Shown: positions 1 through 64,000 of the stretch, one piece after another
How the letters are laid out: each line of letters starts with the position of its first letter
How positions within the stretch are numbered: position 1 is the stretch's first letter
DNA from: Methanorbis furvi
GTDB taxonomy: Archaea > Halobacteriota > Methanomicrobia > Methanomicrobiales > Methanocorpusculaceae
Length of the DNA: 64,000 bases
Assembly (NCBI RefSeq): GCF_032714615.1
Contig: NZ_JAWDKA010000003.1
Location: 62,001 to 126,000, forward strand
Direction: 5' to 3'
Translations under genes and position numbers: made by a program
Notes under the pieces: generated by a model
What the model was told of the DNA's origin: nothing
Database searches by the model: none
What the model saw: the letters and a program-made list of their open reading frames with translations, nothing else

Positions 1-2
1 GC

Positions 3-125
3 CGATACCGGGACAAGCGTATGCGAGCCATCCGCATCATCTCCAACAAAAAACCACTCAAGACAGCACAACACTGCCTCCGGCGGCATTCCCGCACTCA
101 CACAGTAGCCAAATCACTCGGATGA
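3..125 (+). other. Possible 3' end of a truncated basic ORF
   Basis: An open frame enters from the left edge and stops at 123-125, giving 40 residues very rich in Arg, Lys and His. No family was recognised. The opposite strand also has a short open frame here, so coding is not established. It could be the tail of a gene outside the window or chance. Confidence 0.2.
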
Positions 126-351
126 AACAGTACAAAACATCTAACACATCCGCTGCGTCTTCATCATACACCATTCAGCGCAGCGCAAACTGCTGAGTGC
201 CCGGCCGAAACCGGTGAAAATTAATCTGATTTTTTTAAAATGAGTTTCGCCATGTGAAATTGCATAAAGAAGAGGTTATTTTTGTACGTGATTACTTCAA
301 AGAGGGCTTCCGCGATGTGAGCTTCATTGTTTGCGATTTATCTATCCTTTG

Positions 352-1060
352 CTTCGTTTGGAGTAACCACGGAAAACACAGACCAGACGGAATACCACGG
401 AAAAAACACGGAGAACGCCTGCGACGCCAGAAAACACGGAAAGCCTAAGAGTATGAGTATGGGTAGTGGATCATCGTTTTGAAATGCCAATTTCCTTAGG
501 GTTTCCCGCGAAACTGCTGTACTCTCACAAAAAGATTTAGTGAATTTTTTTCTGAAATATCGTGATGAAATATTTTCATGTGGTAATATATACTCCCGCA
601 GTTATTTGGAAAAAAATCAATTGGACGATGAGAATAAAACACGAATTACACGAATCGCACGCCGCTTCGCGGCCTGCTTGGCTCGCCTACCGGCTCGCCG
701 ATATTTGAAATGTATAACATATTTTCTCCTCGCTAATCGCTCGTCGATCAAATACAGTTTTTCGTTGCATCTTATTAGCTCCGACACCCTGACGAGCAAT
801 TAGCGAGGAAGGGAGGAGGAAAGAGGTTCAAAATTATGTCGTGGGCGAGCCGGTAGGCGAGCACAGCATGCCGAAGGCATGCGATTCGTGTAATTCGTGT
901 TCTCTACTTCAGCGACACTCTGAAAATATTTCTGCGACAATTTTTTTTTGAAAAATTTCCAAGACGAAACTTACTAAATCTTTTTGTGGCATCACATTTT
1001 TCCGTGGTATTCCGTGTGGTCTGTGTTTTCCGTGGTTACTCCAAATAAAACCAAATAAAG
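352..1060. repeat. Nested long inverted repeat (outer arms)
   Basis: The left arm (about 352-410) begins TTTGGAGTAACCACGGAAAA and runs on through ACAGACC and GGAATACCACGGAAAA. Its near-perfect reverse complement lies at about 995-1060 and ends in GGTTACTCCAAA. Between them sits a separate ~460-bp element with its own terminal inverted repeats. The arms belong to the family of CACGG-rich intergenic repeats found across this window. The 165 bases left of 352 hold nothing recognisable beyond the doubtful partial ORF. Confidence 0.85.
526..988. mobile_element. MITE-like element, copy A (463 bp)
   Basis: The element is bounded by perfect 16-bp terminal inverted repeats, CACAAAAAGATTTAGT at 526-541 and its complement at 973-988. 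Inside lies a second inverted repeat, with ACACGAATTACACGAATCG near 640 and GATTCGTGTAATTCGTGT near 883. A homologous copy lies in opposite orientation at 55676-56133. No long conserved reading frame is shared by the two copies, so it is probably non-coding and non-autonomous. No transposase is present in the window. Calling it mobile is an inference from the termini and the two copies. Confidence 0.7.
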
Positions 1061-1165
1061 ATAATTTCTTTTCCCTGTGCTATTTCACACCGCATAACTC
1101 CTCACAAAATTATTCCGCAGTATCACAGCAAAACCAAAAAAAAAGAGAAACATCTCGCCCCGCAA

Positions 1166-2107
1166 TCAATCATCCGAAAATGGAATCTCAACCACCGCCA
1201 GATCAAACGGAGCGATCACCTCACCATCGAAAAACTCATGCGCATCATGCACATGATTCGCCGCCGACGTATACCGGGAACTGAAATGCACCAGCGCCAA
1301 AATCTTCGGCCTCACCTCCGCAGCAACAAGACCCGCCTCCCGCGCCGTTGAATGCCAGACCTCCTTCGCCCGGGCAGACCCCTCCTCCTCATCAAACGTC
1401 GCCTCATGAATCAGAAGATCCGCCCCCTCCAGCAGATCATTACGGTTTTTCACCGGCCGCGTATCCCCAGTATACACAACCTTCCGGCCGCGCCTGAGAC
1501 TGCCCATCACCTGATCAGGCGTCACAACACGCTCAACACCATCACGGACAATCCGCACCGTCTCACCCCGCTGAAGCCTCCCGAACAGCGGGCCTGGAGG
1601 AACACCAAGAGCAACAGCACCCTCACGATCAAACCGTCCGGGCCGCATATCCTCCTCAAGCACATACCCGACACTCTCAATCCCGTGATACGTCTTAAAC
1701 GCCATCACCGAATACCCGTCAAACAGCGTCACATCACCATCAGAAACCTCAACACCAGTCAAAACAAACGACATCTTCGGCGTCAGCTGATGAATAATCT
1801 CCACAAACGCATCCACACCCCGCGGACCATAAATCGTCAGAGGCTCAGTACGGCCGTTAAAAGACATCGTCTCCACCAGACCAAAAATCCCAAGATAATG
1901 ATCCGCATGCCAGTGCGTCACAAAAATTGCACTCACCGTAAAACCCGTCTTCGCCCGCATCATCTGCTGCTGCGCACCCTCCCCGCAGTCAAATAACAGC
2001 ATATCCGAACCGCGGCGGATCATAACACACGACGGATTCCGATTCGGCGTCGGAAGAGCACCCGCAGTCCCAAGAAAATGCACAAACAGCGTCTCGCCGC
2101 CGGCCAT
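1166..2107 (-). CDS. rnz: Ribonuclease Z (tRNA 3' endonuclease)
   Basis: This metallo-beta-lactamase-fold enzyme cuts the 3' trailer from precursor tRNA, which is needed before CCA addition. The 313-residue length is usual for the short RNase Z form. The metal motif HWHADH is at residues 65-70. Further ligands typical of the family are visible: His141, Asp215, His234 in a HEATF motif, His252 and His274 in HFSSRY. The start directly abuts the stop of the upstream gene at 2108, and the pair is followed by two more overlapping genes, so they form one minus-strand operon. Identification is secure. Confidence 0.95.
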   Translation of the reverse strand: MAGGETLFVHFLGTAGALPTPNRNPSCVMIRRGSDMLLFDCGEGAQQQMMRAKTGFTVSAIFVTHWHADHYLGIFGLVETMSFNGRTEPLTIYGPRGVDAFVEIIHQLTPKMSFVLTGVEVSDGDVTLFDGYSVMAFKTYHGIESVGYVLEEDMRPGRFDREGAVALGVPPGPLFGRLQRGETVRIVRDGVERVVTPDQVMGSLRRGRKVVYTGDTRPVKNRNDLLEGADLLIHEATFDEEEGSARAKEVWHSTAREAGLVAAEVRPKILALVHFSSRYTSAANHVHDAHEFFDGEVIAPFDLAVVEIPFSDD

Positions 2108-2887
2108 TCAGAACCACTCCCGCAGCATATCAAGACTGACCTTCCCTTCCGCAGGATTCCTCCCCTCAACCACCATAATTTTTCCGTGATAATCAGCCTT
2201 GATCCTTGGCAGAACCTTCTTCCAGTCGATCGAACCCTTCCCAAGCGCCAAGTGCTCATCATACTTCCCATAATTATCATGAATATGCATATGACGCGCA
2301 CGCGGCAGAATCAACTTGCAGAACGCATCCAGATTCTGATTCGTGTTCGCATGCCCCACATCAAACGTCAGGGAAATACCAGGCACAGCATCTGCAAACC
2401 CTGCCAGCTCATACGGATCGCGGCAGTAAAAATCCTCAAGATTAGGCATATTCTCAAGACACAAAACTACGCCCGCATCCTTTGCCGCATCACTCAGCCG
2501 CACCAGAGCCTCTTTGTGATTATTCCATGCAACAGACGTTGCCTCCCGCCCGTTCGGCTCAAGATATCCCGGGTGCAGAGTCACCATATCAGAAAACTCA
2601 GCCGCTGAACTGACGCATGCCGAAAGCTGATCAACCGTCGTACCCCAGATATCCTCATTTAACGAAGCTGGATTCAGACCGGAAAACGGCAGATGAACCG
2701 AAGACTCAAGACCGGTATCCGCAAGCACCCTCCTGATTCCCGGGAACTGTTTTGCAATATCCTCAACTCCGTGGAACCAGCCGTCCATAGAGATCTCCCA
2801 TCCGTCAAACCCCGCATCAGCAATACCCGCAACCCAGGTCTCAGGATTTTTCAGCGCAAGACGCGACGACGCAAAATAAATCTTCAT
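2108..2887 (-). CDS. Sugar phosphate isomerase/epimerase family (TIM barrel)
   Basis: The 259-residue protein looks like a xylose isomerase-like/AP endonuclease 2 TIM barrel. Metal-binding-type segments are spaced as in that family: TLHPG near residue 104, LENMPN near 145, FDVGHAN near 175 and HIHDN near 202. The family contains sugar epimerases and endonuclease IV-like enzymes, and the substrate cannot be read from sequence. Its ATG overlaps the TGA of the upstream kinase-like gene by four bases, which implies translational coupling. Co-transcription with RNase Z does not by itself show a role in RNA metabolism. Confidence 0.8.
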   Translation of the reverse strand: MKIYFASSRLALKNPETWVAGIADAGFDGWEISMDGWFHGVEDIAKQFPGIRRVLADTGLESSVHLPFSGLNPASLNEDIWGTTVDQLSACVSSAAEFSDMVTLHPGYLEPNGREATSVAWNNHKEALVRLSDAAKDAGVVLCLENMPNLEDFYCRDPYELAGFADAVPGISLTFDVGHANTNQNLDAFCKLILPRARHMHIHDNYGKYDEHLALGKGSIDWKKVLPRIKADYHGKIMVVEGRNPAEGKVSLDMLREWF

Positions 2888-3423
2888 GACTCCTCCGCCA
2901 AGAATTTTCGCACCAGCGCCTCATACACATCCTTTGTAGACTCATTGAAGATATGAACCTCAGCAAGACCCATCGCAGCGGTAAGACCAAACGAATTCTC
3001 CCGTGCATCGCGGGCTGCAAGACTCTCAACCGTCGTCGTATCATCACTGCGGCCCCGCGACTGCATCCGAAACAGCCGCGTCTCAAACGAAGCAATGACC
3101 GCAACAAGCGTAAACTCTGCAAACACCGAAGCAAAGTATCTGACCTCCGCATCACCGCGGATACCATCGATCACCACAACATCCCCAGACTGCCGGGCAA
3201 CCTCCTCAGCGGTCAGAATTGCAACCGCATCCATACCGAGATCTGCCCTGAGCTGCCGTGCCTCAAAACCAATGTTCTCATCGGTAAGAGGGAGACCGGC
3301 AGCAGCAACGCGGCGCCGGATCATATCGCCCATCACCACAACCGGAATACCAAGCTCTGCTGCGATCTGTGAAAACTCCCCTTTGCCGCTTGCAGGGTAA
3401 CCGACAACACCGATAACCTTCAT
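2884..3423 (-). CDS. UPF0200-type nucleotide kinase-like P-loop protein
   Basis: The 179-residue protein starts with a P-loop, GYPASGKG, at residues 8-15, in the layout of adenylate and dephospho-CoA kinase-like proteins. It matches the archaeal UPF0200 family, whose substrate is not established. The start at 3423 places the P-loop near the N-terminus as in the family. An in-frame ATG at 3465 would add 14 unlikely residues. Overlap with the downstream isomerase gene is four bases (ATGA). Confidence 0.8.
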   Translation of the reverse strand: MKVIGVVGYPASGKGEFSQIAAELGIPVVVMGDMIRRRVAAAGLPLTDENIGFEARQLRADLGMDAVAILTAEEVARQSGDVVVIDGIRGDAEVRYFASVFAEFTLVAVIASFETRLFRMQSRGRSDDTTTVESLAARDARENSFGLTAAMGLAEVHIFNESTKDVYEALVRKFLAEES

Positions 3424-3467
3424 GTACCTACCATTTGAGCGCGGATGCTCATTAACGATTATCATAT

Positions 3468-3875
3468 TCAGCGGTTCAGCATAACCCTTGCTTCAGCAGC
3501 AGTTCTGATGCACTCCATATACGACAGGCAGCGCGACGGATCAGGTTCACCTTCGGCGCGGGCACAGAACTGAAGAATCAGCGCATCAAGCCTTGATGGA
3601 ATATCCTCAGACACCGGAACAGACTTTGCCGGAGCCGCTGCATACTTCGGCGTAATAACACGCAGGGTATCAGCTACTTTTGGTTCAGACGCAGCGGTTG
3701 CGGTCTGCACAGGGCTCTTTTCAGCCTCGGCACAGACCACGCACATCCGCTTTCCTTTCACCTCAAACATCGGCGCTCCGCATTTTGGACAGAGCTCAGC
3801 CAGCATCTTTGCACCGCCGAGGAGATACTCGGCCATGATGTCGTCAGGTTTTCGCGCACCGCAGTTCATACTCAT
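3468..3875 (-). CDS. Sjogren's syndrome/scleroderma autoantigen 1 family zinc-ribbon protein
   Basis: The protein has about 135 residues, with an N-terminal helix region (residues 1-25) followed by a zinc ribbon with CPKC at 29-32 and CVVC at 45-48, then a low-complexity Ala/Pro linker and a helical C-terminal part. The LGGAKMLAE segment before the first CPxC knuckle is typical of the archaeal/eukaryotic autoantigen p27-type family, whose molecular role is unknown. An in-frame start further upstream (3896) lacks the family-like N-terminus. It is the first gene of the minus-strand operon and is divergent from the UPF0147 gene. Confidence 0.75.
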   Translation of the reverse strand: MSMNCGARKPDDIMAEYLLGGAKMLAELCPKCGAPMFEVKGKRMCVVCAEAEKSPVQTATAASEPKVADTLRVITPKYAAAPAKSVPVSEDIPSRLDALILQFCARAEGEPDPSRCLSYMECIRTAAEARVMLNR

Positions 3876-4004
3876 TACTATTAGCCTGCACACCACATAT
3901 AGATAGCATCCTTTATCACCCTGTAAGGACTAACCTAATGATTAGTTTCGGGGTATGAACCCGGTTCTGCCGGGAAGCAACAGCTTCAGGAGGGATTTTT
4001 CAAC

Positions 4005-4268
4005 ATGGCAAGTCCGGAAGATATGATTAAACAGTGTGTAATGATGCTACAGGCTATTGGCGAGGACAATACTATTCCGCGCAACATCCGCCGCGTCGCA
4101 GAAGAAACAAAAACCGTACTGCTTGACGACAAAAAAAGCACCGGCCTTCGTGCAGCTGATGCCTTATCCAAAATCGACGAGATCAGCAATGACCCCAACA
4201 TGCCGGTCTATGCACGTACCAGAATCTGGGAGCTTGCTTCAACCCTTGAAGCAATCCCGCTCGACTGA
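4005..4268 (+). CDS. UPF0147 family protein
   Basis: This 87-residue, mostly helical acidic protein matches the archaeal UPF0147 family, found in nearly all euryarchaea with no assigned function. A clear Shine-Dalgarno AGGAGG at 3988-3993 supports the ATG at 4005. It is alone on the plus strand. A T-run at about 4284 is a plausible terminator before the convergent zinc-ribbon gene. Confidence 0.85.
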
Positions 4269-4273
4269 ACATC

Positions 4274-4540
4274 TCAGTCGTTCTTTTTTTCTGTAATAAA
4301 CTCTGATGCAGAACACGTTCCAATCGTTGAGGCTGATACAAACCCGGAGTTTTTTGGTGCGGCAAAGGAGCGAAGCAGTTCCCCTGCCTCGTCCGCAGAT
4401 TCGCATACACGGAGGAGTTTTGCCTTGGAGAGATCGATTTTGTATCCGCATGCGCAGGTTTTGGTTGCATGCAAGAGACTTGCTACCTGCATCCTCCTGC
4501 ACTTCGGACATCCGATGATGGCAAATTCGGTATCTGTCAT
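4274..4540 (-). CDS. DUF1922-like archaeal zinc ribbon protein
   Basis: The 88-residue protein has an N-terminal zinc ribbon formed by Cys11, Cys14, Cys29 and Cys31. A helix of the type seen in DUF1922 proteins (ESADEAGELLRSF) follows, and a variable tail ends it. It overlaps the upstream dehydrogenase gene by four bases (4537-4540), so the two are coupled. A distant paralogue lies at 52140-52412. Function unknown. Confidence 0.65.
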   Translation of the reverse strand: MTDTEFAIIGCPKCRRMQVASLLHATKTCACGYKIDLSKAKLLRVCESADEAGELLRSFAAPKNSGFVSASTIGTCSASEFITEKKND

Positions 4541-6009
4541 GTGATCGAGGCAAACTGTTTGACCACAATCAGTTTTCGTTCCATGAACTCCTCAATCAGA
4601 TACTTTGGACCTTCACGACCGATTCCCGAGAGTTTCGTTCCGCCGTACGGCATTGCATCAGACCGGTATGAGGGATAGTCGTTGACGACCAGTGTTCCGC
4701 ATTCAGAGACAACTGAGAGTTTCTGTAATATGTCTATTGAGTTGGTGAAGATGCATCCCTGCAGACCATACCGTGATTCGTTCATCATTTGTATGGCCTC
4801 GTCGATGTCTGAGTACTGGTCCACGGTGATGACCGGAGAGAATGCTTCGCTTGAGTAGATGCCCATGTCAGAGGAGGGGCGTTCGAGGATGGTCGGATGC
4901 ATCACCGATCCTTCCCTGATGCCGCCAAGAAGCAGACGTGCTCCGCGCATTACCGCCTGCCGTACTTTTTCTCCTGCACGCCGCGCCTCCTCTTCAGAGA
5001 TCATAGAGCCGATATCGGTCTCCGGGTTGCGGGGGTCTCCGACTACGAAGGAACGCATGTGGGCCATAATTTTTTTCAGGCATTCGTCGTACACGGCATT
5101 GTGAATATAGACACGCTGGACGCTGATGCAGCTCTGGCCTGCGTTTACCACTGCTCCTTCGGCAATCCGCCGTGCTGCGTAATCAAGGTCTGCGTCTTTG
5201 TGGATCACGGCAGGGGCGTTGCCTCCGAGTTCAAGACCGATGCGTCTGCCGGGGAAGATTTCTTTGAGTCTCCATCCAACAGCCGGACTTCCGGTGAAGG
5301 AGAGTACGGTGAAGCGCGGGTCACGGACAAGTGTTTCGCTGTTGTCTCCAAAACAGGGAACGACGTTGACTGCGGCGGGAGGGTATCCGGCTTCGAGGAC
5401 CAGCTTTCCAAGCAGCAGTGCAGACATTGGTGTTTTTGATGAGGGTTTCAGAACAAATGAGCATCCGGCAGCTATTGCCGGCCCGATTTTGTGGCAGGCA
5501 AGGTTCAATGGATAGTTGAACGGGGTGATGCACAGGATCGGACCGGAAGGGACGCGGGAGTAGTAGCCGACATATCCTTCACCGGTAGCGGCACTGTCCA
5601 GCGTGAGTATCTCTCCGTTGACTCTGACTGCTTCTTCGGCCGACAGCCGCATTACGTCCGCGGCCCGGGTCACTTCCATATGTGCCTGACGGAACGGTTT
5701 TCCCGATTCATGAATCAGTATTTCCACAAATCTGTCACGGTTTTTTTCGATCAGATCCGCAATGCGCTGAAGAATTTCCGCACGTTTGTATGCAGGGATG
5801 AGCCGGGTTTCAGAAAATCCGGCTGTTGCAGAGTCGGCGGCCCGCGCCTGATCTTCTGTTCCTGCAATGTCTACCTCGGCGAATACCTCGCCGGTGTAGG
5901 GAAACAACACCGGTATGGTGTTTGGACTGGAGGTTAGTTTACCCCCGATATAGTATGATTCTCCCAATTCGATTCTCCCCCTAATTATGGATGTAATCTC
6001 ACTATCCAA
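4537..6009 (-). CDS. Aldehyde dehydrogenase, probable lactaldehyde dehydrogenase of F420 synthesis (CofA-like)
   Basis: The 490-residue NAD(P)-dependent aldehyde dehydrogenase carries the family landmarks: FNYP at 164-167, the cofactor-binding FTGS at 238-241, ELGGNAP with catalytic Glu260, and the nucleophile Cys294 in GQSC. In methanogens the related CofA oxidises lactaldehyde to lactate for coenzyme F420. That substrate is inferred from family and organism only. cofE lies far away at 52827. The start at 6009 is the only long one; a slightly shorter start would lose a non-conserved N-terminal extension. Confidence 0.8.
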   Translation of the reverse strand: MDSEITSIIRGRIELGESYYIGGKLTSSPNTIPVLFPYTGEVFAEVDIAGTEDQARAADSATAGFSETRLIPAYKRAEILQRIADLIEKNRDRFVEILIHESGKPFRQAHMEVTRAADVMRLSAEEAVRVNGEILTLDSAATGEGYVGYYSRVPSGPILCITPFNYPLNLACHKIGPAIAAGCSFVLKPSSKTPMSALLLGKLVLEAGYPPAAVNVVPCFGDNSETLVRDPRFTVLSFTGSPAVGWRLKEIFPGRRIGLELGGNAPAVIHKDADLDYAARRIAEGAVVNAGQSCISVQRVYIHNAVYDECLKKIMAHMRSFVVGDPRNPETDIGSMISEEEARRAGEKVRQAVMRGARLLLGGIREGSVMHPTILERPSSDMGIYSSEAFSPVITVDQYSDIDEAIQMMNESRYGLQGCIFTNSIDILQKLSVVSECGTLVVNDYPSYRSDAMPYGGTKLSGIGREGPKYLIEEFMERKLIVVKQFASIT

Positions 6010-6163
6010 TCTATTAAGGATTTGGTTTCTACTAAAAAATACCGTGCGGAAAATATGGTCGTATCATATGTATTTCTGAACTGCCACAGGCGTTATTTCT
6101 GAGCCGTCCGCAAAAAATTAGGAGCGGCTTGGGATTAAAAACACAACGCCGAAAAACCGTCAT

Positions 6164-6174
6164 ATTTATATTTG
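6164..6174 (+). promoter_or_regulatory. TATA box of the tRNA-Tyr gene
   Basis: The A/T-rich ATTTATATTTG element lies about 30-35 bases before the mature 5' end of tRNA-Tyr at 6203, which fits archaeal TBP-directed initiation. The preceding 150 bases, up to the dehydrogenase start, hold nothing else recognised. Confidence 0.5.
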
Positions 6175-6202
6175 AAAACATCATTCTATGTAGAGCAGTC
6201 AT

Positions 6203-6311
6203 CCCGACTTAACTCAGATGGTAGAGTGCGCGGCTGTAGTAAGAATCACGCCTGCGGGCGTACTGCGCGGCTACCGCGATGTCCCCGGTTCGAATCCGGG
6301 AGTCGGGACCA
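6203..6311 (+). tRNA. tRNA-Tyr(GUA) with a 33-nt intron
   Basis: The acceptor stem is CCCGACT 6203-6209 pairing with 6301-6307. Discriminator A6308 is followed by an encoded CCA at 6309-6311. The anticodon GTA is at 6236-6238, after the stem strand CGCGG 6229-6233. The matching strand CCGCG lies at 6274-6278. The 33 bases 6240-6272 between position 37 (G6239) and position 38 (A6273) are an archaeal intron at the canonical site, removed by the splicing endonuclease. Confidence 0.93.
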
Positions 6312-6344
6312 TTTTCAATGACGCAATCAAAAACGAATAACTGT

Positions 6345-6417
6345 GCCCAAGTAGTGTAGTGGCCTATCATGATGCCCTGTCACGGCATCGACTCGGATTC
6401 GAATTCCGACTTGGGCG
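6345..6417 (+). tRNA. tRNA-Asp(GUC), copy 1
   Basis: GCCCAAG at 6345-6351 pairs with CTTGGGC at 6410-6416, with discriminator G6417. The anticodon GTC sits in the loop CTGTCAC. CCA is not encoded. The 73-nt gene follows tRNA-Tyr by 33 bases and is identical to the copy at 6462. Confidence 0.95.
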
Positions 6418-6461
6418 TTTAGCGTTTTTGATTGTGAACGGGATGACATGCAGGTGTTTGT

Positions 6462-6534
6462 GCCCAAGTAGTGTAGTGGCCTATCATGATGCCCTGTCAC
6501 GGCATCGACTCGGATTCGAATTCCGACTTGGGCG
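6462..6534 (+). tRNA. tRNA-Asp(GUC), copy 2
   Basis: This gene is identical in all 73 bases to the copy at 6345-6417, with the same anticodon GTC and discriminator G. The short spacer also repeats TTTTTGATTG, which points to a recent tandem duplication. The 196 bases after it hold no recognised feature apart from T-runs that could end transcription. Confidence 0.95.
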
Positions 6535-6730
6535 TAGTTTTTCTTTTTTGGTTGTTTGTGATTTATCGCGAAATAATTTAGTTGCTTTTTTTGAAAAATG
6601 TTATCGGGTAAATGGTGAGTGTGGACGCACGAGATAAAATAAACCGCAGATTCACCACTTATTCGATTACATTTTTTTCAAAAAACAACAACGAAATTTT
6701 TCTACAGCATCCTAAAAAATAAAAATAAAA

Positions 6731-7216
6731 TTACTCGGCACTTGCCGGTGTCTTTCTCGCACGAATAAATCCGCACACACCTGCAATCACCAGAACAACA
6801 CCAGCACCAAAGAGGACGTACCAGCCCCACGAAGACGTCACCGCAGTATTGATCAGATACCCGGCAACAGTTCCGAGGATTCCTCCAAGGAGCGAAGATG
6901 AAGAGCCGCCGCCAATTGCACTGATTGAAGCAGCAAGATTCTGAATCTGGCTGTCAATGATCACCTGCAAAACTGACGTAAACACAAGCGTCAGCAGACC
7001 GAGAATCGCAGTCACCAGATGCTTGCCGAACACAACCGCCCATGCCGCAATAACCAGCAGGACCGCAAAACAAAGAGCCAGCCTGAAATCAGCTGCCACC
7101 GTAACCGGATACAGCTCAACAACAGCCAGACTAATGGTGTAGAGCGGAGCAATCATACCGACAAGCAGCAGAATACAACCCGCAACACCCAGAATTTGCT
7201 CTGGTAAATATCTCAT
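6731..7216 (-). CDS. Hypothetical four-helix membrane protein
   Basis: The 161-residue protein has four hydrophobic segments, near residues 8-30, 44-64, 66-88 and 130-152. A Gly/Ser-rich stretch (GGGSSSS) lies between the third and fourth. The tail is positively charged (RARK) and therefore probably cytoplasmic. No family was recognised. It lies downstream of prefoldin beta on the same strand with a 50-base gap, so it may or may not be part of that operon. Confidence 0.7.
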   Translation of the reverse strand: MRYLPEQILGVAGCILLLVGMIAPLYTISLAVVELYPVTVAADFRLALCFAVLLVIAAWAVVFGKHLVTAILGLLTLVFTSVLQVIIDSQIQNLAASISAIGGGSSSSLLGGILGTVAGYLINTAVTSSWGWYVLFGAGVVLVIAGVCGFIRARKTPASAE

Positions 7217-7266
7217 ACCAGATAAGTATGTCAGGAGCGTATTTCAATGTAGAGGAAAAAAAAGAA

Positions 7267-7644
7267 TTATTGTGCAGTCGGCACATTGCCCTGACCGGCA
7301 ACTGCCTCCTGAATCTGCTTCTGCAGCTGACTTGCCTTTGCCGTCATCGTCTTCTCCTGCTTATCAAGTGAACCGATGCGAAGCTCCATAGAATCAACTT
7401 TCTCCTGAAGATCAGTGATCACTGCAGCCTTATTCTTCTGAATAAGAATCGAACCTGCGCTGGAAAACACCACCGCATCATCCGCAACCGCGTCGAGCTC
7501 CTCCAACGCACGTTTGGTCTCGCGAAGCGTCATTTCATACTGCATCTTCTGGGAAGACACCTGCTGCAGCTGCTGTTGAATCTGCTGAAACATCGCCAGC
7601 TGCTGTTGAATCTGCGGGGGGATGCCCCCTTGTGGATTTGCCAT
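7267..7644 (-). CDS. pfdB: Prefoldin subunit beta
   Basis: The subunit has 125 residues and forms the archaeal alpha2beta4 prefoldin, a cytosolic chaperone holding unfolded proteins. Two long coiled-coil helices, rich in Gln and heptads at residues 10-50 and 75-115, flank the short beta hairpin segment (AVVFSSAGSILIQ), which is the family architecture. It is the last gene of the superoperon, three bases after pcc1, a linkage conserved in euryarchaea. Confidence 0.93.
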   Translation of the reverse strand: MANPQGGIPPQIQQQLAMFQQIQQQLQQVSSQKMQYEMTLRETKRALEELDAVADDAVVFSSAGSILIQKNKAAVITDLQEKVDSMELRIGSLDKQEKTMTAKASQLQKQIQEAVAGQGNVPTAQ

Positions 7645-7647
7645 TTT

Positions 7648-7881
7648 TTACAACTCCTGTATTTCTCTGCACACATTAACCAGACGCAGCCACATATTCA
7701 GGGAAGCCCGGAGAGATGAAACATCAAGAGCCTCCACACGAACAGTCACCGAAGACTCATCATGCATGAGACTCACCCGGGACTTTTCACCCGGATCCGA
7801 ACCTGCCTCCGGAACAAGCACCGCATACAGCTTATCTGCATACGAACACTCAAACCGGAACTCAGCTGCGTGCGTCGCCAT
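7648..7881 (-). CDS. KEOPS complex subunit Pcc1
   Basis: This small 77-residue protein fits the Pcc1 subunit of the KEOPS complex, which makes the N6-threonylcarbamoyladenosine of ANN-decoding tRNAs and uses Pcc1 as a dimerisation platform. It shows the usual alternation of beta strands with a final helix of the type SLRASLNMWLRLV. Its ATG (7879-7881) shares one base with the stop of the Brix gene, in a TGATG arrangement. The GTG one codon earlier is less likely. The position between Brix and prefoldin beta supports the call. Confidence 0.8.
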   Translation of the reverse strand: MATHAAEFRFECSYADKLYAVLVPEAGSDPGEKSRVSLMHDESSVTVRVEALDVSSLRASLNMWLRLVNVCREIQEL

Positions 7882-8282
7882 CACACCATCACTTGCAGAA
7901 TATACTGCATCTTCTGGGTCCCGGCAAACACAATCGGACCTGGAGCGTCCGCATCAAACATCACCTGCATATGGGGTGACAAAGCATCATAAAGATCACG
8001 TTCCCGCACCACAAAACCATGATGGAACGGACCCGTCCTCTCGCTTGTCAAAACATTCGTAATCAGCATTGAAAAAACGATCTTTCCGTTTACCGTCAGA
8101 TCAAAAAGCTGACCGCCCCGCTTTGCACCGGACAGAAAAATAACTACCGGGTCTTCGGCATCCATCGTCCGAAGACCTGACTTTCCCCGCTGGACATACG
8201 GGAGATCGAGCGCAAAGGCGATCTCCTTGGCAAGTCTGCGCACATCCGGTGACGGTTTACGCGATGATGTTATGAATGTCAT
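7881..8282 (-). CDS. Brix domain ribosome biogenesis protein
   Basis: The 133-residue protein corresponds to the archaeal single-domain Brix/Imp4-like proteins, implicated in rRNA processing and large-subunit assembly. It begins [20 protein letters not shown], the typical start of that family, and includes the conserved RG-rich strand (KSGLRT). Its ATG overlaps the TGA of rpoP by four bases, and its stop shares a base with the pcc1 start, so translation is tightly coupled across the cluster. Confidence 0.85.
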
Positions 8283-8410
8283 CGGGCTTTCAGTACTTTC
8301 ATTCCGGCACCGCGCGCCTTAAAGAGAATGCGGTGTCCGCAGTAGGGACAACGGACATTTGCGTCAATCTCAACTGTTTGTTTACAGCGGGCGCACTTAT
8401 AACTGACCAT
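8279..8410 (-). CDS. rpoP: DNA-directed RNA polymerase subunit P
   Basis: The gene encodes 43 residues. The sequence [11 protein letters not shown], the second knuckle CPYCG, and the ending in basic residues match archaeal RpoP, the homologue of eukaryotic Rpb12/Rpc10. Cys6, Cys9, Cys23 and Cys26 bind one zinc. The start sits four bases before the L37Ae stop, and the stop overlaps the Brix start. The gene is short and easy to miss, but context and zinc motif make it secure. Confidence 0.93.
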
Positions 8411-8414
8411 TCAG

Positions 8415-8699
8415 TTATACTCCCTTGGTATCAATGGAACGAAGAACGACCTTTAAAGCCGGAGTCTGCGGAACATATGCACCGCCGGCATACTTGTAAC
8501 CGCACTTCTTGCATTCCCAGATGCCGGTACCGACACGCTTTACTGCAACGGTGTCGCACATCGGACACAGGTGCTTTGCGCGGGAAATCTTTTCGCTCTC
8601 ATTCACCATTTTACGGGTGAAACGACCGTATCTCGGGCCAAAACGTCCGGCACTACCGGTGACGCGTCCCTTTGCTACTTTCTTGCTCTTGGATGCCAT
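8415..8699 (-). CDS. rpl37ae: 50S ribosomal protein L37Ae
   Basis: The 94-residue zinc-finger ribosomal protein has a basic N-terminus (MASKSKKVAKGR), a central FGPRYGR segment and the C-type zinc finger CPMC/CKKC at about residues 45-68, all as in archaeal L37Ae. A Shine-Dalgarno-like GAGGAAT is just upstream. In many archaea exosome genes sit between SBDS and this gene; here the gap is only 50 bases. Confidence 0.95.
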   Translation of the reverse strand: MASKSKKVAKGRVTGSAGRFGPRYGRFTRKMVNESEKISRAKHLCPMCDTVAVKRVGTGIWECKKCGYKYAGGAYVPQTPALKVVLRSIDTKGV

Positions 8700-8749
8700 A
8701 AGTATTCCTCAGAAATATCTACTATCATTAGTTCTCAGATGTTTTAATA

Positions 8750-9454
8750 TTATTCTAAAATCTTGAGCTGGGCATCACCCTTGGCCGCATGATTTGCCAG
8801 GCTGAAAAACTCCTCCTGCATCCCGGCCGGGATTTTTACCACACAGATCCATGACCCGTCGCTCTGCCACTCATTCTTCTCCATCGTAACATACGCAGCA
8901 CCGGAAACCGCACCATACGCACGTGCAGCATAATCCATCGGGAACTTTGCCGCAATCTTTCTCTCCTCAAATCTGATGGGAAGAATCGGGCGGAGAGCCT
9001 TCACGGTCTCTTTCACCAGCTCATCCACCGACTTGAACGGATCAAAGTTCACCCGCACTTCCTCAAGGGCGATCTCAAGTCTCGTCACCGGATGCGGAAG
9101 TCCGGTCTGCGGGTTCACCGCATTTCGCGCAATGAAGTTGATGACACGGCGGCGTTTCTCCTCTATTAAATGACGGCGCTGCTCGGTAGTAAGATGAATC
9201 TCTCCCTTGAGAATGATCTGTTTTGCATTCTGCTCAAAGTCAGTCGTCTTAAACGCCTTTTGCAGATCCTCTTCCGGCGACTTGTCGCCATGGGAAGCAT
9301 TCTCATACACATACAGCGCTGCGACCACGTCCTCAATTGCAATCGACTCATCGCCGTGGCGCATCTTGTCTGCAAGTTCGGGATCCACCAGAATCTCAAA
9401 CTTCAGACCATGCGTCTCAAGCCGCGCCACCACTGCATCATCAAGCGAGATCAT
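8750..9454 (-). CDS. SBDS-family ribosome maturation factor
   Basis: This 234-residue homologue of the Shwachman-Bodian-Diamond protein (yeast Sdo1) helps release the anti-association factor from the nascent large ribosomal subunit. The order is typical: an N-terminal FYSH-like domain (about residues 1-90), a central helical domain with the AIARN-like segment INFIARNAVNPQTG (about 110-125), and a C-terminal ferredoxin-like domain. It follows psmA by 15 bases in the superoperon. Confidence 0.93.
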   Translation of the reverse strand: MISLDDAVVARLETHGLKFEILVDPELADKMRHGDESIAIEDVVAALYVYENASHGDKSPEEDLQKAFKTTDFEQNAKQIILKGEIHLTTEQRRHLIEEKRRRVINFIARNAVNPQTGLPHPVTRLEIALEEVRVNFDPFKSVDELVKETVKALRPILPIRFEERKIAAKFPMDYAARAYGAVSGAAYVTMEKNEWQSDGSWICVVKIPAGMQEEFFSLANHAAKGDAQLKILE

Positions 9455-9469
9455 ATCCCTCTACCTCAC

Positions 9470-10309
9470 TCACACGTCCGGATCTTTTTCCTGAACCGGA
9501 GAGCTGCCCTGCGTCTTGGAAAACTTTGCTACCGCAACCTTGACCTCATCAGCGTTCAGCTTTCTAAACGGCAGAAGAGACGACTCATGCCCGTTCGGAG
9601 CTTCGATTTTCTTTGCGGTCTTCTTCTTCGCAGAGTAGGAACCGGCAATACCGATCTCAACCGTGTTGACATCAAACTTGCCCTCGGTTGCGGTGTGAAG
9701 CGCCTTCAGACCGAGTTCGATTGCCTCTTCAGCAGAGATGTTCTCCTTGTACTCAGCCTCAAAGAGCTTCATCACCGCAGGTCTTCCAATACCAATACCG
9801 GTCGCCGTGTACTCAAGGAGAGTTCCTGAGGGATCGGTTTCAAAGAGGCGGTAACGGGTACCGGATTCATCGGTTTCTACACCTGCAATCAGCAGTGCAG
9901 TTCCGTACGGACGTGCTCCGCCGAACAGCGTATACGTCTGCATATGGTCGCAGAGCTTCTTTGCAAGCGTCTCCACATCAACCGGCTCACCATAGCTGAC
10001 ACGGTTGATCTGGGCCTCGATTCTGGCGCGGTCAACAAGTGCCCGTGCATCGCCGACAAGACCAGAGGAAGCAACACCAACGTGCTCATCAACTCTGAAG
10101 ATCTTCTCAATCGACGAGGGCTCTAAAAGGCGGGAGCTGACACGTTTGTCAACCAGAAGCACAACGCCGGTCTTGCATTTGATGCCGACAGCAGTTGTGC
10201 CGCGCTTTACTGCCTCGCGGGCATATTCAACCTGATATAAGCGCCCGTCGGGAGAGAACATCGTGATGGCACGATCGTATCCTCCCATCTGATATTGTTG
10301 TGGCTGCAT
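9470..10309 (-). CDS. psmA: Proteasome alpha subunit
   Basis: The alpha-ring subunit of the 20S proteasome. The N-terminal helix signature [20 protein letters not shown] at residues 9-28 is diagnostic of alpha subunits. No catalytic N-terminal Thr is expected or present. At 279 residues it is longer than the usual ~240-250. The extra length is a charged C-terminal tail rich in Lys, Ser and Glu, which could alter regulator docking (an inference). It lies between RNase P subunit 2 and SBDS, its conserved place. Confidence 0.96.
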
Positions 10310-10311
10310 GA

Positions 10312-10761
10312 TTACTCCTTAATTATATCATCTCGTGTGAGATATCTGTGCGTATTACTACCTGTAAGACTATCAACTTTTTTGCCTGAGCACCGGTAGC
10401 CGGCGATGACCTCGTCATCCCATGTTGTTGGATGCAGATGTTTTTTGACGCCATGGATGGTGCCTGACACCGCGACACTGTGAAACACTGCTGGAGCTCC
10501 CAGAATTTTTGTGATAACTCCAAGCGATGCAATGACCTTCTGCTCTGATCCTCTGCTGCACCGAACGATCGCGTGCTCGTCTTCGGACCAGACGACCGCA
10601 ACATGAACCGCGGCAGAGCCGACGTCTCCGAAGAGCGAGGTGACCGCTTCGGAAATCGTGAAATAGATCTCCTTCTGCGTGAGGGGAGCGGTAAACTCTC
10701 CGGCAATTTTCACCAGAATATATCTCCGGTTTTCGCGAAGGGTCGGCGGAAGCGGTCTCAT
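10312..10761 (-). CDS. rnp2: Ribonuclease P protein component 2 (Pop5)
   Basis: The 149-residue protein resembles the Pop5-like RNase P subunit, which pairs with Rpp30 to activate the catalytic RNA for 5' maturation of tRNA. The starting motif [15 protein letters not shown] is typical. The C-terminal 45 residues extend past the compact fold. The start overlaps the end of the Rpp30 gene by four bases (10758-10761), in line with the fixed complex between the two proteins. Confidence 0.9.
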
Positions 10762-11402
10762 GCATCCTCCACGATCCGCACCGGCCGGGGTGGGCTGAGT
10801 ACAGCGTCAAGACCGTTCAGTGCGGCATATGTTTCTGCCCGCGTCATGCCGAACAGTGAGCAGAGCGCAAGAGTCTCTTCCACATTTCTGATGCCAAAGA
10901 TTGTGTCGGCTCCGCTTGCGATCACGAGAGGGAAACGGAACTTCCGGTGCAGCAGAAGAATTTCTGCATATCGCAAAAGAGCTGTCCGCCTTCCTTTTGC
11001 ATCGATGATGCGGGAGAGATCGATCACCACACCGGTGGTGTGATCAGCCGCCATTTTTGCGACGATGTGGTCAAACCCGCCTTTCGGAAGATCTGCGATC
11101 CCCGTCAGCAGATGAACGCCTTTTGTGGTGATGGCGGTTCGGTTGAAGCTGTTTTCTCCAACATACACCATTACAACAACACCTTTCGGTATTTTTTTCA
11201 TGGTGTCAAGAAACGTTTTGCCGTTCTGTTTGCCAACAACCCTGCCGCGGAGAACTTCTACTCCGGCATAGGAGTCAGGAATGTCGGGTGCAGTGCCGCA
11301 GATAACCATGCGGGAGAGTCCGCAGGATTTACCGGTAAGAAGAAGGCGCCGAACTGTTGCGGCTTGGTCCTGGTTTGCGAATACACAGGCGTCGGTAATC
11401 AT
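10758..11402 (-). CDS. rnp3: Ribonuclease P protein component 3 (Rpp30)
   Basis: This 214-residue TIM-barrel-like subunit partners Rnp2 in RNase P. The ATG at 11402 gives MITDACVFANQDQAATVRRL, matching family N-termini. The longer open frame up to 11648 overlaps the L15e gene antiparallel-free but in a shifted frame and is not needed. C-terminal segments LVIASGADTIFGIRN and FGMTRAETYAAL fit Rpp30. Confidence 0.9.
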   Translation of the reverse strand: MITDACVFANQDQAATVRRLLLTGKSCGLSRMVICGTAPDIPDSYAGVEVLRGRVVGKQNGKTFLDTMKKIPKGVVVMVYVGENSFNRTAITTKGVHLLTGIADLPKGGFDHIVAKMAADHTTGVVIDLSRIIDAKGRRTALLRYAEILLLHRKFRFPLVIASGADTIFGIRNVEETLALCSLFGMTRAETYAALNGLDAVLSPPRPVRIVEDA

Positions 11403-11424
11403 AATGGAAAAAAAGAAGACAGGG

Positions 11425-12009
11425 TTATTTGCCCTGGCTCTTGTTGGAACGGATGCTCGGGCGGCACTTTTCGGTACCGGTTCCACGGTTGTGCTGTCCG
11501 CGTCCCTTTCTGCCTGCGGAGGTCTTGCCGCGGTAGACACGTCCACGGGTGTTTGCAACCCATGCGAGATTCTTGTCGGCAAGGACAGACGGGCTGCAGC
11601 GGTCAACAAGGATGACCTCGAAGTACTTGCTCTTTCCGTCCTGTCCAACCCAGTAGGAGTTTAAAACTTCCATGTTCGGGTAGCGGTCTGCTGCGCGCTC
11701 TTCTGCGATGGTCTGCAGATTCTTTCCAGGCGTTGCCTTGCGCATTCCCATACGGTTGGTTCTGCGTCCGCGGATGTACCGGGACTTTCTGCGGCCACCA
11801 CGGCGGATGGATGCACGAACAACAATGATGCCCTGCTTGGCTTTGTAGCCGAGTGCGTGGGCACGGTCGATACGGGTCGGACGCTCAAGGCGGACGACTG
11901 CGCCCTGACGGCGCCATACCTGCATTCTCTCCCAGAGGAGTTTCTTTACACCAGAGTCTGCGGGTCTCTTCCACGCATCCCGAACGTATCCATACATTGA
12001 TTTGGACAT
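11425..12009 (-). CDS. rpl15e: 50S ribosomal protein L15e
   Basis: The 194-residue, very basic protein begins [16 protein letters not shown] and contains the [17 protein letters not shown] segment of archaeal and eukaryotic L15e. It belongs to the large ribosomal subunit. Shine-Dalgarno GAGGTGA lies about 10 bases before the ATG at 12009, which supports this start over the one at 12105. It heads the minus-strand superoperon that continues to prefoldin beta. Confidence 0.96.
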
Positions 12010-12164
12010 TTTTGCTTTCACCTCAGGTTCAGCAGTCTTATCATCCGAATATTCTTCGGATATGCTGCCACATTCCTGTGATATACAGCTGCACCATGAC
12101 GGCACAGTGCTGTAAACTGTGTATTATTGGGTGTATGTGCTATAAAATGATGTGGGCGAAAAGG

Positions 12165-12400
12165 GCTTTGACATAAATTCGGTTATTGGGGAACACAGTT
12201 TGGGATTGGTCAGCTCCGCCCACGGAAGACACTGAACACACGGAAATATTGACGGAAAAAGATCACGGAGCAGACGTGAACATCACGGAATCTGAAAACA
12301 ATTATTTCCGTGCTGTTCACGTCTGCTCCGTGATGTTTTTTTTCTGTGAAACTCCGTGTGTTCCGTTTTTCCGTGGGCGACTCGTGGGTGAAGATGCAAA
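12165..12400. repeat. CACGG-family inverted repeat (R2)
   Basis: An imperfect inverted repeat between L15e and moaC. The left arm holds CCCACGGAA and CACGGAGCAGACGTGAACA (about 12264-12282). The right arm holds the complement TGTTCACGTCTGCTCCGTG (about 12313-12331) and ends TTTTTCCGTGGGCGACTC. The left flank (ATAAATTCGGTTATTG, AGTTTGGGATTGGTCAGCTC) recurs at 54062-54115. The rest of the 12010-12428 gap holds the L15e promoter region. Confidence 0.85.
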
Positions 12401-12428
12401 CTCACAGAAACAAAAAAAGAATTTTTAC

Positions 12429-12902
12429 TCAAGCAGCTGCTTTGATCTTTTCCACGACATGGATTCCTTCAATCCGCGTCGCCGGATACTGGCCTGCTTC
12501 ATCCTTCTCAGCAGACTTCACCATGTCCCAGATCGTCAGAAGGGCTACTGAAACACCAGTCAGCGCTTCCATCTCAATGCCGGTTTTGCCGAACGTCTTG
12601 ACGCGGCACGTCGCCTCAATGTACTCGGCAGTCTGATCAAACGCAACCGTCACCGCGCCGACCGGAATCGGGTGGCACATGGGAATGATTGCCCAGGTCT
12701 GCTTCACTGCCATGGTGCCCGCCACTTGCGCTGTTGCAAGGACGTTTCCTTTCACAACCGTTCCTTCGGCTATTGCTTTCAGCGTCTCGGGCCTGAGATA
12801 AATTCTCCCGCTGGCGGTTGCCTCGCGGGCAACGTCGGGCTTGGGGGTGACGTCAACCATATGGACTTCGTTCTTTTCGTTTAAGTGTGTGAATGTAGGC
12901 AT
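12429..12902 (-). CDS. moaC: Cyclic pyranopterin monophosphate synthase (MoaC)
   Basis: This enzyme converts the MoaA product to cyclic pyranopterin monophosphate in molybdopterin synthesis; methanogens need the product for molybdo- or tungstopterin formylmethanofuran dehydrogenase. The 157 residues include the active-site segments IPMCHPIP (about 77-84), [17 protein letters not shown] (about 112-128) and the C-terminal Lys-rich end. It follows nnr by three bases and probably shares its transcript. Confidence 0.95.
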
Positions 12903-12905
12903 GTC

Positions 12906-14282
12906 TCACTCCTCTCTGTATAATGTATGCGCCAGATGCCTTAGAAGATCGGTTGCAAGAAGCCCGTCTCCGGCCTCATCATCGGCGATGCCTCCGGCAA
13001 GGCCGGTCGCATAGACCGCGGCGCACGCAGCCTCAAACGGTTTCATGCGGGCAAGGAGACCGCCCGTGCAGCCGGCGAGAACATCGCCTGTTCCGCCGGT
13101 GGTCATGCCTGGTGCGCCGGTTTTGTTGAACCTGACACGCGTGCCGTCAGAGATCGTGTCAATGGGGCCTTTGAGAATGATCGTCGCGTTTGCAGCAGCT
13201 GCCGCCGCACGAACCGCAGACCCTCGCTCAAAAAGTCCGGCAGGAACAGCAGCTCCCGCGATGCGGGCAAACTCTCCTGCATGCGGCGTATAGATAGTTC
13301 CATCCCTCGCATGCGGCAGAGGGTTTCTGATCAGATCCGCATCCACAACAGCTTTTCGTGCAGCGGCAACCACATCAAAGCAGACCGAGAGGCTGTCTGA
13401 TGCAGTGCCGAGACCCGGACCGCAGACAACTGCGTCGGATTTTTCTGCGAGGGATACGAGATGCTCGCGGTGCTCCTTGGAAACATGGTTCCCAGACAGG
13501 CGTTCGTGAATAATGTCAGGCATAAAGCCGTCTGAGGGCGATGCAACACGGACAATGTCTGCGCCTGCGCGAAGTGCGGCTACTCCTGCAAGGAACGGCG
13601 CTCCCTGATAGGGGCCGCCGCCTACCACCAGCACGGTGCCGCCCGAGCCTTTGTGGGAACCCGCTGACTTTTCAGGAATCAGAAGAAGATCTCCTTCTCC
13701 GCAGAAAACTTCTGCTGCGAGTGGAATCCCGATCCCGTACACCTCGGCACCCGGGGTCTTTGCGAGATGAAACGCGACAACGCGGTCTGCCCGGCCCCCT
13801 GGCGTCGGCACATCACAGGCAATGATGCGTGCACCAGACGTGTTCATACGAGAGACCAGGCCGGCGTACGGTTCACGAAGCGGCAGGCGTGCACCTGTTC
13901 CAAACAGAGCGTCCACAATTACGTCGGCAGAGAAGATCTCTGGTGGCGGCTCGGAAAATATCGTCACCGGACATCCTGCGAGTGCCGCATACTGGACGCG
14001 GGACTCGACGGTCTTTGGTTCGCCGCAGCAGTATACCATGACATCGGTGTCTGCAGACAGGTGGCGTGCGGCGCACAGTCCATCGCCGCCGTTGTTTCCG
14101 GGACCGCAGAGAATTGCGACACGAGACGGATTTTCCTTCCTGACAGCAAACGCAAGAGCAGCGCCTGCGCTCTCCATTCTCTGCATCGCCGAAACACCGC
14201 AGCCGTCCGTGTTCCTGTCAACGACCCGCATGGTATCAGCCGAAACAATGCCTGAAAGACCAAATGAAAGCAGCTCCCGCAT
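12906..14282 (-). CDS. nnr: Bifunctional NAD(P)H-hydrate repair enzyme (epimerase and dehydratase)
   Basis: This fusion repairs hydrated NAD(P)H. The N-terminal NnrE epimerase domain (about residues 1-205) has the nucleotide loop GPGNNGGDG at 60-68. The C-terminal NnrD ADP/ATP-dependent dehydratase domain (about 210-458) has the GSHKGSGGTVLVVGG start near 213 and GGTGDVLAG near 395. At 458 residues it is slightly shorter than the E. coli enzyme. It shares an operon with moaC, which is probably coincidental. Confidence 0.95.
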   Translation of the reverse strand: MRELLSFGLSGIVSADTMRVVDRNTDGCGVSAMQRMESAGAALAFAVRKENPSRVAILCGPGNNGGDGLCAARHLSADTDVMVYCCGEPKTVESRVQYAALAGCPVTIFSEPPPEIFSADVIVDALFGTGARLPLREPYAGLVSRMNTSGARIIACDVPTPGGRADRVVAFHLAKTPGAEVYGIGIPLAAEVFCGEGDLLLIPEKSAGSHKGSGGTVLVVGGGPYQGAPFLAGVAALRAGADIVRVASPSDGFMPDIIHERLSGNHVSKEHREHLVSLAEKSDAVVCGPGLGTASDSLSVCFDVVAAARKAVVDADLIRNPLPHARDGTIYTPHAGEFARIAGAAVPAGLFERGSAVRAAAAAANATIILKGPIDTISDGTRVRFNKTGAPGMTTGGTGDVLAGCTGGLLARMKPFEAACAAVYATGLAGGIADDEAGDGLLATDLLRHLAHTLYREE

Positions 14283-14395
14283 GAGTATCTCCGAATATTT
14301 CGGTCTGGACCAGACCTGATAATTATGTAATCTGCATCAAAACCGCTTAAACCATCCGACGTTTGCATCTCTGTGTGTGATGTGAGCCTCCCGAG

Positions 14396-14580
14396 GGTGT
14401 TGTCTATTAATTTTTGGCCTCCTTAATGTATGGCCTCCCACGGAAAAACGGATGACACGGAAATATTGACGGAAAAAACATCACGGAGCAGACGTGAACA
14501 TCACAGAAATAATAAAAAATACTTTCGAATTCCGTGTGTTCCGTTTTTCCGTGGGCGGATCACTGATAAAAGTACCAAAC
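14396..14580. repeat. CACGG-family inverted repeat (R3)
   Basis: It contains CCTCCCACGGAAAAACGG (left) and CACGGAGCAGACGTGAACA (about 14482-14500), then the end arm TTCCGTGTGTTCCGTTTTTC with GTGGGCGG. The complementary GTTCACGTCTG arm is missing, so this is a shortened member. It fills most of the gap between nnr and the DHH nuclease gene. The nuclease frame stays open through it by chance. Confidence 0.8.
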
Positions 14581-14627
14581 CACACCATCCCATACCTATA
14601 GTTTGCCGGAGCGCCAAGTACATAGGA

Positions 14628-16025
14628 ATGGGTTTCATTGAGGACATCAGTGCCGCAGCCGAGATCATCAGAAATGCGCACGCAGTGACGCTTATCTCGC
14701 ACATCGACGCAGACGGCATCACCAGCGAAGCAATTGCCGCACAGGCGGTTGCGCGTCTCGGCATCCCCGTGACACCCGTTTTCGTCCGCCAGCTTGAACC
14801 GCTGACCATGCGCCATGTGCCAGATGACGACACCCTCAAAGTTTTCACCGACCTCGGTGCCGGCCAGCAAAACCTCATGGAAGAGGCAGGAATGAAAGCT
14901 GATGACGTGCTGATCCTCGATCATCACATCAACCAGCCTGCACCAAACGGCACGATCTATCCCCAGGTCAACGCACAGTTGTACGGACCTGAGTATGCGA
15001 AATGTTCTGCGGCAGGCATCGTCTACATGCTTGCGCGAAAACTTGACCCAGACAACGCCGACCTTGCGGAGCTCGCGGTTGTCGGCAACGTGGGCGACAT
15101 GATGGCACGCGAAACCTGCGGCTTAACCGGCATCGCCCGGTGGATTGCAGAGGACGGTGCACAGACCGGACGCGTAAGAATCACCAAAGGCATCAACTGC
15201 TACGGACTCTCAACGCGCCCCCTCCATCTCTGCCTCGCCAACAGCGACGACCCGATTCTCCCGGGCCTTTCAGGAGACCCGAAAGCAGCCGCTGATCTTC
15301 TGATCCGGCTTGGTATCTATGAAAAGTCCACGGACCAGCGGGTCTGGGAGTCTCTGGAAGCGGATGAAGCAAAGCTTCTTACAAGCATCATTGCCGAACA
15401 GATGATCGCCAACGGCGAGTCAACCGAACGGCTGTTTGCCGAGCTCTACTTCTTCCCGCACGAGACCGAGCTGTCGCCTCTGCGCAACGCCTCAGAGTAT
15501 GCAACCATGCTGAACGCCTGCGGCAGATGGGCAAAGCCAAAAATCGGTGAAGCAGTCTGCTTCGGCGACCGGGGAACCCAGTACCGCGAGGCAGAGCACA
15601 TGCTCAGACATCACCGCACGATCATCCGCGAACTCTGCGAGCACATTCTGTCCGCGGGCGTCACCGACGCAGGACATCTGCAGTGGATCCACACGAGGGA
15701 TACATACCCTGACACGATCGTCGGCATCGGAGCAGGTATGGCGCTGTCCAAACTCGATCCGTCAAAACCGATTATGGTGCTGTGCTATGTCTCTGACGAG
15801 CCGGATCTTGTCAAAATTTCGATGAGGACCTATGAAAAAGTACTCCGCCGCGGCGTTGACCTGCAGGCGGCACTGGTTGCAGCGGCCGCAGAGTTTGACG
15901 GTGCGGGCGGAGGACATAATATTGCTGCGGGGGCATATATCCCGAAAGGTTGTGAAGATGATTTCATCAGAAGAGTTAACGAGCTTATTGCCGGTCAGTT
16001 TGCTGCGGGTGCGCCGCATCGCTGA
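14628..16025 (+). CDS. DHH/DHHA1 phosphoesterase, archaeal RecJ-like (GAN-type) nuclease
   Basis: The 465-residue protein has DHH motif I (HIDADG, residues 25-30), the eponymous LDHH at 97-100, and the C-terminal DHHA1 nucleic-acid-binding motif GGGHNIAAG near 435. Archaeal RecJ-like proteins of this type act as single-strand exonucleases, and one (GAN) associates with the replicative GINS/MCM complex. Which subgroup applies here is inferred. The start ATG at 14628 (MGFIEDIS) fits the family. The frame is open back to 14430, but that part is translated repeat R3. Confidence 0.85.
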   Translation: MGFIEDISAAAEIIRNAHAVTLISHIDADGITSEAIAAQAVARLGIPVTPVFVRQLEPLTMRHVPDDDTLKVFTDLGAGQQNLMEEAGMKADDVLILDHHINQPAPNGTIYPQVNAQLYGPEYAKCSAAGIVYMLARKLDPDNADLAELAVVGNVGDMMARETCGLTGIARWIAEDGAQTGRVRITKGINCYGLSTRPLHLCLANSDDPILPGLSGDPKAAADLLIRLGIYEKSTDQRVWESLEADEAKLLTSIIAEQMIANGESTERLFAELYFFPHETELSPLRNASEYATMLNACGRWAKPKIGEAVCFGDRGTQYREAEHMLRHHRTIIRELCEHILSAGVTDAGHLQWIHTRDTYPDTIVGIGAGMALSKLDPSKPIMVLCYVSDEPDLVKISMRTYEKVLRRGVDLQAALVAAAAEFDGAGGGHNIAAGAYIPKGCEDDFIRRVNELIAGQFAAGAPHR

Positions 16026-16452
16026 TTTTCAGTTCGGCAGGGGAGCAGGAGACGCGATGTTTCCTGACGACACCACGTTTGCCTACTCAAACACCAAACG
16101 CATCAGATACGCGAACTCAGGCAAGACGAGGTTAATAACGGTCCGCGCCGGCGACGGCAGACTGACGCTTGGGTATCCTGCGGCAGAACGCCTGCATGCA
16201 TTCCTTGCCGCACCGAAAAATCGTGTTGTGGTGATGAGCGATGCGGTGCCGTTCATTCTTGACGGCAAAAATGCGATGGCAAAGCATGTGGTTTCAAGCG
16301 ATCCTGCGATCATGGCCGAGGATGAGGTGCTTGTGGTTGATGAGGATGATAATCTGCTTGCAACCGGTATGGCGATGCTTTCGGGTACTGAGATGATCGG
16401 ATTTTCCTATGGAACTGCAGTCAAGGTTCGTCAGGGGAAAAACCGTCAGTAA
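15958..16452 (+). CDS. PUA-domain RNA-binding protein
   Basis: The 164-residue protein shows a segment RRIADFQFGRGAG, also found before the PUA domain of archaeal tRNA-guanine transglycosylase, followed by a PUA fold (about residues 85-160). It probably binds RNA, but the target is unknown. The ATG at 15958 overlaps the DHH gene end by 68 bases. A GTG at 16009 would overlap by 17 and keep the conserved part, so the true start is open. The pair is likely co-expressed. Confidence 0.75.
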   Translation: MISSEELTSLLPVSLLRVRRIADFQFGRGAGDAMFPDDTTFAYSNTKRIRYANSGKTRLITVRAGDGRLTLGYPAAERLHAFLAAPKNRVVVMSDAVPFILDGKNAMAKHVVSSDPAIMAEDEVLVVDEDDNLLATGMAMLSGTEMIGFSYGTAVKVRQGKNRQ

Positions 16453-16511
16453 TCCCGATGGAGTTAAGATTGATTGAAAAAAAATGATAGAGTAAGGATA
16501 GGTAAAAAACT

Positions 16512-16853
16512 ATGATGCCAGGTGTTAACCCCAAACAGATGAAGGCCGCAATGAAGAAGATGGGCATGAAGATGGACGAGATCGAGAATGTGGAGAGAGT
16601 TGTTGTCTACACATCTTCAGGAAACTATGTCTTTGAGCCGGCTGAGGTTGTCGGCATTACGATGCAGGGCCAGACTTCGTACCAGCTGACCGGCACTCCG
16701 CGGTTTGAGCCGGCGAAGGTGGAGATCCCTGAGTCTGATGTGGAGCTTGTTTCGTCCCAGACACAGGTGTCGCCGGAGACTGCACGCGCAGCACTTGAAT
16801 CATGCAACGGCGATATTGCCGAGGCAATTCTGAAACTTACGGCAGTAGAATGA
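16512..16853 (+). CDS. nac: Nascent polypeptide-associated complex protein (NAC alpha)
   Basis: The 113-residue archaeal NAC homologue forms homodimers at the ribosome exit. The NAC domain (about residues 20-65, VERVVVYTSSGNYVFEPAEV) is followed by a UBA-type helix bundle at the end (VSPETARAALESCNGDIAEAI, about 88-108). The start is preceded by AGGATAGG. Its stop overlaps the trmI start by four bases. Confidence 0.95.
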   Translation: MMPGVNPKQMKAAMKKMGMKMDEIENVERVVVYTSSGNYVFEPAEVVGITMQGQTSYQLTGTPRFEPAKVEIPESDVELVSSQTQVSPETARAALESCNGDIAEAILKLTAVE

Positions 16854-17584
16854 TCGGACCAAACCGGGTGATTGTCCGCGGTCACGGCCGCGAGTATTAT
16901 GTGCGGGCCGGAGAGGGGAAACTTTCGACGGATCTCGGGATGATTGATCTTTCGGCGGTGGCTGAACTTGAGAGCGGGGATACGATTCTGACGCACTTGG
17001 AAAAACCGTTCACGGTCCTTGTGCCAAGGCCGACGGATTTTTTCTCTCATGGAAAACGCACCGGCGCACCGATGATGCCAAAGGATATCGGCATGGTGAT
17101 TGCCTATACCGGTATGTCTGCCCGCGACCGCGTGCTTGATGCAGGAACCGGTTCAGGGATTGCGACGATTTTTTTCGGCGGCGTTGCAAAGTCTGTGGTG
17201 ACGTGTGAGGCACGCGAGGAGTTTTCCCGCGTTGCGGAGGGAAACATCCGTGATGCAGGGCTTACGAATGTTGAGTGCCGGGCATGTGATGTGCTCGCGG
17301 TTACGGACGGGCCGTTTGATGTGGTGCATCTGGATATGATGATTGAGCCGCAGCATGTGGAGCATGCCTACGGACTTCTCAGGACCGGCGGATACTTCGC
17401 AACCTATACGCCGTTCCTTGAGCAGACGTTCTGTGTGATGGATACGGCACGGCGGCTGTTCGGCGAGGAGTGCGTGCAGACGTTTGAGTGCATGGAGCGC
17501 GAACTGACGCGGAGCGCACGGGGAACGCGGCCCTCGACGAAAGTGTCGCACACGGGTTATCTGACGATCGCCCGGAAGATCTAA
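16850..17584 (+). CDS. trmI: tRNA (adenine(57/58)-N1)-methyltransferase TrmI-like
   Basis: The 244-residue SAM-dependent methyltransferase has an N-terminal small beta domain (1-75), the SAM-binding motif DAGTGSG at 97-103 and the PKDIGMVI segment before it, as in archaeal TrmI. This enzyme methylates A57/A58 in the tRNA T-loop. The ATG at 16850 overlaps the NAC stop (ATGA), so a longer frame from 16802 is rejected. Confidence 0.9.
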   Translation: MIGPNRVIVRGHGREYYVRAGEGKLSTDLGMIDLSAVAELESGDTILTHLEKPFTVLVPRPTDFFSHGKRTGAPMMPKDIGMVIAYTGMSARDRVLDAGTGSGIATIFFGGVAKSVVTCEAREEFSRVAEGNIRDAGLTNVECRACDVLAVTDGPFDVVHLDMMIEPQHVEHAYGLLRTGGYFATYTPFLEQTFCVMDTARRLFGEECVQTFECMERELTRSARGTRPSTKVSHTGYLTIARKI

Positions 17585-17624
17585 ATTTTTTTTTGAAATT
17601 GTTGAGGTGAGAGATCTCAACTTT

Positions 17625-17910
17625 GGTTTCGTTTGGAGTAACCACGAAATGCACGGAGAACACGGAGCTTCACTGAATGCACGGAGAACGCCTGCGGCGC
17701 CGGAATGCACGGAAGAGCTAAGAAAGAGATATTCTTCGGCTTTATTTTATATGGAGAAAATACTTGAGGACTTCTTCCATCTCCTTTGTTCTTCCGTGCA
17801 TTCCGGCGCCGCAGGCGTTCTCCGTGCATTCAGTGAAGCTCCGTGATGTTTCCGTGCATTCCGTGAAGCTCCGTGATGTTTCCGTGCATTCCGTGGTTAC
17901 TCCAAATAAG
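17625..17910. repeat. CACGG-family inverted repeat (R4) with a tandem repeat
   Basis: The outer arms are TTTGGAGTAACCACG near 17632 and CGTGGTTACTCCAAA near 17894. Inside, GAACGCCTGCGGCGCCGGAA (about 17685) pairs with its complement near 17805. A ~31-bp unit (GCTCCGTGATGTTTCCGTGC plus ATTCCGTGAA) is repeated in tandem near 17835-17890. This occupies nearly all of the 17585-17988 gap. Short frames open on both strands here are artefacts of the repeats. Confidence 0.85.
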
Positions 17911-17988
17911 GAAAAAAACAGTAAAAATCTCAAACGATGAAATTCATCACCGCGGAACTCCTATCGCAAAAAAATAATTCCAAAAAAA

Positions 17989-19239
17989 TTATTCGCGTCG
18001 GAGCCGCACCGAGTTCGCGTGGGCCGCAAGTCCCTCCGCAGTAGCGAGTGCCTCGATCACATCGCCGATCGACTCAAGTCCCTCGCGGGTCACCATCTGC
18101 ACCTGCGACCGCTTCATGAAATGATTCACATCAAGAGCAGAGTAGCTCTTCGCATACCCTGCGGTCGGCAGCACATGGTTCGTGCCGGACGCATAATCAC
18201 CGCAGGCGACCGGCGTGTACGGACCGATGAAGATCGAGCCTGCATGACGGATGCCGGAGAGTGTCGAGAGCGCGTCCACCGTCTGAATCGAAAGATGCTC
18301 AGGAGCAATCCGGTTCATCAGATCCGTTGCATCCTCCATACTCTCCGCAATCACATACCCTGAGTGGGCAAGGGCTTTTTCCATAATCTCACGGCGCGGA
18401 GCATTCGCAATCTGCTGAGCAATCTCATCTCCAACCTCTGCTGCAAGCTTTTTGCTGTCGGTCACCAGAACGCATGCAGCGTTTGGATCATGCTCGGCCT
18501 GCGCAAGAACATCTGCTGCAATATAGCGCGGCTCAGCAGACGCATCAGCAATGATACCGATCTCGCTCGGTCCCGCAGGAAAATCAATGTCAGCGTACTC
18601 GCGAAGCATCATTTTTGCCTGCGTCACAAACACATTGCCGGGACCGACAATCTTCTGCACCGGACGAATGGTTTCGGTACCAAGAGCCATCGCAGCAACT
18701 GCCTGAGCACCTCCGATCTGATACGCCTCATCAACACCTGCAATATCAAGGGCCACCAGCGTTAAGGGATTGACCTTTGGCGGCGTGCAGACAACAATCT
18801 CAGGAACGCCCGCAACCCGTGCAGCAACGGTCGTCATCAGAACGGTCGACGGATACGCAGCGCGGCCGCCCGGGATGTATGCACCGATACGGTCCAGAGG
18901 CGTCGTCTTCACCCCAAGCGTAATGCCCGGCTCCATCTCCTCAAGCCACAGCGTTTTGCTCTTCTGTAACTCATGGAACTGAGTGATCCGCGCCTCAGCT
19001 TCAATCAGCGCCTGCACCAGCTCGGGAGACACATGATCGTACGCTGCATCAATCTCCTCAGAAGAAATTGCAAGCGAGGAAAGTTTCTGATGATCGAACT
19101 TTTCCGTCAGAGAGAACAGCGCCTTATCGCCGTTTACTCTGACATCTTCGATGATCGTATTTACCGAATCCTTCACATCAGATAACGAGCCTCTGCGCAT
19201 GCCAATCCATGACTCAACCGAGAGCGGCTGCCAAAACAT
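17989..19239 (-). CDS. hisD: Histidinol dehydrogenase
   Basis: HisD catalyses the last two steps of histidine synthesis, L-histidinol to L-histidine with NAD. The 416-residue protein contains the family segments GAYIPGGRAAYPST, GNVFVTQAK, FPAGPSE and the late NHVLPT with zinc-ligand-type His residues. The start at 19239 gives MFWQPLSVESWI, close to family N-termini. In-frame ATGs at 19245 and 19278 are possible and no strong Shine-Dalgarno decides. It stands alone, not with other his genes. Confidence 0.92.
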   Translation of the reverse strand: MFWQPLSVESWIGMRRGSLSDVKDSVNTIIEDVRVNGDKALFSLTEKFDHQKLSSLAISSEEIDAAYDHVSPELVQALIEAEARITQFHELQKSKTLWLEEMEPGITLGVKTTPLDRIGAYIPGGRAAYPSTVLMTTVAARVAGVPEIVVCTPPKVNPLTLVALDIAGVDEAYQIGGAQAVAAMALGTETIRPVQKIVGPGNVFVTQAKMMLREYADIDFPAGPSEIGIIADASAEPRYIAADVLAQAEHDPNAACVLVTDSKKLAAEVGDEIAQQIANAPRREIMEKALAHSGYVIAESMEDATDLMNRIAPEHLSIQTVDALSTLSGIRHAGSIFIGPYTPVACGDYASGTNHVLPTAGYAKSYSALDVNHFMKRSQVQMVTREGLESIGDVIEALATAEGLAAHANSVRLRRE

Positions 19240-19345
19240 GACCATATGTTTGGTGCGGACGGTATTACCTTTTTTCAACGAACACGCAAAAACACATACA
19301 GTAAAGAGCTCAGCCGCAGAGATATGTAATAACTGAGGAGAAGCA

Positions 19346-20224
19346 GTGAGATACCATTACGACAAAGAGACCGTCTACATCCGGGGCACATGGCGTGCGG
19401 CAAGCACCGGTGTTGACGGCGGCATGAAAAACATCTCCACCATTCTCAACCGAACCGTTCCGAATAATTTTGATCACGACAACCCTCTTGTATATATCAG
19501 GGACATCCTCACAGCAAAAGGATACGAAACTGATGCATTCGGTCTTCTGACTGCAGTTTCGATGCACAACCTCTGCGTGCTTCAGTACGACTACATCACC
19601 GTATTCGTCACAGCCGGCGTCTCCAACCCAAACCCTGACCCGGCCAAACCCCACACCATCAACATCATCGTAACCTCAGACGAAAGTCTCTCGGACGCGG
19701 CAATTCTTGAAACGATCATAACCGCGACCGAAGCAAAAGCCCATGCCCTGAAAAATCTCGGACGCGACTTTACCGGCACCACATCAGACGCGGTCGTCGT
19801 TGCGGCGATCCCATCAGGCACCCCGCGTCATTTGTATGCCGGAACCTTCACCGAGGTAGGACGACGCGTGTATGATGCAGTCCTCAACGGGGTTACCGCA
19901 TCGCTTGACCGGCATGAAGGTCGTGTTGTCCGAAGGACACCATCCTACTTCATCTACTCGCGCTACGGCGGAAACCACTGGGTCGAGTGGCAGAAAAAAA
20001 GCTGTCCCTACTATCCCTGCCACTTTGAGGGGCAGTCCTGCGACTTCTGCTACTGCCCGTTCTATCCCTGCCATGACACCGAGCTTGGAGAGTTTGTGGA
20101 CAGTTCCTCTGGCGGAAAAATCTGGGCCTGCACAAACTGTCTGCTTCTCCACAAGCCCGAGATCGCCGCATATCTGAAGACGCATCCTGATGCTGAGCTA
20201 ACTGACCTGAAACAACAAAAGTAA
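19346..20224 (+). CDS. cbiZ: Adenosylcobinamide amidohydrolase CbiZ fused to a cysteine-rich domain
   Basis: The N-terminal ~200 residues match CbiZ, which removes the aminopropanol chain from cobinamides during corrinoid salvage: GLLTAVSMHNL and the VVAAIPSGTPRHLYAGT-type segment are seen. Residues about 225-275 form a cysteine-rich small domain (CPYYPC, CDFCYCPFYPC, CTNC), also found as a separate archaeal family beside cobamide genes. The start is a GTG with Shine-Dalgarno GAGGAG about 10 bases upstream. The Nre gene follows after four bases. Confidence 0.88.
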   Translation: MRYHYDKETVYIRGTWRAASTGVDGGMKNISTILNRTVPNNFDHDNPLVYIRDILTAKGYETDAFGLLTAVSMHNLCVLQYDYITVFVTAGVSNPNPDPAKPHTINIIVTSDESLSDAAILETIITATEAKAHALKNLGRDFTGTTSDAVVVAAIPSGTPRHLYAGTFTEVGRRVYDAVLNGVTASLDRHEGRVVRRTPSYFIYSRYGGNHWVEWQKKSCPYYPCHFEGQSCDFCYCPFYPCHDTELGEFVDSSSGGKIWACTNCLLLHKPEIAAYLKTHPDAELTDLKQQK

Positions 20225-20228
20225 CAAA

Positions 20229-21398
20229 ATGCCGTCCCAGTGTGCTGTCTGCAAAGGAAAAGGTCTCTGCGGCCTGCCGAACTGTCCTGTCACGCGGAGG
20301 TTTCACGCACTCAAAGATGTCCGGCCGGTCAGCGAGTACATGGGAGCGTCCCCTTCGGTATTCGTCGGCAGTTACGGTTACCCGAGAGTGATCGGCGGCC
20401 CTCTGATGATCAATGACTCTGACAATCCGCTTCAGTGGGTACGCGAGGGATTCTCGATCGACGACATTGTAAACATCCGGTCCAGAACGATCCGCGGCGG
20501 AAAAGAGATGGACGTAAAACTGCCTGACACCGAAAAAATTCAGGAGATCGCACTCTCCAATAAACCTCTTGACGTTGAGGTAGCGTTTGCGAAACCGGTG
20601 CAGTTTGATCTGAACTTCGACGGAACGGTTGCACCGGTCGGGATGTCAGGCGCAATGAAAAAGCTGGATGTGATCGACAATGCAAGCGTGTCGCGGATCG
20701 TTGACCGGTGCACCTCAGACACCGATCTCCGTGCGACGGAAGCGGCACGCATTTTGTTTGAGAACGGGACTGATGTGTATAAGATCACGAATCTTCTGAC
20801 CTCAGGCCTTCTTGGTGTGCAGAGAAAAGTTGTCCCGACCCGCTGGGCAATCACGGCGACGGATGATATGATCTCGTCCGGCATGAAGCGCGATGTGGTT
20901 CGTATGCCTGCGCTGCCTGAGTTTCAGGTGTTTTGTGCGACCCTGCACGGCAACAGTCTCTGTTTCCTGCTGATTCCTGCAGAGGAGTGGAAGTTTGAGA
21001 TGATTGAGCGCTGGCAGAAACATTCTCTCTGGGCAGGCGAGGAGGAGACCATCATCGAGGATGCAGAAGCAGGTCTGACAAAAAGCAAGTACTCGCCGAT
21101 TGGCGGCGCGTACTACTCGGCCCGGCTTGCGGTGCTGGAGTATCTGAAAAGTATCGGCAGGTGTGCAAAGGTGCTCTGCATCCGCGACATCTCAGGCGAG
21201 TACTGGGCGCCTCTTGGGACCTGGGTAATCCGCGAGGCGTCACATGCTTCGCTTGCGACAGCTCCGGTGCGGGTCGGTACTCTTGCCGAGGCGACATCTG
21301 CTGCACAAGCGCTGCTTTCCACAAATTTCTGGCTGGCGCATGCAAAGATGCTGCGTGATATCAGACAACAAAAGACACTCACGGAGTTTTTCACATGA
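20229..21398 (+). CDS. Nre-family DNA repair protein with C-terminal PCNA-binding motif
   Basis: The 389-residue protein has an N-terminal zinc-finger-like set (Cys5, Cys8, Cys14, Cys19) and two archaeal conserved domains (former DUF650 and DUF651), as in Nre proteins, which protect haloarchaea against DNA-crosslinking agents and bind PCNA. The last residues include QKTLTEFF at 381-388, a complete PCNA-interacting peptide (Q-x-x-L-x-x-F-F). The gene overlaps the next by four bases. Confidence 0.88.
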   Translation: MPSQCAVCKGKGLCGLPNCPVTRRFHALKDVRPVSEYMGASPSVFVGSYGYPRVIGGPLMINDSDNPLQWVREGFSIDDIVNIRSRTIRGGKEMDVKLPDTEKIQEIALSNKPLDVEVAFAKPVQFDLNFDGTVAPVGMSGAMKKLDVIDNASVSRIVDRCTSDTDLRATEAARILFENGTDVYKITNLLTSGLLGVQRKVVPTRWAITATDDMISSGMKRDVVRMPALPEFQVFCATLHGNSLCFLLIPAEEWKFEMIERWQKHSLWAGEEETIIEDAEAGLTKSKYSPIGGAYYSARLAVLEYLKSIGRCAKVLCIRDISGEYWAPLGTWVIREASHASLATAPVRVGTLAEATSAAQALLSTNFWLAHAKMLRDIRQQKTLTEFFT

Positions 21399-22045
21399 AA
21401 GGAAATGATCTTGAACAATGGATGCCGATGATCTGGCTGTTTGTAGGAATTATCATTCTGGTTGTCATCGGAGTCGGGGCGATTTATATGGCAGGGGATG
21501 TACCGGAGACGATTGCGATCAAGTACGCAGATCCCGCCAACTGGCACTCGCTTGGATCTGATCCCGAGGCTGAGCTGGATGTTTTTTATCTGTACGATGA
21601 TGTGAATGTTTCTGATATCAGTCCGTACGAGACAAATGTGGATGTTTCGCTCTATGAGATACACAACAGGGTGAGTGATGAGCTCACGGCAACGGTTGAT
21701 GCGTATCCGTCAGGGATGAATAACTACATTCCCTACTATCGTCAGGTGACCCAGTATGCGCAGGAGGCTGATCTGCCGATCATTGAGGATGCGGCACGAA
21801 TGATTGCGTATGCGGATGCAAAGGCGGCATTCCATTATTACATGAATGTCCGCAATGAGGGACGACCGTATATCCTCGCAGGCTCAGGACAGGGAGCAGA
21901 GTACATTGCAGAGATGATCTCTGAGTGGTTTGGGACGCGGCCGGCGTATCTGAAAAATCTTCAGGGCGTGTATCTGGATGGTAAGCTGCAGAGCAATGAT
22001 ACTATCACGGAGCTGCTCGGGGACAAGACGATCCTTGTGTTGTGA
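21395..22045 (+). CDS. DUF3089-like alpha/beta-hydrolase homologue, membrane-anchored, nucleophile absent
   Basis: Of 216 residues, 13-32 form one N-terminal membrane segment with the rest outside or inside the cell depending on orientation. The soluble part resembles DUF3089 hydrolases (DVFYLY near 62-67; AFHYYM near 145). The family elbow GHSQG is here GSGQG at 163-167, so the middle Ser is Gly. The protein ends soon after and lacks a clear late His, so catalysis is unlikely. It is coupled to the Nre gene by an ATGA overlap. Confidence 0.65.
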   Translation: MKGNDLEQWMPMIWLFVGIIILVVIGVGAIYMAGDVPETIAIKYADPANWHSLGSDPEAELDVFYLYDDVNVSDISPYETNVDVSLYEIHNRVSDELTATVDAYPSGMNNYIPYYRQVTQYAQEADLPIIEDAARMIAYADAKAAFHYYMNVRNEGRPYILAGSGQGAEYIAEMISEWFGTRPAYLKNLQGVYLDGKLQSNDTITELLGDKTILVL

Positions 22046-22059
22046 GGAGTAGGCGACGG

Positions 22060-22285
22060 TTGCTCCGCCCACGGAAAAACGGAACACGCGGAAATATCAC
22101 TGAAAAAATCACGGAGTAGACGTGAACATCACGGAAATGAATTGTTTTCGGATTCAGTGATGTTCACGTTTGATCCGTGATCTTTTTTTCGTGTGCTCCG
22201 TTTTTTCTGTGAAGCAGTGAGCACGACGAAACGGCGTGTGGAAGGCATGCGAGTCGTGGGCGGAGCAGAACGTAATAGACAACAG
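22060..22285. repeat. CACGG-family inverted repeat (R5)
   Basis: Left arm CGCCCACGGAAAAACGGAA and CACGGAGTAGACGTGAACA near 22109-22127. The right arm has TGTTCACGTTTGATCCGTGA near 22162, then GTGCTCCGTTTTTTC, and AAGGCATGCG with GTGGGCGGAGC at the end. It fills the gap between the convergent DUF3089-like gene and purC. Confidence 0.85.
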
Positions 22286-22308
22286 ATAAAAAAATAAATA
22301 ATCAGGAT

Positions 22309-22989
22309 TTATGCATCCAGGACCATTTTTTCGAGATCGAGCGGCTGGATGTGTTTGCCGTTTTTGTAGGCACGCATGTTTCCGCCTGAGATCTCATCGA
22401 TGAGAACAATTTTGTCGCCGACTTTGCCGAACTCGAACTTGATGTCATAGAGGTCAATGTCCTTTTTGGCAAGTTCATCTTTGATGATGGTGGCAATCTT
22501 CTGGGTGAGGTCCTTTAAGATCTCGTAGTCCTTTGCAGAGACGATGCCGAGGATGTCAAGTGCGTCTTTGGTGATCGGCGGATCCTCGCGGGCATCATCT
22601 TTGAGAGTTGTCTCAACAAATGCCGGAAGGCTTGCGGCCTCTTTGACATAGTCGCCGTAGCGGCGGTAGAAGCTGCCGACCGCACGGAACCGGCAGATGA
22701 CCTCAAGGCCTTTGCCGAATGGTTTTGCCGGAATCACGGTCATGGTCACATCATTGATGTTGCAGTCAATGTAATGTGTCGGGATACCTTTCGTGTTCAG
22801 AATCTCAAAGAAGTACTTGGTCAACCGGAGACCGGCACGGCCCGCGCCGTCAATGGTCAGGCCCACTGTGTTCATCCCGGGATCGAAAACGCCTTCAGCG
22901 CCGGTACAGTCGTCCTTAAACTTCAGCAGATAGTTTCCGTCGTCAAGAGCGAAAACATTCTTTGTTTTGCCGGTGTATACCAGTTTCAT
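22309..22989 (-). CDS. purC: Phosphoribosylaminoimidazole-succinocarboxamide synthase
   Basis: PurC ligates aspartate to CAIR in purine synthesis. The 226-residue protein starts [19 protein letters not shown], in which the GKTK(N/R) loop binds ATP, and includes [16 protein letters not shown] (about 96-111) and the late [11 protein letters not shown] (about 197-207) with a catalytic-type Asp-Glu. This is the compact form common in Methanomicrobiales and Firmicutes. It is a single gene with no purine neighbours. Confidence 0.93.
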
Positions 22990-23084
22990 GGTAGAGGAGT
23001 GTTGGAAGTATTCGGGTATAACTCTTTCACAATTCTGACTGACCGGGGAACAAATTCACTTTATTTAGGGGTGCTTTTATGGGT

Positions 23085-23376
23085 GCTGTCGATGTTGCCT
23101 ATTAATTCCCGGCCGCCCACGGAAAAGCGGAACAGACGGAAATTTTATGGGAAAACATCACGGAGCAGACGTGAACATCACGGAACCCGAAAACAATGCA
23201 TTTCCGTGATGTTTTTTTCGTAAAATTTCTGTGTGTTCTCGCGAAGTAGTGAGCAGGCCAAAACGACTCCTGAAAGGAGAGTTAAACACGACGTGGCGGC
23301 GTGGGAAAGGCATGCGATCGTGGACGGAGCTACAACGATACGTCAGTTATCAATAAACGAATTTATGGACAAAGCC
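23085..23376. repeat. CACGG-family inverted repeat (R6), with recognisable ends
   Basis: The left flank TGCCTATTAATTCCCGGC resembles the left flank of R3. Then CGCCCACGGAAAAGCGGAAC and CACGGAGCAGACGTGAACA (about 23158-23176) follow. The right end reads CAGTTATCAATAAACGAATT then TATGGACAAAG, the reverse complement of the left flank of R10 (54062). This gives one shared terminus seen in both orientations. Nothing else recognised between purC and 23434. Confidence 0.8.
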
Positions 23377-23433
23377 GGTGCTGTCCGCTATGTCTGTGAC
23401 ATCGAAAAAAAAATCTGGTTCTGTTCGCCGTCT

Positions 23434-23526
23434 TCACGCCATAATCATCGGAATGATGATTATCATGAAGCCGGCAAACATACCAAAAAGAATTATGAGA
23501 ACAAAGATATCTCTGGTAATGTTCAT
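23434..23526 (-). CDS. Candidate 30-residue membrane peptide
   Basis: The ORF MNITRDIFVLIILFGMFAGF is followed by ten further mostly hydrophobic residues, then TGA. Residues 6-29 form one unbroken hydrophobic segment after a short polar start, as in single-span small membrane proteins. GTGATC about eight bases upstream could serve as a ribosome binding site. No homologue is recognised. It lies alone between purC and the adhesin gene, so expression is unproven. Confidence 0.4.
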   Translation of the reverse strand: MNITRDIFVLIILFGMFAGFMIIIIPMIMA

Positions 23527-23619
23527 AGACAGATCACTTCTGTATTTGCGGGATTAGGGGTGGGGGGACAATCAGAATATCTGCCTGATATGAAGTCTGC
23601 GGCTGATCATTTTTGATGT

Positions 23620-23800
23620 CTATCCCGACCGGTAGATTCACCGGTAACGGCCGGCACCATCCGATGTGTGTGTGCTGATTGTGATGAATCGAATGTTTTT
23701 CCGCATATTATTGCGGGAAACATCTGCTTTTACGAATTTAATCGGGTAGGAATTATTACCCGGGTCATCATTGGATGTATCGGATGGTGCCATGTGCCGC
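23620..23800. other. Hairpin-dense intergenic DNA
   Basis: A 13-bp inverted repeat, GGCACCATCCGAT at 23653-23665 and its complement at 23779-23791, encloses smaller hairpins: TTTCCGCA/TGCGGGAAA near 23697-23720 and CGGGTA/TACCCG near 23743-23762. Another, ACCGGTAGATTCACCGGT, lies just left of it. It may be a structured transcript or an unrecognised element; no gene was seen. Confidence 0.4.
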
Positions 23801-23911
23801 CGGTGCAGCAAACAGCTGATTTTTGGTGGAAATCTGATTGAGTGAGGTCGAATGATGAGATAAACATAGTTTATCAGTATGTTCATTCACCGCATTGTGA
23901 AGAAGAAAGGG

Positions 23912-26900
23912 TTATACCCTCCTTCTTACGAGCAGGCAGGCAGCAAGAAGCCCTGCAAACAATCCTGCCAGAGATGCGGGTGCCTGGGTCAGCGTAGGTG
24001 CTGCTGTTGCACCGCTATTGCTTGAAATGGTCTGCGAATCCGAGTTCGCAGACTGCGTCTGATCATCTGCAACTGTTGGTACAGCAGTTGCTGCTGCGGT
24101 TTTCGCAGTGCCGGAGGAGGCGGTCGGCTGCGGCGTGGACTTCTCAACGATTGTTGCGCCTCCGCGTTCGTAGACGATCGCAAACGGTGAGAAACTGCTG
24201 GTGGAGGCAACATATGTTGCTGCGCCGCGTTCTTCACCGAGGTAGAAGGTCGGGAGGTTTACCCACTGACCATTTGTATAATGGCGGAGAACGACATCGT
24301 TCACTGTTAATCCCTGATCTCTCAGGAGGGCTATCGGAACGCTGAACTCTATCTGCGCAAAGCCCTGAAACTCTGGAACAGTGATATTGCAGACAGTGTA
24401 GCTGTCCAGAGGTGCTGTAACTCCAGACGGAGCGGTGTTGAGAATAACGGTGCCGTATGTTCCTTTGGGGAGGATGATTCTGATAAAACCAAGGAGATTG
24501 TCGAAGGATGCGGCGCCGGTATCATCAATATATGCGATGATCGTGTCACTGTATTTACTATCAGAGGAGTCTACGGAGGGCCGGAACGTCGGAACAGGGG
24601 TAGGGAGTATATTTTTGAAGTTTGCCGTCACAGTGACGTCATTATCAGGCATGATGAAGGTGGTAGTTTCGGATTCATTATTCCCGAAGGTACCTCCCAT
24701 ACTGCTCGTCCAGTTGACAAACTCTTTGTCGGGCTGAGGGGTAGCGCTGATGCTGACGGAACGCCCGGAAGGGTAGGAACCGGTGCCGCTGCCATTGATT
24801 ACAGTGAGAGAGTAATCGGTTGGAGAGATATCTTTGAACGTTGCCGTGACGGTAGCGTCATTATCAGGCATGATGAAGGTGGTAGTTTCGGATTCATTGT
24901 TACCGAAGGTACCTCCCATACTGCTTGTCCAGTTGACAAACTCTTTGCCAGACTGAGGGGTAGCGCTGATGCTGACGGAACGCCCGGAAGGGTAGGAACC
25001 GGTGCCGCTGCCATTGATTACAGTGAGAGAGTAGTCGGAGTTGATAATGACGATACGCAACTCTGGCGGAGAAGATACATCAGAATATTTCAGCGCTATC
25101 CCTTTCAAATCCGGCGACAGAGTAAAGTAGTCTTCGGACTCAGCTGTTGCACCAGTAAACAGCTGCACAATTTTGGCACCCTCGGTCTGATTTTGGGGAG
25201 TGATGTTTTGGACTACCGGTTTATTATCGCTAGGAAGGAATCCGACTTTGATAAATGTGTTGGCAGCGATGTAGGTCGTGTTTGGCCCTATGTTCGAAGC
25301 ACTCGAAATCCAAAATTTGGGGTTAGATGAACTAGACAGATACACTTCGCTGCCATTCATCGTTGCACTGTTGTCGGAGATCTCGCCACCATTCATATTG
25401 AAAGTAGTACCGTCAACAACGTAGATACCACCGCCATTCGTCGCGATGTTGCCGGAGATGGTGGCGGTATCACACATACTGAACGAGTTGCTGTCAAGGT
25501 AGACGCCGCCGCCTTTATCAGTAGCAGTGTTGCCGGTGATCGTGCCGCCAAACATAGTGAAACAGCCGTAAGTGTAGACGCCACCGCCTTTACCAGTAGC
25601 AGTGTTGCCGGTGATCGTGCCGCCCTTCATATCGAAAATCTTGTTGTAACCAACACCAAGAATGACACCACCGCCATATGTAGCAGTATTGTTGGTGATT
25701 GTGCCACCATTCATAACGAAAACACCATTAACGTAGACGCCGCCGCCGCCATAGAACGAGCTCGCAATCATCGCGTTGTTGTCGGAGATTGAGCCACTAT
25801 TCATAGTAAAAGTACCCATAGTGGAAGTACTGCTGTAGATGTAGACGCCACCACCGCTGCCACCTATGGCGGTATTGTTGGAGATTGTACTGTCATTCAT
25901 AACGAAAACACCGTTAACGAAGACGCCGCCACCGTCAGTAGCAGTGTTGTCGGAGATAGTGCAACTATTCATAGTAACATTCGCTCCCTTGACGCCGCCG
26001 CCAGATGTACCACTGTTGCCGGAGATAGTGCAGTTATTCACGATGACATTGCTGCCACAACTGAGTCCGGTACCACTGTTGCCGGAGATAGTGCAGTTAT
26101 TCACGATGGCATTGCTGCCACAACTGAGTCCGAGACCACTGTTGCCGGAGATAGTGCAGTTATTCACGATGGTATTACCGCTACAACTGAGTCCAGCGGC
26201 ATTGTTGTCGGAGATAGTGCAGTTATTCACGATGATATGAGTGCCGGTAAAGTAGATGGCATTGCTGCCGTAATTGTCTGAAATAATGCTGTCATTCATG
26301 GTGAGAATGCCGCCATTCTGGACGTAGACACCGCCGCTGTCCTTAGCAGTGTTGTCGGTGATCGTGCCACCACTCATAGTGAAATTACCGCTAGCAACGT
26401 AGACGCCGCCACCGTTAGCAGTAGCAGTGTTACCGGTGATCGTGCCACCACTCATAGTGAAATTACCGCTAGCAACGTAGACGCCGCCACCGTTAGCAGT
26501 AGCAGTGTTACCGGTGATCGTGCCACCACTCATAGTGAAATTACCGCTAGCAACGTAGACGCCGCCGCCACTATAGGTAGTTTTGCTAGTACCACTCGCA
26601 TTAGCTTTATTACCGGTGATCGTGCAGTTTCTCATCGTGAAATTGCCACCATCAACGTAGACGCCGGCACCATTAGTGGAAACTGCAAGATTATATCCAT
26701 CGAGAGTGAGGATTCCAGAATCATTTCCAGTGAGTGTCAGATTACCTCCTGAGCTGATTTTGAAGATGGAATTTTTATATGCAGAGTAACGGATGAGACT
26801 GCGGTCTGTGCCATCGGTAGTGATAGTGACATCAGAATTGATGGTGAGCACCGCAGTGAGAGAAATATTCTCGCAGATCACGATGACGGGGTCCTTATTA

Positions 26901-27067
26901 GCAGTAATCGCAGACTTCAGTTCGGAAAAATTTGTGACATATGTATCCGCTGCCGCCGGTCCTGCGAGCAGTGCACCTGCGATCAACATAGCTACAAAGA
27001 TCAACAGCAGCCGATGTATCCAACATCTGTACGATACTTTATCCTGAGAATTATCATTCAATGACAT
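23912..27067 (-). CDS. Surface adhesin-like protein with parallel beta-helix and membrane-anchor tail
   Basis: This 1051-residue predicted exported protein has a signal peptide (residues 1-41, hydrophobic core LLLIFVAMLIAGALLAG, cleavage near AAA). A long right-handed beta-helix region (about 60-640) is built of GGGVYV...MSGGTITGNTA units. Two nearly identical 73-residue repeat domains follow (DNA period 219 bp; INGSGTGSYPSGRSVSISAT). Then comes a PGF-pre-PGF-like domain (about 880-960), a Thr/Ser/Ala-rich stalk and a final membrane helix with RRR. The start at 27067 rather than 27112 puts the signal peptide near the N-terminus. A role in attachment is inferred. Confidence 0.88.
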   Translation of the reverse strand: MSLNDNSQDKVSYRCWIHRLLLIFVAMLIAGALLAGPAAADTYVTNFSELKSAITANKDPVIVICENISLTAVLTINSDVTITTDGTDRSLIRYSAYKNSIFKISSGGNLTLTGNDSGILTLDGYNLAVSTNGAGVYVDGGNFTMRNCTITGNKANASGTSKTTYSGGGVYVASGNFTMSGGTITGNTATANGGGVYVASGNFTMSGGTITGNTATANGGGVYVASGNFTMSGGTITDNTAKDSGGVYVQNGGILTMNDSIISDNYGSNAIYFTGTHIIVNNCTISDNNAAGLSCSGNTIVNNCTISGNSGLGLSCGSNAIVNNCTISGNSGTGLSCGSNVIVNNCTISGNSGTSGGGVKGANVTMNSCTISDNTATDGGGVFVNGVFVMNDSTISNNTAIGGSGGGVYIYSSTSTMGTFTMNSGSISDNNAMIASSFYGGGGVYVNGVFVMNGGTITNNTATYGGGVILGVGYNKIFDMKGGTITGNTATGKGGGVYTYGCFTMFGGTITGNTATDKGGGVYLDSNSFSMCDTATISGNIATNGGGIYVVDGTTFNMNGGEISDNSATMNGSEVYLSSSSNPKFWISSASNIGPNTTYIAANTFIKVGFLPSDNKPVVQNITPQNQTEGAKIVQLFTGATAESEDYFTLSPDLKGIALKYSDVSSPPELRIVIINSDYSLTVINGSGTGSYPSGRSVSISATPQSGKEFVNWTSSMGGTFGNNESETTTFIMPDNDATVTATFKDISPTDYSLTVINGSGTGSYPSGRSVSISATPQPDKEFVNWTSSMGGTFGNNESETTTFIMPDNDVTVTANFKNILPTPVPTFRPSVDSSDSKYSDTIIAYIDDTGAASFDNLLGFIRIILPKGTYGTVILNTAPSGVTAPLDSYTVCNITVPEFQGFAQIEFSVPIALLRDQGLTVNDVVLRHYTNGQWVNLPTFYLGEERGAATYVASTSSFSPFAIVYERGGATIVEKSTPQPTASSGTAKTAAATAVPTVADDQTQSANSDSQTISSNSGATAAPTLTQAPASLAGLFAGLLAACLLVRRRV
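26363..26596. repeat. Tandem 78-bp repeats inside the adhesin gene
   Basis: Copies begin at 26363, 26441 and 26519. They are identical over about 70 bases and encode three 26-residue beta-helix rungs (GGGVYVASGNFTMSGGTITG plus NTATAN). The near-identity at third codon positions means recent duplication or gene conversion, and copy number could change between strains. Confidence 0.85.
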
Positions 27068-27120
27068 ACACACACCACATATATTTGGTCGGACAAACAA
27101 TCGCACAGACACTTTTATTC

Positions 27121-27190
27121 AATGAGTGGAGATTTTTTTATCCTATCAGGATAGTATTATGATCGATTCATCCTATTAAATCTACTCATT
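27121..27190. promoter_or_regulatory. Inverted repeat upstream of the adhesin gene
   Basis: AATGAGTGGAGATTT (27121-27135) faces AAATCTACTCATT (27178-27190), with a small palindrome TATCCTATCAGGATA near the centre (27140-27154). It lies directly upstream of the adhesin promoter on the minus strand. It could be an operator or form an RNA hairpin. Confidence 0.45.
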
Positions 27191-27592
27191 CTGTTTTTTA
27201 AATCGAAATACAAGTGAAATACTGGCTTAGTTTTGAAATTTGTGCGTGTCAGTATCCTACCAATTTTATTCAATTTTTGCAAGTTGCCCTCTGACATGCG
27301 CAAGGTTTTCGCCTCATAATTTTGATGTTTGTCGTGAAATTATGGTTAATATTTTTCGTGAGATTGCGTCCTCTCCTGAGAGGATTCAATACATCCAAAA
27401 ACAGGTTTCAAAATAGTGTGCGCGTTCACACTAACCGGCATGACAATACAAACATACTCCCCACACCATTATACATATAATATTATATAAAAATTAACAT
27501 ACATCAACGAAATCCCCCATACATACCTTTCGAAGATCCGGGATTTTGCCAACACCGCTCACCGGACGCTGTTTTCCCCCATTTTTCGGATA

Positions 27593-27603
27593 CCTATATA
27601 TAC
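27593..27603 (+). promoter_or_regulatory. TATA box for the candidate RNA
   Basis: CCTATATATAC has the form of a strong archaeal TATA box. Initiation about 25 bases downstream would start RNA near 27622, just before the structured region. The 400 bases to its left, up to the adhesin, are AT-rich, with another TATA-like stretch near 27479 but no ORF. Confidence 0.5.
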
Positions 27604-27621
27604 TACAAAAGACCACGTTCG

Positions 27622-27815
27622 AACAGCCAATAAATACCAAAGGTATTTTGCGGCGAACACCACCGAAGGGAGGTGACAGAGCTGCGCCAAGCCTCGGGGC
27701 TTACAACGCGCATCAGGAACCCAGGAGAAAGATTACAAATACCCTCGGGCGAAACCGGAGATGTCTGAATCGTTTCAGCCGTCAAAACAGAAACCAATGC
27801 AGACATTAGTTATTT
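27622..27815 (+). ncRNA. Candidate structured RNA with mutually exclusive hairpins
   Basis: In an AT-rich gap of over 1 kb this stretch is clearly GC-richer and dense in pairing. GGTATTT (27642-27648) can pair with AAATACC on its left (27632-27638) or on its right (27737-27743), as in a switch. The right pairing encloses GCGGC/GCTGC (27650/27681) with CACC/GGTG inside, and AAGCC/GGCTT (27689/27698). A further helix ATGTCTG/CAGACAT (27761/27800) follows. No Rfam family was recognised. Reading frames on either strand do not look like proteins. Confidence 0.5.
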
Positions 27816-28157
27816 TCGCCGTCACAGATGATTAGCTTATCGGCGGTCATCCTTTCAGTATTGCCGTTGGTCATACATCTGAAGTATATCATATGTCAGA
27901 TATCAACGACGGAGTTTCTCAGATACTGATGCACAAAAGTTCCGGCCACACTCATCCACCTGATGATGAATGAGTATTCCACTACTCTTGTGTACTATAT
28001 TTGTTTTTCTTTGTATAAGAATATACTTCGATGGTTGTTATTGGACAGAGCGCAAAAAAGGCGTTTTCGAAAAAAATGTGGATATTTTTTCACGAGGGTG
28101 TCTAACCGCGCAGAAACAACTGACATATGATATATGATGTATATCTCCAGAGACATC

Positions 28158-28694
28158 ATGACAGAACTAATTAATTACGTGAGAAAAACACTTTACGCAG
28201 TCCTTACCGACAAAGAGTACTGCACATTCGGCGAACTCATTCACCGAATGGGATTTGCCAACAAAACCGCTTATCTTACCTCGGTCATCCAGCACAGCCT
28301 TTACGGATACCATGCCAGGCTCTCCATACCCGCAGGAGAACTGGACCCTGATGCAGGGGCATGGATACAGTACCGGAAACGAATGATGCAGGATGAGGAC
28401 AGACTTCGTCAGAACTATTTTGATGTGCTGACCGATCTTGCATTTCCAGTGATCGCAACACGCGGTGGTCAGCGTGCGTTTCATCTGCTGGAACAGGAGA
28501 TAACAGACGCGATCGCTGACCGTGCCGGGATCGTTCCGACAGGAGATCAGATGCGGTACTGGATGCAGGTGTATGAGACGATCTTCGCCGAACAGCTGGC
28601 AGAGTACCGGACAAACCTCAACTATGAGGCGAGGATTGCAGAGGAGCGCGATCGGATGCAGGAGAGTATGAGTGCAGAGGTCGTCGATGAGTGA
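28158..28694 (+). CDS. Hypothetical protein, accessory gene 1
   Basis: A 178-residue, mostly helical, charged protein of unrecognised family. Segments such as YCTFGELIHRMGFANKTAYL (about 22-41) could form a helix-turn-helix, but this is weak. The C-terminal 40 residues are Glu/Arg-rich and may be coiled coil. The ATG at 28158 and a codon-24-bases-earlier start at 28134 are both possible, and neither has a Shine-Dalgarno. It lies 340 bases after the candidate RNA and heads a run of four small unknown genes. Confidence 0.6.
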   Translation: MTELINYVRKTLYAVLTDKEYCTFGELIHRMGFANKTAYLTSVIQHSLYGYHARLSIPAGELDPDAGAWIQYRKRMMQDEDRLRQNYFDVLTDLAFPVIATRGGQRAFHLLEQEITDAIADRAGIVPTGDQMRYWMQVYETIFAEQLAEYRTNLNYEARIAEERDRMQESMSAEVVDE

Positions 28695-28816
28695 CTTCCC
28701 GAAGGGAAGGAGCGGAGCATGGAACGAAGTGACATGCGACTGTGACTCCCCGAAGGGGAGGAACGACTCCTCGTTATCTCTTACTCTTCGCAAAACCGGT
28801 GAAGCGGAGGTAACTA

Positions 28817-29089
28817 TTGACTGAAAGTTCAGGATACTTTGGCAGTACCTACTGTTGCCCTGCTTGCGGCTCCTCTTTTTCTTTAATTCTTCGTGAAATC
28901 ACCGGCACCGGCATTGTCGACGGAGCGCCCGTTCTTCGCTGCCCGGCATGTCATGCTGATACCGCAATCCGTGTCAGCCAGTCGGAGATGCGAACGATTA
29001 CGACGTATGTTTTAAGCAGAACAGAGGCAAAGAAGCTGATTCAGTCACGCATACAGGAGAAAAGAAATCCTGTTAAGGGAGGCATATGA
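28817..29089 (+). CDS. Small double-knuckle zinc-ribbon protein, accessory gene 2
   Basis: The 90-residue protein has CPAC-type knuckles, CCPAC near residue 13-17 and CPAC near 41-44, so it probably binds one zinc. The start is a TTG at 28817, selected by a strong Shine-Dalgarno GGAGGT seven bases upstream. The tail is basic and would suit nucleic-acid contact. No family recognised. Confidence 0.6.
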   Translation: MTESSGYFGSTYCCPACGSSFSLILREITGTGIVDGAPVLRCPACHADTAIRVSQSEMRTITTYVLSRTEAKKLIQSRIQEKRNPVKGGI

Positions 29090-29152
29090 CAGAATCATGC
29101 AGAAGAAGTATCTTGAAAACAGACACAAATTTTCACAAAAACAGGACTCCCC

Positions 29153-29671
29153 ATGACGTATACCCCTTTTAACACCGAACATTTTCTCACCGCAACCCTT
29201 CCGCGGATTCATCCGCGCCCCAAAGATGCGTTTGAGGCAGCACTGCACAGCCGCGACCTTGCGTACGCGTTTGAAGGTTTCCACTTCGGATTTCTTGAAC
29301 AGTATCATACAGATATCGAGATGATTCGCGCAGAAAACTGCGAAAGCGTGGAGTACCGGATTTTCTGGCCGACGAAGACGGTCTACGAAGTAAACGTAGA
29401 GAAGCTGAGACTTGACCGGCCGGAGATTCATGAGAAGATTGTGCATCTGCGAAGCTCGGATGCGGAGAAGTTCCTCGGCCGCGGGTATTTGTACAGCTGT
29501 GCAAAGAGTGTCGCAGGCGACCGGGTGGTGCCGTACGAACGGGTGAATCTTCAGGATCTCAGGAAGCATCTTGCGCCTGAGGAGATGACAGCGTATGTTG
29601 TTGCAAAGGAACGCGTGGCAGGCCCTGAGATCATCACTGCGGCGGAGGCGGAAGTATATGGTCTGGCGTGA
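29153..29671 (+). CDS. Hypothetical protein, accessory gene 3
   Basis: A 172-residue soluble protein of unrecognised family. It is rich in aromatic and charged residues with no clear motif. The ATG at 29153 is preceded by CAGGACT. The gene overlaps the next one by 14 bases, so the two are translated together. Confidence 0.6.
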   Translation: MTYTPFNTEHFLTATLPRIHPRPKDAFEAALHSRDLAYAFEGFHFGFLEQYHTDIEMIRAENCESVEYRIFWPTKTVYEVNVEKLRLDRPEIHEKIVHLRSSDAEKFLGRGYLYSCAKSVAGDRVVPYERVNLQDLRKHLAPEEMTAYVVAKERVAGPEIITAAEAEVYGLA

Positions 29672-29855
29672 TCATCCTGATCTTTGTGATCGAAAGGTTT
29701 TGAAAAGGCAGTTATTTTCTGGTATGACGGTAGAGGAGATTGCTCTCCGGAACGGTTGTACGCGCGGGACGGTGCGGGCGGCTATGCACCATCACCGGCT
29801 GCGAAGACCGTTAGTGCAGGTGTCGGAGAAAGAGCGGGAGATCCTCCGGCTCTAA
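29658..29855 (+). CDS. Small helix-turn-helix protein, accessory gene 4
   Basis: 65 residues. The central part MTVEEIALRNGCTRGTVRAA (about 23-42) is a good helix-turn-helix, as in small sigma-like or phage-type DNA-binding proteins. The ATG at 29658 lies inside the end of accessory gene 3. It may regulate the cluster or belong to a decayed virus or plasmid; neither is shown. Confidence 0.6.
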   Translation: MVWRDHPDLCDRKVLKRQLFSGMTVEEIALRNGCTRGTVRAAMHHHRLRRPLVQVSEKEREILRL

Positions 29856-29902
29856 TTTTTTTTGGTGTGACGTAAGTGTACTGTTGGAGTGGCGAGTGGG
29901 CA

Positions 29903-30325
29903 TGACGAGGAAAAACAGCCACAGATTCACACAGATTCCAAATTTGCCAATCGCTGTTATCTTGCGTTCGGTCGGGACTCCGGCTAATCGCCTCCGTCCG
30001 TTTCGACCTCACTGGATAACAGCTGGCAAATTTTTCGGTTTCCTGTTGAAGTGATCTGTGGTTTTGCTTGAAAAAACCAGTTACAGTATCACACAAATTA
30101 TATTTTTTAGATTTTTTTAAATGTATTGCAGGAGAGAGTGGAGACATAATGGGAAAAAAACCACACACACCACTCCAACAAAAAACCGAAAAATTTGCCA
30201 GTCATTATCCAGTGAGGTCGAAAAGGACGCAGGCGATTAGCCGGAGTCCCGACCGAACGCAAGATAATGACGATTGGCAAATTTGGAATCTGTGTGAATC
30301 TGTGGCGGTTTTTTCCTCGTAATTC
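29903..30325. repeat. Two ~160-bp palindromic units in inverted orientation
   Basis: The left unit (about 29903-30062) and the right unit (about 30161-30325) are reverse complements at more than 85% by eye, including CCACAGATTCACACAGATTC and TCGGGACTCCGGCTAATCGC. Each unit has its own internal inverted repeat, AAATTTGCCA with GATAACAGC-TGGCAAATTT. About 100 AT-rich bases separate them. They fill the 29856-30374 gap and bear no obvious resemblance to the CACGG family. Confidence 0.8.
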
Positions 30326-30374
30326 CCACTAACCACTTCAACAGTACACATTTAACAGAAAAGAGAAGAAAGAA

Positions 30375-30806
30375 TCAGCACATACCAGAGTATCGTTTAT
30401 CCGTATAGATCAAACGTCGCCACTCAAGGCGTCGTGGATTTCCAAAATTGAACAGCAGACCAACAGGAATCCCCGTTGCCTTCAGATAATTCACCAGTTG
30501 TGCCTCATCCTCTTTCGTGAGCTCTTTCTTTGCTTTCAGTTCCAGAATGATATTCCCAAAACACATAAGGTCCGCCTTATAGTAACTTGGCAGCTTAACC
30601 TCTTTGTAAAAAATATTCACCAGTTTTTCCTGCTCATACGAAAAATCCCGTGCGGCAAATTCAACCCCCAGCGCATCGCGATACACATTCTCCAAAAAAC
30701 CAGACCCCAGAATATTATACACCTCCATTGCAGCACCAATTATTTTATGTGTATCATCAGCAAGCAGCCCGCAATAACAGTCATCATCACGCATAATTGA
30801 TGACAT
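30375..30806 (-). CDS. GxxExxY protein (PD-(D/E)xK nuclease-like)
   Basis: A 143-residue member of the GxxExxY family: GFLENVY at residues 36-42 gives the name. The nuclease-like core Asp79...Glu89-Leu-Lys91 (KADL, LELKAKK) fits the PD-(D/E)xK fold. Its function is not established. Such genes often lie in variable regions and next to repeats, as here. The ATG at 30806 is preferred over the TTG at 30815. The minus-strand orientation separates it from the four accessory genes. Confidence 0.85.
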   Translation of the reverse strand: MSSIMRDDDCYCGLLADDTHKIIGAAMEVYNILGSGFLENVYRDALGVEFAARDFSYEQEKLVNIFYKEVKLPSYYKADLMCFGNIILELKAKKELTKEDEAQLVNYLKATGIPVGLLFNFGNPRRLEWRRLIYTDKRYSGMC

Positions 30807-30893
30807 TGATCCCAATCATCATAAATACATCACCACATCAAAATTTGCATAAATATCTGCGAGGCAGAGCACGGGCTGCGCCCATGCAAAGCC

Positions 30894-31370
30894 TTACTTA
30901 TGATACGGCTCGTTTCTGAGAATACGAAAACCCCGGTAAACCTGTTCAAAAAGAATCAGCCGGATCATCGTGTGCGTAAACGTGAGCCGGGAAAACGACA
31001 CTTTCCGCTCAGCCGCCGCAAGCACCGCAGGCGACAGGCCCAGGGGACCGCCGATGATAAAACAGATATTTCTGCCGCCGAGCTCCGCAGTGCCAAACAG
31101 CGACGACAACTCCTCGCTTGAGATCAGCGGCGCGTACGGATCAAGCACAACAGTCATGAAACCGTCCCGCACACTCTCCAGAATCTTTTCCCCCTCCCGC
31201 TCCTTGACAAGCATCTCAGAAGATTTTGACGCACCGTCAGGAACTTTTACCTCGGAAAGCTCGGTCACAAAAACAGATGCATAGGGTTTCAGCCGTTTGG
31301 AAAACTCGGCGATTCCCTCATTCAGATACGCATCCTTAATCCTGCCGACACACAGGATCTGAATCTGCAT
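30894..31370 (-). CDS. rlmH: 23S rRNA (pseudouridine-N3)-methyltransferase RlmH
   Basis: 158 residues with the SPOUT fold marks: MQIQILCVGRIKDAYLNEGI at the start, FIIGGPLG (about 103-110) in the SAM-binding knot, and the ending TFTHTMIRLILFEQVYRGFRI. RlmH methylates the pseudouridine in helix 69 of 23S rRNA. It is mainly bacterial and present in some methanogens. It lies five bases after the TPR gene on the same strand. Confidence 0.93.
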   Translation of the reverse strand: MQIQILCVGRIKDAYLNEGIAEFSKRLKPYASVFVTELSEVKVPDGASKSSEMLVKEREGEKILESVRDGFMTVVLDPYAPLISSEELSSLFGTAELGGRNICFIIGGPLGLSPAVLAAAERKVSFSRLTFTHTMIRLILFEQVYRGFRILRNEPYHK

Positions 31371-31375
31371 AAATT

Positions 31376-34300
31376 TCAGCTCTCTTCGGTGTCAGAGAGT
31401 TCCGAGAGCTCCACAACTTTGGACAGACAGTCCACTGCCTCACGCAGATGACCGGACTGTTCAAGCGCTCGTCCCTTCAGATGCCAGGCAGGAACATGAT
31501 CAGGATGATCAGCAAGAATCTTTTCAGCTGCCGTCACCGCAAGATCAAATCTGCTCTGCTGCAGACAGATGAGACCGCGGCAGTAGTAGATATCAGGATC
31601 AACAGCGCCGGAACGTTCCGCCTTCTCCAGCTGTGCAAGAGCTTCGGCAGGTCTGCCGCAGAGCATCTGCATGAACGCAAGGCCGGAAAGGATGAACGGA
31701 TTTTTCGGCTCAACCTGCAGTGCAGCCTCAAACGCCTCAATCGACATCGGAAGGTTGCCGAGCTTGACCAGCATCATCGCTTTTTGCAGATGAGCGAAGC
31801 TGTTTTTCGGATAAAGACTGATCAGCTTGTCATAGCATTTTGCAGACTCAAGATACTTGCCTGATCTCCCCAGCACATCGGCAAGCGCAAACAGCGCCGT
31901 CGTGTTGTCCGCATTTTTGGAAACCAGATCAGAAAACTCGCGAACCGCATCAGCGGTTTTTCCGGCATTTGCAAGAGCGGACGCATATGCGTAGCGTGCC
32001 GCATCATCGGCCGGGCGTTCGGCAAGCATTTGTGCATATGCATCAGCAGACTCCTCATACCGTCCCAGCTGAAGCAGGCACTCAGCGCGCAGACGAAGCG
32101 TCACCGGATCTTTCGGGTTTGCTTCAAGCAGCATATCGTAGCCGGCAAGAGCCTCTTCATAGTTGCCCTGAACCAGATAGATGGAGGATAGTCTGCGAAT
32201 AACATCCAGACTTGTTGCACCGCTGCCGAGATACTGTGCATAGATCTCAAGAGCCTCATCGTACTTCTGCATCTGTTCAAGGACCGACGCCAGATCAAGC
32301 ATGGCCTTGGTATCATGCTCATCTGCATCGATCAGTCTGTGCAGAACCTCAGCCGCCTCCGGGAACTTGCCAAGAGCGGTCAGAGCAGCGGCCTTGTCGC
32401 GAAGTGCGGCGGTGTTGCCAGGTTCAATCTCCAGAACTTTGTCCATACCAATCGAGGTTTCGCGGAAATCGCCGCTGATAAAGTGCAGATGACCAAGACC
32501 GAACCACACATGGGCATTGTCCGGAGCAACTGCAGCAACTCTGGAGTAGTAGTCTGCTGCTTCATCATATCTGCCGAGGGCTGTACAGAGATCGCCGCCG
32601 AGGACCAGAAGGTCTGTACTCTCCTCACCATTTTTGAGTGCAAGAACAACAGCGTCTGCCGCCTCCTCGTTTCTGCCAAGACCGGCACAGAGTTTTGCGA
32701 CCTGCACCGCAACTCCGGGTATCTCAGGATAGTCACGCAGAACACCTGCGTAGGTGTCAACTGCCGCAGCTGCATTGCCGCCTTCGGCCTGCACACGGGC
32801 AAGTGCGATCAGCACGCCCGGATGACCGGGGAGAAGCTGTTCGGCAGCTGCGAGAGCTTCGCCAGCCTCTGCATATCTGCCGAGCATCTCGCGGCATGCG
32901 GCAGCACCGATGTATGCCGCGGGCGTCTGCGGCGACAGACCGATCACCTGTTCATAGTAGGGCAGAGCCTCTGCATACTTTCCGCTGCGGAAAAGCACGT
33001 CTCCTGATCCGAACAGGAGTGAAACATCCTGCGGCATGCTCTCCAGAAGATGGGAGTAGGCGGTTGCGGCCTCAGTGTATTTTCCGATGCCTGCCCATGA
33101 CTCCGCAACACCGAAGAATGCCGGATTGTTGTCAGGCGCCATGCGGATGATGTTCTCCCAGGACGCTGCGGCCTCTTTGTATCTGCCGATGCGCATCATG
33201 GAGGAGGCGTAGAGTTCGTGAGCTGCAAGGGAGTCTGGATCTTTGGCAATGACGCGGGACGCGACATCGGCCGCAGACTGGTAGTGGGAAAGTGCTGCAA
33301 GGCATTTTCCATGCAGAAGCTGCAGGTCAAGCCGGTCGGGAGCCGCGTCAAGTACGCGGACTGCGGTCTTGTCAGCCTCCGCATACCTACCGAGCGCCGA
33401 AAGTGCAAAGCTCTGCATGGTCGCAAGTCCCACGTTGACTGCGCCGATCTCAGGTTTTGCCATGGCGGCGGCACCGGTGGGTGCGGAGTTGTTGAACAGC
33501 TGCATGTCGTTGTCCTCGTCCTGGAACCATTTCATTCTGGACTGTGACCGTGAGCCGTCGCCGCCGAGTTTGTCCATGCGGGCAAAGCTCTCAACAGCCT
33601 CTTTGTATCTGCCGGAAAGGTACTCGGCGCATCCTTTCATGTACCAGACCGATGCATTGCCCTGATTGAGATGAACCATCTCAAGGAATGCCTCAGACGC
33701 ACGTTTCATGTTTCCTGAAAGGAAGGAGACGATACCAAGCAGATACCAGAGTTCAGCGTTCGCATATCCGCGTGCGAGAACTTTTTCCAGCTGCACCGAG
33801 GACTCACGGCTGTTGCCGTCCCAGAAGAGACAGAGGGCACGCCGGACGGTGACGGTGATGTCGGTGTCTGAGGAGTACTGCTGGACCATGCCGTAGGATG
33901 CGGCAGCATCCTTGTATTTGCCCATGCTCTCTTCAAGCCGTGCGCGGCGGTACCAGCCGGACGGTTCACTCTCCGGCAGGGCTGCATAGCGCTGCAGGGC
34001 ACCGTCACGGTCGCCGAGCATCTCGCAGCAGAACGCGGCAGACGAGGTGAACATGCCGTGGTTGTCCGCAGGAACAGATCCCAGCTGGTCAAAAAGGGTC
34101 TTTGCTTCGGCAAAGTTTCCGGCACGCATGATCAGCTCCACAAGACGGATTCTGAGTCTGCGGTCTTCGGGCCGGAGGGAGGAGAGATGACCGCAGACAG
34201 CTGCTGCATCGGCATATCTGCCGATACGTTCCAGCCATTCGCATTTGAGTTCCTGTAAGTACGGCTCGCTGTCGCCAAGTGTTACATGGCTGATGGCAGA

Positions 34301-34606
34301 GACCGCTTCATCAAATCTGCCGGCATCGGCGAGAAGTGTGGAGAGCGTAATCCATGCATCCGTATTTTTCGGGTCAAGGTCGGTTGCTTTCTGCAGAGAT
34401 TTGGCAGCATTTTCATGCTGGCCGGACCGGTTCTGTGAAACGCCGAGACGATACCAGAGGGAACTGTTCTGAGGTTCGTGCTCGACTGCTCTGGCGAAAC
34501 TCTTCGCCGCATCTTCATAGAGTCCTTTCTCAAACGACAGCTCTCCACGGGGGGTCCACGGGTTCTGCCGATCATTTTTGCCAAACAGGCCTCCAATATC
34601 AACCAT
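31376..34606 (-). CDS. Giant tetratricopeptide-repeat protein
   Basis: About 1076 residues, made almost wholly of ~34-residue TPR units (A..W..LG......Y.EA...Y), about 28-30 in number, from residue 20 to the C-terminus. No signal peptide or membrane helix is seen, so it is probably a cytoplasmic scaffold. The start at 34606 (MVDIGGLFGKNDRQNP) is preferred, because the longer frame to 34651 adds unlike residues. No enzymatic domain was seen. Confidence 0.9.
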   Translation of the reverse strand: MVDIGGLFGKNDRQNPWTPRGELSFEKGLYEDAAKSFARAVEHEPQNSSLWYRLGVSQNRSGQHENAAKSLQKATDLDPKNTDAWITLSTLLADAGRFDEAVSAISHVTLGDSEPYLQELKCEWLERIGRYADAAAVCGHLSSLRPEDRRLRIRLVELIMRAGNFAEAKTLFDQLGSVPADNHGMFTSSAAFCCEMLGDRDGALQRYAALPESEPSGWYRRARLEESMGKYKDAAASYGMVQQYSSDTDITVTVRRALCLFWDGNSRESSVQLEKVLARGYANAELWYLLGIVSFLSGNMKRASEAFLEMVHLNQGNASVWYMKGCAEYLSGRYKEAVESFARMDKLGGDGSRSQSRMKWFQDEDNDMQLFNNSAPTGAAAMAKPEIGAVNVGLATMQSFALSALGRYAEADKTAVRVLDAAPDRLDLQLLHGKCLAALSHYQSAADVASRVIAKDPDSLAAHELYASSMMRIGRYKEAAASWENIIRMAPDNNPAFFGVAESWAGIGKYTEAATAYSHLLESMPQDVSLLFGSGDVLFRSGKYAEALPYYEQVIGLSPQTPAAYIGAAACREMLGRYAEAGEALAAAEQLLPGHPGVLIALARVQAEGGNAAAAVDTYAGVLRDYPEIPGVAVQVAKLCAGLGRNEEAADAVVLALKNGEESTDLLVLGGDLCTALGRYDEAADYYSRVAAVAPDNAHVWFGLGHLHFISGDFRETSIGMDKVLEIEPGNTAALRDKAAALTALGKFPEAAEVLHRLIDADEHDTKAMLDLASVLEQMQKYDEALEIYAQYLGSGATSLDVIRRLSSIYLVQGNYEEALAGYDMLLEANPKDPVTLRLRAECLLQLGRYEESADAYAQMLAERPADDAARYAYASALANAGKTADAVREFSDLVSKNADNTTALFALADVLGRSGKYLESAKCYDKLISLYPKNSFAHLQKAMMLVKLGNLPMSIEAFEAALQVEPKNPFILSGLAFMQMLCGRPAEALAQLEKAERSGAVDPDIYYCRGLICLQQSRFDLAVTAAEKILADHPDHVPAWHLKGRALEQSGHLREAVDCLSKVVELSELSDTEES

Positions 34607-34689
34607 ATGCGTATTCCTCAGATTAAGAGTATAGTATGTTTGGTCTTGCATACTATACCATGTTTCTGCCGGGCATTACATTTTCAATC

Positions 34690-34985
34690 CTGAGTCGCCC
34701 ACGGAACACACTGACCACACGGAAATTTCACAGAAAAAGATCACGGGGCAGACGTGAACAGCACGGAAATAAATTATTTTCAATAATAGTTACTTGGTGC
34801 GATTTTTGAAACACGAAACAATACAAAACACACGAATGATTTAGCTCACAAAACTTCTATTTCAAATTCCGTGATGTTCACGTCTGCTCCGTGATCTTTT
34901 TCTGTGATATTCAGCGTGTTCCCGCGAAGCGGTAAGCAGGCCGCAGGCATGCGTTCCGCTTTTCCGTGGGCGACTCATCGATGAA
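34690..34985. repeat. CACGG-family inverted repeat (R7) with enlarged loop
   Basis: Left arm: CGCCCACGGAACACACTGAC and CACGGGGCAGACGTGAACA (about 34743-34761). Right arm: GATGTTCACGTCTGCTCCGT near 34872, then GAAGCGGTAAGCAGGCCGCA near 34926 and TTTTCCGTGGGCGACTC. Between the arms about 85 AT-rich bases (34779-34862) are not seen in other members. The gap up to nifB (34607-35077) holds nothing else but the nifB promoter. Confidence 0.85.
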
Positions 34986-35077
34986 AATACAAAGTCGCCC
35001 AAAAAACAGACACCCCCTGCATCATCGGGTGCCTTTTCACTTGGAATTATATAGGACCGTCTCCCATAGGATAAGTT

Positions 35078-35992
35078 ATGGTACATAGTGGCGAGACGCC
35101 GGCGCAGGAGCTGCCCTACGATCCGGAAACGCTCAGGCGCATCAATGAACATCCCTGCTACAGCCCCGAGGCACGGCACTCGTTCGGCCGCTGCCACGTA
35201 GCGGTCGCGCCAAAATGCAATATTCAGTGCAACTACTGTGTCCGTGACTTCGACTGTGTCAATGAGTCGCGGCCGGGCGTAACAAGTATGGTCTTAAAAC
35301 CAGGCGACGCACTTGAGCGCATCGATGAAGTTGTTTCCAAGATGAAGCACATCAAGGTGGTCGGCATTGCAGGCCCGGGCGATCCGCTGGCAAACCCTGA
35401 GACCTTTGAGACCCTGCGGCTGGTTCACGATAAATATCCTGACACGATTCTCTGCATCAGCACCAACGGTCTTCTGCTCCCCGACAAAATCGATGAGCTG
35501 GAAAAGTACGGTGTTCGAAACATCACGGTCACACTGAACGCGATTGATCCTGCGATCGGCGAAAAGATCTACTCCTTTGTTGAGTACGAGGGCAAAAAAT
35601 ATCACGGACGCGAGGGTGCTGAGCTGCTGCTCAAGCATCAGATGGCAGGCATTGAAGAGGCGGTCAGACGAAAAATGCTGGTTAAGATCAACACCGTCTA
35701 CGTCCCGGGAGTAAACGACACCCATATTCCTGAGATTGCCAAGAAAGTTGGCGCAATGGGCGTGTTCAACTTCAACATTATCCCGCTCATCCCCCAGTAC
35801 AAGTTCAAGGATATTGTTCCTCCGACACCTGCGGAAAAAGCACACATGCATGAGCTGTGCGCACCCTATGTCCGCCAGATGCGGCACTGTCAGCGCTGTC
35901 GTGCAGACGCTGTTGGTCTGCTCGGCAAAGATGTTCAGAACGAGTTCGGCTGCTGCGGCAAGGGCGACGGCTCCGGCGGCGGTTGCAACTGA
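35078..35992 (+). CDS. nifB: NifB-like radical SAM protein
   Basis: NifB joins Fe-S clusters into NifB-co, the precursor of nitrogenase cofactor. The 304-residue protein has the radical SAM motif Cys47-x3-Cys51-x2-Cys54, the NifB-type ending with conserved Cys residues (HCQRCRADAVGLLGKD, about 269-284) and a Gly/Cys-rich tail. It lacks the C-terminal NafY-like domain, which is usual in methanogens. No other nif gene is in the window. Confidence 0.88.
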   Translation: MVHSGETPAQELPYDPETLRRINEHPCYSPEARHSFGRCHVAVAPKCNIQCNYCVRDFDCVNESRPGVTSMVLKPGDALERIDEVVSKMKHIKVVGIAGPGDPLANPETFETLRLVHDKYPDTILCISTNGLLLPDKIDELEKYGVRNITVTLNAIDPAIGEKIYSFVEYEGKKYHGREGAELLLKHQMAGIEEAVRRKMLVKINTVYVPGVNDTHIPEIAKKVGAMGVFNFNIIPLIPQYKFKDIVPPTPAEKAHMHELCAPYVRQMRHCQRCRADAVGLLGKDVQNEFGCCGKGDGSGGGCN

Positions 35993-36056
35993 TTTTATCT
36001 TTTTTTTTAGTACATCCCGCGCGTATTTATAACAGTCCGGGAAATTTATCTCTATC

Positions 36057-37079
36057 ATGACTCTGATACGCACGATCGAAAAACTTGGTTTTCCGTTCGC
36101 TACCGAGAATCCTTTTCTCTTTTGTGCCCATCACAAAGATGCCTATCCGAAAGGAAACAAAAATCTCGGACCAGCCGTCTCCCTCGCCGGCCGCAATCTG
36201 GGAAATGACTTCACCCTTCGCGACGGGTTTCGGATGTATCACGGCCGCTCGGTTCCGGGATTTCCCGAACATCCGCATCGCGGATTTGAAACCGTCACCG
36301 TGACTATCAAAGGATATGTGGATCACTCAGACTCCATGGGGGCCGCCGGACGATATGGTGACGGCGATGTCCAGTGGATGACGGCCGGAGGAGGATGCCA
36401 GCATGCCGAGATGTTTCCCCTGATTCATCAGGATAAGGAAAACCCGCTCGAACTTTTTCAGATATGGCTGAACCTCCCAAAGAAGGACAAGTTCACCGAG
36501 CCGAACTACAAAATGCTCTGGTCTGAAGATATCCCCGAGGCAACGGTCACCGACTCGAAAGGCAGAGCCTCTCACGTCCGAATCATCGCCGGAACTTTTC
36601 AGGGTGTGAGGTCGCTCGATCCAGCGCCCGCATCATGGGCGGCGGATCCGAAAAATCAGGTACGAATTCTCCTCATCCGCATGGATCCTGAAGCAGAGCT
36701 CACACTGCCCGGAGTGTCTGAGTCGCTCTCCCGCAATCTCTACTTCTACTCTGGCGACACCATCACCATCGATGAAGAGCAGATTGCGCCGTATCACCGC
36801 ATCAGGCTCGCAGGCGATGCTGACGCAACAATTACTGCAGGATCCGATACCTGCCTCCTGCTGCTGTTGGAGGGCGAGCCGATTCACGAACCAGTCGTTC
36901 AGTACGGGCCCTTTGTGATGAACTCAAGCCAGGAAATTCATCAGGCATATCAGGATTATCAGAAAACCGGTTTTGGCGGATGGCCGTGGCCGGTATCTGA
37001 CCCGGTGCATGACACAGGAAAAAATCGGTTCGCGCAGTATGCGGACGGCAGGGTGGACAGGCGAGGCCCGGTTCACTGA
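36057..37079 (+). CDS. Pirin-family bicupin protein
   Basis: 340 residues, with two cupin domains. The metal motif of pirins, HPHRGFETVT, is at 72-81 (His72, His74), with a later His/Glu pair in GGGCQHAEM (about 110-118). Prokaryotic pirins include quercetin dioxygenases and regulators, and the role here is unknown. The gene is 64 bases after nifB and may have its own promoter. Confidence 0.9.
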   Translation: MTLIRTIEKLGFPFATENPFLFCAHHKDAYPKGNKNLGPAVSLAGRNLGNDFTLRDGFRMYHGRSVPGFPEHPHRGFETVTVTIKGYVDHSDSMGAAGRYGDGDVQWMTAGGGCQHAEMFPLIHQDKENPLELFQIWLNLPKKDKFTEPNYKMLWSEDIPEATVTDSKGRASHVRIIAGTFQGVRSLDPAPASWAADPKNQVRILLIRMDPEAELTLPGVSESLSRNLYFYSGDTITIDEEQIAPYHRIRLAGDADATITAGSDTCLLLLLEGEPIHEPVVQYGPFVMNSSQEIHQAYQDYQKTGFGGWPWPVSDPVHDTGKNRFAQYADGRVDRRGPVH

Positions 37080-37282
37080 TTCATATTTTTTTCAAACGCG
37101 AAGAGCGCAAATAGCGCGAATGAAAAAATCGCCAATGGCGATTTTTCAAAGAAAATTGGGAGCATCTGGGTTTCATGGATCAAATAATCATCCAAAAATA
37201 AAATAATATCATCAATCCCTCATAAATCGCCATTGGCAATTTTTTATTCGCGCTCTTCGCGTTTGAAAAAAAATATGAATCA
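37077..37282. terminator. Long inverted repeat between convergent genes
   Basis: The left arm 37077-37108 (TGATTCATATTTTTTTCAAA continuing to GAGCGC) and right arm 37250-37282 are near-perfect complements of about 32 bp. Inside, AAAATCGCCAATGGCGATTT and a shorter copy form smaller hairpins. Located between the pirin stop and the convergent small gene, with T-runs on each strand, it may end transcription from both sides. Confidence 0.6.
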
Positions 37283-37290
37283 AAAAAAAT

Positions 37291-37530
37291 TCAGTTGTCG
37301 ATGAACTCTCTGATCTTTGTAATCAGATACTCTTCCGCCTTTGCGGCCTCTTCGGGGCTGCCGCGGAATGCGATCAGTTCGCGTTCATCATTGACCATGT
37401 TCGCATAGCTCAGCGACCGCGTCACGCTCACCATCTCAAGATCAAACATCGCTGCAATATCGCGGATGATACTCCGCGGAGTTCCCGGAGGGATAACCAG
37501 ATCTACTTCCTCAATTTCCGTCATCAGCAT
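37291..37530 (-). CDS. Small conserved methanogen protein next to marker 14
   Basis: 79 residues, alpha/beta, with segments VDLVIPPGTPRSIIRDIAAM and EYLITKIREFIDN. No zinc or catalytic motif. The ATG at 37530 shares one base with the stop of the marker 14 gene, so they are translated in sequence. The family may be one of the methanogen-specific DUFs; I could not assign it. Confidence 0.7.
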   Translation of the reverse strand: MLMTEIEEVDLVIPPGTPRSIIRDIAAMFDLEMVSVTRSLSYANMVNDERELIAFRGSPEEAAKAEEYLITKIREFIDN

Positions 37531-39020
37531 TACCTCCCAATTTTCTGACGTTTTGCCATAATACATTTTCCGCCGCGGACTCCCCCGATCGGGCATTTCG
37601 GGTGGCCGAGGCTGTTCATACATCTGCCCATGAGTGCTGCCCCGCGGGCGAGACCATCGTCAACAAACACGAGATGCGACACCGGATCATCATAGAGATT
37701 GCGCTCGGTCACACCGTCCAGAATGTACTGCGGTTTGTTGCCAGAGATGATCGCACGGCCGGTAAAACCGATGGAACTGTTTGGCGGCAGAAGATTTCTC
37801 TCCCTGCACAGATCGATGATTTTGAGCGCAACTGCTGCACACAGCCGGTCGATAACCTCGCGGATAACATCCTTGCTCTCATTCTTCGCAAGCTCTGCAC
37901 CAATTGCTTCCAGTTCAGGAATTTTGTCGCCGTCGTGTCCCACATCGACACCGAGCAGATAAATTCCCGAAGCCTTCGCAACATCTGCGCAGACCGGCAC
38001 TTTTCCAAAATGCTTGCGGTCGGCCGGAACCTCGGTGATGTCAAGAACGGCCATGCACCGCTCCACATACGGCATCGCCTTCTTTGTGGCACGGCTCGCC
38101 GCAGGCTTACAGGTCTCGCCGAACAGATCCAGTGCGGTTCCTTTCTTTTTGTCCACAAGACCGGTTCCCCGGATGATCGCATCAGGAATTGCTCCCGCAA
38201 GACCGCAGAAGTTGCCGATCGTCTTTGCGAACGGACTTGCTGCATCAGGATCAACGTCACTCGTGATACGGCCGTCCAGTGTTGTGCCGAAGTCCATGGA
38301 GATGCAGGGATTGCGGAAATCGACCGGTGTCCACTTTGCTCCCTCTTTGATTCCTGCCATGGCAAGCTCGCCCTCCATCTCGTTTGCAACCATCTCAACA
38401 CCGGACGCTCCGGCAGGAGGAGTCACGCCAGCAACCGCACCGGTGAAGACTAATCTGTCAGCGAAGCTGAACTCACGAAGCTTTGGCGGCAGGTTGTCTT
38501 TGCCCATCGGCGGCGTCATCTTTTTTGGAGGAACGCCTGCTTCAAGACAGCCGTTCGCAAGAGCCACAATAAAATCTCCCACCTGATCAGGCGAGTCCAT
38601 TGCGGCGACAACACCTGTACTGCGCACCACGAAGTCGAGATCACCTTTGATGGTCAGATCAGCATCGCGGTGACACTGTATAAGAGTGTTTTTCACGAGT
38701 TCAGTGACCGACTCGCGGGTAAGCTCGGTTCCGTCCAGTGTTGTGCCGAACACCTGCTCTCCCGGCTTTGGCGCCCGAACGTCACGGCTCATCGAGACGG
38801 TTTTGTTGATAACATAGGACCTCCCCTCTTCAAGATCGGTTCCGGTAAGAATGCATTTGGTCGTCGTATTTCCCATCTCAACGGATGCAACGATGAAATA
38901 CGGCTTTGATTTGTATTCAGGAATGCTCATTCCCGCTCCGTGTCCGGTAACCGGTGGCGGAATGCTCTCCACAATCCACGGTTTCTTCGCGGTAAATCGG
39001 TCAAAAAAACCTGCCGTCAT
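37530..39020 (-). CDS. Methanogenesis marker protein 14
   Basis: A 496-residue protein matching the methanogenesis marker 14 family, found only in methanogens and relatives, with unknown biochemical function. VEMGNTTTKCILTG (about 34-47) resembles a nucleotide-binding phosphate-1 loop of the actin/hexokinase fold, and GFTGRAIISGNKP lies near 425. Glycine-rich CPIGGVRGGKC ends the protein. A start at 39020 (MTAGFFDRF) fits better than 39065. Confidence 0.88.
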   Translation of the reverse strand: MTAGFFDRFTAKKPWIVESIPPPVTGHGAGMSIPEYKSKPYFIVASVEMGNTTTKCILTGTDLEEGRSYVINKTVSMSRDVRAPKPGEQVFGTTLDGTELTRESVTELVKNTLIQCHRDADLTIKGDLDFVVRSTGVVAAMDSPDQVGDFIVALANGCLEAGVPPKKMTPPMGKDNLPPKLREFSFADRLVFTGAVAGVTPPAGASGVEMVANEMEGELAMAGIKEGAKWTPVDFRNPCISMDFGTTLDGRITSDVDPDAASPFAKTIGNFCGLAGAIPDAIIRGTGLVDKKKGTALDLFGETCKPAASRATKKAMPYVERCMAVLDITEVPADRKHFGKVPVCADVAKASGIYLLGVDVGHDGDKIPELEAIGAELAKNESKDVIREVIDRLCAAVALKIIDLCRERNLLPPNSSIGFTGRAIISGNKPQYILDGVTERNLYDDPVSHLVFVDDGLARGAALMGRCMNSLGHPKCPIGGVRGGKCIMAKRQKIGR

Positions 39021-39064
39021 ATTACAGAGAGTACTATTTCTGATTGATAAATAGGTTTGCATCA

Positions 39065-39215
39065 TTGATCACGAGCCGCCCACGCCACCCACGGAAAAGC
39101 GGAGCACACGGAAAAACATCACGGAGCAGACGAGAACATCACAGAAGTGAATTGTTTTTGGATTCCGTGAAGTTCCGTGTGTTCAGTGTTTATCGTGGGC
39201 TACGTGTGAATGAAT
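39065..39215. repeat. CACGG-family inverted repeat (R8)
   Basis: GCCCACGGAAAAGCGGAGC, CATCACGGAGCAGACGAGAA (about 39118-39137) and the right end TTCCGTGTGTTCAGTGTTTA with GTGGGC. The right TTCACGTCTG arm is missing, so this member is truncated like R3. It lies between the marker 14 and DUF1624 genes. Confidence 0.8.
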
Positions 39216-39240
39216 ACATCTGCGAGGATCATCCCAAACA

Positions 39241-39972
39241 TCAGAGCGGCGCAATACCCGCAAGCACAAGCACGCCGAAGATGATCGGATTATGAATCAG
39301 ATAAATGATGAGCGAATGTCTGCCGAGAAATGCCAGAGGGGACGCCGCACGCGGCATCTCGCCAAGCTTTTGCAAAAAGTACTGCCGCACACCACCTTTA
39401 TAGAAGACCATCCCAAGCGCAACACCAACAAGCATCACGCCAAACCAGGGGATGAGCGGTTCGTAGTCCAGCGATGCAAACCCGACCGGAGTTATGCCGA
39501 ACGGAATCAAAATCGCAGGACCTCTCACGAGTGAGAGAAGCGGCGAGATTGCAATGATCACAATCCCGAACGCTGCCGTGATCACTGGAGAAATCTTGAG
39601 AACCACAAACGGAATCGCAAGAATGGTTGCACAGCCGATTAAGTGGAGGATGCCAAACACCACCGGCTCAGCAGGAAAAAGAATCCATGACGCAATCGTG
39701 ATGACAACAGCAAAGCAGAGAATGTAGAGACCGCGGACAAACATTTTTTTTGCGGCTTTTGGAATGTTCGTCTCTTTTGCGGTGAAGAGAATAAGTGAAG
39801 CGCCGGCAATCGTCACAAACAAAAATGCAATTGGGGCCCCTGTCATCACATACGGATTAAACCAGGGAAGTATTTTCGGCGCAAAAAAACTCAGCTGGAA
39901 TAAAACATGATATGCGATCATCAGAAGAATTGCAATTCCGCGTGCCGCATCAAGTTCCCAGTACCGCGCCAT
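39241..39972 (-). CDS. DUF1624/HGSNAT-type membrane protein
   Basis: 243 residues with about seven membrane helices. The N-terminal ELDAARGIAILLMIAYHVLF (6-25) is the signature of the acyltransferase-like heparan-alpha-glucosaminide N-acetyltransferase/DUF1624 group, with a His in the first helix. The late LGRHSLIIYLIHNPI is also typical. Its substrate in the archaeal membrane is unknown. Confidence 0.85.
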   Translation of the reverse strand: MARYWELDAARGIAILLMIAYHVLFQLSFFAPKILPWFNPYVMTGAPIAFLFVTIAGASLILFTAKETNIPKAAKKMFVRGLYILCFAVVITIASWILFPAEPVVFGILHLIGCATILAIPFVVLKISPVITAAFGIVIIAISPLLSLVRGPAILIPFGITPVGFASLDYEPLIPWFGVMLVGVALGMVFYKGGVRQYFLQKLGEMPRAASPLAFLGRHSLIIYLIHNPIIFGVLVLAGIAPL

Positions 39973-40030
39973 GGCTAACTGCTTTTATGTTTCTCGGGAG
40001 TCCATATCTATTCACCGAAAGTGAGTTTTG

Positions 40031-40894
40031 ATGACTGACGAGCATATTATCGAAGCAATCGGCATGACCCGCGTGGTAATCCGTGATGGTGTTGTCGTGG
40101 AGACCGGCGAGCCGAAGATTCATTCATGCCCTCTTGCAAAACGGTTTGCAAAACCGGTGGACCCGATCACTTCCGCAGCGGTCGCGGACAACATCACTGC
40201 CCGCATCGACAGGTTTGGCATGTGCACGAAAAACCGTGAGGTCCTTGACAAGGAGACCTTTGTTCTGTTCGGTGCATCCGAACTGATGACCACCGGTCTT
40301 CGGACCGGCAGAATTGATGCGGCAGTCATTGCCTGTGATGGCGCCGGAACCGTCATCGTCAGATCTCCCGAGCTTGTGCAGGGCATCGGCGGACGAATGT
40401 CAGGACTTGTTTCGACCACACCGTATCCGGAGGTAATCGCACGAATTGAGGAGGCCGGAGGATTTGTCGTCAACAAAAAAACCGGTGCAATGGATGCACA
40501 CGCAGGACTTGCCAAGGCAAAAGAGATGGGCTGGACAAAGGTGGCGGTGACCATTGCCGGTTTTCAGCATGAACTTGCCGAAGAGATTCGTGCAACATAC
40601 CCGAATGCTCTGATCATCGCAGTCCACACCTCGTCGGTCGCCTCTCTTGAGGACGCTCTTCGTCTTGCGAAGGCTTCGGATCTGGTGTTCTCCTGTGCTT
40701 CAAAGTATGTCCGGGAAGCTGCAGCCTCCTGTGCCCTCGTGCAGGGCGGCGTCGGTGTTCCGGTGTTTGCCACATCAAAGCCCGGGAAAATGATCATCAT
40801 GGACAGGCTTATTGAAACGGATCAGCCGATCCTCGTGAAAAATACCAGACTTCCGGTAAGCGACATGGGAAGCATCCCGGATCCGCTTATCTAA
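40031..40894 (+). CDS. Methanogenesis marker protein 8
   Basis: The 287-residue protein matches methanogenesis marker 8 (DUF2099), confined to methanogens and possibly involved in methyl-coenzyme M reductase assembly or cofactor work, which is not proven. CPLAKRFAKPVDP near 35-46 and GMCTKNREVLD near 64-74 supply conserved Cys residues. ATG at 40031 is used; a TTG one codon earlier is less likely. It is divergent from the DUF1624 gene. Confidence 0.9.
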   Translation: MTDEHIIEAIGMTRVVIRDGVVVETGEPKIHSCPLAKRFAKPVDPITSAAVADNITARIDRFGMCTKNREVLDKETFVLFGASELMTTGLRTGRIDAAVIACDGAGTVIVRSPELVQGIGGRMSGLVSTTPYPEVIARIEEAGGFVVNKKTGAMDAHAGLAKAKEMGWTKVAVTIAGFQHELAEEIRATYPNALIIAVHTSSVASLEDALRLAKASDLVFSCASKYVREAAASCALVQGGVGVPVFATSKPGKMIIMDRLIETDQPILVKNTRLPVSDMGSIPDPLI

Positions 40895-40916
40895 AAAAAA
40901 TTATTTTTTTTATATT

Positions 40917-41174
40917 TTATTGATCTTCACACTTCGGCTCTTTTCGTGCCTTTATTGCATAGTATATGCCGGAGATGAGCATTGCAAGACCCAGCAGTCC
41001 GACCGCAATGCCGATGATGTCTCCTGCGATGGTGATGTACATCTCATTCATAATCACTTCTGATGTCGTGAGAAGATAGTTATTGAATGCCTGCAGTCCG
41101 AAGATTGAGAGGATGAGCGCGAACACTCCCCCAAAGATCAGTCCGCTGGGCTTTGTCTCGTACTTCTGAAACAT
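40917..41174 (-). CDS. Small two-helix membrane protein
   Basis: 85 residues with hydrophobic segments near 12-32 and 48-74. A charged tail (KARKEPKCEDQ) follows the second. No family recognised. It is convergent with the marker 8 gene, with T-rich DNA between them. Confidence 0.7.
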   Translation of the reverse strand: MFQKYETKPSGLIFGGVFALILSIFGLQAFNNYLLTTSEVIMNEMYITIAGDIIGIAVGLLGLAMLISGIYYAIKARKEPKCEDQ

Positions 41175-41265
41175 GATAATTGATACTCCTCGTTGAGGAT
41201 ATTTATAAATGTCGATGAAGACGAAAACATCTGAGACTGATGATAAAGAATATTTTGAAAAACAG

Positions 41266-41350
41266 TGCGAGGGATGGGATTCGAACCCAAGAACTACTAC
41301 TAGACTAGCCCCTCAAGCTAGCGCCGTTGACCTGGCTTGGCTACCCTCGC
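41266..41350 (-). tRNA. tRNA-Leu(GAG)
   Basis: On the minus strand GCGAGGG (41350-41344) pairs with the strand at 41273-41267, with discriminator A at 41266. The loop TTGAGGG between CTAGC and GCTAG gives anticodon GAG. The variable arm is long (about 14 nt), as in class II tRNAs. CCA is not encoded. Length 85. Confidence 0.94.
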
Positions 41351-41496
41351 ATTCTGGCTGAAAACTCATTCCGAGTCTGTCAGTGCGACCTATACATGTG
41401 GGTCATACTGGTTAATAAACCTACTGATGTTCAGGGATTTTGGTTTTTTCTGTATCCCTGCTGCCGCAAATCAGTACAAGGGTACTCGCAGAGGAT

Positions 41497-41507
41497 AGTA
41501 TAAATAC
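41497..41507 (+). promoter_or_regulatory. TATA box of the ACT-domain gene
   Basis: AGTATAAATAC lies about 28 bases before the ATG at 41532, so the transcript starts close to the start codon and the mRNA is nearly leaderless. Confidence 0.55.
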
Positions 41508-41531
41508 ATTCGTCGATACACAACTTTGTAC

Positions 41532-42032
41532 ATGTGGCGTACCATTCTCGAACCATTTTCTGACTCTCCATCGCAGCAGCGGGTTGTCAAGTTTCTTCTG
41601 GAGAGCGGCTTTGGTGTCAGCAAAACCGGAAAAGTTGCCGTCAACGGCATTGAGGTCTCAGCAACCGCAGTCGCCCGCGTTGTTGGTGTTGACCGGCGCG
41701 TTGTTGACACGACCGTCAAGAGAATTCTTGAGATGGATGATATCCGCGAGACCTTCTTCCACCTCCGCGTAACTCCTGACATTACGGATGTTGCAAAAAA
41801 TCTCGGGCTCTCGGTTGTAACCATTCTGCCGAAAAATGCCGGCGACAAAAATATTGTTGCATCAGCAGTCGCCGTGCTCGCTTCACACGATCTCCCGCTC
41901 CGCCAGATTTTTGTGACTGACCCCTACATCGCCGAGTCACCGCGGCTGGTGGTAATCATCGACGGAACCCTTCCGGCTGCTGCTATAGAAGATCTTCGTG
42001 CACTGCCTGCGGTTGCTTCGATTATATTGTAG
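41532..42032 (+). CDS. Helix-turn-helix protein with ACT-like domain
   Basis: The 166-residue protein has a winged-helix-like N-terminal half (about 12-70, with VSATAVARVVGVDRRVVDTT as recognition-helix region). The C-terminal half is an ACT-like ligand-binding domain (about 80-165). It resembles archaeal proteins predicted to sense amino acids, sometimes named allosteric regulators of homoserine dehydrogenase. Ligand and target are unknown. Confidence 0.75.
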   Translation: MWRTILEPFSDSPSQQRVVKFLLESGFGVSKTGKVAVNGIEVSATAVARVVGVDRRVVDTTVKRILEMDDIRETFFHLRVTPDITDVAKNLGLSVVTILPKNAGDKNIVASAVAVLASHDLPLRQIFVTDPYIAESPRLVVIIDGTLPAAAIEDLRALPAVASIIL

Positions 42033-42099
42033 GCAGGGACATTGCAGCACCGTCCACTGATGCTAATAAACGCTATTCGCGTTTCAAAATATTCGCCAA

Positions 42100-42200
42100 C
42101 ACGTAAAGTCCTATTCTGTGAAATTTCGTGTGTTCCTGCGAAGCGGTAAGCAGGTCGCAGGCATGCGTTTCGATTTTCCGTGGGCTGCTCAGACATAAAG
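42100..42200. repeat. CACGG-family half repeat (R9)
   Basis: Only the right half is present: TGTGAAATTTCGTGTGTTCC, then GAAGCGGTAAGCAGGTCGCA, GGCATGCG and TTTTCCGTGGGCTGCTC. No left arm can be seen before it, so it is either a remnant or a single-sided member. Confidence 0.7.
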
Positions 42201-42238
42201 ACACACCACGCGATAAACAATCAGATTAATTAGTTTCA

Positions 42239-42490
42239 GTGACGAACGATAAGGATATGGTATCCAGTATTGTCCTTCCAATAAAAAAGGTCAACTCTCT
42301 TGTAGACTCCAAGATCTCTGTTGAGATCAAGGACGAAGGCCGCAGGTTTGAGGGACGCCTTGTTGCAGTGGATGAGTACCTCAATCTTCACCTTGAAGAA
42401 GCAATCGAGGTCAGCGAGACCGCCCGCAGAAATCTCGGCACGGTCGTCATCCGCGGAAACAACATCCTGAGCATCTCCCCAATCAACTAA
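42239..42490 (+). CDS. Sm-like (LSm) RNA-binding protein
   Basis: 83 residues with both Sm motifs: FEGRLVAVDEYLNLHLEEA (about 38-56) for Sm1, and VVIRGNNILSI (about 69-79) for Sm2. Archaeal SmAPs form heptamers that bind U-rich RNA. The GTG at 42239 is used; an ATG at 42257 (MVSSIVLPIKK) also gives a complete fold. Six bases separate it from the next gene. Confidence 0.9.
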   Translation: MTNDKDMVSSIVLPIKKVNSLVDSKISVEIKDEGRRFEGRLVAVDEYLNLHLEEAIEVSETARRNLGTVVIRGNNILSISPIN

Positions 42491-42495
42491 ATCCC

Positions 42496-42855
42496 ATGAC
42501 AGCATCCCAGATGAGTGACCATGAAATTGCTGCACTTGCGCACATCCGGGCAAATCCCGAGGGTGTTCTGCAGAGCGAACTCTGGAAAGATCTTGGCCTT
42601 GACAGCAGAGCATGTTCGCGCGTCCTCAAAAAACTTGAGACCGGCGGACACATCGAACGTGTAGAGTGCCGTAGAGACGGCACCCGCACCTATCTCGTCA
42701 AAATAGCCAAAAAAGATGAAACAATTGACCCGATGCTTCTGATGGCAGGCGAGACAATTGTTCCGTGCGTTGCATGCGAGGAAGAGTGTAACGTCGAGCA
42801 CTGTAAAATGCTTGAAGACTGGGTCTACGAACTCGTCTTTTCGGAAATGGAATAA
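42496..42855 (+). CDS. Winged-helix protein with a C-terminal four-cysteine motif
   Basis: 119 residues. Residues 7-68 form a MarR-like winged helix (EGVLQSELWKDLGLDSRACS; the wing ECRRDGTRTYL). It is followed by Cys91-x2-Cys94-x3-Cys98-x4-Cys103, a set able to hold an Fe-S cluster or zinc. A winged helix plus C-terminal cluster recalls the archaeal RPC34-like proteins, but that link is a guess. It follows the Sm-like gene by five bases and probably shares its transcript. Confidence 0.7.
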   Translation: MTASQMSDHEIAALAHIRANPEGVLQSELWKDLGLDSRACSRVLKKLETGGHIERVECRRDGTRTYLVKIAKKDETIDPMLLMAGETIVPCVACEEECNVEHCKMLEDWVYELVFSEME

Positions 42856-42928
42856 GATTTTCCTTACTCGAAACTTTCTTTTTTTCTAATCGATATGTTA
42901 TTTTATGCCGGCGTTGATGTAGTACATC

Positions 42929-43108
42929 ATGTCACAGCGAGCCGCGGAAGCTCTTTTTACTGCTTTGTTTTCCTTAACAGATATACGCGCACTCCTTCGC
43001 GAGACCGCGCCCTCCCACGAGTTTGATGATGCACAAAAAGCCGACGCACAAAAATATCTGACAGCGGTCAAAAAACAGATCGCTATTCTTGAGGAGGAAC
43101 TCCTATGA
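42929..43108 (+). CDS. 59-residue protein coupled to SepCysS
   Basis: MSQRAAEALFTALFSLTDIR continues into two predicted helices, the second (KYLTAVKKQIAILEEELL) an amphipathic coiled-coil type. The stop TGA (43106-43108) overlaps the ATG of SepCysS (43105), and the ribosome binding site of SepCysS lies within its codons. In some methanogens a separate scaffold, SepCysE, joins SepRS and SepCysS; this peptide could be a short relative. That is inferred only from position. Confidence 0.65.
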   Translation: MSQRAAEALFTALFSLTDIRALLRETAPSHEFDDAQKADAQKYLTAVKKQIAILEEELL

Positions 43109-44283
43109 AGTGTGCGGCAAACATCGACGCCCGTATGGTGGAAGAAACCGCTATCAATCTTGACCCGATTCAGGTTGCCGGCCGTCTGACGCCGGAGGCA
43201 ATGAAGGCGGTAATTGCCTGGGGCGACGGCTACTCAGTCTGTGACAACTGCCGAAAACCGTTCCGTCTTGATTATATCCAAAACCCTCCCCTCAAAGAGT
43301 TCCATGTGGAGCTTGCCGAATGGCTCGGTATGGCACAGGCGAGAACAGTCCCCGGAGCCCGCCGTGCATTTCAGCAGGTTGCGGGAACCTATGTCGAAAA
43401 AGGCGATCCGGTCTTGATCGGTGCTCTGGCACACTACACCTCCTACCTCTCGGTTGAGATCTGCCGCGGCATTGTTCGCGAGATCCCCAAAACCGCTGAC
43501 AATCATATCACTCCGGATGACGCGGCAAACCGTATCGAGGATGTCATTCGCGAGTTCGGCACCGCACCGAAACTGCTCTATATTGATCATGTTGACTACC
43601 AGTTCGGCAACATGCATGACGTGCGCGGAGTGGCAAAAGTCGCTCATCAGTATGATGTGCCGGTCCTCTACAACGGTGTCTACACGGTTGGTGTGATGCC
43701 GGTAAATGGAAAAGATCTCGGCGTTGACTTTGTGGTCGGTTCCGGCCACAAAAGTATGGCGGCTCCCGCACCTTCAGGAGTTCTCGCGGCAACCGAAGAG
43801 CGTGCCGAAGAGGTTTTCAGAACAACACAGATGACGGGAGATCTCACCGGCAGAAAATTCGGCATCAAAGAGGTCGGCATCATCGGCTGCTCGCTGATGG
43901 GCGCACCGATTGTCGGCATGCTTGCATCGTTCCCGAAGGTGAAGGCGCGGGTCGAACAGTTTGATTCTGAGATGGCGAACAGTAAGATCATCGTTGATGC
44001 GCTGAAGTCAATCGAAGGAACCAAAATTCTCTCCGAGTATCCGAGAAAACACACGCTCACCCGCGTTGATACGAGCGGGTCGTTTGATGTGGTTGCTCAG
44101 ACGCACAAGAAACGCGGCTTTTTCCTCTCCAGCGCTCTTGGAAAGAAGGGCATCACCGGCATTATTCCGGGCGCCACCAAGGTCTGGAAATTCAACACCT
44201 ATGGCATGACGAAAAAGCAGGCCGAGTATGTTGCAGAAACCTATCTCGGCATCGCCGAGGAAAACGGTCTCAGGGTCGCATAA
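43105..44283 (+). CDS. pscS: O-phospho-L-seryl-tRNA:Cys-tRNA synthase (SepCysS)
   Basis: This PLP enzyme converts phosphoseryl-tRNA(Cys) to cysteinyl-tRNA(Cys), the indirect cysteine route of methanogens. In the 392 residues, Lys216 in GSGHKSMAAP is the PLP lysine. The conserved catalytic-type cysteines are seen at Cys46, Cys49 and Cys262. HVDYQFGN (about 162-169) holds the PLP-contacting Asp/His. Shine-Dalgarno GAGGAGGAA precedes the ATG. It follows the 59-residue ORF directly. Confidence 0.95.
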   Translation: MKCAANIDARMVEETAINLDPIQVAGRLTPEAMKAVIAWGDGYSVCDNCRKPFRLDYIQNPPLKEFHVELAEWLGMAQARTVPGARRAFQQVAGTYVEKGDPVLIGALAHYTSYLSVEICRGIVREIPKTADNHITPDDAANRIEDVIREFGTAPKLLYIDHVDYQFGNMHDVRGVAKVAHQYDVPVLYNGVYTVGVMPVNGKDLGVDFVVGSGHKSMAAPAPSGVLAATEERAEEVFRTTQMTGDLTGRKFGIKEVGIIGCSLMGAPIVGMLASFPKVKARVEQFDSEMANSKIIVDALKSIEGTKILSEYPRKHTLTRVDTSGSFDVVAQTHKKRGFFLSSALGKKGITGIIPGATKVWKFNTYGMTKKQAEYVAETYLGIAEENGLRVA

Positions 44284-44287
44284 GATT

Positions 44288-45391
44288 ATGTTCTTTCATC
44301 TGATCGTAACCGATGACTGCAATCTCTGCTGCTCCTACTGTCGGGCAAAGATGTTTGAAGAGGAGGATCCGGCAGGAGGCTCTGCCGGTACGATCGATGA
44401 GACCATTGCTGAAACCCTTGACTATCCACTTGAAGAGCTGTACCGTTTTCTTGCAAAAGATCCTGATTGCGTGCTGACCTTCATTGGTGGTGAACCGCTC
44501 TTACGAGCCGACATCGTCACCGAGATCATGGACCATGCGCCGATCAGTCGCTTCATGCTTCAGACGAACGGTACCAAACTTGGCGAGCTGCCGCCTGCGT
44601 ACACGAATAAATTTGAGACGATTCTCATCTCGATCGACGGCTGCCGCGAACTGACCGACGGCCACCGCGGCTGCGGCATCTATGATCGCGTTATTGGTGT
44701 CACGGATCGTATCCGTGGCCGCGGATATACGGGCGAACTGATCGCACGTATGACGGTTGCCGAGGACACAGATATTTTTGCAAGCGTAACGCATCTCGCA
44801 GATCACTTCTCCTCGATTCACTGGCAGATGGACGCGGACTTTACCGGCGACTACTCACACCGGAGATTTTCCGAGTGGAAGGACTCCTACAATGCTGGCA
44901 TCGTAAAACTCGTGGACGAGTGGGTCTCGCGAATTGAGGAGACCGGCACGGTTCCAAAATGGTATCCGTTTCTCTCGACAACCGAGGACATGCTGTTTGG
45001 ACAGCAGAGCAGACTCCGGTGCGGGTCAGGCTACTCCAACTACAGCATCATGACCAACGGCTGGATTGCGCCGTGCCCGATTATGGTCGGCATGGCAGAT
45101 TATTATGCAGGCCACATCAGCTCGGCTGATCCTCTGAACCTGCCGCAGATTCATATTCAGGAGCCGTGTCCGTCCTGTGACATCTACGGATTCTGCGGAG
45201 GGCGGTGTCTTTACTCAAACATTGTCCGGCCCTGGCGCGAACACTACACGCTTGTCTGCGACACGGTCCATGCCCTGCACGACGCGCTTGCGACCCAGAT
45301 TCCACGCCTGCAAACCATGATCGATGAAGGAAAACTTACGCGGGCATCGTTTGAACACACCCGCTACAATGGATGTGAGATCATTCCGTGA
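44288..45391 (+). CDS. Radical SAM/SPASM protein, putative peptide-modifying type
   Basis: The 367-residue enzyme has the radical SAM cluster Cys11-x3-Cys15-x2-Cys18. GGEPLLR (about 72-78) contacts SAM. A SPASM-like C-terminal region has cysteines in CPIMVG, CPSCDIYGFCGGRC (about 296-309). It resembles the methanogen family named putative peptide-modifying radical SAM enzyme (TIGR04084-like). No obvious small precursor peptide lies beside it. The start at 44288 follows SepCysS by four bases. Confidence 0.85.
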   Translation: MFFHLIVTDDCNLCCSYCRAKMFEEEDPAGGSAGTIDETIAETLDYPLEELYRFLAKDPDCVLTFIGGEPLLRADIVTEIMDHAPISRFMLQTNGTKLGELPPAYTNKFETILISIDGCRELTDGHRGCGIYDRVIGVTDRIRGRGYTGELIARMTVAEDTDIFASVTHLADHFSSIHWQMDADFTGDYSHRRFSEWKDSYNAGIVKLVDEWVSRIEETGTVPKWYPFLSTTEDMLFGQQSRLRCGSGYSNYSIMTNGWIAPCPIMVGMADYYAGHISSADPLNLPQIHIQEPCPSCDIYGFCGGRCLYSNIVRPWREHYTLVCDTVHALHDALATQIPRLQTMIDEGKLTRASFEHTRYNGCEIIP

Positions 45392-45401
45392 GGAGAGTTG
45401 T

Positions 45402-46238
45402 ATGGAACCGTTTCTCCTCTGTCTCTTAATTGCCACCGGTCTGTTTGCCGGATTTATGTCAGGCCTCCTCGGGGTCGGCGGCGGATTTATTTTTGCGCCG
45501 GTGATGTATTTTGTGATGAAGGCATCAGGCGTTGATCCTGAGACAGCAATTCTTGTTGCGTTTGGTACAAGCCTTGCGGTGGCACTGCCAACCGTTCTTT
45601 CCAGCGCACTCGGCCACTCAAGAAAAGGAAATGTTGTCTGGCGCGACGCAGTGATAATCGGTGTTGCAGGAATTGTGACCGGCTACATCGGGGGCACTGT
45701 TGCAACCTACCTCCCTGTTCAGGTGCTGACATTTTTGTTTGGCGTGATGCTTGTAATCGGTGCTGTCCGCATGATAACCGCTCTTCCGTCCGGTGATGCG
45801 CGGTCGCTGTCCACTCCTGCGGGAGTTGGTATCGGCGGTTTCGCCGGATTTATGTCAGGTCTCCTTGGAGTCGGCGGCGGAACAATTGTTGTGCCGCTGC
45901 TGACCATAATTGGAAAATATCAGATGCGGTATGCGGTTGCGACCTCAGCTGCGGCAATTGTTTTCATCACGCTTGGCGGCATTGCATCCTATGTGGTGAA
46001 CGGTCTGTCTGCCCACGTGAACCTCTCGTCGTACGGATTTTACTTAATCGGGTACGTGGATCTCGTGATGTGGGCGATCCTTGCGGTGACGGCTGTTCCC
46101 ATGGCACTCATCGGTGTCACGTATGCGAACCAGTTTCCTGACAAACTTCTGAAAAAGATCTTTGTTGTGCTGATGATCGTGATTGCGCTTGACATGCTTG
46201 GCGTCTTTTCTTTTATCGGTGAACTGATCGGCCTGTAA
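45402..46238 (+). CDS. TauE/SafE-family anion exporter
   Basis: The 278-residue membrane protein has about eight helices and the internal duplication of the TauE/SafE (DUF81) family: GFMSGLLGVGGG occurs at about 17-28 and again at about 153-164. Members export sulfite, sulfoacetate or related anions. The substrate here is open; neighbouring cysteine metabolism (SepCysS) would suit a sulfur compound. ATG at 45402 has GGAGAG upstream. Confidence 0.9.
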   Translation: MEPFLLCLLIATGLFAGFMSGLLGVGGGFIFAPVMYFVMKASGVDPETAILVAFGTSLAVALPTVLSSALGHSRKGNVVWRDAVIIGVAGIVTGYIGGTVATYLPVQVLTFLFGVMLVIGAVRMITALPSGDARSLSTPAGVGIGGFAGFMSGLLGVGGGTIVVPLLTIIGKYQMRYAVATSAAAIVFITLGGIASYVVNGLSAHVNLSSYGFYLIGYVDLVMWAILAVTAVPMALIGVTYANQFPDKLLKKIFVVLMIVIALDMLGVFSFIGELIGL

Positions 46239-46251
46239 CGGACGAATTGTC

Positions 46252-46262
46252 CTTATATGATG
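46252..46262 (+). promoter_or_regulatory. TATA box of the phosphoglucose isomerase gene
   Basis: CCTTATATGAT lies about 25 bases before the ATG at 46282, so a leaderless mRNA starting there is plausible. This favours 46282 over the in-frame ATGs at 46264 and 46273. Confidence 0.5.
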
Positions 46263-46281
46263 CATGCAATATATGTATTCC

Positions 46282-47004
46282 ATGAAAAAGTACTGGTCAG
46301 GCGTTCTGCCGGAGCCGGGTGTCAGAACGGTTGCCGATATGGCAAACGTGTTTGCCCGCCCTCCGACCGCTGACCCTGCAACTCCGCTTTACTATATGTA
46401 CCGCGATCTCTACAAAACGCACGGGGATCACACATGGCTTGAACGCCATCATCTCAGATACGATATTACGAGAATTCCGCCGGGCATCTACAACGGCGAG
46501 TACACCAAAACAAAAGGACACTATCATCCGGAAAATCCTGCCGGCCTCCCATACCCTGAGGTCTATGAAGTGCTGTGCGGGTTTGCCTACTATCTGCTCC
46601 AGCGCCGCGATCACACCGACGTGCTTCTGGTTCCTGCGCATGCAGGAGATACAGTCTTGATTCCTCCGGGCTACGGCCACGTGACCATCAATCCGGGCCG
46701 CGAGGATCTGGTGATGGCTAACCTTGTCTCCACGGATTTTGCGAGTGAGTATGGTGAGATCGATGAGATGTGCGGAGCCGCCTACTACTACATGAAAAAA
46801 GAGGGCTGGGTTGCAAATCCGCGGTACGGCGACCCTATTCCGATGCATGTGATGCTGCCCGAACCGATTCCTGAGATCGGACTGGAAGCAGGACGGAGTC
46901 TGTATGATCTTGTGGGCTCTTGGGACACGCTTGATATTATGAACAGGCCGGAGGAGTACATGGATGTTTTAGGCAAGTACTGTGCGGCAAAAAAGAGGAT
47001 GTAA
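46282..47004 (+). CDS. pgiA: Cupin-type phosphoglucose isomerase
   Basis: This archaeal metal-dependent enzyme interconverts glucose-6-phosphate and fructose-6-phosphate and is unrelated to ordinary PGI. The 240 residues contain TKTKGHYHPE (about 75-84) with metal ligands His80 and His82, Glu93 in YPEVYE and His133 in GYGHVTINP. It is longer than the ~190-residue Pyrococcus enzyme by a C-terminal extension. It stands alone, convergent to the SDR gene. Confidence 0.9.
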   Translation: MKKYWSGVLPEPGVRTVADMANVFARPPTADPATPLYYMYRDLYKTHGDHTWLERHHLRYDITRIPPGIYNGEYTKTKGHYHPENPAGLPYPEVYEVLCGFAYYLLQRRDHTDVLLVPAHAGDTVLIPPGYGHVTINPGREDLVMANLVSTDFASEYGEIDEMCGAAYYYMKKEGWVANPRYGDPIPMHVMLPEPIPEIGLEAGRSLYDLVGSWDTLDIMNRPEEYMDVLGKYCAAKKRM

Positions 47005-47009
47005 TTTTT

Positions 47010-47810
47010 TTATCGCATCAGATTGTCGCCGTACATGGGTGTCGGGATGCCAAATCCTCCGGCGACATCCAGAATATGTCCGGTGATGTACGAGGAGTCG
47101 TCGCCTGCAAAGAACAGCACCGCGTTTGCGATGTCTTCTGGTTCCCCGACACGGTTTAACGGAACATGGCGCAGGAATGAGTCCTGAAACTCGTTCGTCA
47201 TATTATTTTTGAGTGCGTCGGTCATGATCATGCCTGGCAGGACTGCGTTGCAGCGGACATGATATCTCGCGTACTGGGTTGCGATGTTCTGGGTAAGTGT
47301 GTTGACCGCGGACTTTGCAACGCAGTAGGCGAGTCCTGAGATGTCAGGGCTGATTGAACCGATCGATGAGATGTTGACAATGCTTCCGCCGCCGCCTTTG
47401 ATCATGTGAGGGATTGCGGCCTTGCTTGAGAGATACACGCTTTGCAGGTTGTCCTGCACGATATGGAAAAATGCGTCCGTGTCACCGGTCAAAAGATCAA
47501 GGTCAAGGCTTCGGTCGGTTGATCCGTAATTGTTTACGAGAATGTCAAGCCTGCCTTCTGCTTTGACCGTTTCTTCGATCATGGTGGTGTAGGTTGCAGG
47601 CTCGTGAGCATTGAAGCGGACGAACTTTGCTTTTCCTCCTGCCCAGATAATGTCTGCTATAACTTCGTCGGCGAGTTCCTTGGATCGCGCGGCAATATAA
47701 ACAGTGCAGCCGTTTTCTGCCAGAAGTTTTGCGCTTTCAAGACCGATGCCTTTTGTTGACGCAGTGATTACTGCGACTTTGCCGTCGAGTTTTTTCACAG
47801 GTGCTGTCAT
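47010..47810 (-). CDS. Short-chain dehydrogenase/reductase
   Basis: The 266-residue SDR protein has a Rossmann start VAVITASTKGIGLES (about 12-26), NNYG (about 92-95), the catalytic Ser in NISSIGSIS and YCVAKSA (Tyr-x3-Lys, about 161-167). The end YITGHILDVAGG is that of classical SDRs. The substrate cannot be inferred. The long C-terminal tail after the GG is unusual but short. Confidence 0.9.
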   Translation of the reverse strand: MTAPVKKLDGKVAVITASTKGIGLESAKLLAENGCTVYIAARSKELADEVIADIIWAGGKAKFVRFNAHEPATYTTMIEETVKAEGRLDILVNNYGSTDRSLDLDLLTGDTDAFFHIVQDNLQSVYLSSKAAIPHMIKGGGGSIVNISSIGSISPDISGLAYCVAKSAVNTLTQNIATQYARYHVRCNAVLPGMIMTDALKNNMTNEFQDSFLRHVPLNRVGEPEDIANAVLFFAGDDSSYITGHILDVAGGFGIPTPMYGDNLMR

Positions 47811-47944
47811 GAAGGATACTCTCTTTCGACTTCTGATATAGTTTTGGGAGATAGCATCGTTGCGACATCATACCCATTCACCACTCACTCGCTTATTTTT
47901 TCATGATGAAATTTTAAAACGCGAATCGCGTTTCAGAAAAAAAG

Positions 47945-48520
47945 TTAATGAAGTTTTTTTATGTGAGTTTTTTCTTCGGATGCAGATGATTTTTCCTGCG
48001 AAGTTTCCGCAGAGTCGGTCCTGAGCTGCTTGATCGGGCGGATGGAAACTGCATTGACATATACTGCGTTTGCATCGGTAATTTTTCGTGCGATGGTTCC
48101 AACAATCTCAACGACCGCCCCTACACCGACAAGAGGGTCAGGATGAGCAAAACGCCTGACGATCATCTGACCGGTCGGGTCTGAGATGAGGTAAACCGGT
48201 TTTCCCATGAGAATGCCTGAGACCTTGAGAATTTTTCCTTCCACTACAACCGGCGTCCCAAGCATTGCAGGAGATATCTGGCGTGCACGGGTGAATTTTG
48301 CTCTGGTTTTGAGGCCCAGGAGCTGGTTTTGCAGCTGCTTTTCTGTCATGTAGTTCATCGCAAGCGGCATGCATATGAGAATTATACAGAGCGGGACGCC
48401 GATATAGATGTATGCCGCATCCTTTGATGAGCCGTACATCATGGCACACATCGCCGCAAAAAACACGGTGACCGCAAACAGAAGCGGCGGCACACGAACA
48501 GTTATCCCACGTATCTTCAT
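47945..48520 (-). CDS. Membrane protein with OB-fold-like domain
   Basis: 191 residues: two hydrophobic helices (about 10-30 and 32-52), then a soluble domain (about 80-165). The latter is of OB type (VVVEGKILKVSGILMGKPVY, VVEIVGTIARKI), as in nucleic-acid-binding or NfeD-like proteins, and a charged tail ends it. No family recognised with certainty. The ATG at 48520 lies near a TATA-like ATTTATATTG, which argues against the TTG at 48547. Confidence 0.65.
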   Translation of the reverse strand: MKIRGITVRVPPLLFAVTVFFAAMCAMMYGSSKDAAYIYIGVPLCIILICMPLAMNYMTEKQLQNQLLGLKTRAKFTRARQISPAMLGTPVVVEGKILKVSGILMGKPVYLISDPTGQMIVRRFAHPDPLVGVGAVVEIVGTIARKITDANAVYVNAVSIRPIKQLRTDSAETSQEKSSASEEKTHIKKLH

Positions 48521-48637
48521 CTGATTTACTGATGGGAAGAGCGACAATATAAATTCACTCTCAGAATCAGTGCTCTGCCTGAATTTATTTTATACCCATA
48601 GAAGTTGCGCGGTGGCAAATGTGGTCGCGCTTGGAGC

Positions 48638-48676
48638 AACCACGTGACGCAGGCCGCAGGCATGCGTCACGTGGTT
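48638..48676. repeat. Perfect 14-bp hairpin derived from the CACGG family
   Basis: AACCACGTGACGCA (48638-48651) and its exact complement (48663-48676) enclose GGCCGCAGGCA, the same loop words found in R7, R9 and R10 (GCAGGCCGCAGGCATGCG). It may be a minimal member. It lies between the convergent membrane protein and DUF362 genes, in the 246-base gap. Confidence 0.75.
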
Positions 48677-48766
48677 ATTTCAAGCAGAGACATCCATCTA
48701 ACAATCACACCGAGTAACTTTTAACCCGATAAAAAAATAGCGATCGAAAAAAGGATCTTTGAAGGA

Positions 48767-49870
48767 TCAGATCTCTTTGAGCCGGTACTCGGACCGCCCG
48801 AGTCCCATCTCTTCTGCATAACTGAACTGCAGCTCAGGCTGTGTCCCCGGCCACACGCGGGTAAACTTCTCCTCGCCGCAGTGATGATGATCAGGCAACA
48901 GACTGCCGTAGACTCCTTCAGCCTCGTTGACCAGATCATAACAGGCCTTATCAAGCGCTACCGGATCGCGTGACGCAAGAATGCCGATGTCAGGGACAAA
49001 CGGAATATCATTCCAGGGAGTACAGTCGCAGTGCGGCGTAATGTTGGTCAGGAAATTGATGTAGAATGCCTTGCCAGTCTTGTTCGCAACAGCTCCCGCC
49101 GCATACTCAATCATCCTCTCAACAAAAATTGTGCCGTCATCCTTCCAGTCGATATCAATCGCATGCTTTTGGCAGGTGTTCATACACATCAGACAACCGA
49201 TGCAGTGCTCAAGATCAATTGCGATCTCCTTTTCGGTAAGGCTGATGCAGAACTCGGGACATGCATTAATGCATGCCCCGCACGTAATGCAGTCATCCTT
49301 TTTGATGAACGGACGGGTTGTGTGCTGCTCGCGTTTTCCATTCCCTGAAGCGCAGCCCATTCCAAGATTCTTGAGTGCGCCGCCAAACCCGGCAACCTCA
49401 TGCCCCTTGAAGTGGGAGACAACAACTATGCTGTCGGCAGAAACAATATCAGCGGCAACTCTCACTGTCTCGAAATGCTTGCCGTACACCTCGACTAGTT
49501 TTTCATTCGTGCCTTTCAGCCCGTCGGCAATAATCACCGGACAGTCAGTAACCGGATAACAGAATCCGTGGCTGAGAGCAGTCTCCACATGATCAACCGC
49601 ATTTCTCCTGCCTCCAAGATACAGGGTATTGGTATCGGTCAAAAACGGTTTGGCAGAAACCTCCTTCACCTGCCGGACAACTCCTGCAACATGCAGCGCG
49701 CTTACAAACGCGTCGTTCCCGCGTTCGCCAAAGTGTACTTTGACCGCAGTCAGGTCTCCGGGAGAGACCATATTCTCAAGACCTGCGGCATTGCATAATG
49801 CCTGAATTTTATTTTCGGTATTGCGTTTGGCAGAAAGTGCTCCTGCGCGGGCGATGTAGACATCCTCCAT
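48767..49870 (-). CDS. DUF362 protein with two [4Fe-4S] ferredoxin motifs
   Basis: 367 residues. The first half and the end form the DUF362 domain (VKVHFGERGND near 43-53; SHFKGHEVAGFGGALKNLG near 152-170). Inserted near 190-250 are two ferredoxin motifs, CITCGACINACPE and CIGCLMCMNTCQ, each with a fourth Cys. Such proteins occur in many anaerobes and are assigned to electron transfer without known partners. Confidence 0.9.
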   Translation of the reverse strand: MEDVYIARAGALSAKRNTENKIQALCNAAGLENMVSPGDLTAVKVHFGERGNDAFVSALHVAGVVRQVKEVSAKPFLTDTNTLYLGGRRNAVDHVETALSHGFCYPVTDCPVIIADGLKGTNEKLVEVYGKHFETVRVAADIVSADSIVVVSHFKGHEVAGFGGALKNLGMGCASGNGKREQHTTRPFIKKDDCITCGACINACPEFCISLTEKEIAIDLEHCIGCLMCMNTCQKHAIDIDWKDDGTIFVERMIEYAAGAVANKTGKAFYINFLTNITPHCDCTPWNDIPFVPDIGILASRDPVALDKACYDLVNEAEGVYGSLLPDHHHCGEEKFTRVWPGTQPELQFSYAEEMGLGRSEYRLKEI

Positions 49871-49959
49871 ACAATGAATTGATTTAGCGCTCCCTATGGA
49901 TAGGGATTACGGCCACACACCCACTATACTATATCCTTAAACAACCTATTATATTGCGA

Positions 49960-51876
49960 ATGGAGGATACGAAAACATTCGCAGAGTTCACAATCTCTGG
50001 AGAACTTCTTCAGGCGATTGAGGACATGGGATTTGAGGAGCCAACACCAATTCAGGCAATGGCTATTCCGCAGATTCTTGAGGGGAACGATGTAACAGGG
50101 CAGGCTCAGACGGGTACGGGGAAAACGGCGGCGTTCGGAATTCCAATTATCGAGAGACTTGATCCGGCGAATAAAAGGGTACAGGCATTAGTACTTTCAC
50201 CCACGAGGGAACTTGCAATACAGACGGCCGAGGAGTTTTCCCGGCTGATGAAATACAAACAGGGACTCAGTGTGGTTCCAATCTACGGCGGTCAGCCGAT
50301 TGAGCGTCAACTCAAAGTTCTTCGCGGATCTGTTCAGGTTGTTATCGGAACACCCGGAAGAGTAATTGATCACTTAAAGCGCGGAACACTGAACCTTGGT
50401 TCAGTCAAAATGTTCGTGCTTGATGAAGCAGACCAGATGCTGGACATGGGTTTCCGCGAGGATATCGAAGAGATCTTCCACAACACGCCGGAAGACCGTC
50501 AGACGATTCTTTTCTCGGCAACCATGCCGGCACCGATTCTGGACATCACCCGCAGATTCCAGCGTGATCCACAGTTTGTGAAGATCACCCGCCGTGAACT
50601 GACGGTTCCGCAGATCGAGCAGACCTACATTGAGATCCGCGAGCGCGACAAGCTTGAGGCACTCAGTCGGCTGCTGGATATGAACAATCCGGAGCTCGCT
50701 CTGGTGTTCTGTAACACGAAGAGAACGGTTGATGATCTGATGAGCAGACTCCAGGCACGCGGCTACTTTGTTGAGGCCCTGCACGGAGACATGAAACAGA
50801 TGCAGCGCGACCGCGTCATGGCACGGTTCCGCGCAGGATCGATCGATGTTCTGATCGCAACTGATGTTGCGGCACGCGGTATCGATGTCGATGACGTTGA
50901 TATGGTGTTTAACTATGATGTTCCGCAGGATGTGGAGTACTATGTGCACCGCATCGGCAGAACCGGTCGTGCAGGCAGAGCCGGCAAGTCAGTGACGTTT
51001 GTGTCTCCGCGTGAGATCTACAAGCTTCGCGACATTCAGCGGTATGCAAAGATCACGATCGCAAAGACACCTCTGCCGTCGCTTGACGATGTTGCCGAGA
51101 TGAAGATGCAGGTGTTCCTCGACAAGGTCAGAACTGTTATCACGGCAGGAAATCTTGAGAAGTATCTCCCGATGGTCGAGCAGCTGCTCGAGACCGAGGA
51201 CGAGGCTGAGATCACGAGTATCGAGGTTGCGGCAGCGCTTCTGAAGATGCATCTTGACACCGGCAAGAACGGTTCATCCGAGTCCGGCGAAACCACATCC
51301 TATGCAGCAGCTCCAGCCGGAGAGCCGGGCTCGTTTGAGAATACCGGCGCAGAGGCTGGTATGGTGCGGTTTAGAATCACGCTTGGAAAGAATCAGCAGA
51401 TCAGGCCAAAGGATATTGTCGGTGCATTCGCAGGCGAGTGTAATATTCCTGGAAGCTGTATCGGCAGAATCGATCTCTACGGCAACTACTCGTTTGTGGA
51501 GGTTCCGCTTGAACACGCGGCGACTGTTCTCAACACTATGAGCCAGAAGACGATCCGCGGTCAGGAGCTTGAGATTCAGACGGCAACGCCGAGATCCGAG
51601 CGCGAGGAAGAGGAGAAGGAACGCAGCCGTTCCTTCCGCAGCAATGACCACGGCGGAGACCGCAGATCAAGCGGCGGCAGCAACAGCCGCGGCGGCTACG
51701 GTAACCGCAACGGCGGCGGCGGCAACTATCGCTCAGGCGGAGACCGCAGATCAAGCGGCGGTAGTGGCGGCGGCTATGGTAACCGTAACGGCGGCGGCTA
51801 TGACCGCAGAGGACCGCGCAACGGTGACCGGAATGGTGGAAGCGACCGCAAATTCTACAGCGGCAGCGACTACTAA
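49960..51876 (+). CDS. DEAD-box RNA helicase with DbpA-like and Gly/Arg-rich tail
   Basis: 638 residues, DeaD/CsdA-like. Motifs: Q motif near 25-31, AQTGTGKT (49-56), PTREL (81-85), DEAD (155-158), SAT (186-188), HRIGRTGR near 327. A DbpA-type RNA-binding domain (about 465-540) follows, then a Gly/Arg/Asn/Ser-rich tail (about 560-638). It unwinds structured RNA and may act at low temperature (inferred from relatives). ATG at 49960 follows a TATA-like CTATACTATA at 49924; a TTG two codons earlier is unlikely. Confidence 0.93.
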   Translation: MEDTKTFAEFTISGELLQAIEDMGFEEPTPIQAMAIPQILEGNDVTGQAQTGTGKTAAFGIPIIERLDPANKRVQALVLSPTRELAIQTAEEFSRLMKYKQGLSVVPIYGGQPIERQLKVLRGSVQVVIGTPGRVIDHLKRGTLNLGSVKMFVLDEADQMLDMGFREDIEEIFHNTPEDRQTILFSATMPAPILDITRRFQRDPQFVKITRRELTVPQIEQTYIEIRERDKLEALSRLLDMNNPELALVFCNTKRTVDDLMSRLQARGYFVEALHGDMKQMQRDRVMARFRAGSIDVLIATDVAARGIDVDDVDMVFNYDVPQDVEYYVHRIGRTGRAGRAGKSVTFVSPREIYKLRDIQRYAKITIAKTPLPSLDDVAEMKMQVFLDKVRTVITAGNLEKYLPMVEQLLETEDEAEITSIEVAAALLKMHLDTGKNGSSESGETTSYAAAPAGEPGSFENTGAEAGMVRFRITLGKNQQIRPKDIVGAFAGECNIPGSCIGRIDLYGNYSFVEVPLEHAATVLNTMSQKTIRGQELEIQTATPRSEREEEEKERSRSFRSNDHGGDRRSSGGSNSRGGYGNRNGGGGNYRSGGDRRSSGGSGGGYGNRNGGGYDRRGPRNGDRNGGSDRKFYSGSDY

Positions 51877-51984
51877 ATTCTTTTTTTCTTTGAATCGTGT
51901 TTTCCGCGGGCGGCTCAGTAGGAAAAACGCCGCGCTTGTTCGAGCACTAAGTTTATCAGTTTGACAGCCAAGAGGTATTGTACA

Positions 51985-52137
51985 ATGGTCGTCGAACATA
52001 TCTGCGGTTTCAAAAAAGAGATCTTTTGCCGGGAGTGCGGGACCGAACTTATCCAGAATTCGCGCGGGCAGTTAATGTGCCCGAAATGCGGTCGCCGTCC
52101 GGCAATTCTCTGTCCCCAGTGCGGCAGGCTCTGGTAA
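51985..52137 (+). CDS. 50-residue zinc-ribbon protein with three CxxC knuckles
   Basis: MVVEHICGFKKEIFCRECGT begins the protein. Knuckles are CREC, CPKC and CPQC (about 15-18, 33-36, 44-47), plus Cys7, enough for a zinc ribbon and part of a second. Such small archaeal zinc proteins are common and mostly unstudied. It is convergent with the next gene, with two bases between the stops, and follows the helicase by 110 bases. Confidence 0.7.
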   Translation: MVVEHICGFKKEIFCRECGTELIQNSRGQLMCPKCGRRPAILCPQCGRLW

Positions 52138-52139
52138 CA

Positions 52140-52412
52140 TTACGCGGCTGACTCAAGCCAGGCAAGATATTTTTCCCGTATCAGATTTACTTCGGTAGGG
52201 GTAAGGTCCAGCCGTCCGCTCCGGTACAGATATCTTTCCACCTCTTTTATCAAAATTTCAGCCTGGGAAAAATCATCCACCTCTAAATAGACCGGAACCT
52301 TATCAACCGTTATCACTTCTCCGCAGACAGGGCAGAGCTTCCACTTGCCGTACTGATCCGTGTAGGTAAACTGATAGCAGCCCGGGCAGCGGATAACGCG
52401 ATACGTACTCAT
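52140..52412 (-). CDS. DUF1922-like zinc-ribbon protein, second copy
   Basis: 90 residues: a zinc ribbon at the start (IRCPGC near 7-12, CPVCG near 27-31), then DDFSQAEILIKEVERYL, a helix like the one in the DUF1922-like protein at 4274-4540, and a longer helical tail. The two are paralogues at low identity. Function unknown. Confidence 0.65.
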   Translation of the reverse strand: MSTYRVIRCPGCYQFTYTDQYGKWKLCPVCGEVITVDKVPVYLEVDDFSQAEILIKEVERYLYRSGRLDLTPTEVNLIREKYLAWLESAA

Positions 52413-52508
52413 GCGGATATATCAGATGATTGACCTGAGCCGTAAAAAAAGTATCTCTCCGAGAAGTTTCGCATTTTTAGTTATGAAATGAAAAACTCTT
52501 GACAAAAC

Positions 52509-52530
52509 TGTAACCGCATATGCGGATACA
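52509..52530. promoter_or_regulatory. Palindromic site 1, TGTAACCGCAT type
   Basis: TGTAACCGCAT is followed by ATGCGGATACA, a 22-bp palindrome with one mismatch. It lies between the divergent zinc-ribbon gene (start 52412) and cofE. A dimeric regulator could bind here. Confidence 0.5.
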
Positions 52531-52593
52531 AAAATTACCACGAATTATCCTTCAAACGAAAAACAAACAGAATACATTTGGTTTTACCAAAAG

Positions 52594-52611
52594 TGTAACC
52601 GCTGTAACCGG
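52594..52611. promoter_or_regulatory. Directly repeated TGTAACCG half sites
   Basis: TGTAACCG occurs at 52594-52601 and 52603-52610, nine bases apart. It is the half site of the flanking palindromes. The rest of the 52413-52826 gap is AT-rich and without ORFs. Confidence 0.4.
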
Positions 52612-52737
52612 AAAATCAGTACTCTCTATTCAGAAAAATTAAACTAAAAACAACAATAGCAAAACATTGGCTACAAAAAACATAAACACTCTGAAACGGA
52701 ATAATTCCCAAAATGAATCCTGAAAAATGCCTGAATT

Positions 52738-52760
52738 TGTAACCGCATGATGCGGTTACA
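52738..52760. promoter_or_regulatory. Palindromic site 2, TGTAACCGCAT type
   Basis: TGTAACCGCAT, one G, then ATGCGGTTACA: 11-bp arms without mismatch. It ends about 34 bases before the cofE TATA box, the place for an activator or repressor of that promoter. Confidence 0.55.
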
Positions 52761-52794
52761 CCGCAGACAACACAAGCAGTCACAAAACGCCGAC

Positions 52795-52803
52795 TTTATA
52801 ATC
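52795..52803 (+). promoter_or_regulatory. TATA box of cofE
   Basis: TTTATAATC lies about 25 bases before the cofE ATG at 52827, so the mRNA is probably leaderless. Confidence 0.55.
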
Positions 52804-52826
52804 ACACAAATGCATAATTTCAGATA

Positions 52827-53564
52827 ATGTCAGTTCAGGTAACCGGAGTTACAGGAGTTCCAATCATCCAAAAAGGTGATGATCTCCCTTCAATAATCTG
52901 CGCAAACACCAGTTTCGCAGACGGCGACATCATCTGCATCGCCTCCACCATCGTATCAAAATCCAAAGGATACACCCATGCCCTTGCAAGCATCACCCCG
53001 TCAGCAGATGCCAAAAGAATCGCAGCCAAAACAAAAGAAGACCCGCGGTTCGTTCAGGCAGTCCTTGACTCATCCACAGACATCATCATCGAATACCCGT
53101 TCATCCTCTCTGAACTACCGTTCGGACACATCGGCGTGCGCGCAGGTGTTGACAACAGCAACATCGAAGGAGAAAACATCATCGTACTGCCCAAAGACCC
53201 GATGGGAGAGGCAAAAGAGATCAGAGACAAAATTTACCAAATCTGCGGCAAACATGTCGGCGTAATTGTCACCGACACCTGCGGCCGTGCATTCCGCCGC
53301 GGCCAGACCGGCAACGCCATCGGCTGGGCAGGAATGACCGCAATCCGTGACTTCCGCGGAGACCATGACCTCTTCGGTCTGGAACTTGAGATCACCGAAG
53401 AAGCAGTTGTCGACGAGATTGCTGCATTCTCCAACTTCATCATGGGCGAAAGTAACAACGGCATTCCGGTCGTCAAATTCTCCGGCTGCGAGGCATGGAA
53501 AGGTCACGACTCCCTGTACTTCACCAAAGAAGAGGACCTGATCCGAAAATCCCTGCAAAAATAA
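52827..53564 (+). CDS. cofE: Coenzyme F420-0:L-glutamate ligase
   Basis: CofE adds the glutamate residues to F420-0 with GTP, giving the hydride carrier of methanogenesis. The 245-residue protein includes DIICIASTIVSKSKGY (about 34-49), VRAGVDNSN (about 104-112) and TDTCGRAFRRGQTGNAIGWAG (about 150-170). No Shine-Dalgarno is seen, and the TATA box is 25 bases upstream. The editing-protein gene follows after four bases. Confidence 0.95.
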   Translation: MSVQVTGVTGVPIIQKGDDLPSIICANTSFADGDIICIASTIVSKSKGYTHALASITPSADAKRIAAKTKEDPRFVQAVLDSSTDIIIEYPFILSELPFGHIGVRAGVDNSNIEGENIIVLPKDPMGEAKEIRDKIYQICGKHVGVIVTDTCGRAFRRGQTGNAIGWAGMTAIRDFRGDHDLFGLELEITEEAVVDEIAAFSNFIMGESNNGIPVVKFSGCEAWKGHDSLYFTKEEDLIRKSLQK

Positions 53565-53568
53565 TATC

Positions 53569-54057
53569 ATGAATCCTGAAGACACCGTATTTACCCTGCT
53601 CGACAGCAGAGGCTGTCCCTACCAGACAACCAGCCATCCGGTGGCATACACCTATGAGGACATGGTAAACCTCGGAGTCACCGAAAAGGGCGAGGTCTGC
53701 AAAAATCTTTTTTTACGCGACGCCAAAGGAAGACGACACTTCCTTGTCGTCATGTGCGGCAAAAAATCCGCTGACCTCAAAACACTCGCAGAAAAAATCG
53801 GATCAACTGCGTTAAGCTTTGCATCAGCAGAACGCCTGACAAAATACCTGAACCTCTCCCGCGGAGAAGTCACACCGTTCGGCATACTCAACGACACAGA
53901 GTCAGCAGTCGAAGTGGTGTTTGATGCAGACCTGAAGAAAACTCCTTGCATCGGTATTCATCCAAACACGAACACGATTACTGTCTGGATTACGTACGAA
54001 GATGTCAGAAAAATCGTCAGCGAACACGGCAACAAAGTTATTGAAATTGAGATATGA
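53569..54057 (+). CDS. ProX/YbaK-type aminoacyl-tRNA editing protein
   Basis: The 162-residue protein resembles free-standing homologues of the prolyl-tRNA synthetase editing domain, which deacylate misacylated tRNA such as Ala-tRNA(Pro). Visible: TSHPVAYTYEDM near 22-33, KNLFLRDAKG near 45-54 with a Lys typical of catalysis, and GEVTPFGILND near 98-108. The preferred substrate is not evident. It is co-transcribed with cofE. Confidence 0.88.
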   Translation: MNPEDTVFTLLDSRGCPYQTTSHPVAYTYEDMVNLGVTEKGEVCKNLFLRDAKGRRHFLVVMCGKKSADLKTLAEKIGSTALSFASAERLTKYLNLSRGEVTPFGILNDTESAVEVVFDADLKKTPCIGIHPNTNTITVWITYEDVRKIVSEHGNKVIEIEI

Positions 54058-54061
54058 ATCG

Positions 54062-54325
54062 ACTTTGCCCATAAATTCGTTTATTGATGAACTGAGTTTG
54101 GGATTGATCAGCTCCGCCCACGGAAAAGCAGAACACGCGGAGCTTCACGGAAAAACAACACGGAGCAGACGTGAACTACACGGAAATGAGTTGTTTTCGG
54201 ATTCAGTGATGTTCACGTCTGCTCCGTGATTTTTTTTATTTCTGTGTGCTCCGCTTTTCCCGCGTAGCGGTAAGCAGGCCGAAGGCATGCGTCACGTGGG
54301 AGGCAGGAGTTAATGAACAACACCA
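54062..54325. repeat. CACGG-family inverted repeat (R10)
   Basis: The left flank ATAAATTCGTTTATTGATGA and AGTTTGGGATTGATCAGCTC match R2. Arms: CACGGAGCAGACGTGAAC near 54159 and GATGTTCACGTCTGCTCCGT near 54208. The right part is GCGGTAAGCAGGCCGAAGGC and ATGCGTCACGTGGGAGG. It lies between the editing protein and Sec61 beta and fills most of the 54058-54398 gap. Confidence 0.85.
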
Positions 54326-54398
54326 TCTGAATCGAAAAAAATAGATGCTGTCTTAAGACAGCACAATATCCTGCAGGTTTTTTCTCGCTAAACCTGTA

Positions 54399-54557
54399 TT
54401 AGAAGAACAGGTTCAGCAGGTATATTGCTACACCAACAGCCGCCGCAACAATCAGCACGGTCTTTGGACCGATGTGGACTGCTTTCCGGTTGTCAGCGTC
54501 ATAATATGTGACAAGACCTGCGGATGAACTTAATCCTCTGCCCGACTTCTTTGCCAT
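54399..54557 (-). CDS. Sec61 beta (SecG-type) translocon subunit
   Basis: The 52-residue subunit of the archaeal SecYE-beta protein channel: MAKKSGRGLSSSAGLVTYYD is a typical start (the AGL.RY/YD element), and one membrane helix at about 33-50 (KTVLIVAAAVGVAIYLLNLF) ends the protein. The gene is short but matches the family throughout. Confidence 0.93.
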   Translation of the reverse strand: MAKKSGRGLSSSAGLVTYYDADNRKAVHIGPKTVLIVAAAVGVAIYLLNLFF

Positions 54558-54610
54558 ACCATATTATGTTCCCACTCTAAACATATAAATCAAGAGGAAT
54601 ATCTGCAGGT

Positions 54611-55636
54611 ATGCCGGACAAAGAACTTCAGGGACTCGCTTTCTGCGGCGAGACGTTTCCGCCGCGCAATGTATCGATCGTAATTGAAGAGGGAGTTATC
54701 ACCGATATTACCGATACCGCAGGACCTGCAAAGCAGTGGATCATTCCTTCGTTTTTCAATGCCCACACGCATATCGCAGATACGGTTGCTATGGACACGC
54801 CGGTTGCGGGAAGGACGATATCTGAACTTGTCGCACCGCCAAACGGCCTCAAGCATCAGATTCTTCGCAGGACTTCGGATGATTGTCTGGTTCGCGCGAT
54901 GCAGGAGACCATTGCATTTATGCATGCAACCGGCACAACCGGTTTTGCCGAGTTTCGGGAGGGGGGACCGCACGGCGTGGATCTTTTTTCCCGTGCCGGA
55001 CGCCCGGGAATTTCAGCAGTGGTGTTCGGCAGAGACGGGGGCGAGTTCATCGCTGACGGTCTTGGGCTGAGCAGTGCAAAAAATCGCGAGTCTGATCTCG
55101 CTGCTGTTGAGAGGGCACGTGCCGCAGGAAAAAAAATCGCGATTCATGCAGGAGAGGTGGGAGCCGGAGATATTGATGATGCATTTGCTCTGGAGCCTGA
55201 TCTTATTATCCATGCAACGTATTTTGAGGACCGGCATATCAGGCAGGCTGCGGATGAAAATATTCCGCTGGTTGTGTGCCCGAGGTCCAACTGGATACTT
55301 GGCGGGACCGGTGACGCATCAAGACCGCCGGTGCGAAAAATGCTGGACGCAGGATGCACGCTCTGGCTTGGAACCGATAATGTGATGTTTGTCTCTCCTG
55401 ATATGTTTGCCGAGTGCGCATTTCTGACTACTGTTTACAAAACAACTCCAGAAGAGACGCTTCGTATGGCAACCGGTGGGGCGGCACTTTTCGGACGTTC
55501 CGGTATTCTTGCGGTCGGGGAGCCGGCTGATCTCATCTGTCTGGACCCTGGGTATGCAGATAAGTGGACACAGTGCCCGGGCCTCTCTCTTTTCTCCCGT
55601 CTTGGAAGCAGGGCGGTGCGGTTTGTATCTGAGTAG
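54611..55636 (+). CDS. Amidohydrolase-family protein
   Basis: 341 residues, a TIM-barrel metal hydrolase of the deaminase type. FNAHTHIAD at 50-57 gives His52 and His54; AIHAGEVG (about 178-185) gives a later His and Glu; HATYF near 202 and LGTDNVMFV (about 258-266) supply further ligands. This resembles cytosine/guanine-type deaminases and related enzymes, and the substrate is unassigned. It is divergent from Sec61 beta. Confidence 0.85.
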   Translation: MPDKELQGLAFCGETFPPRNVSIVIEEGVITDITDTAGPAKQWIIPSFFNAHTHIADTVAMDTPVAGRTISELVAPPNGLKHQILRRTSDDCLVRAMQETIAFMHATGTTGFAEFREGGPHGVDLFSRAGRPGISAVVFGRDGGEFIADGLGLSSAKNRESDLAAVERARAAGKKIAIHAGEVGAGDIDDAFALEPDLIIHATYFEDRHIRQAADENIPLVVCPRSNWILGGTGDASRPPVRKMLDAGCTLWLGTDNVMFVSPDMFAECAFLTTVYKTTPEETLRMATGGAALFGRSGILAVGEPADLICLDPGYADKWTQCPGLSLFSRLGSRAVRFVSE

Positions 55637-55675
55637 CCCACGGAAAAACGAACATCACGATATTTGATATGATAC

Positions 55676-56133
55676 CACAAAAAGAATGAGTAAGTTTCGT
55701 CTTGGAAATTTTTCAAAAAAAAAATTGTTGCAGAAATATTTTCAGAGTGTCGCTGAAATAGAAAACACGAATTACACGAATCGCATACCTTCGACATGCT
55801 TGGCTCGTCTACCGGCTCACCCACGACATAATTTTGAACTTCTTCCCATCTCCCCCCTCACTAATCGCTCGTCAGGGTATAGGAGCTAATAAGATACAAC
55901 GAAAAACTGTATTTGATCGACGAGCAATTAACGAGGAAAAAGTATCTTATACATTTCAAATACTGGCCAGTAGGCGAGCACATCAGGCCATGAAATGGCA
56001 TGTGATTCGTGTAATTCGTGTTTTTTCTCATCATCCAATTGATTCTTCCAAATAACTGCGGGAGCAGATGTTGTCATATGAAAATGTTTCATCACGCTAT
56101 TTCAGGGAGAAAAATTCACTAAATTTTTTTGTG
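55676..56133. mobile_element. MITE-like element, copy B (458 bp, inverted)
   Basis: This is the reverse-complement homologue of 526-988, with matching ends (CACAAAAAGAATGAGT at 55676 and ACTAAATTTTTTTGTG ending at 56133). The blocks CGTCTTGGAAATTTTTC, GAGTGTCGCTGAAAT, ATTACACGAATCGCA, ACGACATAATTTTGAACTTC and GATCGACGAGCAATTA are common to both. CACGG-family sequence (GCCCACGGAAAAACG) stands directly left of it at about 55635. No ORF is conserved between copies. Confidence 0.7.
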
Positions 56134-56344
56134 AGAGTACACATCATGAAATTTGAAATTCTGATGCCACGAAAGTATTTCATCACAATTTTTTCAGAAA
56201 AATATAGGCCGTTAAGATATCGATTGACAGGCATACGATTCAGATTTCAGATAAGTAAGGGAGGGAGGGAGGGAGAGAGAGAATACTTGATTTTTCCAAA
56301 AACCAAATAACTTTTTTTTCGAAGTATCACACAAAATTCAAAAA

Positions 56345-56460
56345 AAATCATTTCCATGATGCTCACGTTTGTTCCGTGATGTTTTTTCTGTTAAATTCGG
56401 TGTGTTCCTGCGAAGCGGTAAGCAGGCCGTAGGCATGCGTTTAGTGGGCGGAGCGACTCA
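56345..56460. repeat. CACGG-family right half (R11)
   Basis: GATGCTCACGTTTGTTCCGT, then GTGTTCCTGCGAAGCGGTAA, GCAGGCCGTAGGCATGCG and GTGGGCGGAGCGACTC. With the left fragment at 55635-55660 it may be one member split by element B. A simple GGGAGG tandem run sits at about 56260-56278. No gene was seen in 55637-56457. Confidence 0.75.
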
Positions 56461-57135
56461 CTCCAAAACTTTGTCTGATAAACACGCGGCCTTCATTGCA
56501 TTCATAAGAGCAACCATCTCCCGAACCTCCTCCTCGCACCGTTTCTCGATTCCTGAATAATCCTTTTCATCTGCCATCTCCCAGACCCTCTTTCCGGTGG
56601 GTTTCTGGTCCCGGATACCGAGAAGTCCGTTGGCAAGTTCATTGTGGGTGCAGGGATGCAGAACCGGACGGGGAATCTGAAGAAAACCGATTCCTGCGGT
56701 TGCAAGATCAACCACCCGCACCTTGCAGATGGTTTCATAGATCTCTTCAGGCGCGGCAACCTCGTACTCCAGACATTTTGCAGTAAGGAACGGCATATCG
56801 AATGTTGAGATGCCGATGCCTGCGACGATCGGGTCGCAGTGTATGCGTTTTTTCGCGGCAAGAGGTTTCCACACTTCGGTGAAATGACGATAGAGATTTT
56901 TCACGACCTCCTCTTCAGACCCGTCGTTCCATATCCAGTGATGCTGGTAGTCTGCGGACACTTCATCAAGGAGAGGACGCGACCGGTAGACGACACCGCC
57001 AAGGAGGGTGTGATCTTTTCGGTACGGATTCACCGACAAAGATGCGCCGGTTTTTCTCCGTCGGTCGCACTCAGGCACAAACGCTTCGAGATCAAAGACG
57101 ATGAGTTCGGTCAGTTTTGGCAGAAACACTATCAT
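56458..57135 (-). CDS. RNase H-like 3'-5' exonuclease-type protein
   Basis: 225 residues. VFDLEAF (13-19) gives the first Asp-x-Glu of a DEDD exonuclease core. GIGISTFDMPFLTAKC (about 106-121) fits the second motif, and HNELANGLLGI with later Asp/Glu fits the third loosely. The family is not certain, and DNA or RNA as substrate is open. Its start is four bases from the MarC stop. Confidence 0.65.
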   Translation of the reverse strand: MIVFLPKLTELIVFDLEAFVPECDRRRKTGASLSVNPYRKDHTLLGGVVYRSRPLLDEVSADYQHHWIWNDGSEEEVVKNLYRHFTEVWKPLAAKKRIHCDPIVAGIGISTFDMPFLTAKCLEYEVAAPEEIYETICKVRVVDLATAGIGFLQIPRPVLHPCTHNELANGLLGIRDQKPTGKRVWEMADEKDYSGIEKRCEEEVREMVALMNAMKAACLSDKVLE

Positions 57136-57139
57136 CGTA

Positions 57140-57796
57140 TCAGAACCCTGCCATGCTCAGCTGCACCAATCCGATTACGCCTGACCAGATGGTGTGAACT
57201 GCAATTGCGGTGAGAAGAAGACCAACAATCTTTGAGAGAATGACGATGACGGTTTCTCCAAGTATTGCCGTGATCTTTGAAGAGAATGCAAGCACAAGCC
57301 AGATGAAGAGAAGCGAAAGAGCGACCGCAAGGGCTGTCAGGATAATTCCATCCTGAGATCCAAGAATCATAACAGTGGTGATGGTTCCAGGACCGCACAT
57401 AATCGGTGTCCCGATAATAACACCTGCCATTGATTTGCGAACGGCTCCCGCGGGAAGCTGGCCGTCTGTCTGTCCGGCACGTTCATCGTGCGCGGACTTT
57501 CCGCCGATCTCAAGACCGAGAACGATCTGGAGACCAAGGATAAAGAGGATGATACCGCCGGCGATTTTGAAACTTTCGAGTTCTATGCCAAGTACTGAGA
57601 AGATTATATCATTGAAGACAAGGAATGCGAACATGAGCGCTCCTGCTACTGCTGTTGCGATACCTGCCTGCTTGAGAGTCTCTGTTCGTGAGAGTCCGCG
57701 GGTGAGGTTGATGAACATCGAGACCGAGAGCAGAGGGTCAAGGATGATGAACAGCGTAATTGCCGCTGAGATGATGGTGGCGAGTATCTCCAGCAT
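57140..57796 (-). CDS. MarC-family membrane protein (UPF0056)
   Basis: 218 residues with six membrane helices in the MarC pattern: FIILDPLLSVSMFINLTRG (about 16-34), IIGTPIMCGPGTITTVMIL (about 128-146) and AVHTIWSGVIGL near the end. MarC proteins are of unknown function and not proven efflux pumps. The ATG at 57796 matches the family start (MLEILATIISA), and the longer frame to 57919 is rejected. Confidence 0.92.
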   Translation of the reverse strand: MLEILATIISAAITLFIILDPLLSVSMFINLTRGLSRTETLKQAGIATAVAGALMFAFLVFNDIIFSVLGIELESFKIAGGIILFILGLQIVLGLEIGGKSAHDERAGQTDGQLPAGAVRKSMAGVIIGTPIMCGPGTITTVMILGSQDGIILTALAVALSLLFIWLVLAFSSKITAILGETVIVILSKIVGLLLTAIAVHTIWSGVIGLVQLSMAGF

Positions 57797-57937
57797 AGAT
57801 GTAATGAGTATTGTTTTTGATTGATAATATAGGTGGGGAACAGGTATGCTTTGCATTCGTATTTTTGGGTTGTCCACGAAAATACGACAAAATAACAAAC
57901 AGCTATAGTTAATAAACAAACCTTATGGGAAAATACG

Positions 57938-57991
57938 AAAAAAAGCGTCTGTTGTGTGAGTCTGCACAAGGCAGTGCCTTGGGCACTGCCT
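57938..57991 (-). terminator. Hairpin terminator after nusA
   Basis: AGGCAGTGCC (57969-57978) and its exact complement (57982-57991) with a three-base loop. On the minus strand it is followed by a T-run at 57944-57938. It lies 27 bases after the nusA stop and fits a strong intrinsic terminator. Confidence 0.6.
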
Positions 57992-58017
57992 GATGCTGAA
58001 GAAAGAGTCCGAACTCT

Positions 58018-58491
58018 TTACTGCTCGTCGTCTTCGTCGTCAAAGCTCTCTTCTTCATCCTGTTTGAGTTCAACATTGTTGATGTCAAACTGGCGGAATG
58101 CGAGTTTCTTTGCTTTGATGATGTTTCTGCCTTCTTTTCCGATTGCAAGACCACGGTCTTCGTCGTTTACTTCGACGTAGGCGATCTCGCCGTCTTCATC
58201 GTCTTCGAAGGTGACGGTGCTGACCTGCACCGGCAGGAAGCAGTTGCGAATGAACTGGACTTTGTCTGCGTTGTACTCAACGACTTCAACCTTTTTGCCG
58301 AAAGCGTCGGATGCCTTTTTGATGCTGGCACCTTTCTTTCCGATTGCAAGGCCCATCTCTCCGGGGTTGATGACGAAGAGAATACGACCGAATTTGTCGT
58401 CGACCACACAGTCACGTGCACCTGCACCGGTCAGGTTTTCAAACTGTGCAATCATACGCATTGCATCTTCGGAAATTGTTATTTCACTCAT
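58018..58491 (-). CDS. nusA: Archaeal NusA-like KH-domain protein
   Basis: 157 residues, two KH domains only: GLAIGKKGASIKKAS (about 47-61) and GLAIGKEGRNIIKAKK (about 115-130) are the two GxxG loops. The tail is acidic (EEESFDDEDDEQ). Homologous to the KH part of bacterial NusA and possibly acting in transcription elongation or termination. Two bases separate it from L30e. Confidence 0.95.
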   Translation of the reverse strand: MSEITISEDAMRMIAQFENLTGAGARDCVVDDKFGRILFVINPGEMGLAIGKKGASIKKASDAFGKKVEVVEYNADKVQFIRNCFLPVQVSTVTFEDDEDGEIAYVEVNDEDRGLAIGKEGRNIIKAKKLAFRQFDINNVELKQDEEESFDDEDDEQ

Positions 58492-58493
58492 AT

Positions 58494-58799
58494 TTATGCT
58501 CTCTTAAGGCTCAGAATGTCAGATTCGCCTGCGTCGACGATTGCAAGAACGCTGATCATGTGGTCGCGACCGCACTCTTTGCCAAGCTGACGGGAGCTGC
58601 CGGCAAATTCGTAGAGTGAGAGGTTCTCTGCTGCGGTGAGCATTGTGCGAACTTTTGCCGGTGCATTGTTTGCAACGATGACAAGTTCTGCTTTGTTTTC
58701 AGCAATGATCTTTTCGACGCTGTTCTGTCCTAAAACGACCTTACCGGTCTTGATTGCCCTTCTCAGGGATAAGTTGAAATCCATGTTGAGATTCACCAT
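58494..58799 (-). CDS. rpl30e: 50S ribosomal protein L30e
   Basis: 101 residues matching archaeal L30e (MVNLNMDFNLSLRRAIKTGK; GKVVLGQNSVEKII; AGSSRQLGKECGRDHMISVL). In most archaea it follows the RNA polymerase genes, but here the L30e-nusA pair is on the minus strand about 3.5 kb left of rpoH. An ATG at 58784 is an alternative start. Confidence 0.94.
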   Translation of the reverse strand: MVNLNMDFNLSLRRAIKTGKVVLGQNSVEKIIAENKAELVIVANNAPAKVRTMLTAAENLSLYEFAGSSRQLGKECGRDHMISVLAIVDAGESDILSLKRA

Positions 58800-59034
58800 T
58801 TTTATTGGTAGATCTGCACTCCGATCCGGCACCTGGGGAGGTGGCCCCATAAAATCCGAATCTTCCCGCAGTCCGTGTCCTTCCATTTGGAGAACACCAG
58901 TTTTCCGGCGGCGTGATATGCACGTGCAGGAAAAACTGTGTATATATTACTGTTCAGTGATAATGAAAGTTTCTTCAGTGAAGGTTTTGATATTATTTTC
59001 GTGGACGACTCAGAAATAAAATGAAAAGCCCTTC

Positions 59035-60072
59035 TTACGGCATGAATATCTGTCCGCCGGTATTTTCCTTCCATTCATCCATGATTTTTCTGAGCTTTTG
59101 GTGATCATTTTTTTCAAACGGATCAAACACACAAAGAGATGCGGAGAGGTCAGAAAGTTTTCTTGGAAGGCAGCGAAAATCACCGTGGAGTACAGAGATG
59201 CGAAGATTTTCTCCCGAGGCCTGGAGTATTTCGATCGGGCACCGGCGAACTTTTTTGGCGCTGAGATCACTCCAGTCTGTTGACCAGACACACTCCTGCA
59301 GTCCCAGTGGCTGACGGTTGACCTCGATGTTGACTGCGCTCCAGTATGCTGCGGCATACCACCGGTCGTTCAAGATAATGTGCGGCATGCCTGCAAGACC
59401 TGCTGCGATGCCAAGCGTTCCTACACCGCAGCATCCGTCGATGACGAGTGCGGGATTTTTGCGGTCAATCATGCGGGATAGTGAGAGGAGTTTGGGGTTG
59501 AAGGGGCGCGGCATCTCGATGTGCATGGTGCTGCTGCGCTGGTAGACAACAATGTTTCCGGCAGGAGATGAAAAGATGGTAGCGTGCAGATCGCATCCGG
59601 TGATGCATTCATGCGTGTGATACACAGCAGAGTCGATGCCGTCCGAAAGGCCGGGAACGATGCGGTGGTCGCAGACGACACCACGGAGTTCGGGGATCTC
59701 TTCCATCAGCCGGTCGGCAATGGTTTTGCTGATTGCATGGGTGAGGAGAATCAGTGATTTTTTCGGCAGGTATGGTGGAGAGCGAAGTACCATGAACGGA
59801 TGCAGGTGCGGAACTCCTGCATCAATCAGAGGAGCATCTGAAGGAATTACCTTTTCTTCGGTGAGAATAAGCCAGATGTGGAAAAAAACGTCGTCAATAT
59901 AGCGTTTGCCGCAGACAGGACAAGGGGGAGGGGGAAAATCCAGATCCGGAGATAGCTGCTTGTTTCTGGGTAGGCCATGACAGGACGGGCATGCATCAAA
60001 CCGGTGAACGGAAATTTTCAAAAGATCATCAGATGACTGAATGCAATCCTGTCCGCAGACAGGGCATTTCAT
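59035..60072 (-). CDS. SAM-dependent methyltransferase-like protein with zinc knuckles
   Basis: 345 residues. The N-terminal part has CPVCGQDC, CPSCH and CPVCGKRY (about 3-57), probably two zinc sites. The C-terminal half has VIDGCCGVGTLGIAAGLAG (about 218-236), a glycine-rich SAM-binding motif, and FDPFEKN near 318. Target unknown, perhaps a methanogen-specific enzyme. ATG at 60072 starts just before the zinc motif; an ATG at 60111 adds 13 residues. Confidence 0.7.
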   Translation of the reverse strand: MKCPVCGQDCIQSSDDLLKISVHRFDACPSCHGLPRNKQLSPDLDFPPPPCPVCGKRYIDDVFFHIWLILTEEKVIPSDAPLIDAGVPHLHPFMVLRSPPYLPKKSLILLTHAISKTIADRLMEEIPELRGVVCDHRIVPGLSDGIDSAVYHTHECITGCDLHATIFSSPAGNIVVYQRSSTMHIEMPRPFNPKLLSLSRMIDRKNPALVIDGCCGVGTLGIAAGLAGMPHIILNDRWYAAAYWSAVNIEVNRQPLGLQECVWSTDWSDLSAKKVRRCPIEILQASGENLRISVLHGDFRCLPRKLSDLSASLCVFDPFEKNDHQKLRKIMDEWKENTGGQIFMP

Positions 60073-60198
60073 AGGTGTTTGATTGGCGGGCGAGGTGATA
60101 ATGGTATGCACGGACGTTATTTTGCGTGATTATTGAGGGATGTTTGTGAAAAGAGTGGGGATTCCCCTGCTATCCCAACGAAACACGCTGACAAAAAA

Positions 60199-61050
60199 CT
60201 ATCGCAGTACCGCAATCAGATCGCCCTTTTTTGCTCCCACATGCCGGGCGACCGGCTCGCACTTCACCGTCATCAGATATGCAACCGGCGGCAGATTCTC
60301 ATACTCAGTCAGGCTCTCATAATTTGCAAGACCCTTTGAAATAATCAGTGTCGCATTTTGCATGGCGTCCGTAACTTCAGGCGGATACAGATCCGGATGC
60401 AGACCAAGCTGCGCACCGCCTCCTGCATGCAGCACCGCATCACAAACCTCAGACAATGCCAGATCCTCCGCCTCCTTCATCGTCACATCATTCAGCATCG
60501 GCTGATCCTTTACCACAATCGTCACATGACTCCCGCGCCTCTTGAGAGCCTCGCACAGCATCCGGTCAAACACCACCTCGCCGCAGTTATCAGTACAGTA
60601 CACCACGCGGTTTGCAAGCGCAAGAATTTTCTCCGTATCGTCCAAGGCAAGGCCGCGCTCAAACATCTCATGGAAATACTTCGTAAAATCCTGCGCAATC
60701 TCATGTCCCGCAACCCCGTAATCCATCGCATTCCCAATCACTGCCGCAACAAAATAATCATGTACATCAGAAAGCATCGGCGCGACGGCCTTCGCAACAT
60801 TTGCCGCAATCAAATTATCCTGCACTTTCAGTTCCGCATATGGATCAGACGATCCGATCACCTCATAACAGCACCGATGCACCGCTCCTGCAACAACCGA
60901 TGCCCCGATAGGTTCACTCACCCGTGAATCGTAGAGCTGCGTACACATCTCAAGCGCCTGCCCGGCAGTCTCCTCATCAGCTCCTGCATACCCTGCCTCT
61001 GCAACAATTCTTGAGAGCAGACATGCTCTGCATTCCGGCGCAAGTCTCAT
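60199..61050 (-). CDS. DUF89 damage-control phosphatase-like protein
   Basis: 283 residues of the archaeal DUF89 family: GNAMDYG (106-112) and TDNCGE (153-158) hold the metal-binding Asn and Asp residues. N-terminal CRACLLSRI carries a Cys pair. Related enzymes hydrolyse harmful phosphometabolites using divalent metals, and the substrate here is unknown. Confidence 0.9.
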   Translation of the reverse strand: MRLAPECRACLLSRIVAEAGYAGADEETAGQALEMCTQLYDSRVSEPIGASVVAGAVHRCCYEVIGSSDPYAELKVQDNLIAANVAKAVAPMLSDVHDYFVAAVIGNAMDYGVAGHEIAQDFTKYFHEMFERGLALDDTEKILALANRVVYCTDNCGEVVFDRMLCEALKRRGSHVTIVVKDQPMLNDVTMKEAEDLALSEVCDAVLHAGGGAQLGLHPDLYPPEVTDAMQNATLIISKGLANYESLTEYENLPPVAYLMTVKCEPVARHVGAKKGDLIAVLR

Positions 61051-61081
61051 ACAATCAACTCCAAAACAAAAAAATACACAA

Positions 61082-61154
61082 TGGGGCCGCCGCGATTTGA
61101 ACGCGAGTCAGAAGACCCCCAGTCTCCTAGGATTCCAGGCTACCCTACGGCCCC
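61082..61154 (-). tRNA. tRNA-Pro(GGG)
   Basis: On the minus strand GGGGCCG (61154-61148) starts the acceptor, with discriminator A at 61082. The anticodon loop CTGGGGG between GGAGA and TCTTC gives anticodon GGG. CCA is not encoded. 73 nt. Confidence 0.92.
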
Positions 61155-61245
61155 TCACTTATCCTCCCTTCCGGGACGAAGCATCTTACATATTAGACGC
61201 GTGTTCCTTATTAGTTTTTACTTTGGCATCCGCAAAAAAAGAGAA

Positions 61246-61743
61246 TCACTGATCCTCTGCGCTCTTCAGCTCCTTAAGATGCTCCATCATCTCCTGCTCA
61301 TCGCGACCCACATAAATCAGCGCAATCGTCAGACCAAGAATCATAATCGTTGTCCCGATAATATCAATAAACGTCAGATTACTCACCAGCAGCCGCCGCA
61401 CCATCGTCGTAATGCCGGCAATCAGGATCGGACGGATAAGAACACGGCCCGCACGAATATATGACGCAACCATATCCACAAGCGTTGCAATCACAATGAT
61501 CAAAAGAATCGCCTGCAAAATACCGGTCAGCGAATGTTGAGACGGCTGTTCTATTGCCATTCCCACAAGAGTCGCAGTCTCCATTACACCTATTATCGCT
61601 GCAATCACCAGCAGAATCGCAATCGTCACATAAATACAGATAGTAACGATACCGCAGCCCTTCGTCAGGAACATGCGTATACGAGGGAATGGGTCCAAAT
61701 CTTCTATCATAGCTCTCATATCCGCGAAAAATTCCCGCGGCAA
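61246..61743 (-). CDS. PsiE-type phosphate-starvation-inducible membrane protein
   Basis: 165 residues, four membrane helices (about 30-52, 70-95, 103-115, 122-145). The segments RIRMFLTKGCGIVTICIYV, AILLIIVIATLVDMVASYI and LTFIDIIGTTIMILGLTIAL are typical of the PsiE family, widespread and of unknown role. An ATG at 61719 is an alternative start. Confidence 0.85.
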   Translation of the reverse strand: MPREFFADMRAMIEDLDPFPRIRMFLTKGCGIVTICIYVTIAILLVIAAIIGVMETATLVGMAIEQPSQHSLTGILQAILLIIVIATLVDMVASYIRAGRVLIRPILIAGITTMVRRLLVSNLTFIDIIGTTIMILGLTIALIYVGRDEQEMMEHLKELKSAEDQ

Positions 61744-61824
61744 TTACATACTCTATAGCAATTTTATCAATATAATTGTAGGGGTTCTTTTGGGCTTTGC
61801 ATCTTTCATCACGAAACGCCTGTG

Positions 61825-61957
61825 AAAAACGCGAGGGTGCCGTTCAACTCGACACGTTATTATTGGGGAACCGACAACCTACATAACGCGAAGGCATAAT
61901 CTGGGGCAAACCGGCCGGAGGACGTTCATTCTCCGTCCAACGCATACCAAGTCCCAC
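61825..61957 (-). ncRNA. Candidate small RNA (minus strand)
   Basis: A GC-rich island in otherwise AT-rich DNA. On the minus strand it begins about 25 bases after the TATATATA stretch at 61979-61990 and ends in CGCGTTTTT at 61833-61825. Pairing seen: GGACG/CGTCC around GAGAATGAA, GGAGG and CCGGCCGG, and GATTATGC with GCGTTATG around CTTC. No family was recognised and no ORF is present. Confidence 0.35.
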
Positions 61958-61978
61958 ACTCTGCGGAACCAATCGGTA

Positions 61979-61990
61979 TGTATATATATT
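61979..61990. promoter_or_regulatory. TATA box before tRNA-Lys
   Basis: TGTATATATATT is self-complementary. It lies about 45 bases before tRNA-Lys (62032), which suits a short leader, and could also direct transcription to the left. Confidence 0.45.
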
Positions 61991-62031
61991 TTTCAATCCC
62001 AATAATGATGCTACCTTCCAGAGGACAACAA

Positions 62032-62105
62032 GGGCCAGTAGATCAGTCAGGCAGATCGTCGGACTTTTAATCCGCAGGTCGGGGGTTCAACTCCCTCCTG
62101 GCCCG
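62032..62105 (+). tRNA. tRNA-Lys(UUU)
   Basis: GGGCCAG 62032-62038 pairs with CTGGCCC 62098-62104, discriminator G62105. The loop CTTTTAA between CGGA and TCCG gives anticodon TTT. CCA is not encoded. 74 nt. The following 197 bases up to rpoH hold a T-run near 62123 and a TATA-like CTTTTATGTG near 62231. Confidence 0.94.
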
Positions 62106-62302
62106 CTTGCACGTCGCCATGGGTTTTTAGGAAAGTCGGATTCACAAGACCGCCCTATTTACTTTTCGGCAGCGTGTATTGGCGCGTCCGTTGGACAACC
62201 TGAAAGCGTCAACAAAAAAAAACTCTGAGACTTTTATGTGGTGAGAACTCTGAACACAAGCAACAGACATCCGTATCTACCCAGATCTTAAATAGGAGCT
62301 CT

Positions 62303-62551
62303 ATGACACGACTAAACGTACTACTCCATGAGATGGTTCCCGATCACCAGATCATGACCCCGGAAGAGGTCTCCCAACTTCTTATCGACTATGACATCAC
62401 CGAAGAGCACCTTCCAAAAATGTATCATGATGACCCTGCTGCCAAAGCATGCGGAGCAAAACCGGGAATGGTTATCCGCATCACGCGCAAGAGTCAGACA
62501 GCAGGTGAAGCTACCTCCTACCGTCTCGTGGTCAGACGGCCGAAAAAATAA
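62303..62551 (+). CDS. rpoH: DNA-directed RNA polymerase subunit H
   Basis: 82 residues matching archaeal RpoH, the homologue of the C-terminal domain of Rpb5: [17 protein letters not shown] (about 11-27), [20 protein letters not shown] (about 36-55) and [11 protein letters not shown] at the end. AGGAGCT precedes the ATG. The rpoB gene follows after 15 bases, as in other archaea. Confidence 0.96.
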
Positions 62552-62566
62552 CCAGAGTGGATATAC

Positions 62567-64000
62567 TTGATTGATAGAAGCGTACTTTCCGGATCCTACT
62601 TCTCCCAGGAACACGTTGCCCGTCACCAGCTTGACTCATTCAACAACTTCGTGCAGTACAACCTGCAGAAAGTTGTCAATGAACAGCGCCTTGTTGAGAC
62701 GGAGATCGTAAACCGGGGAAAGAATCAGGAACCCGTATGGGTTGAACTCGGAGAAATCCGTGTCGAAAAACCGATCGTCCGTGAAGCGGACGGATCACAG
62801 AGCAAATTATACCCGACCGAAGCACGTCTGCGTAACCTAACCTACGCAGCACCCATGGTCCTCACCATGACACTCCATCAGGGCGAAAAAGTCTTCGACC
62901 CGCAGGAGACCACCATTGGTCAGCTTCCGGTCATGATCGGATCCAAAGTCTGCAACCTCTGCGGACTCACGACCGAAGAAAGAACCGAACAGGGCGAAGA
63001 TCCAAGTGACCCCGGAGGATATTTCATCGTCAACGGTACTGAGCGCGTACTCATGACCCTTGAGGACCTTGCCTCAAACAAGATCATGACCGAGTACACC
63101 GAGCGGTACAACGAGCAGATCCATGTATCCAAAGTGTTCTCTCAGTTCCGCGGCTACCGCGCACTCGTCGTCGTCGAGAAAAATAAAAAGAATCTGCTTG
63201 ACGTCAGCTTCCCGTCCGTCGCCGGCCACCTCAGATTCGCAGACTTAATGCGTGCATTAGGCCTTGAGACCGATGAAGACGTTGTCTCTGCCGTGTCACG
63301 CTCGGAAGACGTCTTAACCTACATGATGCAGAACCTCGAAGAGTCCGAATGTGCGAACTCTGAGGAAGGAATCATGTACGTCGGTAAAAAGCTCGCGCCG
63401 AACCAGACCAAAGACTATCAGAGAAAACGTGCCGAGTTCGTGCTCGACAGCTATCTTTTACCGCACTTAAACTACCTCATCCCGTCCCACTTAAAACCCG
63501 GAGACGAAGGCTACGAAGTCTATGCAAAAGACGTCCGCGTCGCAAAAGCTGAGTTCCTTGGAAGAATGGCAGAAGCCTGTTTCGATCTCGCCTTAAACAA
63601 AAGGAGAATCGATGACAAAGACCACTACTCCAACAAACGCCTGAAACTCGCCGGCGACTTAATGGAAGATCTCTTCCGTATCTCTCTCAACAGACTCACG
63701 CGCGACGTCAAATACCAGCTCGAACGCGCCAGCATGCGTCACAGAGAGCTCGCGATTGGAACGGTTGTTCGTGCAGACGTCTTAACCGAACGGCTTATCC
63801 ACCCGCTTGCAACCGGAAACTGGGTCGGCGGCCGTACCGGAGTATCCCAGCTGATGGACCGTGTCGACCACATGTCCGTCATCTCCCACCTGCGCCGTGT
63901 CATCTCTCCGCTGTCCAGATCCCAGCCTCACTTCGAGGCCCGTGATCTGCACCCGACCCAGTGGGGAAGAATCTGTCCATCCGAAACACCGGAAGGACCA
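62567..64000 (+). CDS. rpoB: DNA-directed RNA polymerase subunit B (N-terminal part, runs off the window)
   Basis: 478 codons are visible. The start is TTG at 62567 (MIDRSVLSGSYFSQEHVARH), with GAGTGGAT upstream. Landmarks of archaeal RpoB follow: GGYFIVNGTERVLM (about 147-160), TGNWVGGRTGVSQLMDR (about 417-433) and RDLHPTQWGRICPSETPEGP at the edge. In many methanogens this subunit is split into B'' and B'; the window ends too early to tell. Confidence 0.95.
   Translation, partial: MIDRSVLSGSYFSQEHVARHQLDSFNNFVQYNLQKVVNEQRLVETEIVNRGKNQEPVWVELGEIRVEKPIVREADGSQSKLYPTEARLRNLTYAAPMVLTMTLHQGEKVFDPQETTIGQLPVMIGSKVCNLCGLTTEERTEQGEDPSDPGGYFIVNGTERVLMTLEDLASNKIMTEYTERYNEQIHVSKVFSQFRGYRALVVVEKNKKNLLDVSFPSVAGHLRFADLMRALGLETDEDVVSAVSRSEDVLTYMMQNLEESECANSEEGIMYVGKKLAPNQTKDYQRKRAEFVLDSYLLPHLNYLIPSHLKPGDEGYEVYAKDVRVAKAEFLGRMAEACFDLALNKRRIDDKDHYSNKRLKLAGDLMEDLFRISLNRLTRDVKYQLERASMRHRELAIGTVVRADVLTERLIHPLATGNWVGGRTGVSQLMDRVDHMSVISHLRRVISPLSRSQPHFEARDLHPTQWGRICPSETPEGP

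Follow-up and report, generated by a model that had tools for sequence, protein, structure and literature searches.

Palindromic intergenic repeats of Methanorbis furvi as probable MITEs of an IS5-family element

Related elements and the anatomy of the repeats

IS903 is marked by its end sequence and by a 9-bp duplication, and the repeats that form the main subject of this work (family 1) are IS903-like in both end sequence and duplication length. A search with the IS903-like profile PF13737 (DDE_Tnp_1_5) gave nothing above its cut-off in any genome of the genus; this is a weak test, as the control genomes also yielded no match. More generally, family 1 and its probable partner resemble the IS5-family insertion sequences and their MITEs in that their ends start GGCTTTG or GGCGTTGC, a 9-bp duplication is present, and the transposase of the partner is placed best under the model NF033579. 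They differ from them in that the partner is 4.7 kb long with cargo genes, has several copies of TTGCACCTTTATTC in each end, and encodes a transposase falling just under the NF033579 cut-off.

Little is known about archaeal MITEs. The SM1-SM4 families of Sulfolobus solfataricus contain 25-44 copies per family (PMC10969869). Family 1 is like them in being short and non-coding, with terminal inverted repeats, and in being, as we infer, moved in trans by an insertion sequence (PMC10969869), but it has more copies (an estimated >140 vs. 25-44) and a long central palindrome. The ERIC elements of enterobacteria are likewise palindromes located between genes, and their number ranges from few in some species to hundreds in others, with as many as 711 in Photorhabdus (PMC10969869). 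Family 1 shares these traits but, unlike ERIC, shows a target-site duplication and has a probable partner transposase. In a paper on the genus, transposases are mentioned once and repeats of this kind not at all (PMC10035134), and the literature searched yielded no description of MITEs from this genus. That family 1, and a second family described below, are new MITE families of an already known kind is well supported. They are notable for their copy number, for a species-limited burst (well over a hundred copies, about half as many in the sister species and almost none in most of the genus) and for the sharing of modules. They also carry a warning that a long conserved hairpin between the genes of a compact archaeal genome is not necessarily a functional RNA.

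The original prediction had assigned a series of intergenic gaps in the window (the whole stretch of 64,000 nucleotides that was analysed) to one dispersed family. The repeats are real, as the core CACGGAGCAGACGTGAACA has 12 matches in this 64-kb window (≤3 mismatches) vs. 0.01 expected from dinucleotide shuffles. However, two families had been mixed, the gaps at 352-1060 and 17625-17910 being without the core, and the gaps at 42100-42200 and 56345-56460 hold only half copies. Genome-wide (1.85 Mb in 26 contigs), the core gave 283 matches (≤2 mismatches; 142 forward, 141 reverse), and the reversed core, used as a control, gave none. More than 140 core-bearing copies are estimated in the 1.85 Mb, a total that derives from core matches, with copies sampled as individual stretches; their density in the window is about 8 per 64 kb.

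The consensus of family 1 was derived from 102 sampled copies belonging to the source genome, its sister species (G019) and, in a few cases, other relatives. It consists of the arm GCTCCGCCCACGGAAAAACGGAACACACGGAAATTTCACAGAAAAAACATCACGGAGCAGACGTGAACATCACGGAA, a loop and the reverse complement of the arm, and outside the arms there is a long end, A (GGCTTTGCCCATAAATTCGTTTATTGG...), together with a short one of type B (GGTGTTGCCTATTAATTCCTGCC) or C (GGCTTTGCACCTTTATTCATGAG). A full copy reads: long A end, inverted-repeat arm, loop, second arm, short B or C end. Its typical length is about 230-330 bp, and as in a MITE no transposase gene is present inside. Both termini start GGYKTTGC; such ends were recognised on both sides in 23 of 100 copies (≤5 mismatches), and many others are truncated. 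The two cores of a pair lie 68-251 nt apart in 70 of 78 pairs. In 36 of the 78 copies they span 68-83 nt, most of these having one loop, ATGAATTGTTTTCGGAT, and the larger spans occur where other sequence occupies the loop. As the order A end, loop, B end was constant in the compared copies that keep both of these ends and the standard loop, family 1 represents a polar unit that has been inserted in both orientations.

Target-site duplications and the copies in the window

For the 23 two-ended copies of family 1, the identity of the two flanks at a length of 9 bp was 0.56 vs. 0.29 for shuffled pairs, and at every other tested length, from 4 to 13 bp, it was 0.28-0.39; in reading these values it should be noted that the consensus ends derive from these very copies and that two of them had initially raised the suspicion of a 9-bp length. 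About a third of these copies have clear duplications, the flanks matching at 9/9 positions in six and at 8/9 in two. Perfect 9-bp duplications are also present in other species (L031 in G004 and L034 in G001).

The family 1 copies, target-site duplications and family 2 elements of the window given below are on the forward (+) strand unless the reverse strand is indicated. The copy in the gap 12165-12400 extends from 12164 to 12401, with a long-type end GGCTTTGACATAAATTCGG at 12164-12182 and a short end reaching to GATGCAAAC at 12401. Its inverted-repeat arms lie between about 12217 and about 12377, and it folds as a single long hairpin (z = -13.4). No matching 9-bp flanks were found for this copy, whose ends have probably been recombined, and at its site the sister species has a different family 1 copy. 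Another copy (14396-14561) has a short B end GGTGTTGTCTATTAATTTTTGG at 14396-14417 and a shortened right arm. At the site of a third (22062-22266), the gap measures 6-18 bp in G008, G001, G021, G005, and G004, and a family 2 element is found there in G019. The copy at 23091-23376 is on the reverse strand and retains both ends, viz. a B end GATGTTGCCTATTAATTC (23091-23108) and an A end GAATTTATGGACAAAGCC (23359-23376); it is flanked by a perfect 9-bp duplication GGTGCTGTC at 23082-23090 and 23377-23385. Half copies are located at 42111-42190 (right half only) and, on the reverse strand, at 56360-56454.

Three other copies provide filled sites that are empty in G019, whose genes are about 90% identical to those of the source genome. 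These are a copy with type C ends (34671-34996), a truncated copy (39064-39212) and a copy at 54061-54324 with an A end GACTTTGCCCATAAATTC and a B end GTTAATGAACAACACC, the last of which lies between target-site duplications ATATGAATC (54052-54060) and ATCTGAATC (54325-54333) that match at 8/9 positions. The reverse case, in which G019 is filled and the window is empty, is seen at window position 19280. The examined copies fall in gaps between genes that align with G019, and the original claim that the repeats lie only between genes was therefore upheld for them.

The core is largely confined to two species. Among 25 genomes of the genus there were 283 matches in the source genome, 118 in G019 and 0-2 in each of the 23 others, and the core was absent from 16 genomes elsewhere in the order. 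A looser CACGGA-array pattern gave 331 matches in the source genome and 255 in G019; none of the remaining genomes among the 232 of the class had more than 15. The exact end pattern matched in only five of the 232, all of them of this genus, and in a scan of 84,980 species genomes only scattered single matches were seen outside the genus.

A probable partner transposon and a second family

As originally stated, no transposases are visible in the window, but a PF01609 search of the genomes of the genus revealed two transposase loci in the source genome. One of these (L220; G000:C9, 6006-10683) is a 4678-bp transposon encoding a 401-aa transposase. Its ends, GGCGTTGCACCTTTAATC and GGCGTTGCACCTTTATTC, are of type C and match those of family 1, and it is flanked by a perfect 9-bp duplication CTTCCGACG. 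NF033579, an IS5-family model, is by far the best curated model for this transposase (132.2 bits; cut-off 140), and its PF01609 score of 61.6 bits is above the cut-off. Besides the transposase, it has genes for a DUF2080 protein and a ribbon-helix-helix protein. Uncharacterised cargo ORFs are also present, one of which (7720-8382) resembles a GIY-YIG nuclease by eye and has no Pfam match.

Homologues of this transposase in G002, G018, and G023 are followed, 70-105 bp past the stop codon, by an end of the same kind. The G002 homologue, 35% identical to the L220 transposase, scores 139.7 bits against NF033579 (cut-off 140), and the end adjoining that of G023, GGCGTTGCCCATAAACTC, is of the A type. 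In the draft assembly of G019, the PF01609 search found no such transposase. The L220 element is probably the autonomous partner of family 1 in the same genome. Since it has type C ends whereas many of the MITEs here have A and B ends, cross-mobilisation is something that we infer, the L220 transposase or a close relative having moved them. As a separate observation, two loci in other genomes (L132, G001:C236, 2016-2212; L133, G002:C60, 1571-2051) share GGCGTTGCCCATAAATTC ends and contain several internal TTGCCYATAAATTC-like repeats, possibly repeated transposase-binding sites.

Other sources of family 1 were considered and rejected. For IS1, IS256, and IS1595, PF03400 and PF00872 were found in none of the 25 genomes of the genus; PF12762 was found among these in G016 only, where its copies are without family 1 ends; and the ends of two further loci, L119 and L123, are unrelated.

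The gaps 352-1060 and 17625-17910 contain GGAGTAACCACGG arms inside TAGGAGTTACGCGGTG-type termini and belong to a second MITE family (family 2), whose ends are TAGGAGTTACGCGGTG and whose duplication is about 5 bp. Its members in the window are an element with a larger insert at 304-1102 (GGAGTAACCACGG arms between 360 and 1042, right end CACACCGCATAACTCCT at 1086-1102, left end degraded), one at 17600-17963 (right end CACCGCGGAACTCCTA at 17948-17963, left end degraded) and one at 48600-48722 that has both ends, AGAAGTTGCGCGGTG and CACACCGAGTAACTTTT. The likely source of family 2 is L123 (G000:C4, 1200-2304), a decayed IS701-type transposase locus of the source genome with ends of the family 2 kind (ATAGGACTTACGCGGTG) and the 5-bp flank TTTTA on both sides, which matches IS701-family models at 212 bits, under their cut-off of 250.

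In several family 1 copies (L029, L060, L067, L091) the loop contains a family 2 element, and a 43-nt arm segment is common to the two families with 98% identity. This shared segment indicates that elements with differing ends have swapped bodies or arms. It is a tentative idea, which we consider possible rather than likely, that the CACGGA-rich palindromic arm is a module passing between unrelated transposons (IS5-type 9-bp and IS701-type ~5-bp MITEs), in which case the body may capture new ends or may itself be favoured, e.g., as a binding site or as a place where later insertions can land safely. Two further repeats were noted: a tandem AAAAATTATCACGAG repeat in the loop of a family 1 copy (L064, at the end of G000:C2) that reaches the contig end, and a ACACGAATTACACGAATC-rich sequence of about 450 nt, a further dispersed element, that occurs in the window twice in opposite orientation (545-997 and 55667-56112; 83-93% identical).

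Alternative explanations and other features of the window

Based upon the above results, we regard family 1, with a probability of about 0.9, as a MITE, or non-autonomous DNA transposon, belonging to an IS5-family element. This reading rests upon the ends, the 9-bp duplication, the empty and filled sites, the lack of covariation described below, the species-limited expansion and the presence in the same genome of an IS5-family transposon with matching ends and duplication length. The original prediction had proposed testing the repeats as a selected structure by counting covariation in the stems. Such a structure could be an RNA or DNA hairpin (a terminator, UTR stabiliser or regulatory RNA) kept at gene ends, and the very stable fold (z -13.4), the intergenic location and the T-runs past the stem accord with it. 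However, over 35 base pairs in 22 oriented copies there were 0 double-sided changes vs. 3.8 expected by shuffling, and RNAalifold likewise found no compensatory changes in the stems. The arms of one copy are also no more alike than arms from different copies (0.785 vs. 0.779 ± 0.004), and an Rfam search returned tRNAs only, the repeats being without a match. Further, there is no strong bias to gene 3' ends, the neighbouring gene pairs being tandem in 42 cases, convergent in 28 and divergent in 25, which, by rough ORF calling, is about the spread seen at gaps of ≥20 bp in relatives. Close relatives lack copies at orthologous sites. The refuting outcome that the original prediction itself had named was thereby observed: the copies vary without paired changes, and the core is missing or almost missing from 23 of the 25 genomes of the genus and wholly missing from the 16 elsewhere in the order. 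A selected structure was thus not borne out and is very unlikely, and these same observations support a mobile element.

Palindromic pairs of inverted units with a variable loop, intergenic location and high copy number are also what would be expected of REP/REPIN elements, for which the mobilising enzyme is a REP-associated tyrosine (Y1) transposase. To our knowledge, Y1 transposases do not produce 9-bp target-site duplications or separate terminal inverted repeats, both of which are present here, and there is an IS5-family partner whose ends are of the same kind; this origin is extremely unlikely. An ERIC-like palindrome, spreading by an unknown and possibly recombinational process without a defined transposase, could account for the many copies without both ends or duplications and for the different end modules carried by orthologous copies at one site, but where both ends are kept clear 9-bp duplications are seen, including those of L031 and L034 in other species, and to this reading too we assign an exceedingly low probability. 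Recombination probably reshapes old copies and does not create them.

According to the MITE reading, a DDE transposase acting in trans would bind the family 1 ends and mobilise the element, which would insert at a staggered 9-bp cut whose fill-in creates the duplication. Copies would then build up between genes, as those inserted within genes are probably removed by selection, and older copies may decay, become truncated, swap end modules by recombination and receive further MITE insertions in their loops. With empty alleles and a probable source transposon available, it can be tested directly when the burst took place and how it affected genes.

Some other features of the window were also observed. 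A 7.8-kb stretch (23067-30894), which is absent at the same place in G019, contains a beta-helix/InlB-type repeat surface protein (23912-27112). A separate inverted repeat at 29911-30313 has 150-nt arms that are 91% complementary and a loop of 103 nt. Lastly, two identical tandem tRNA-Asp genes, 117 bp apart, are located at 6342-6535.
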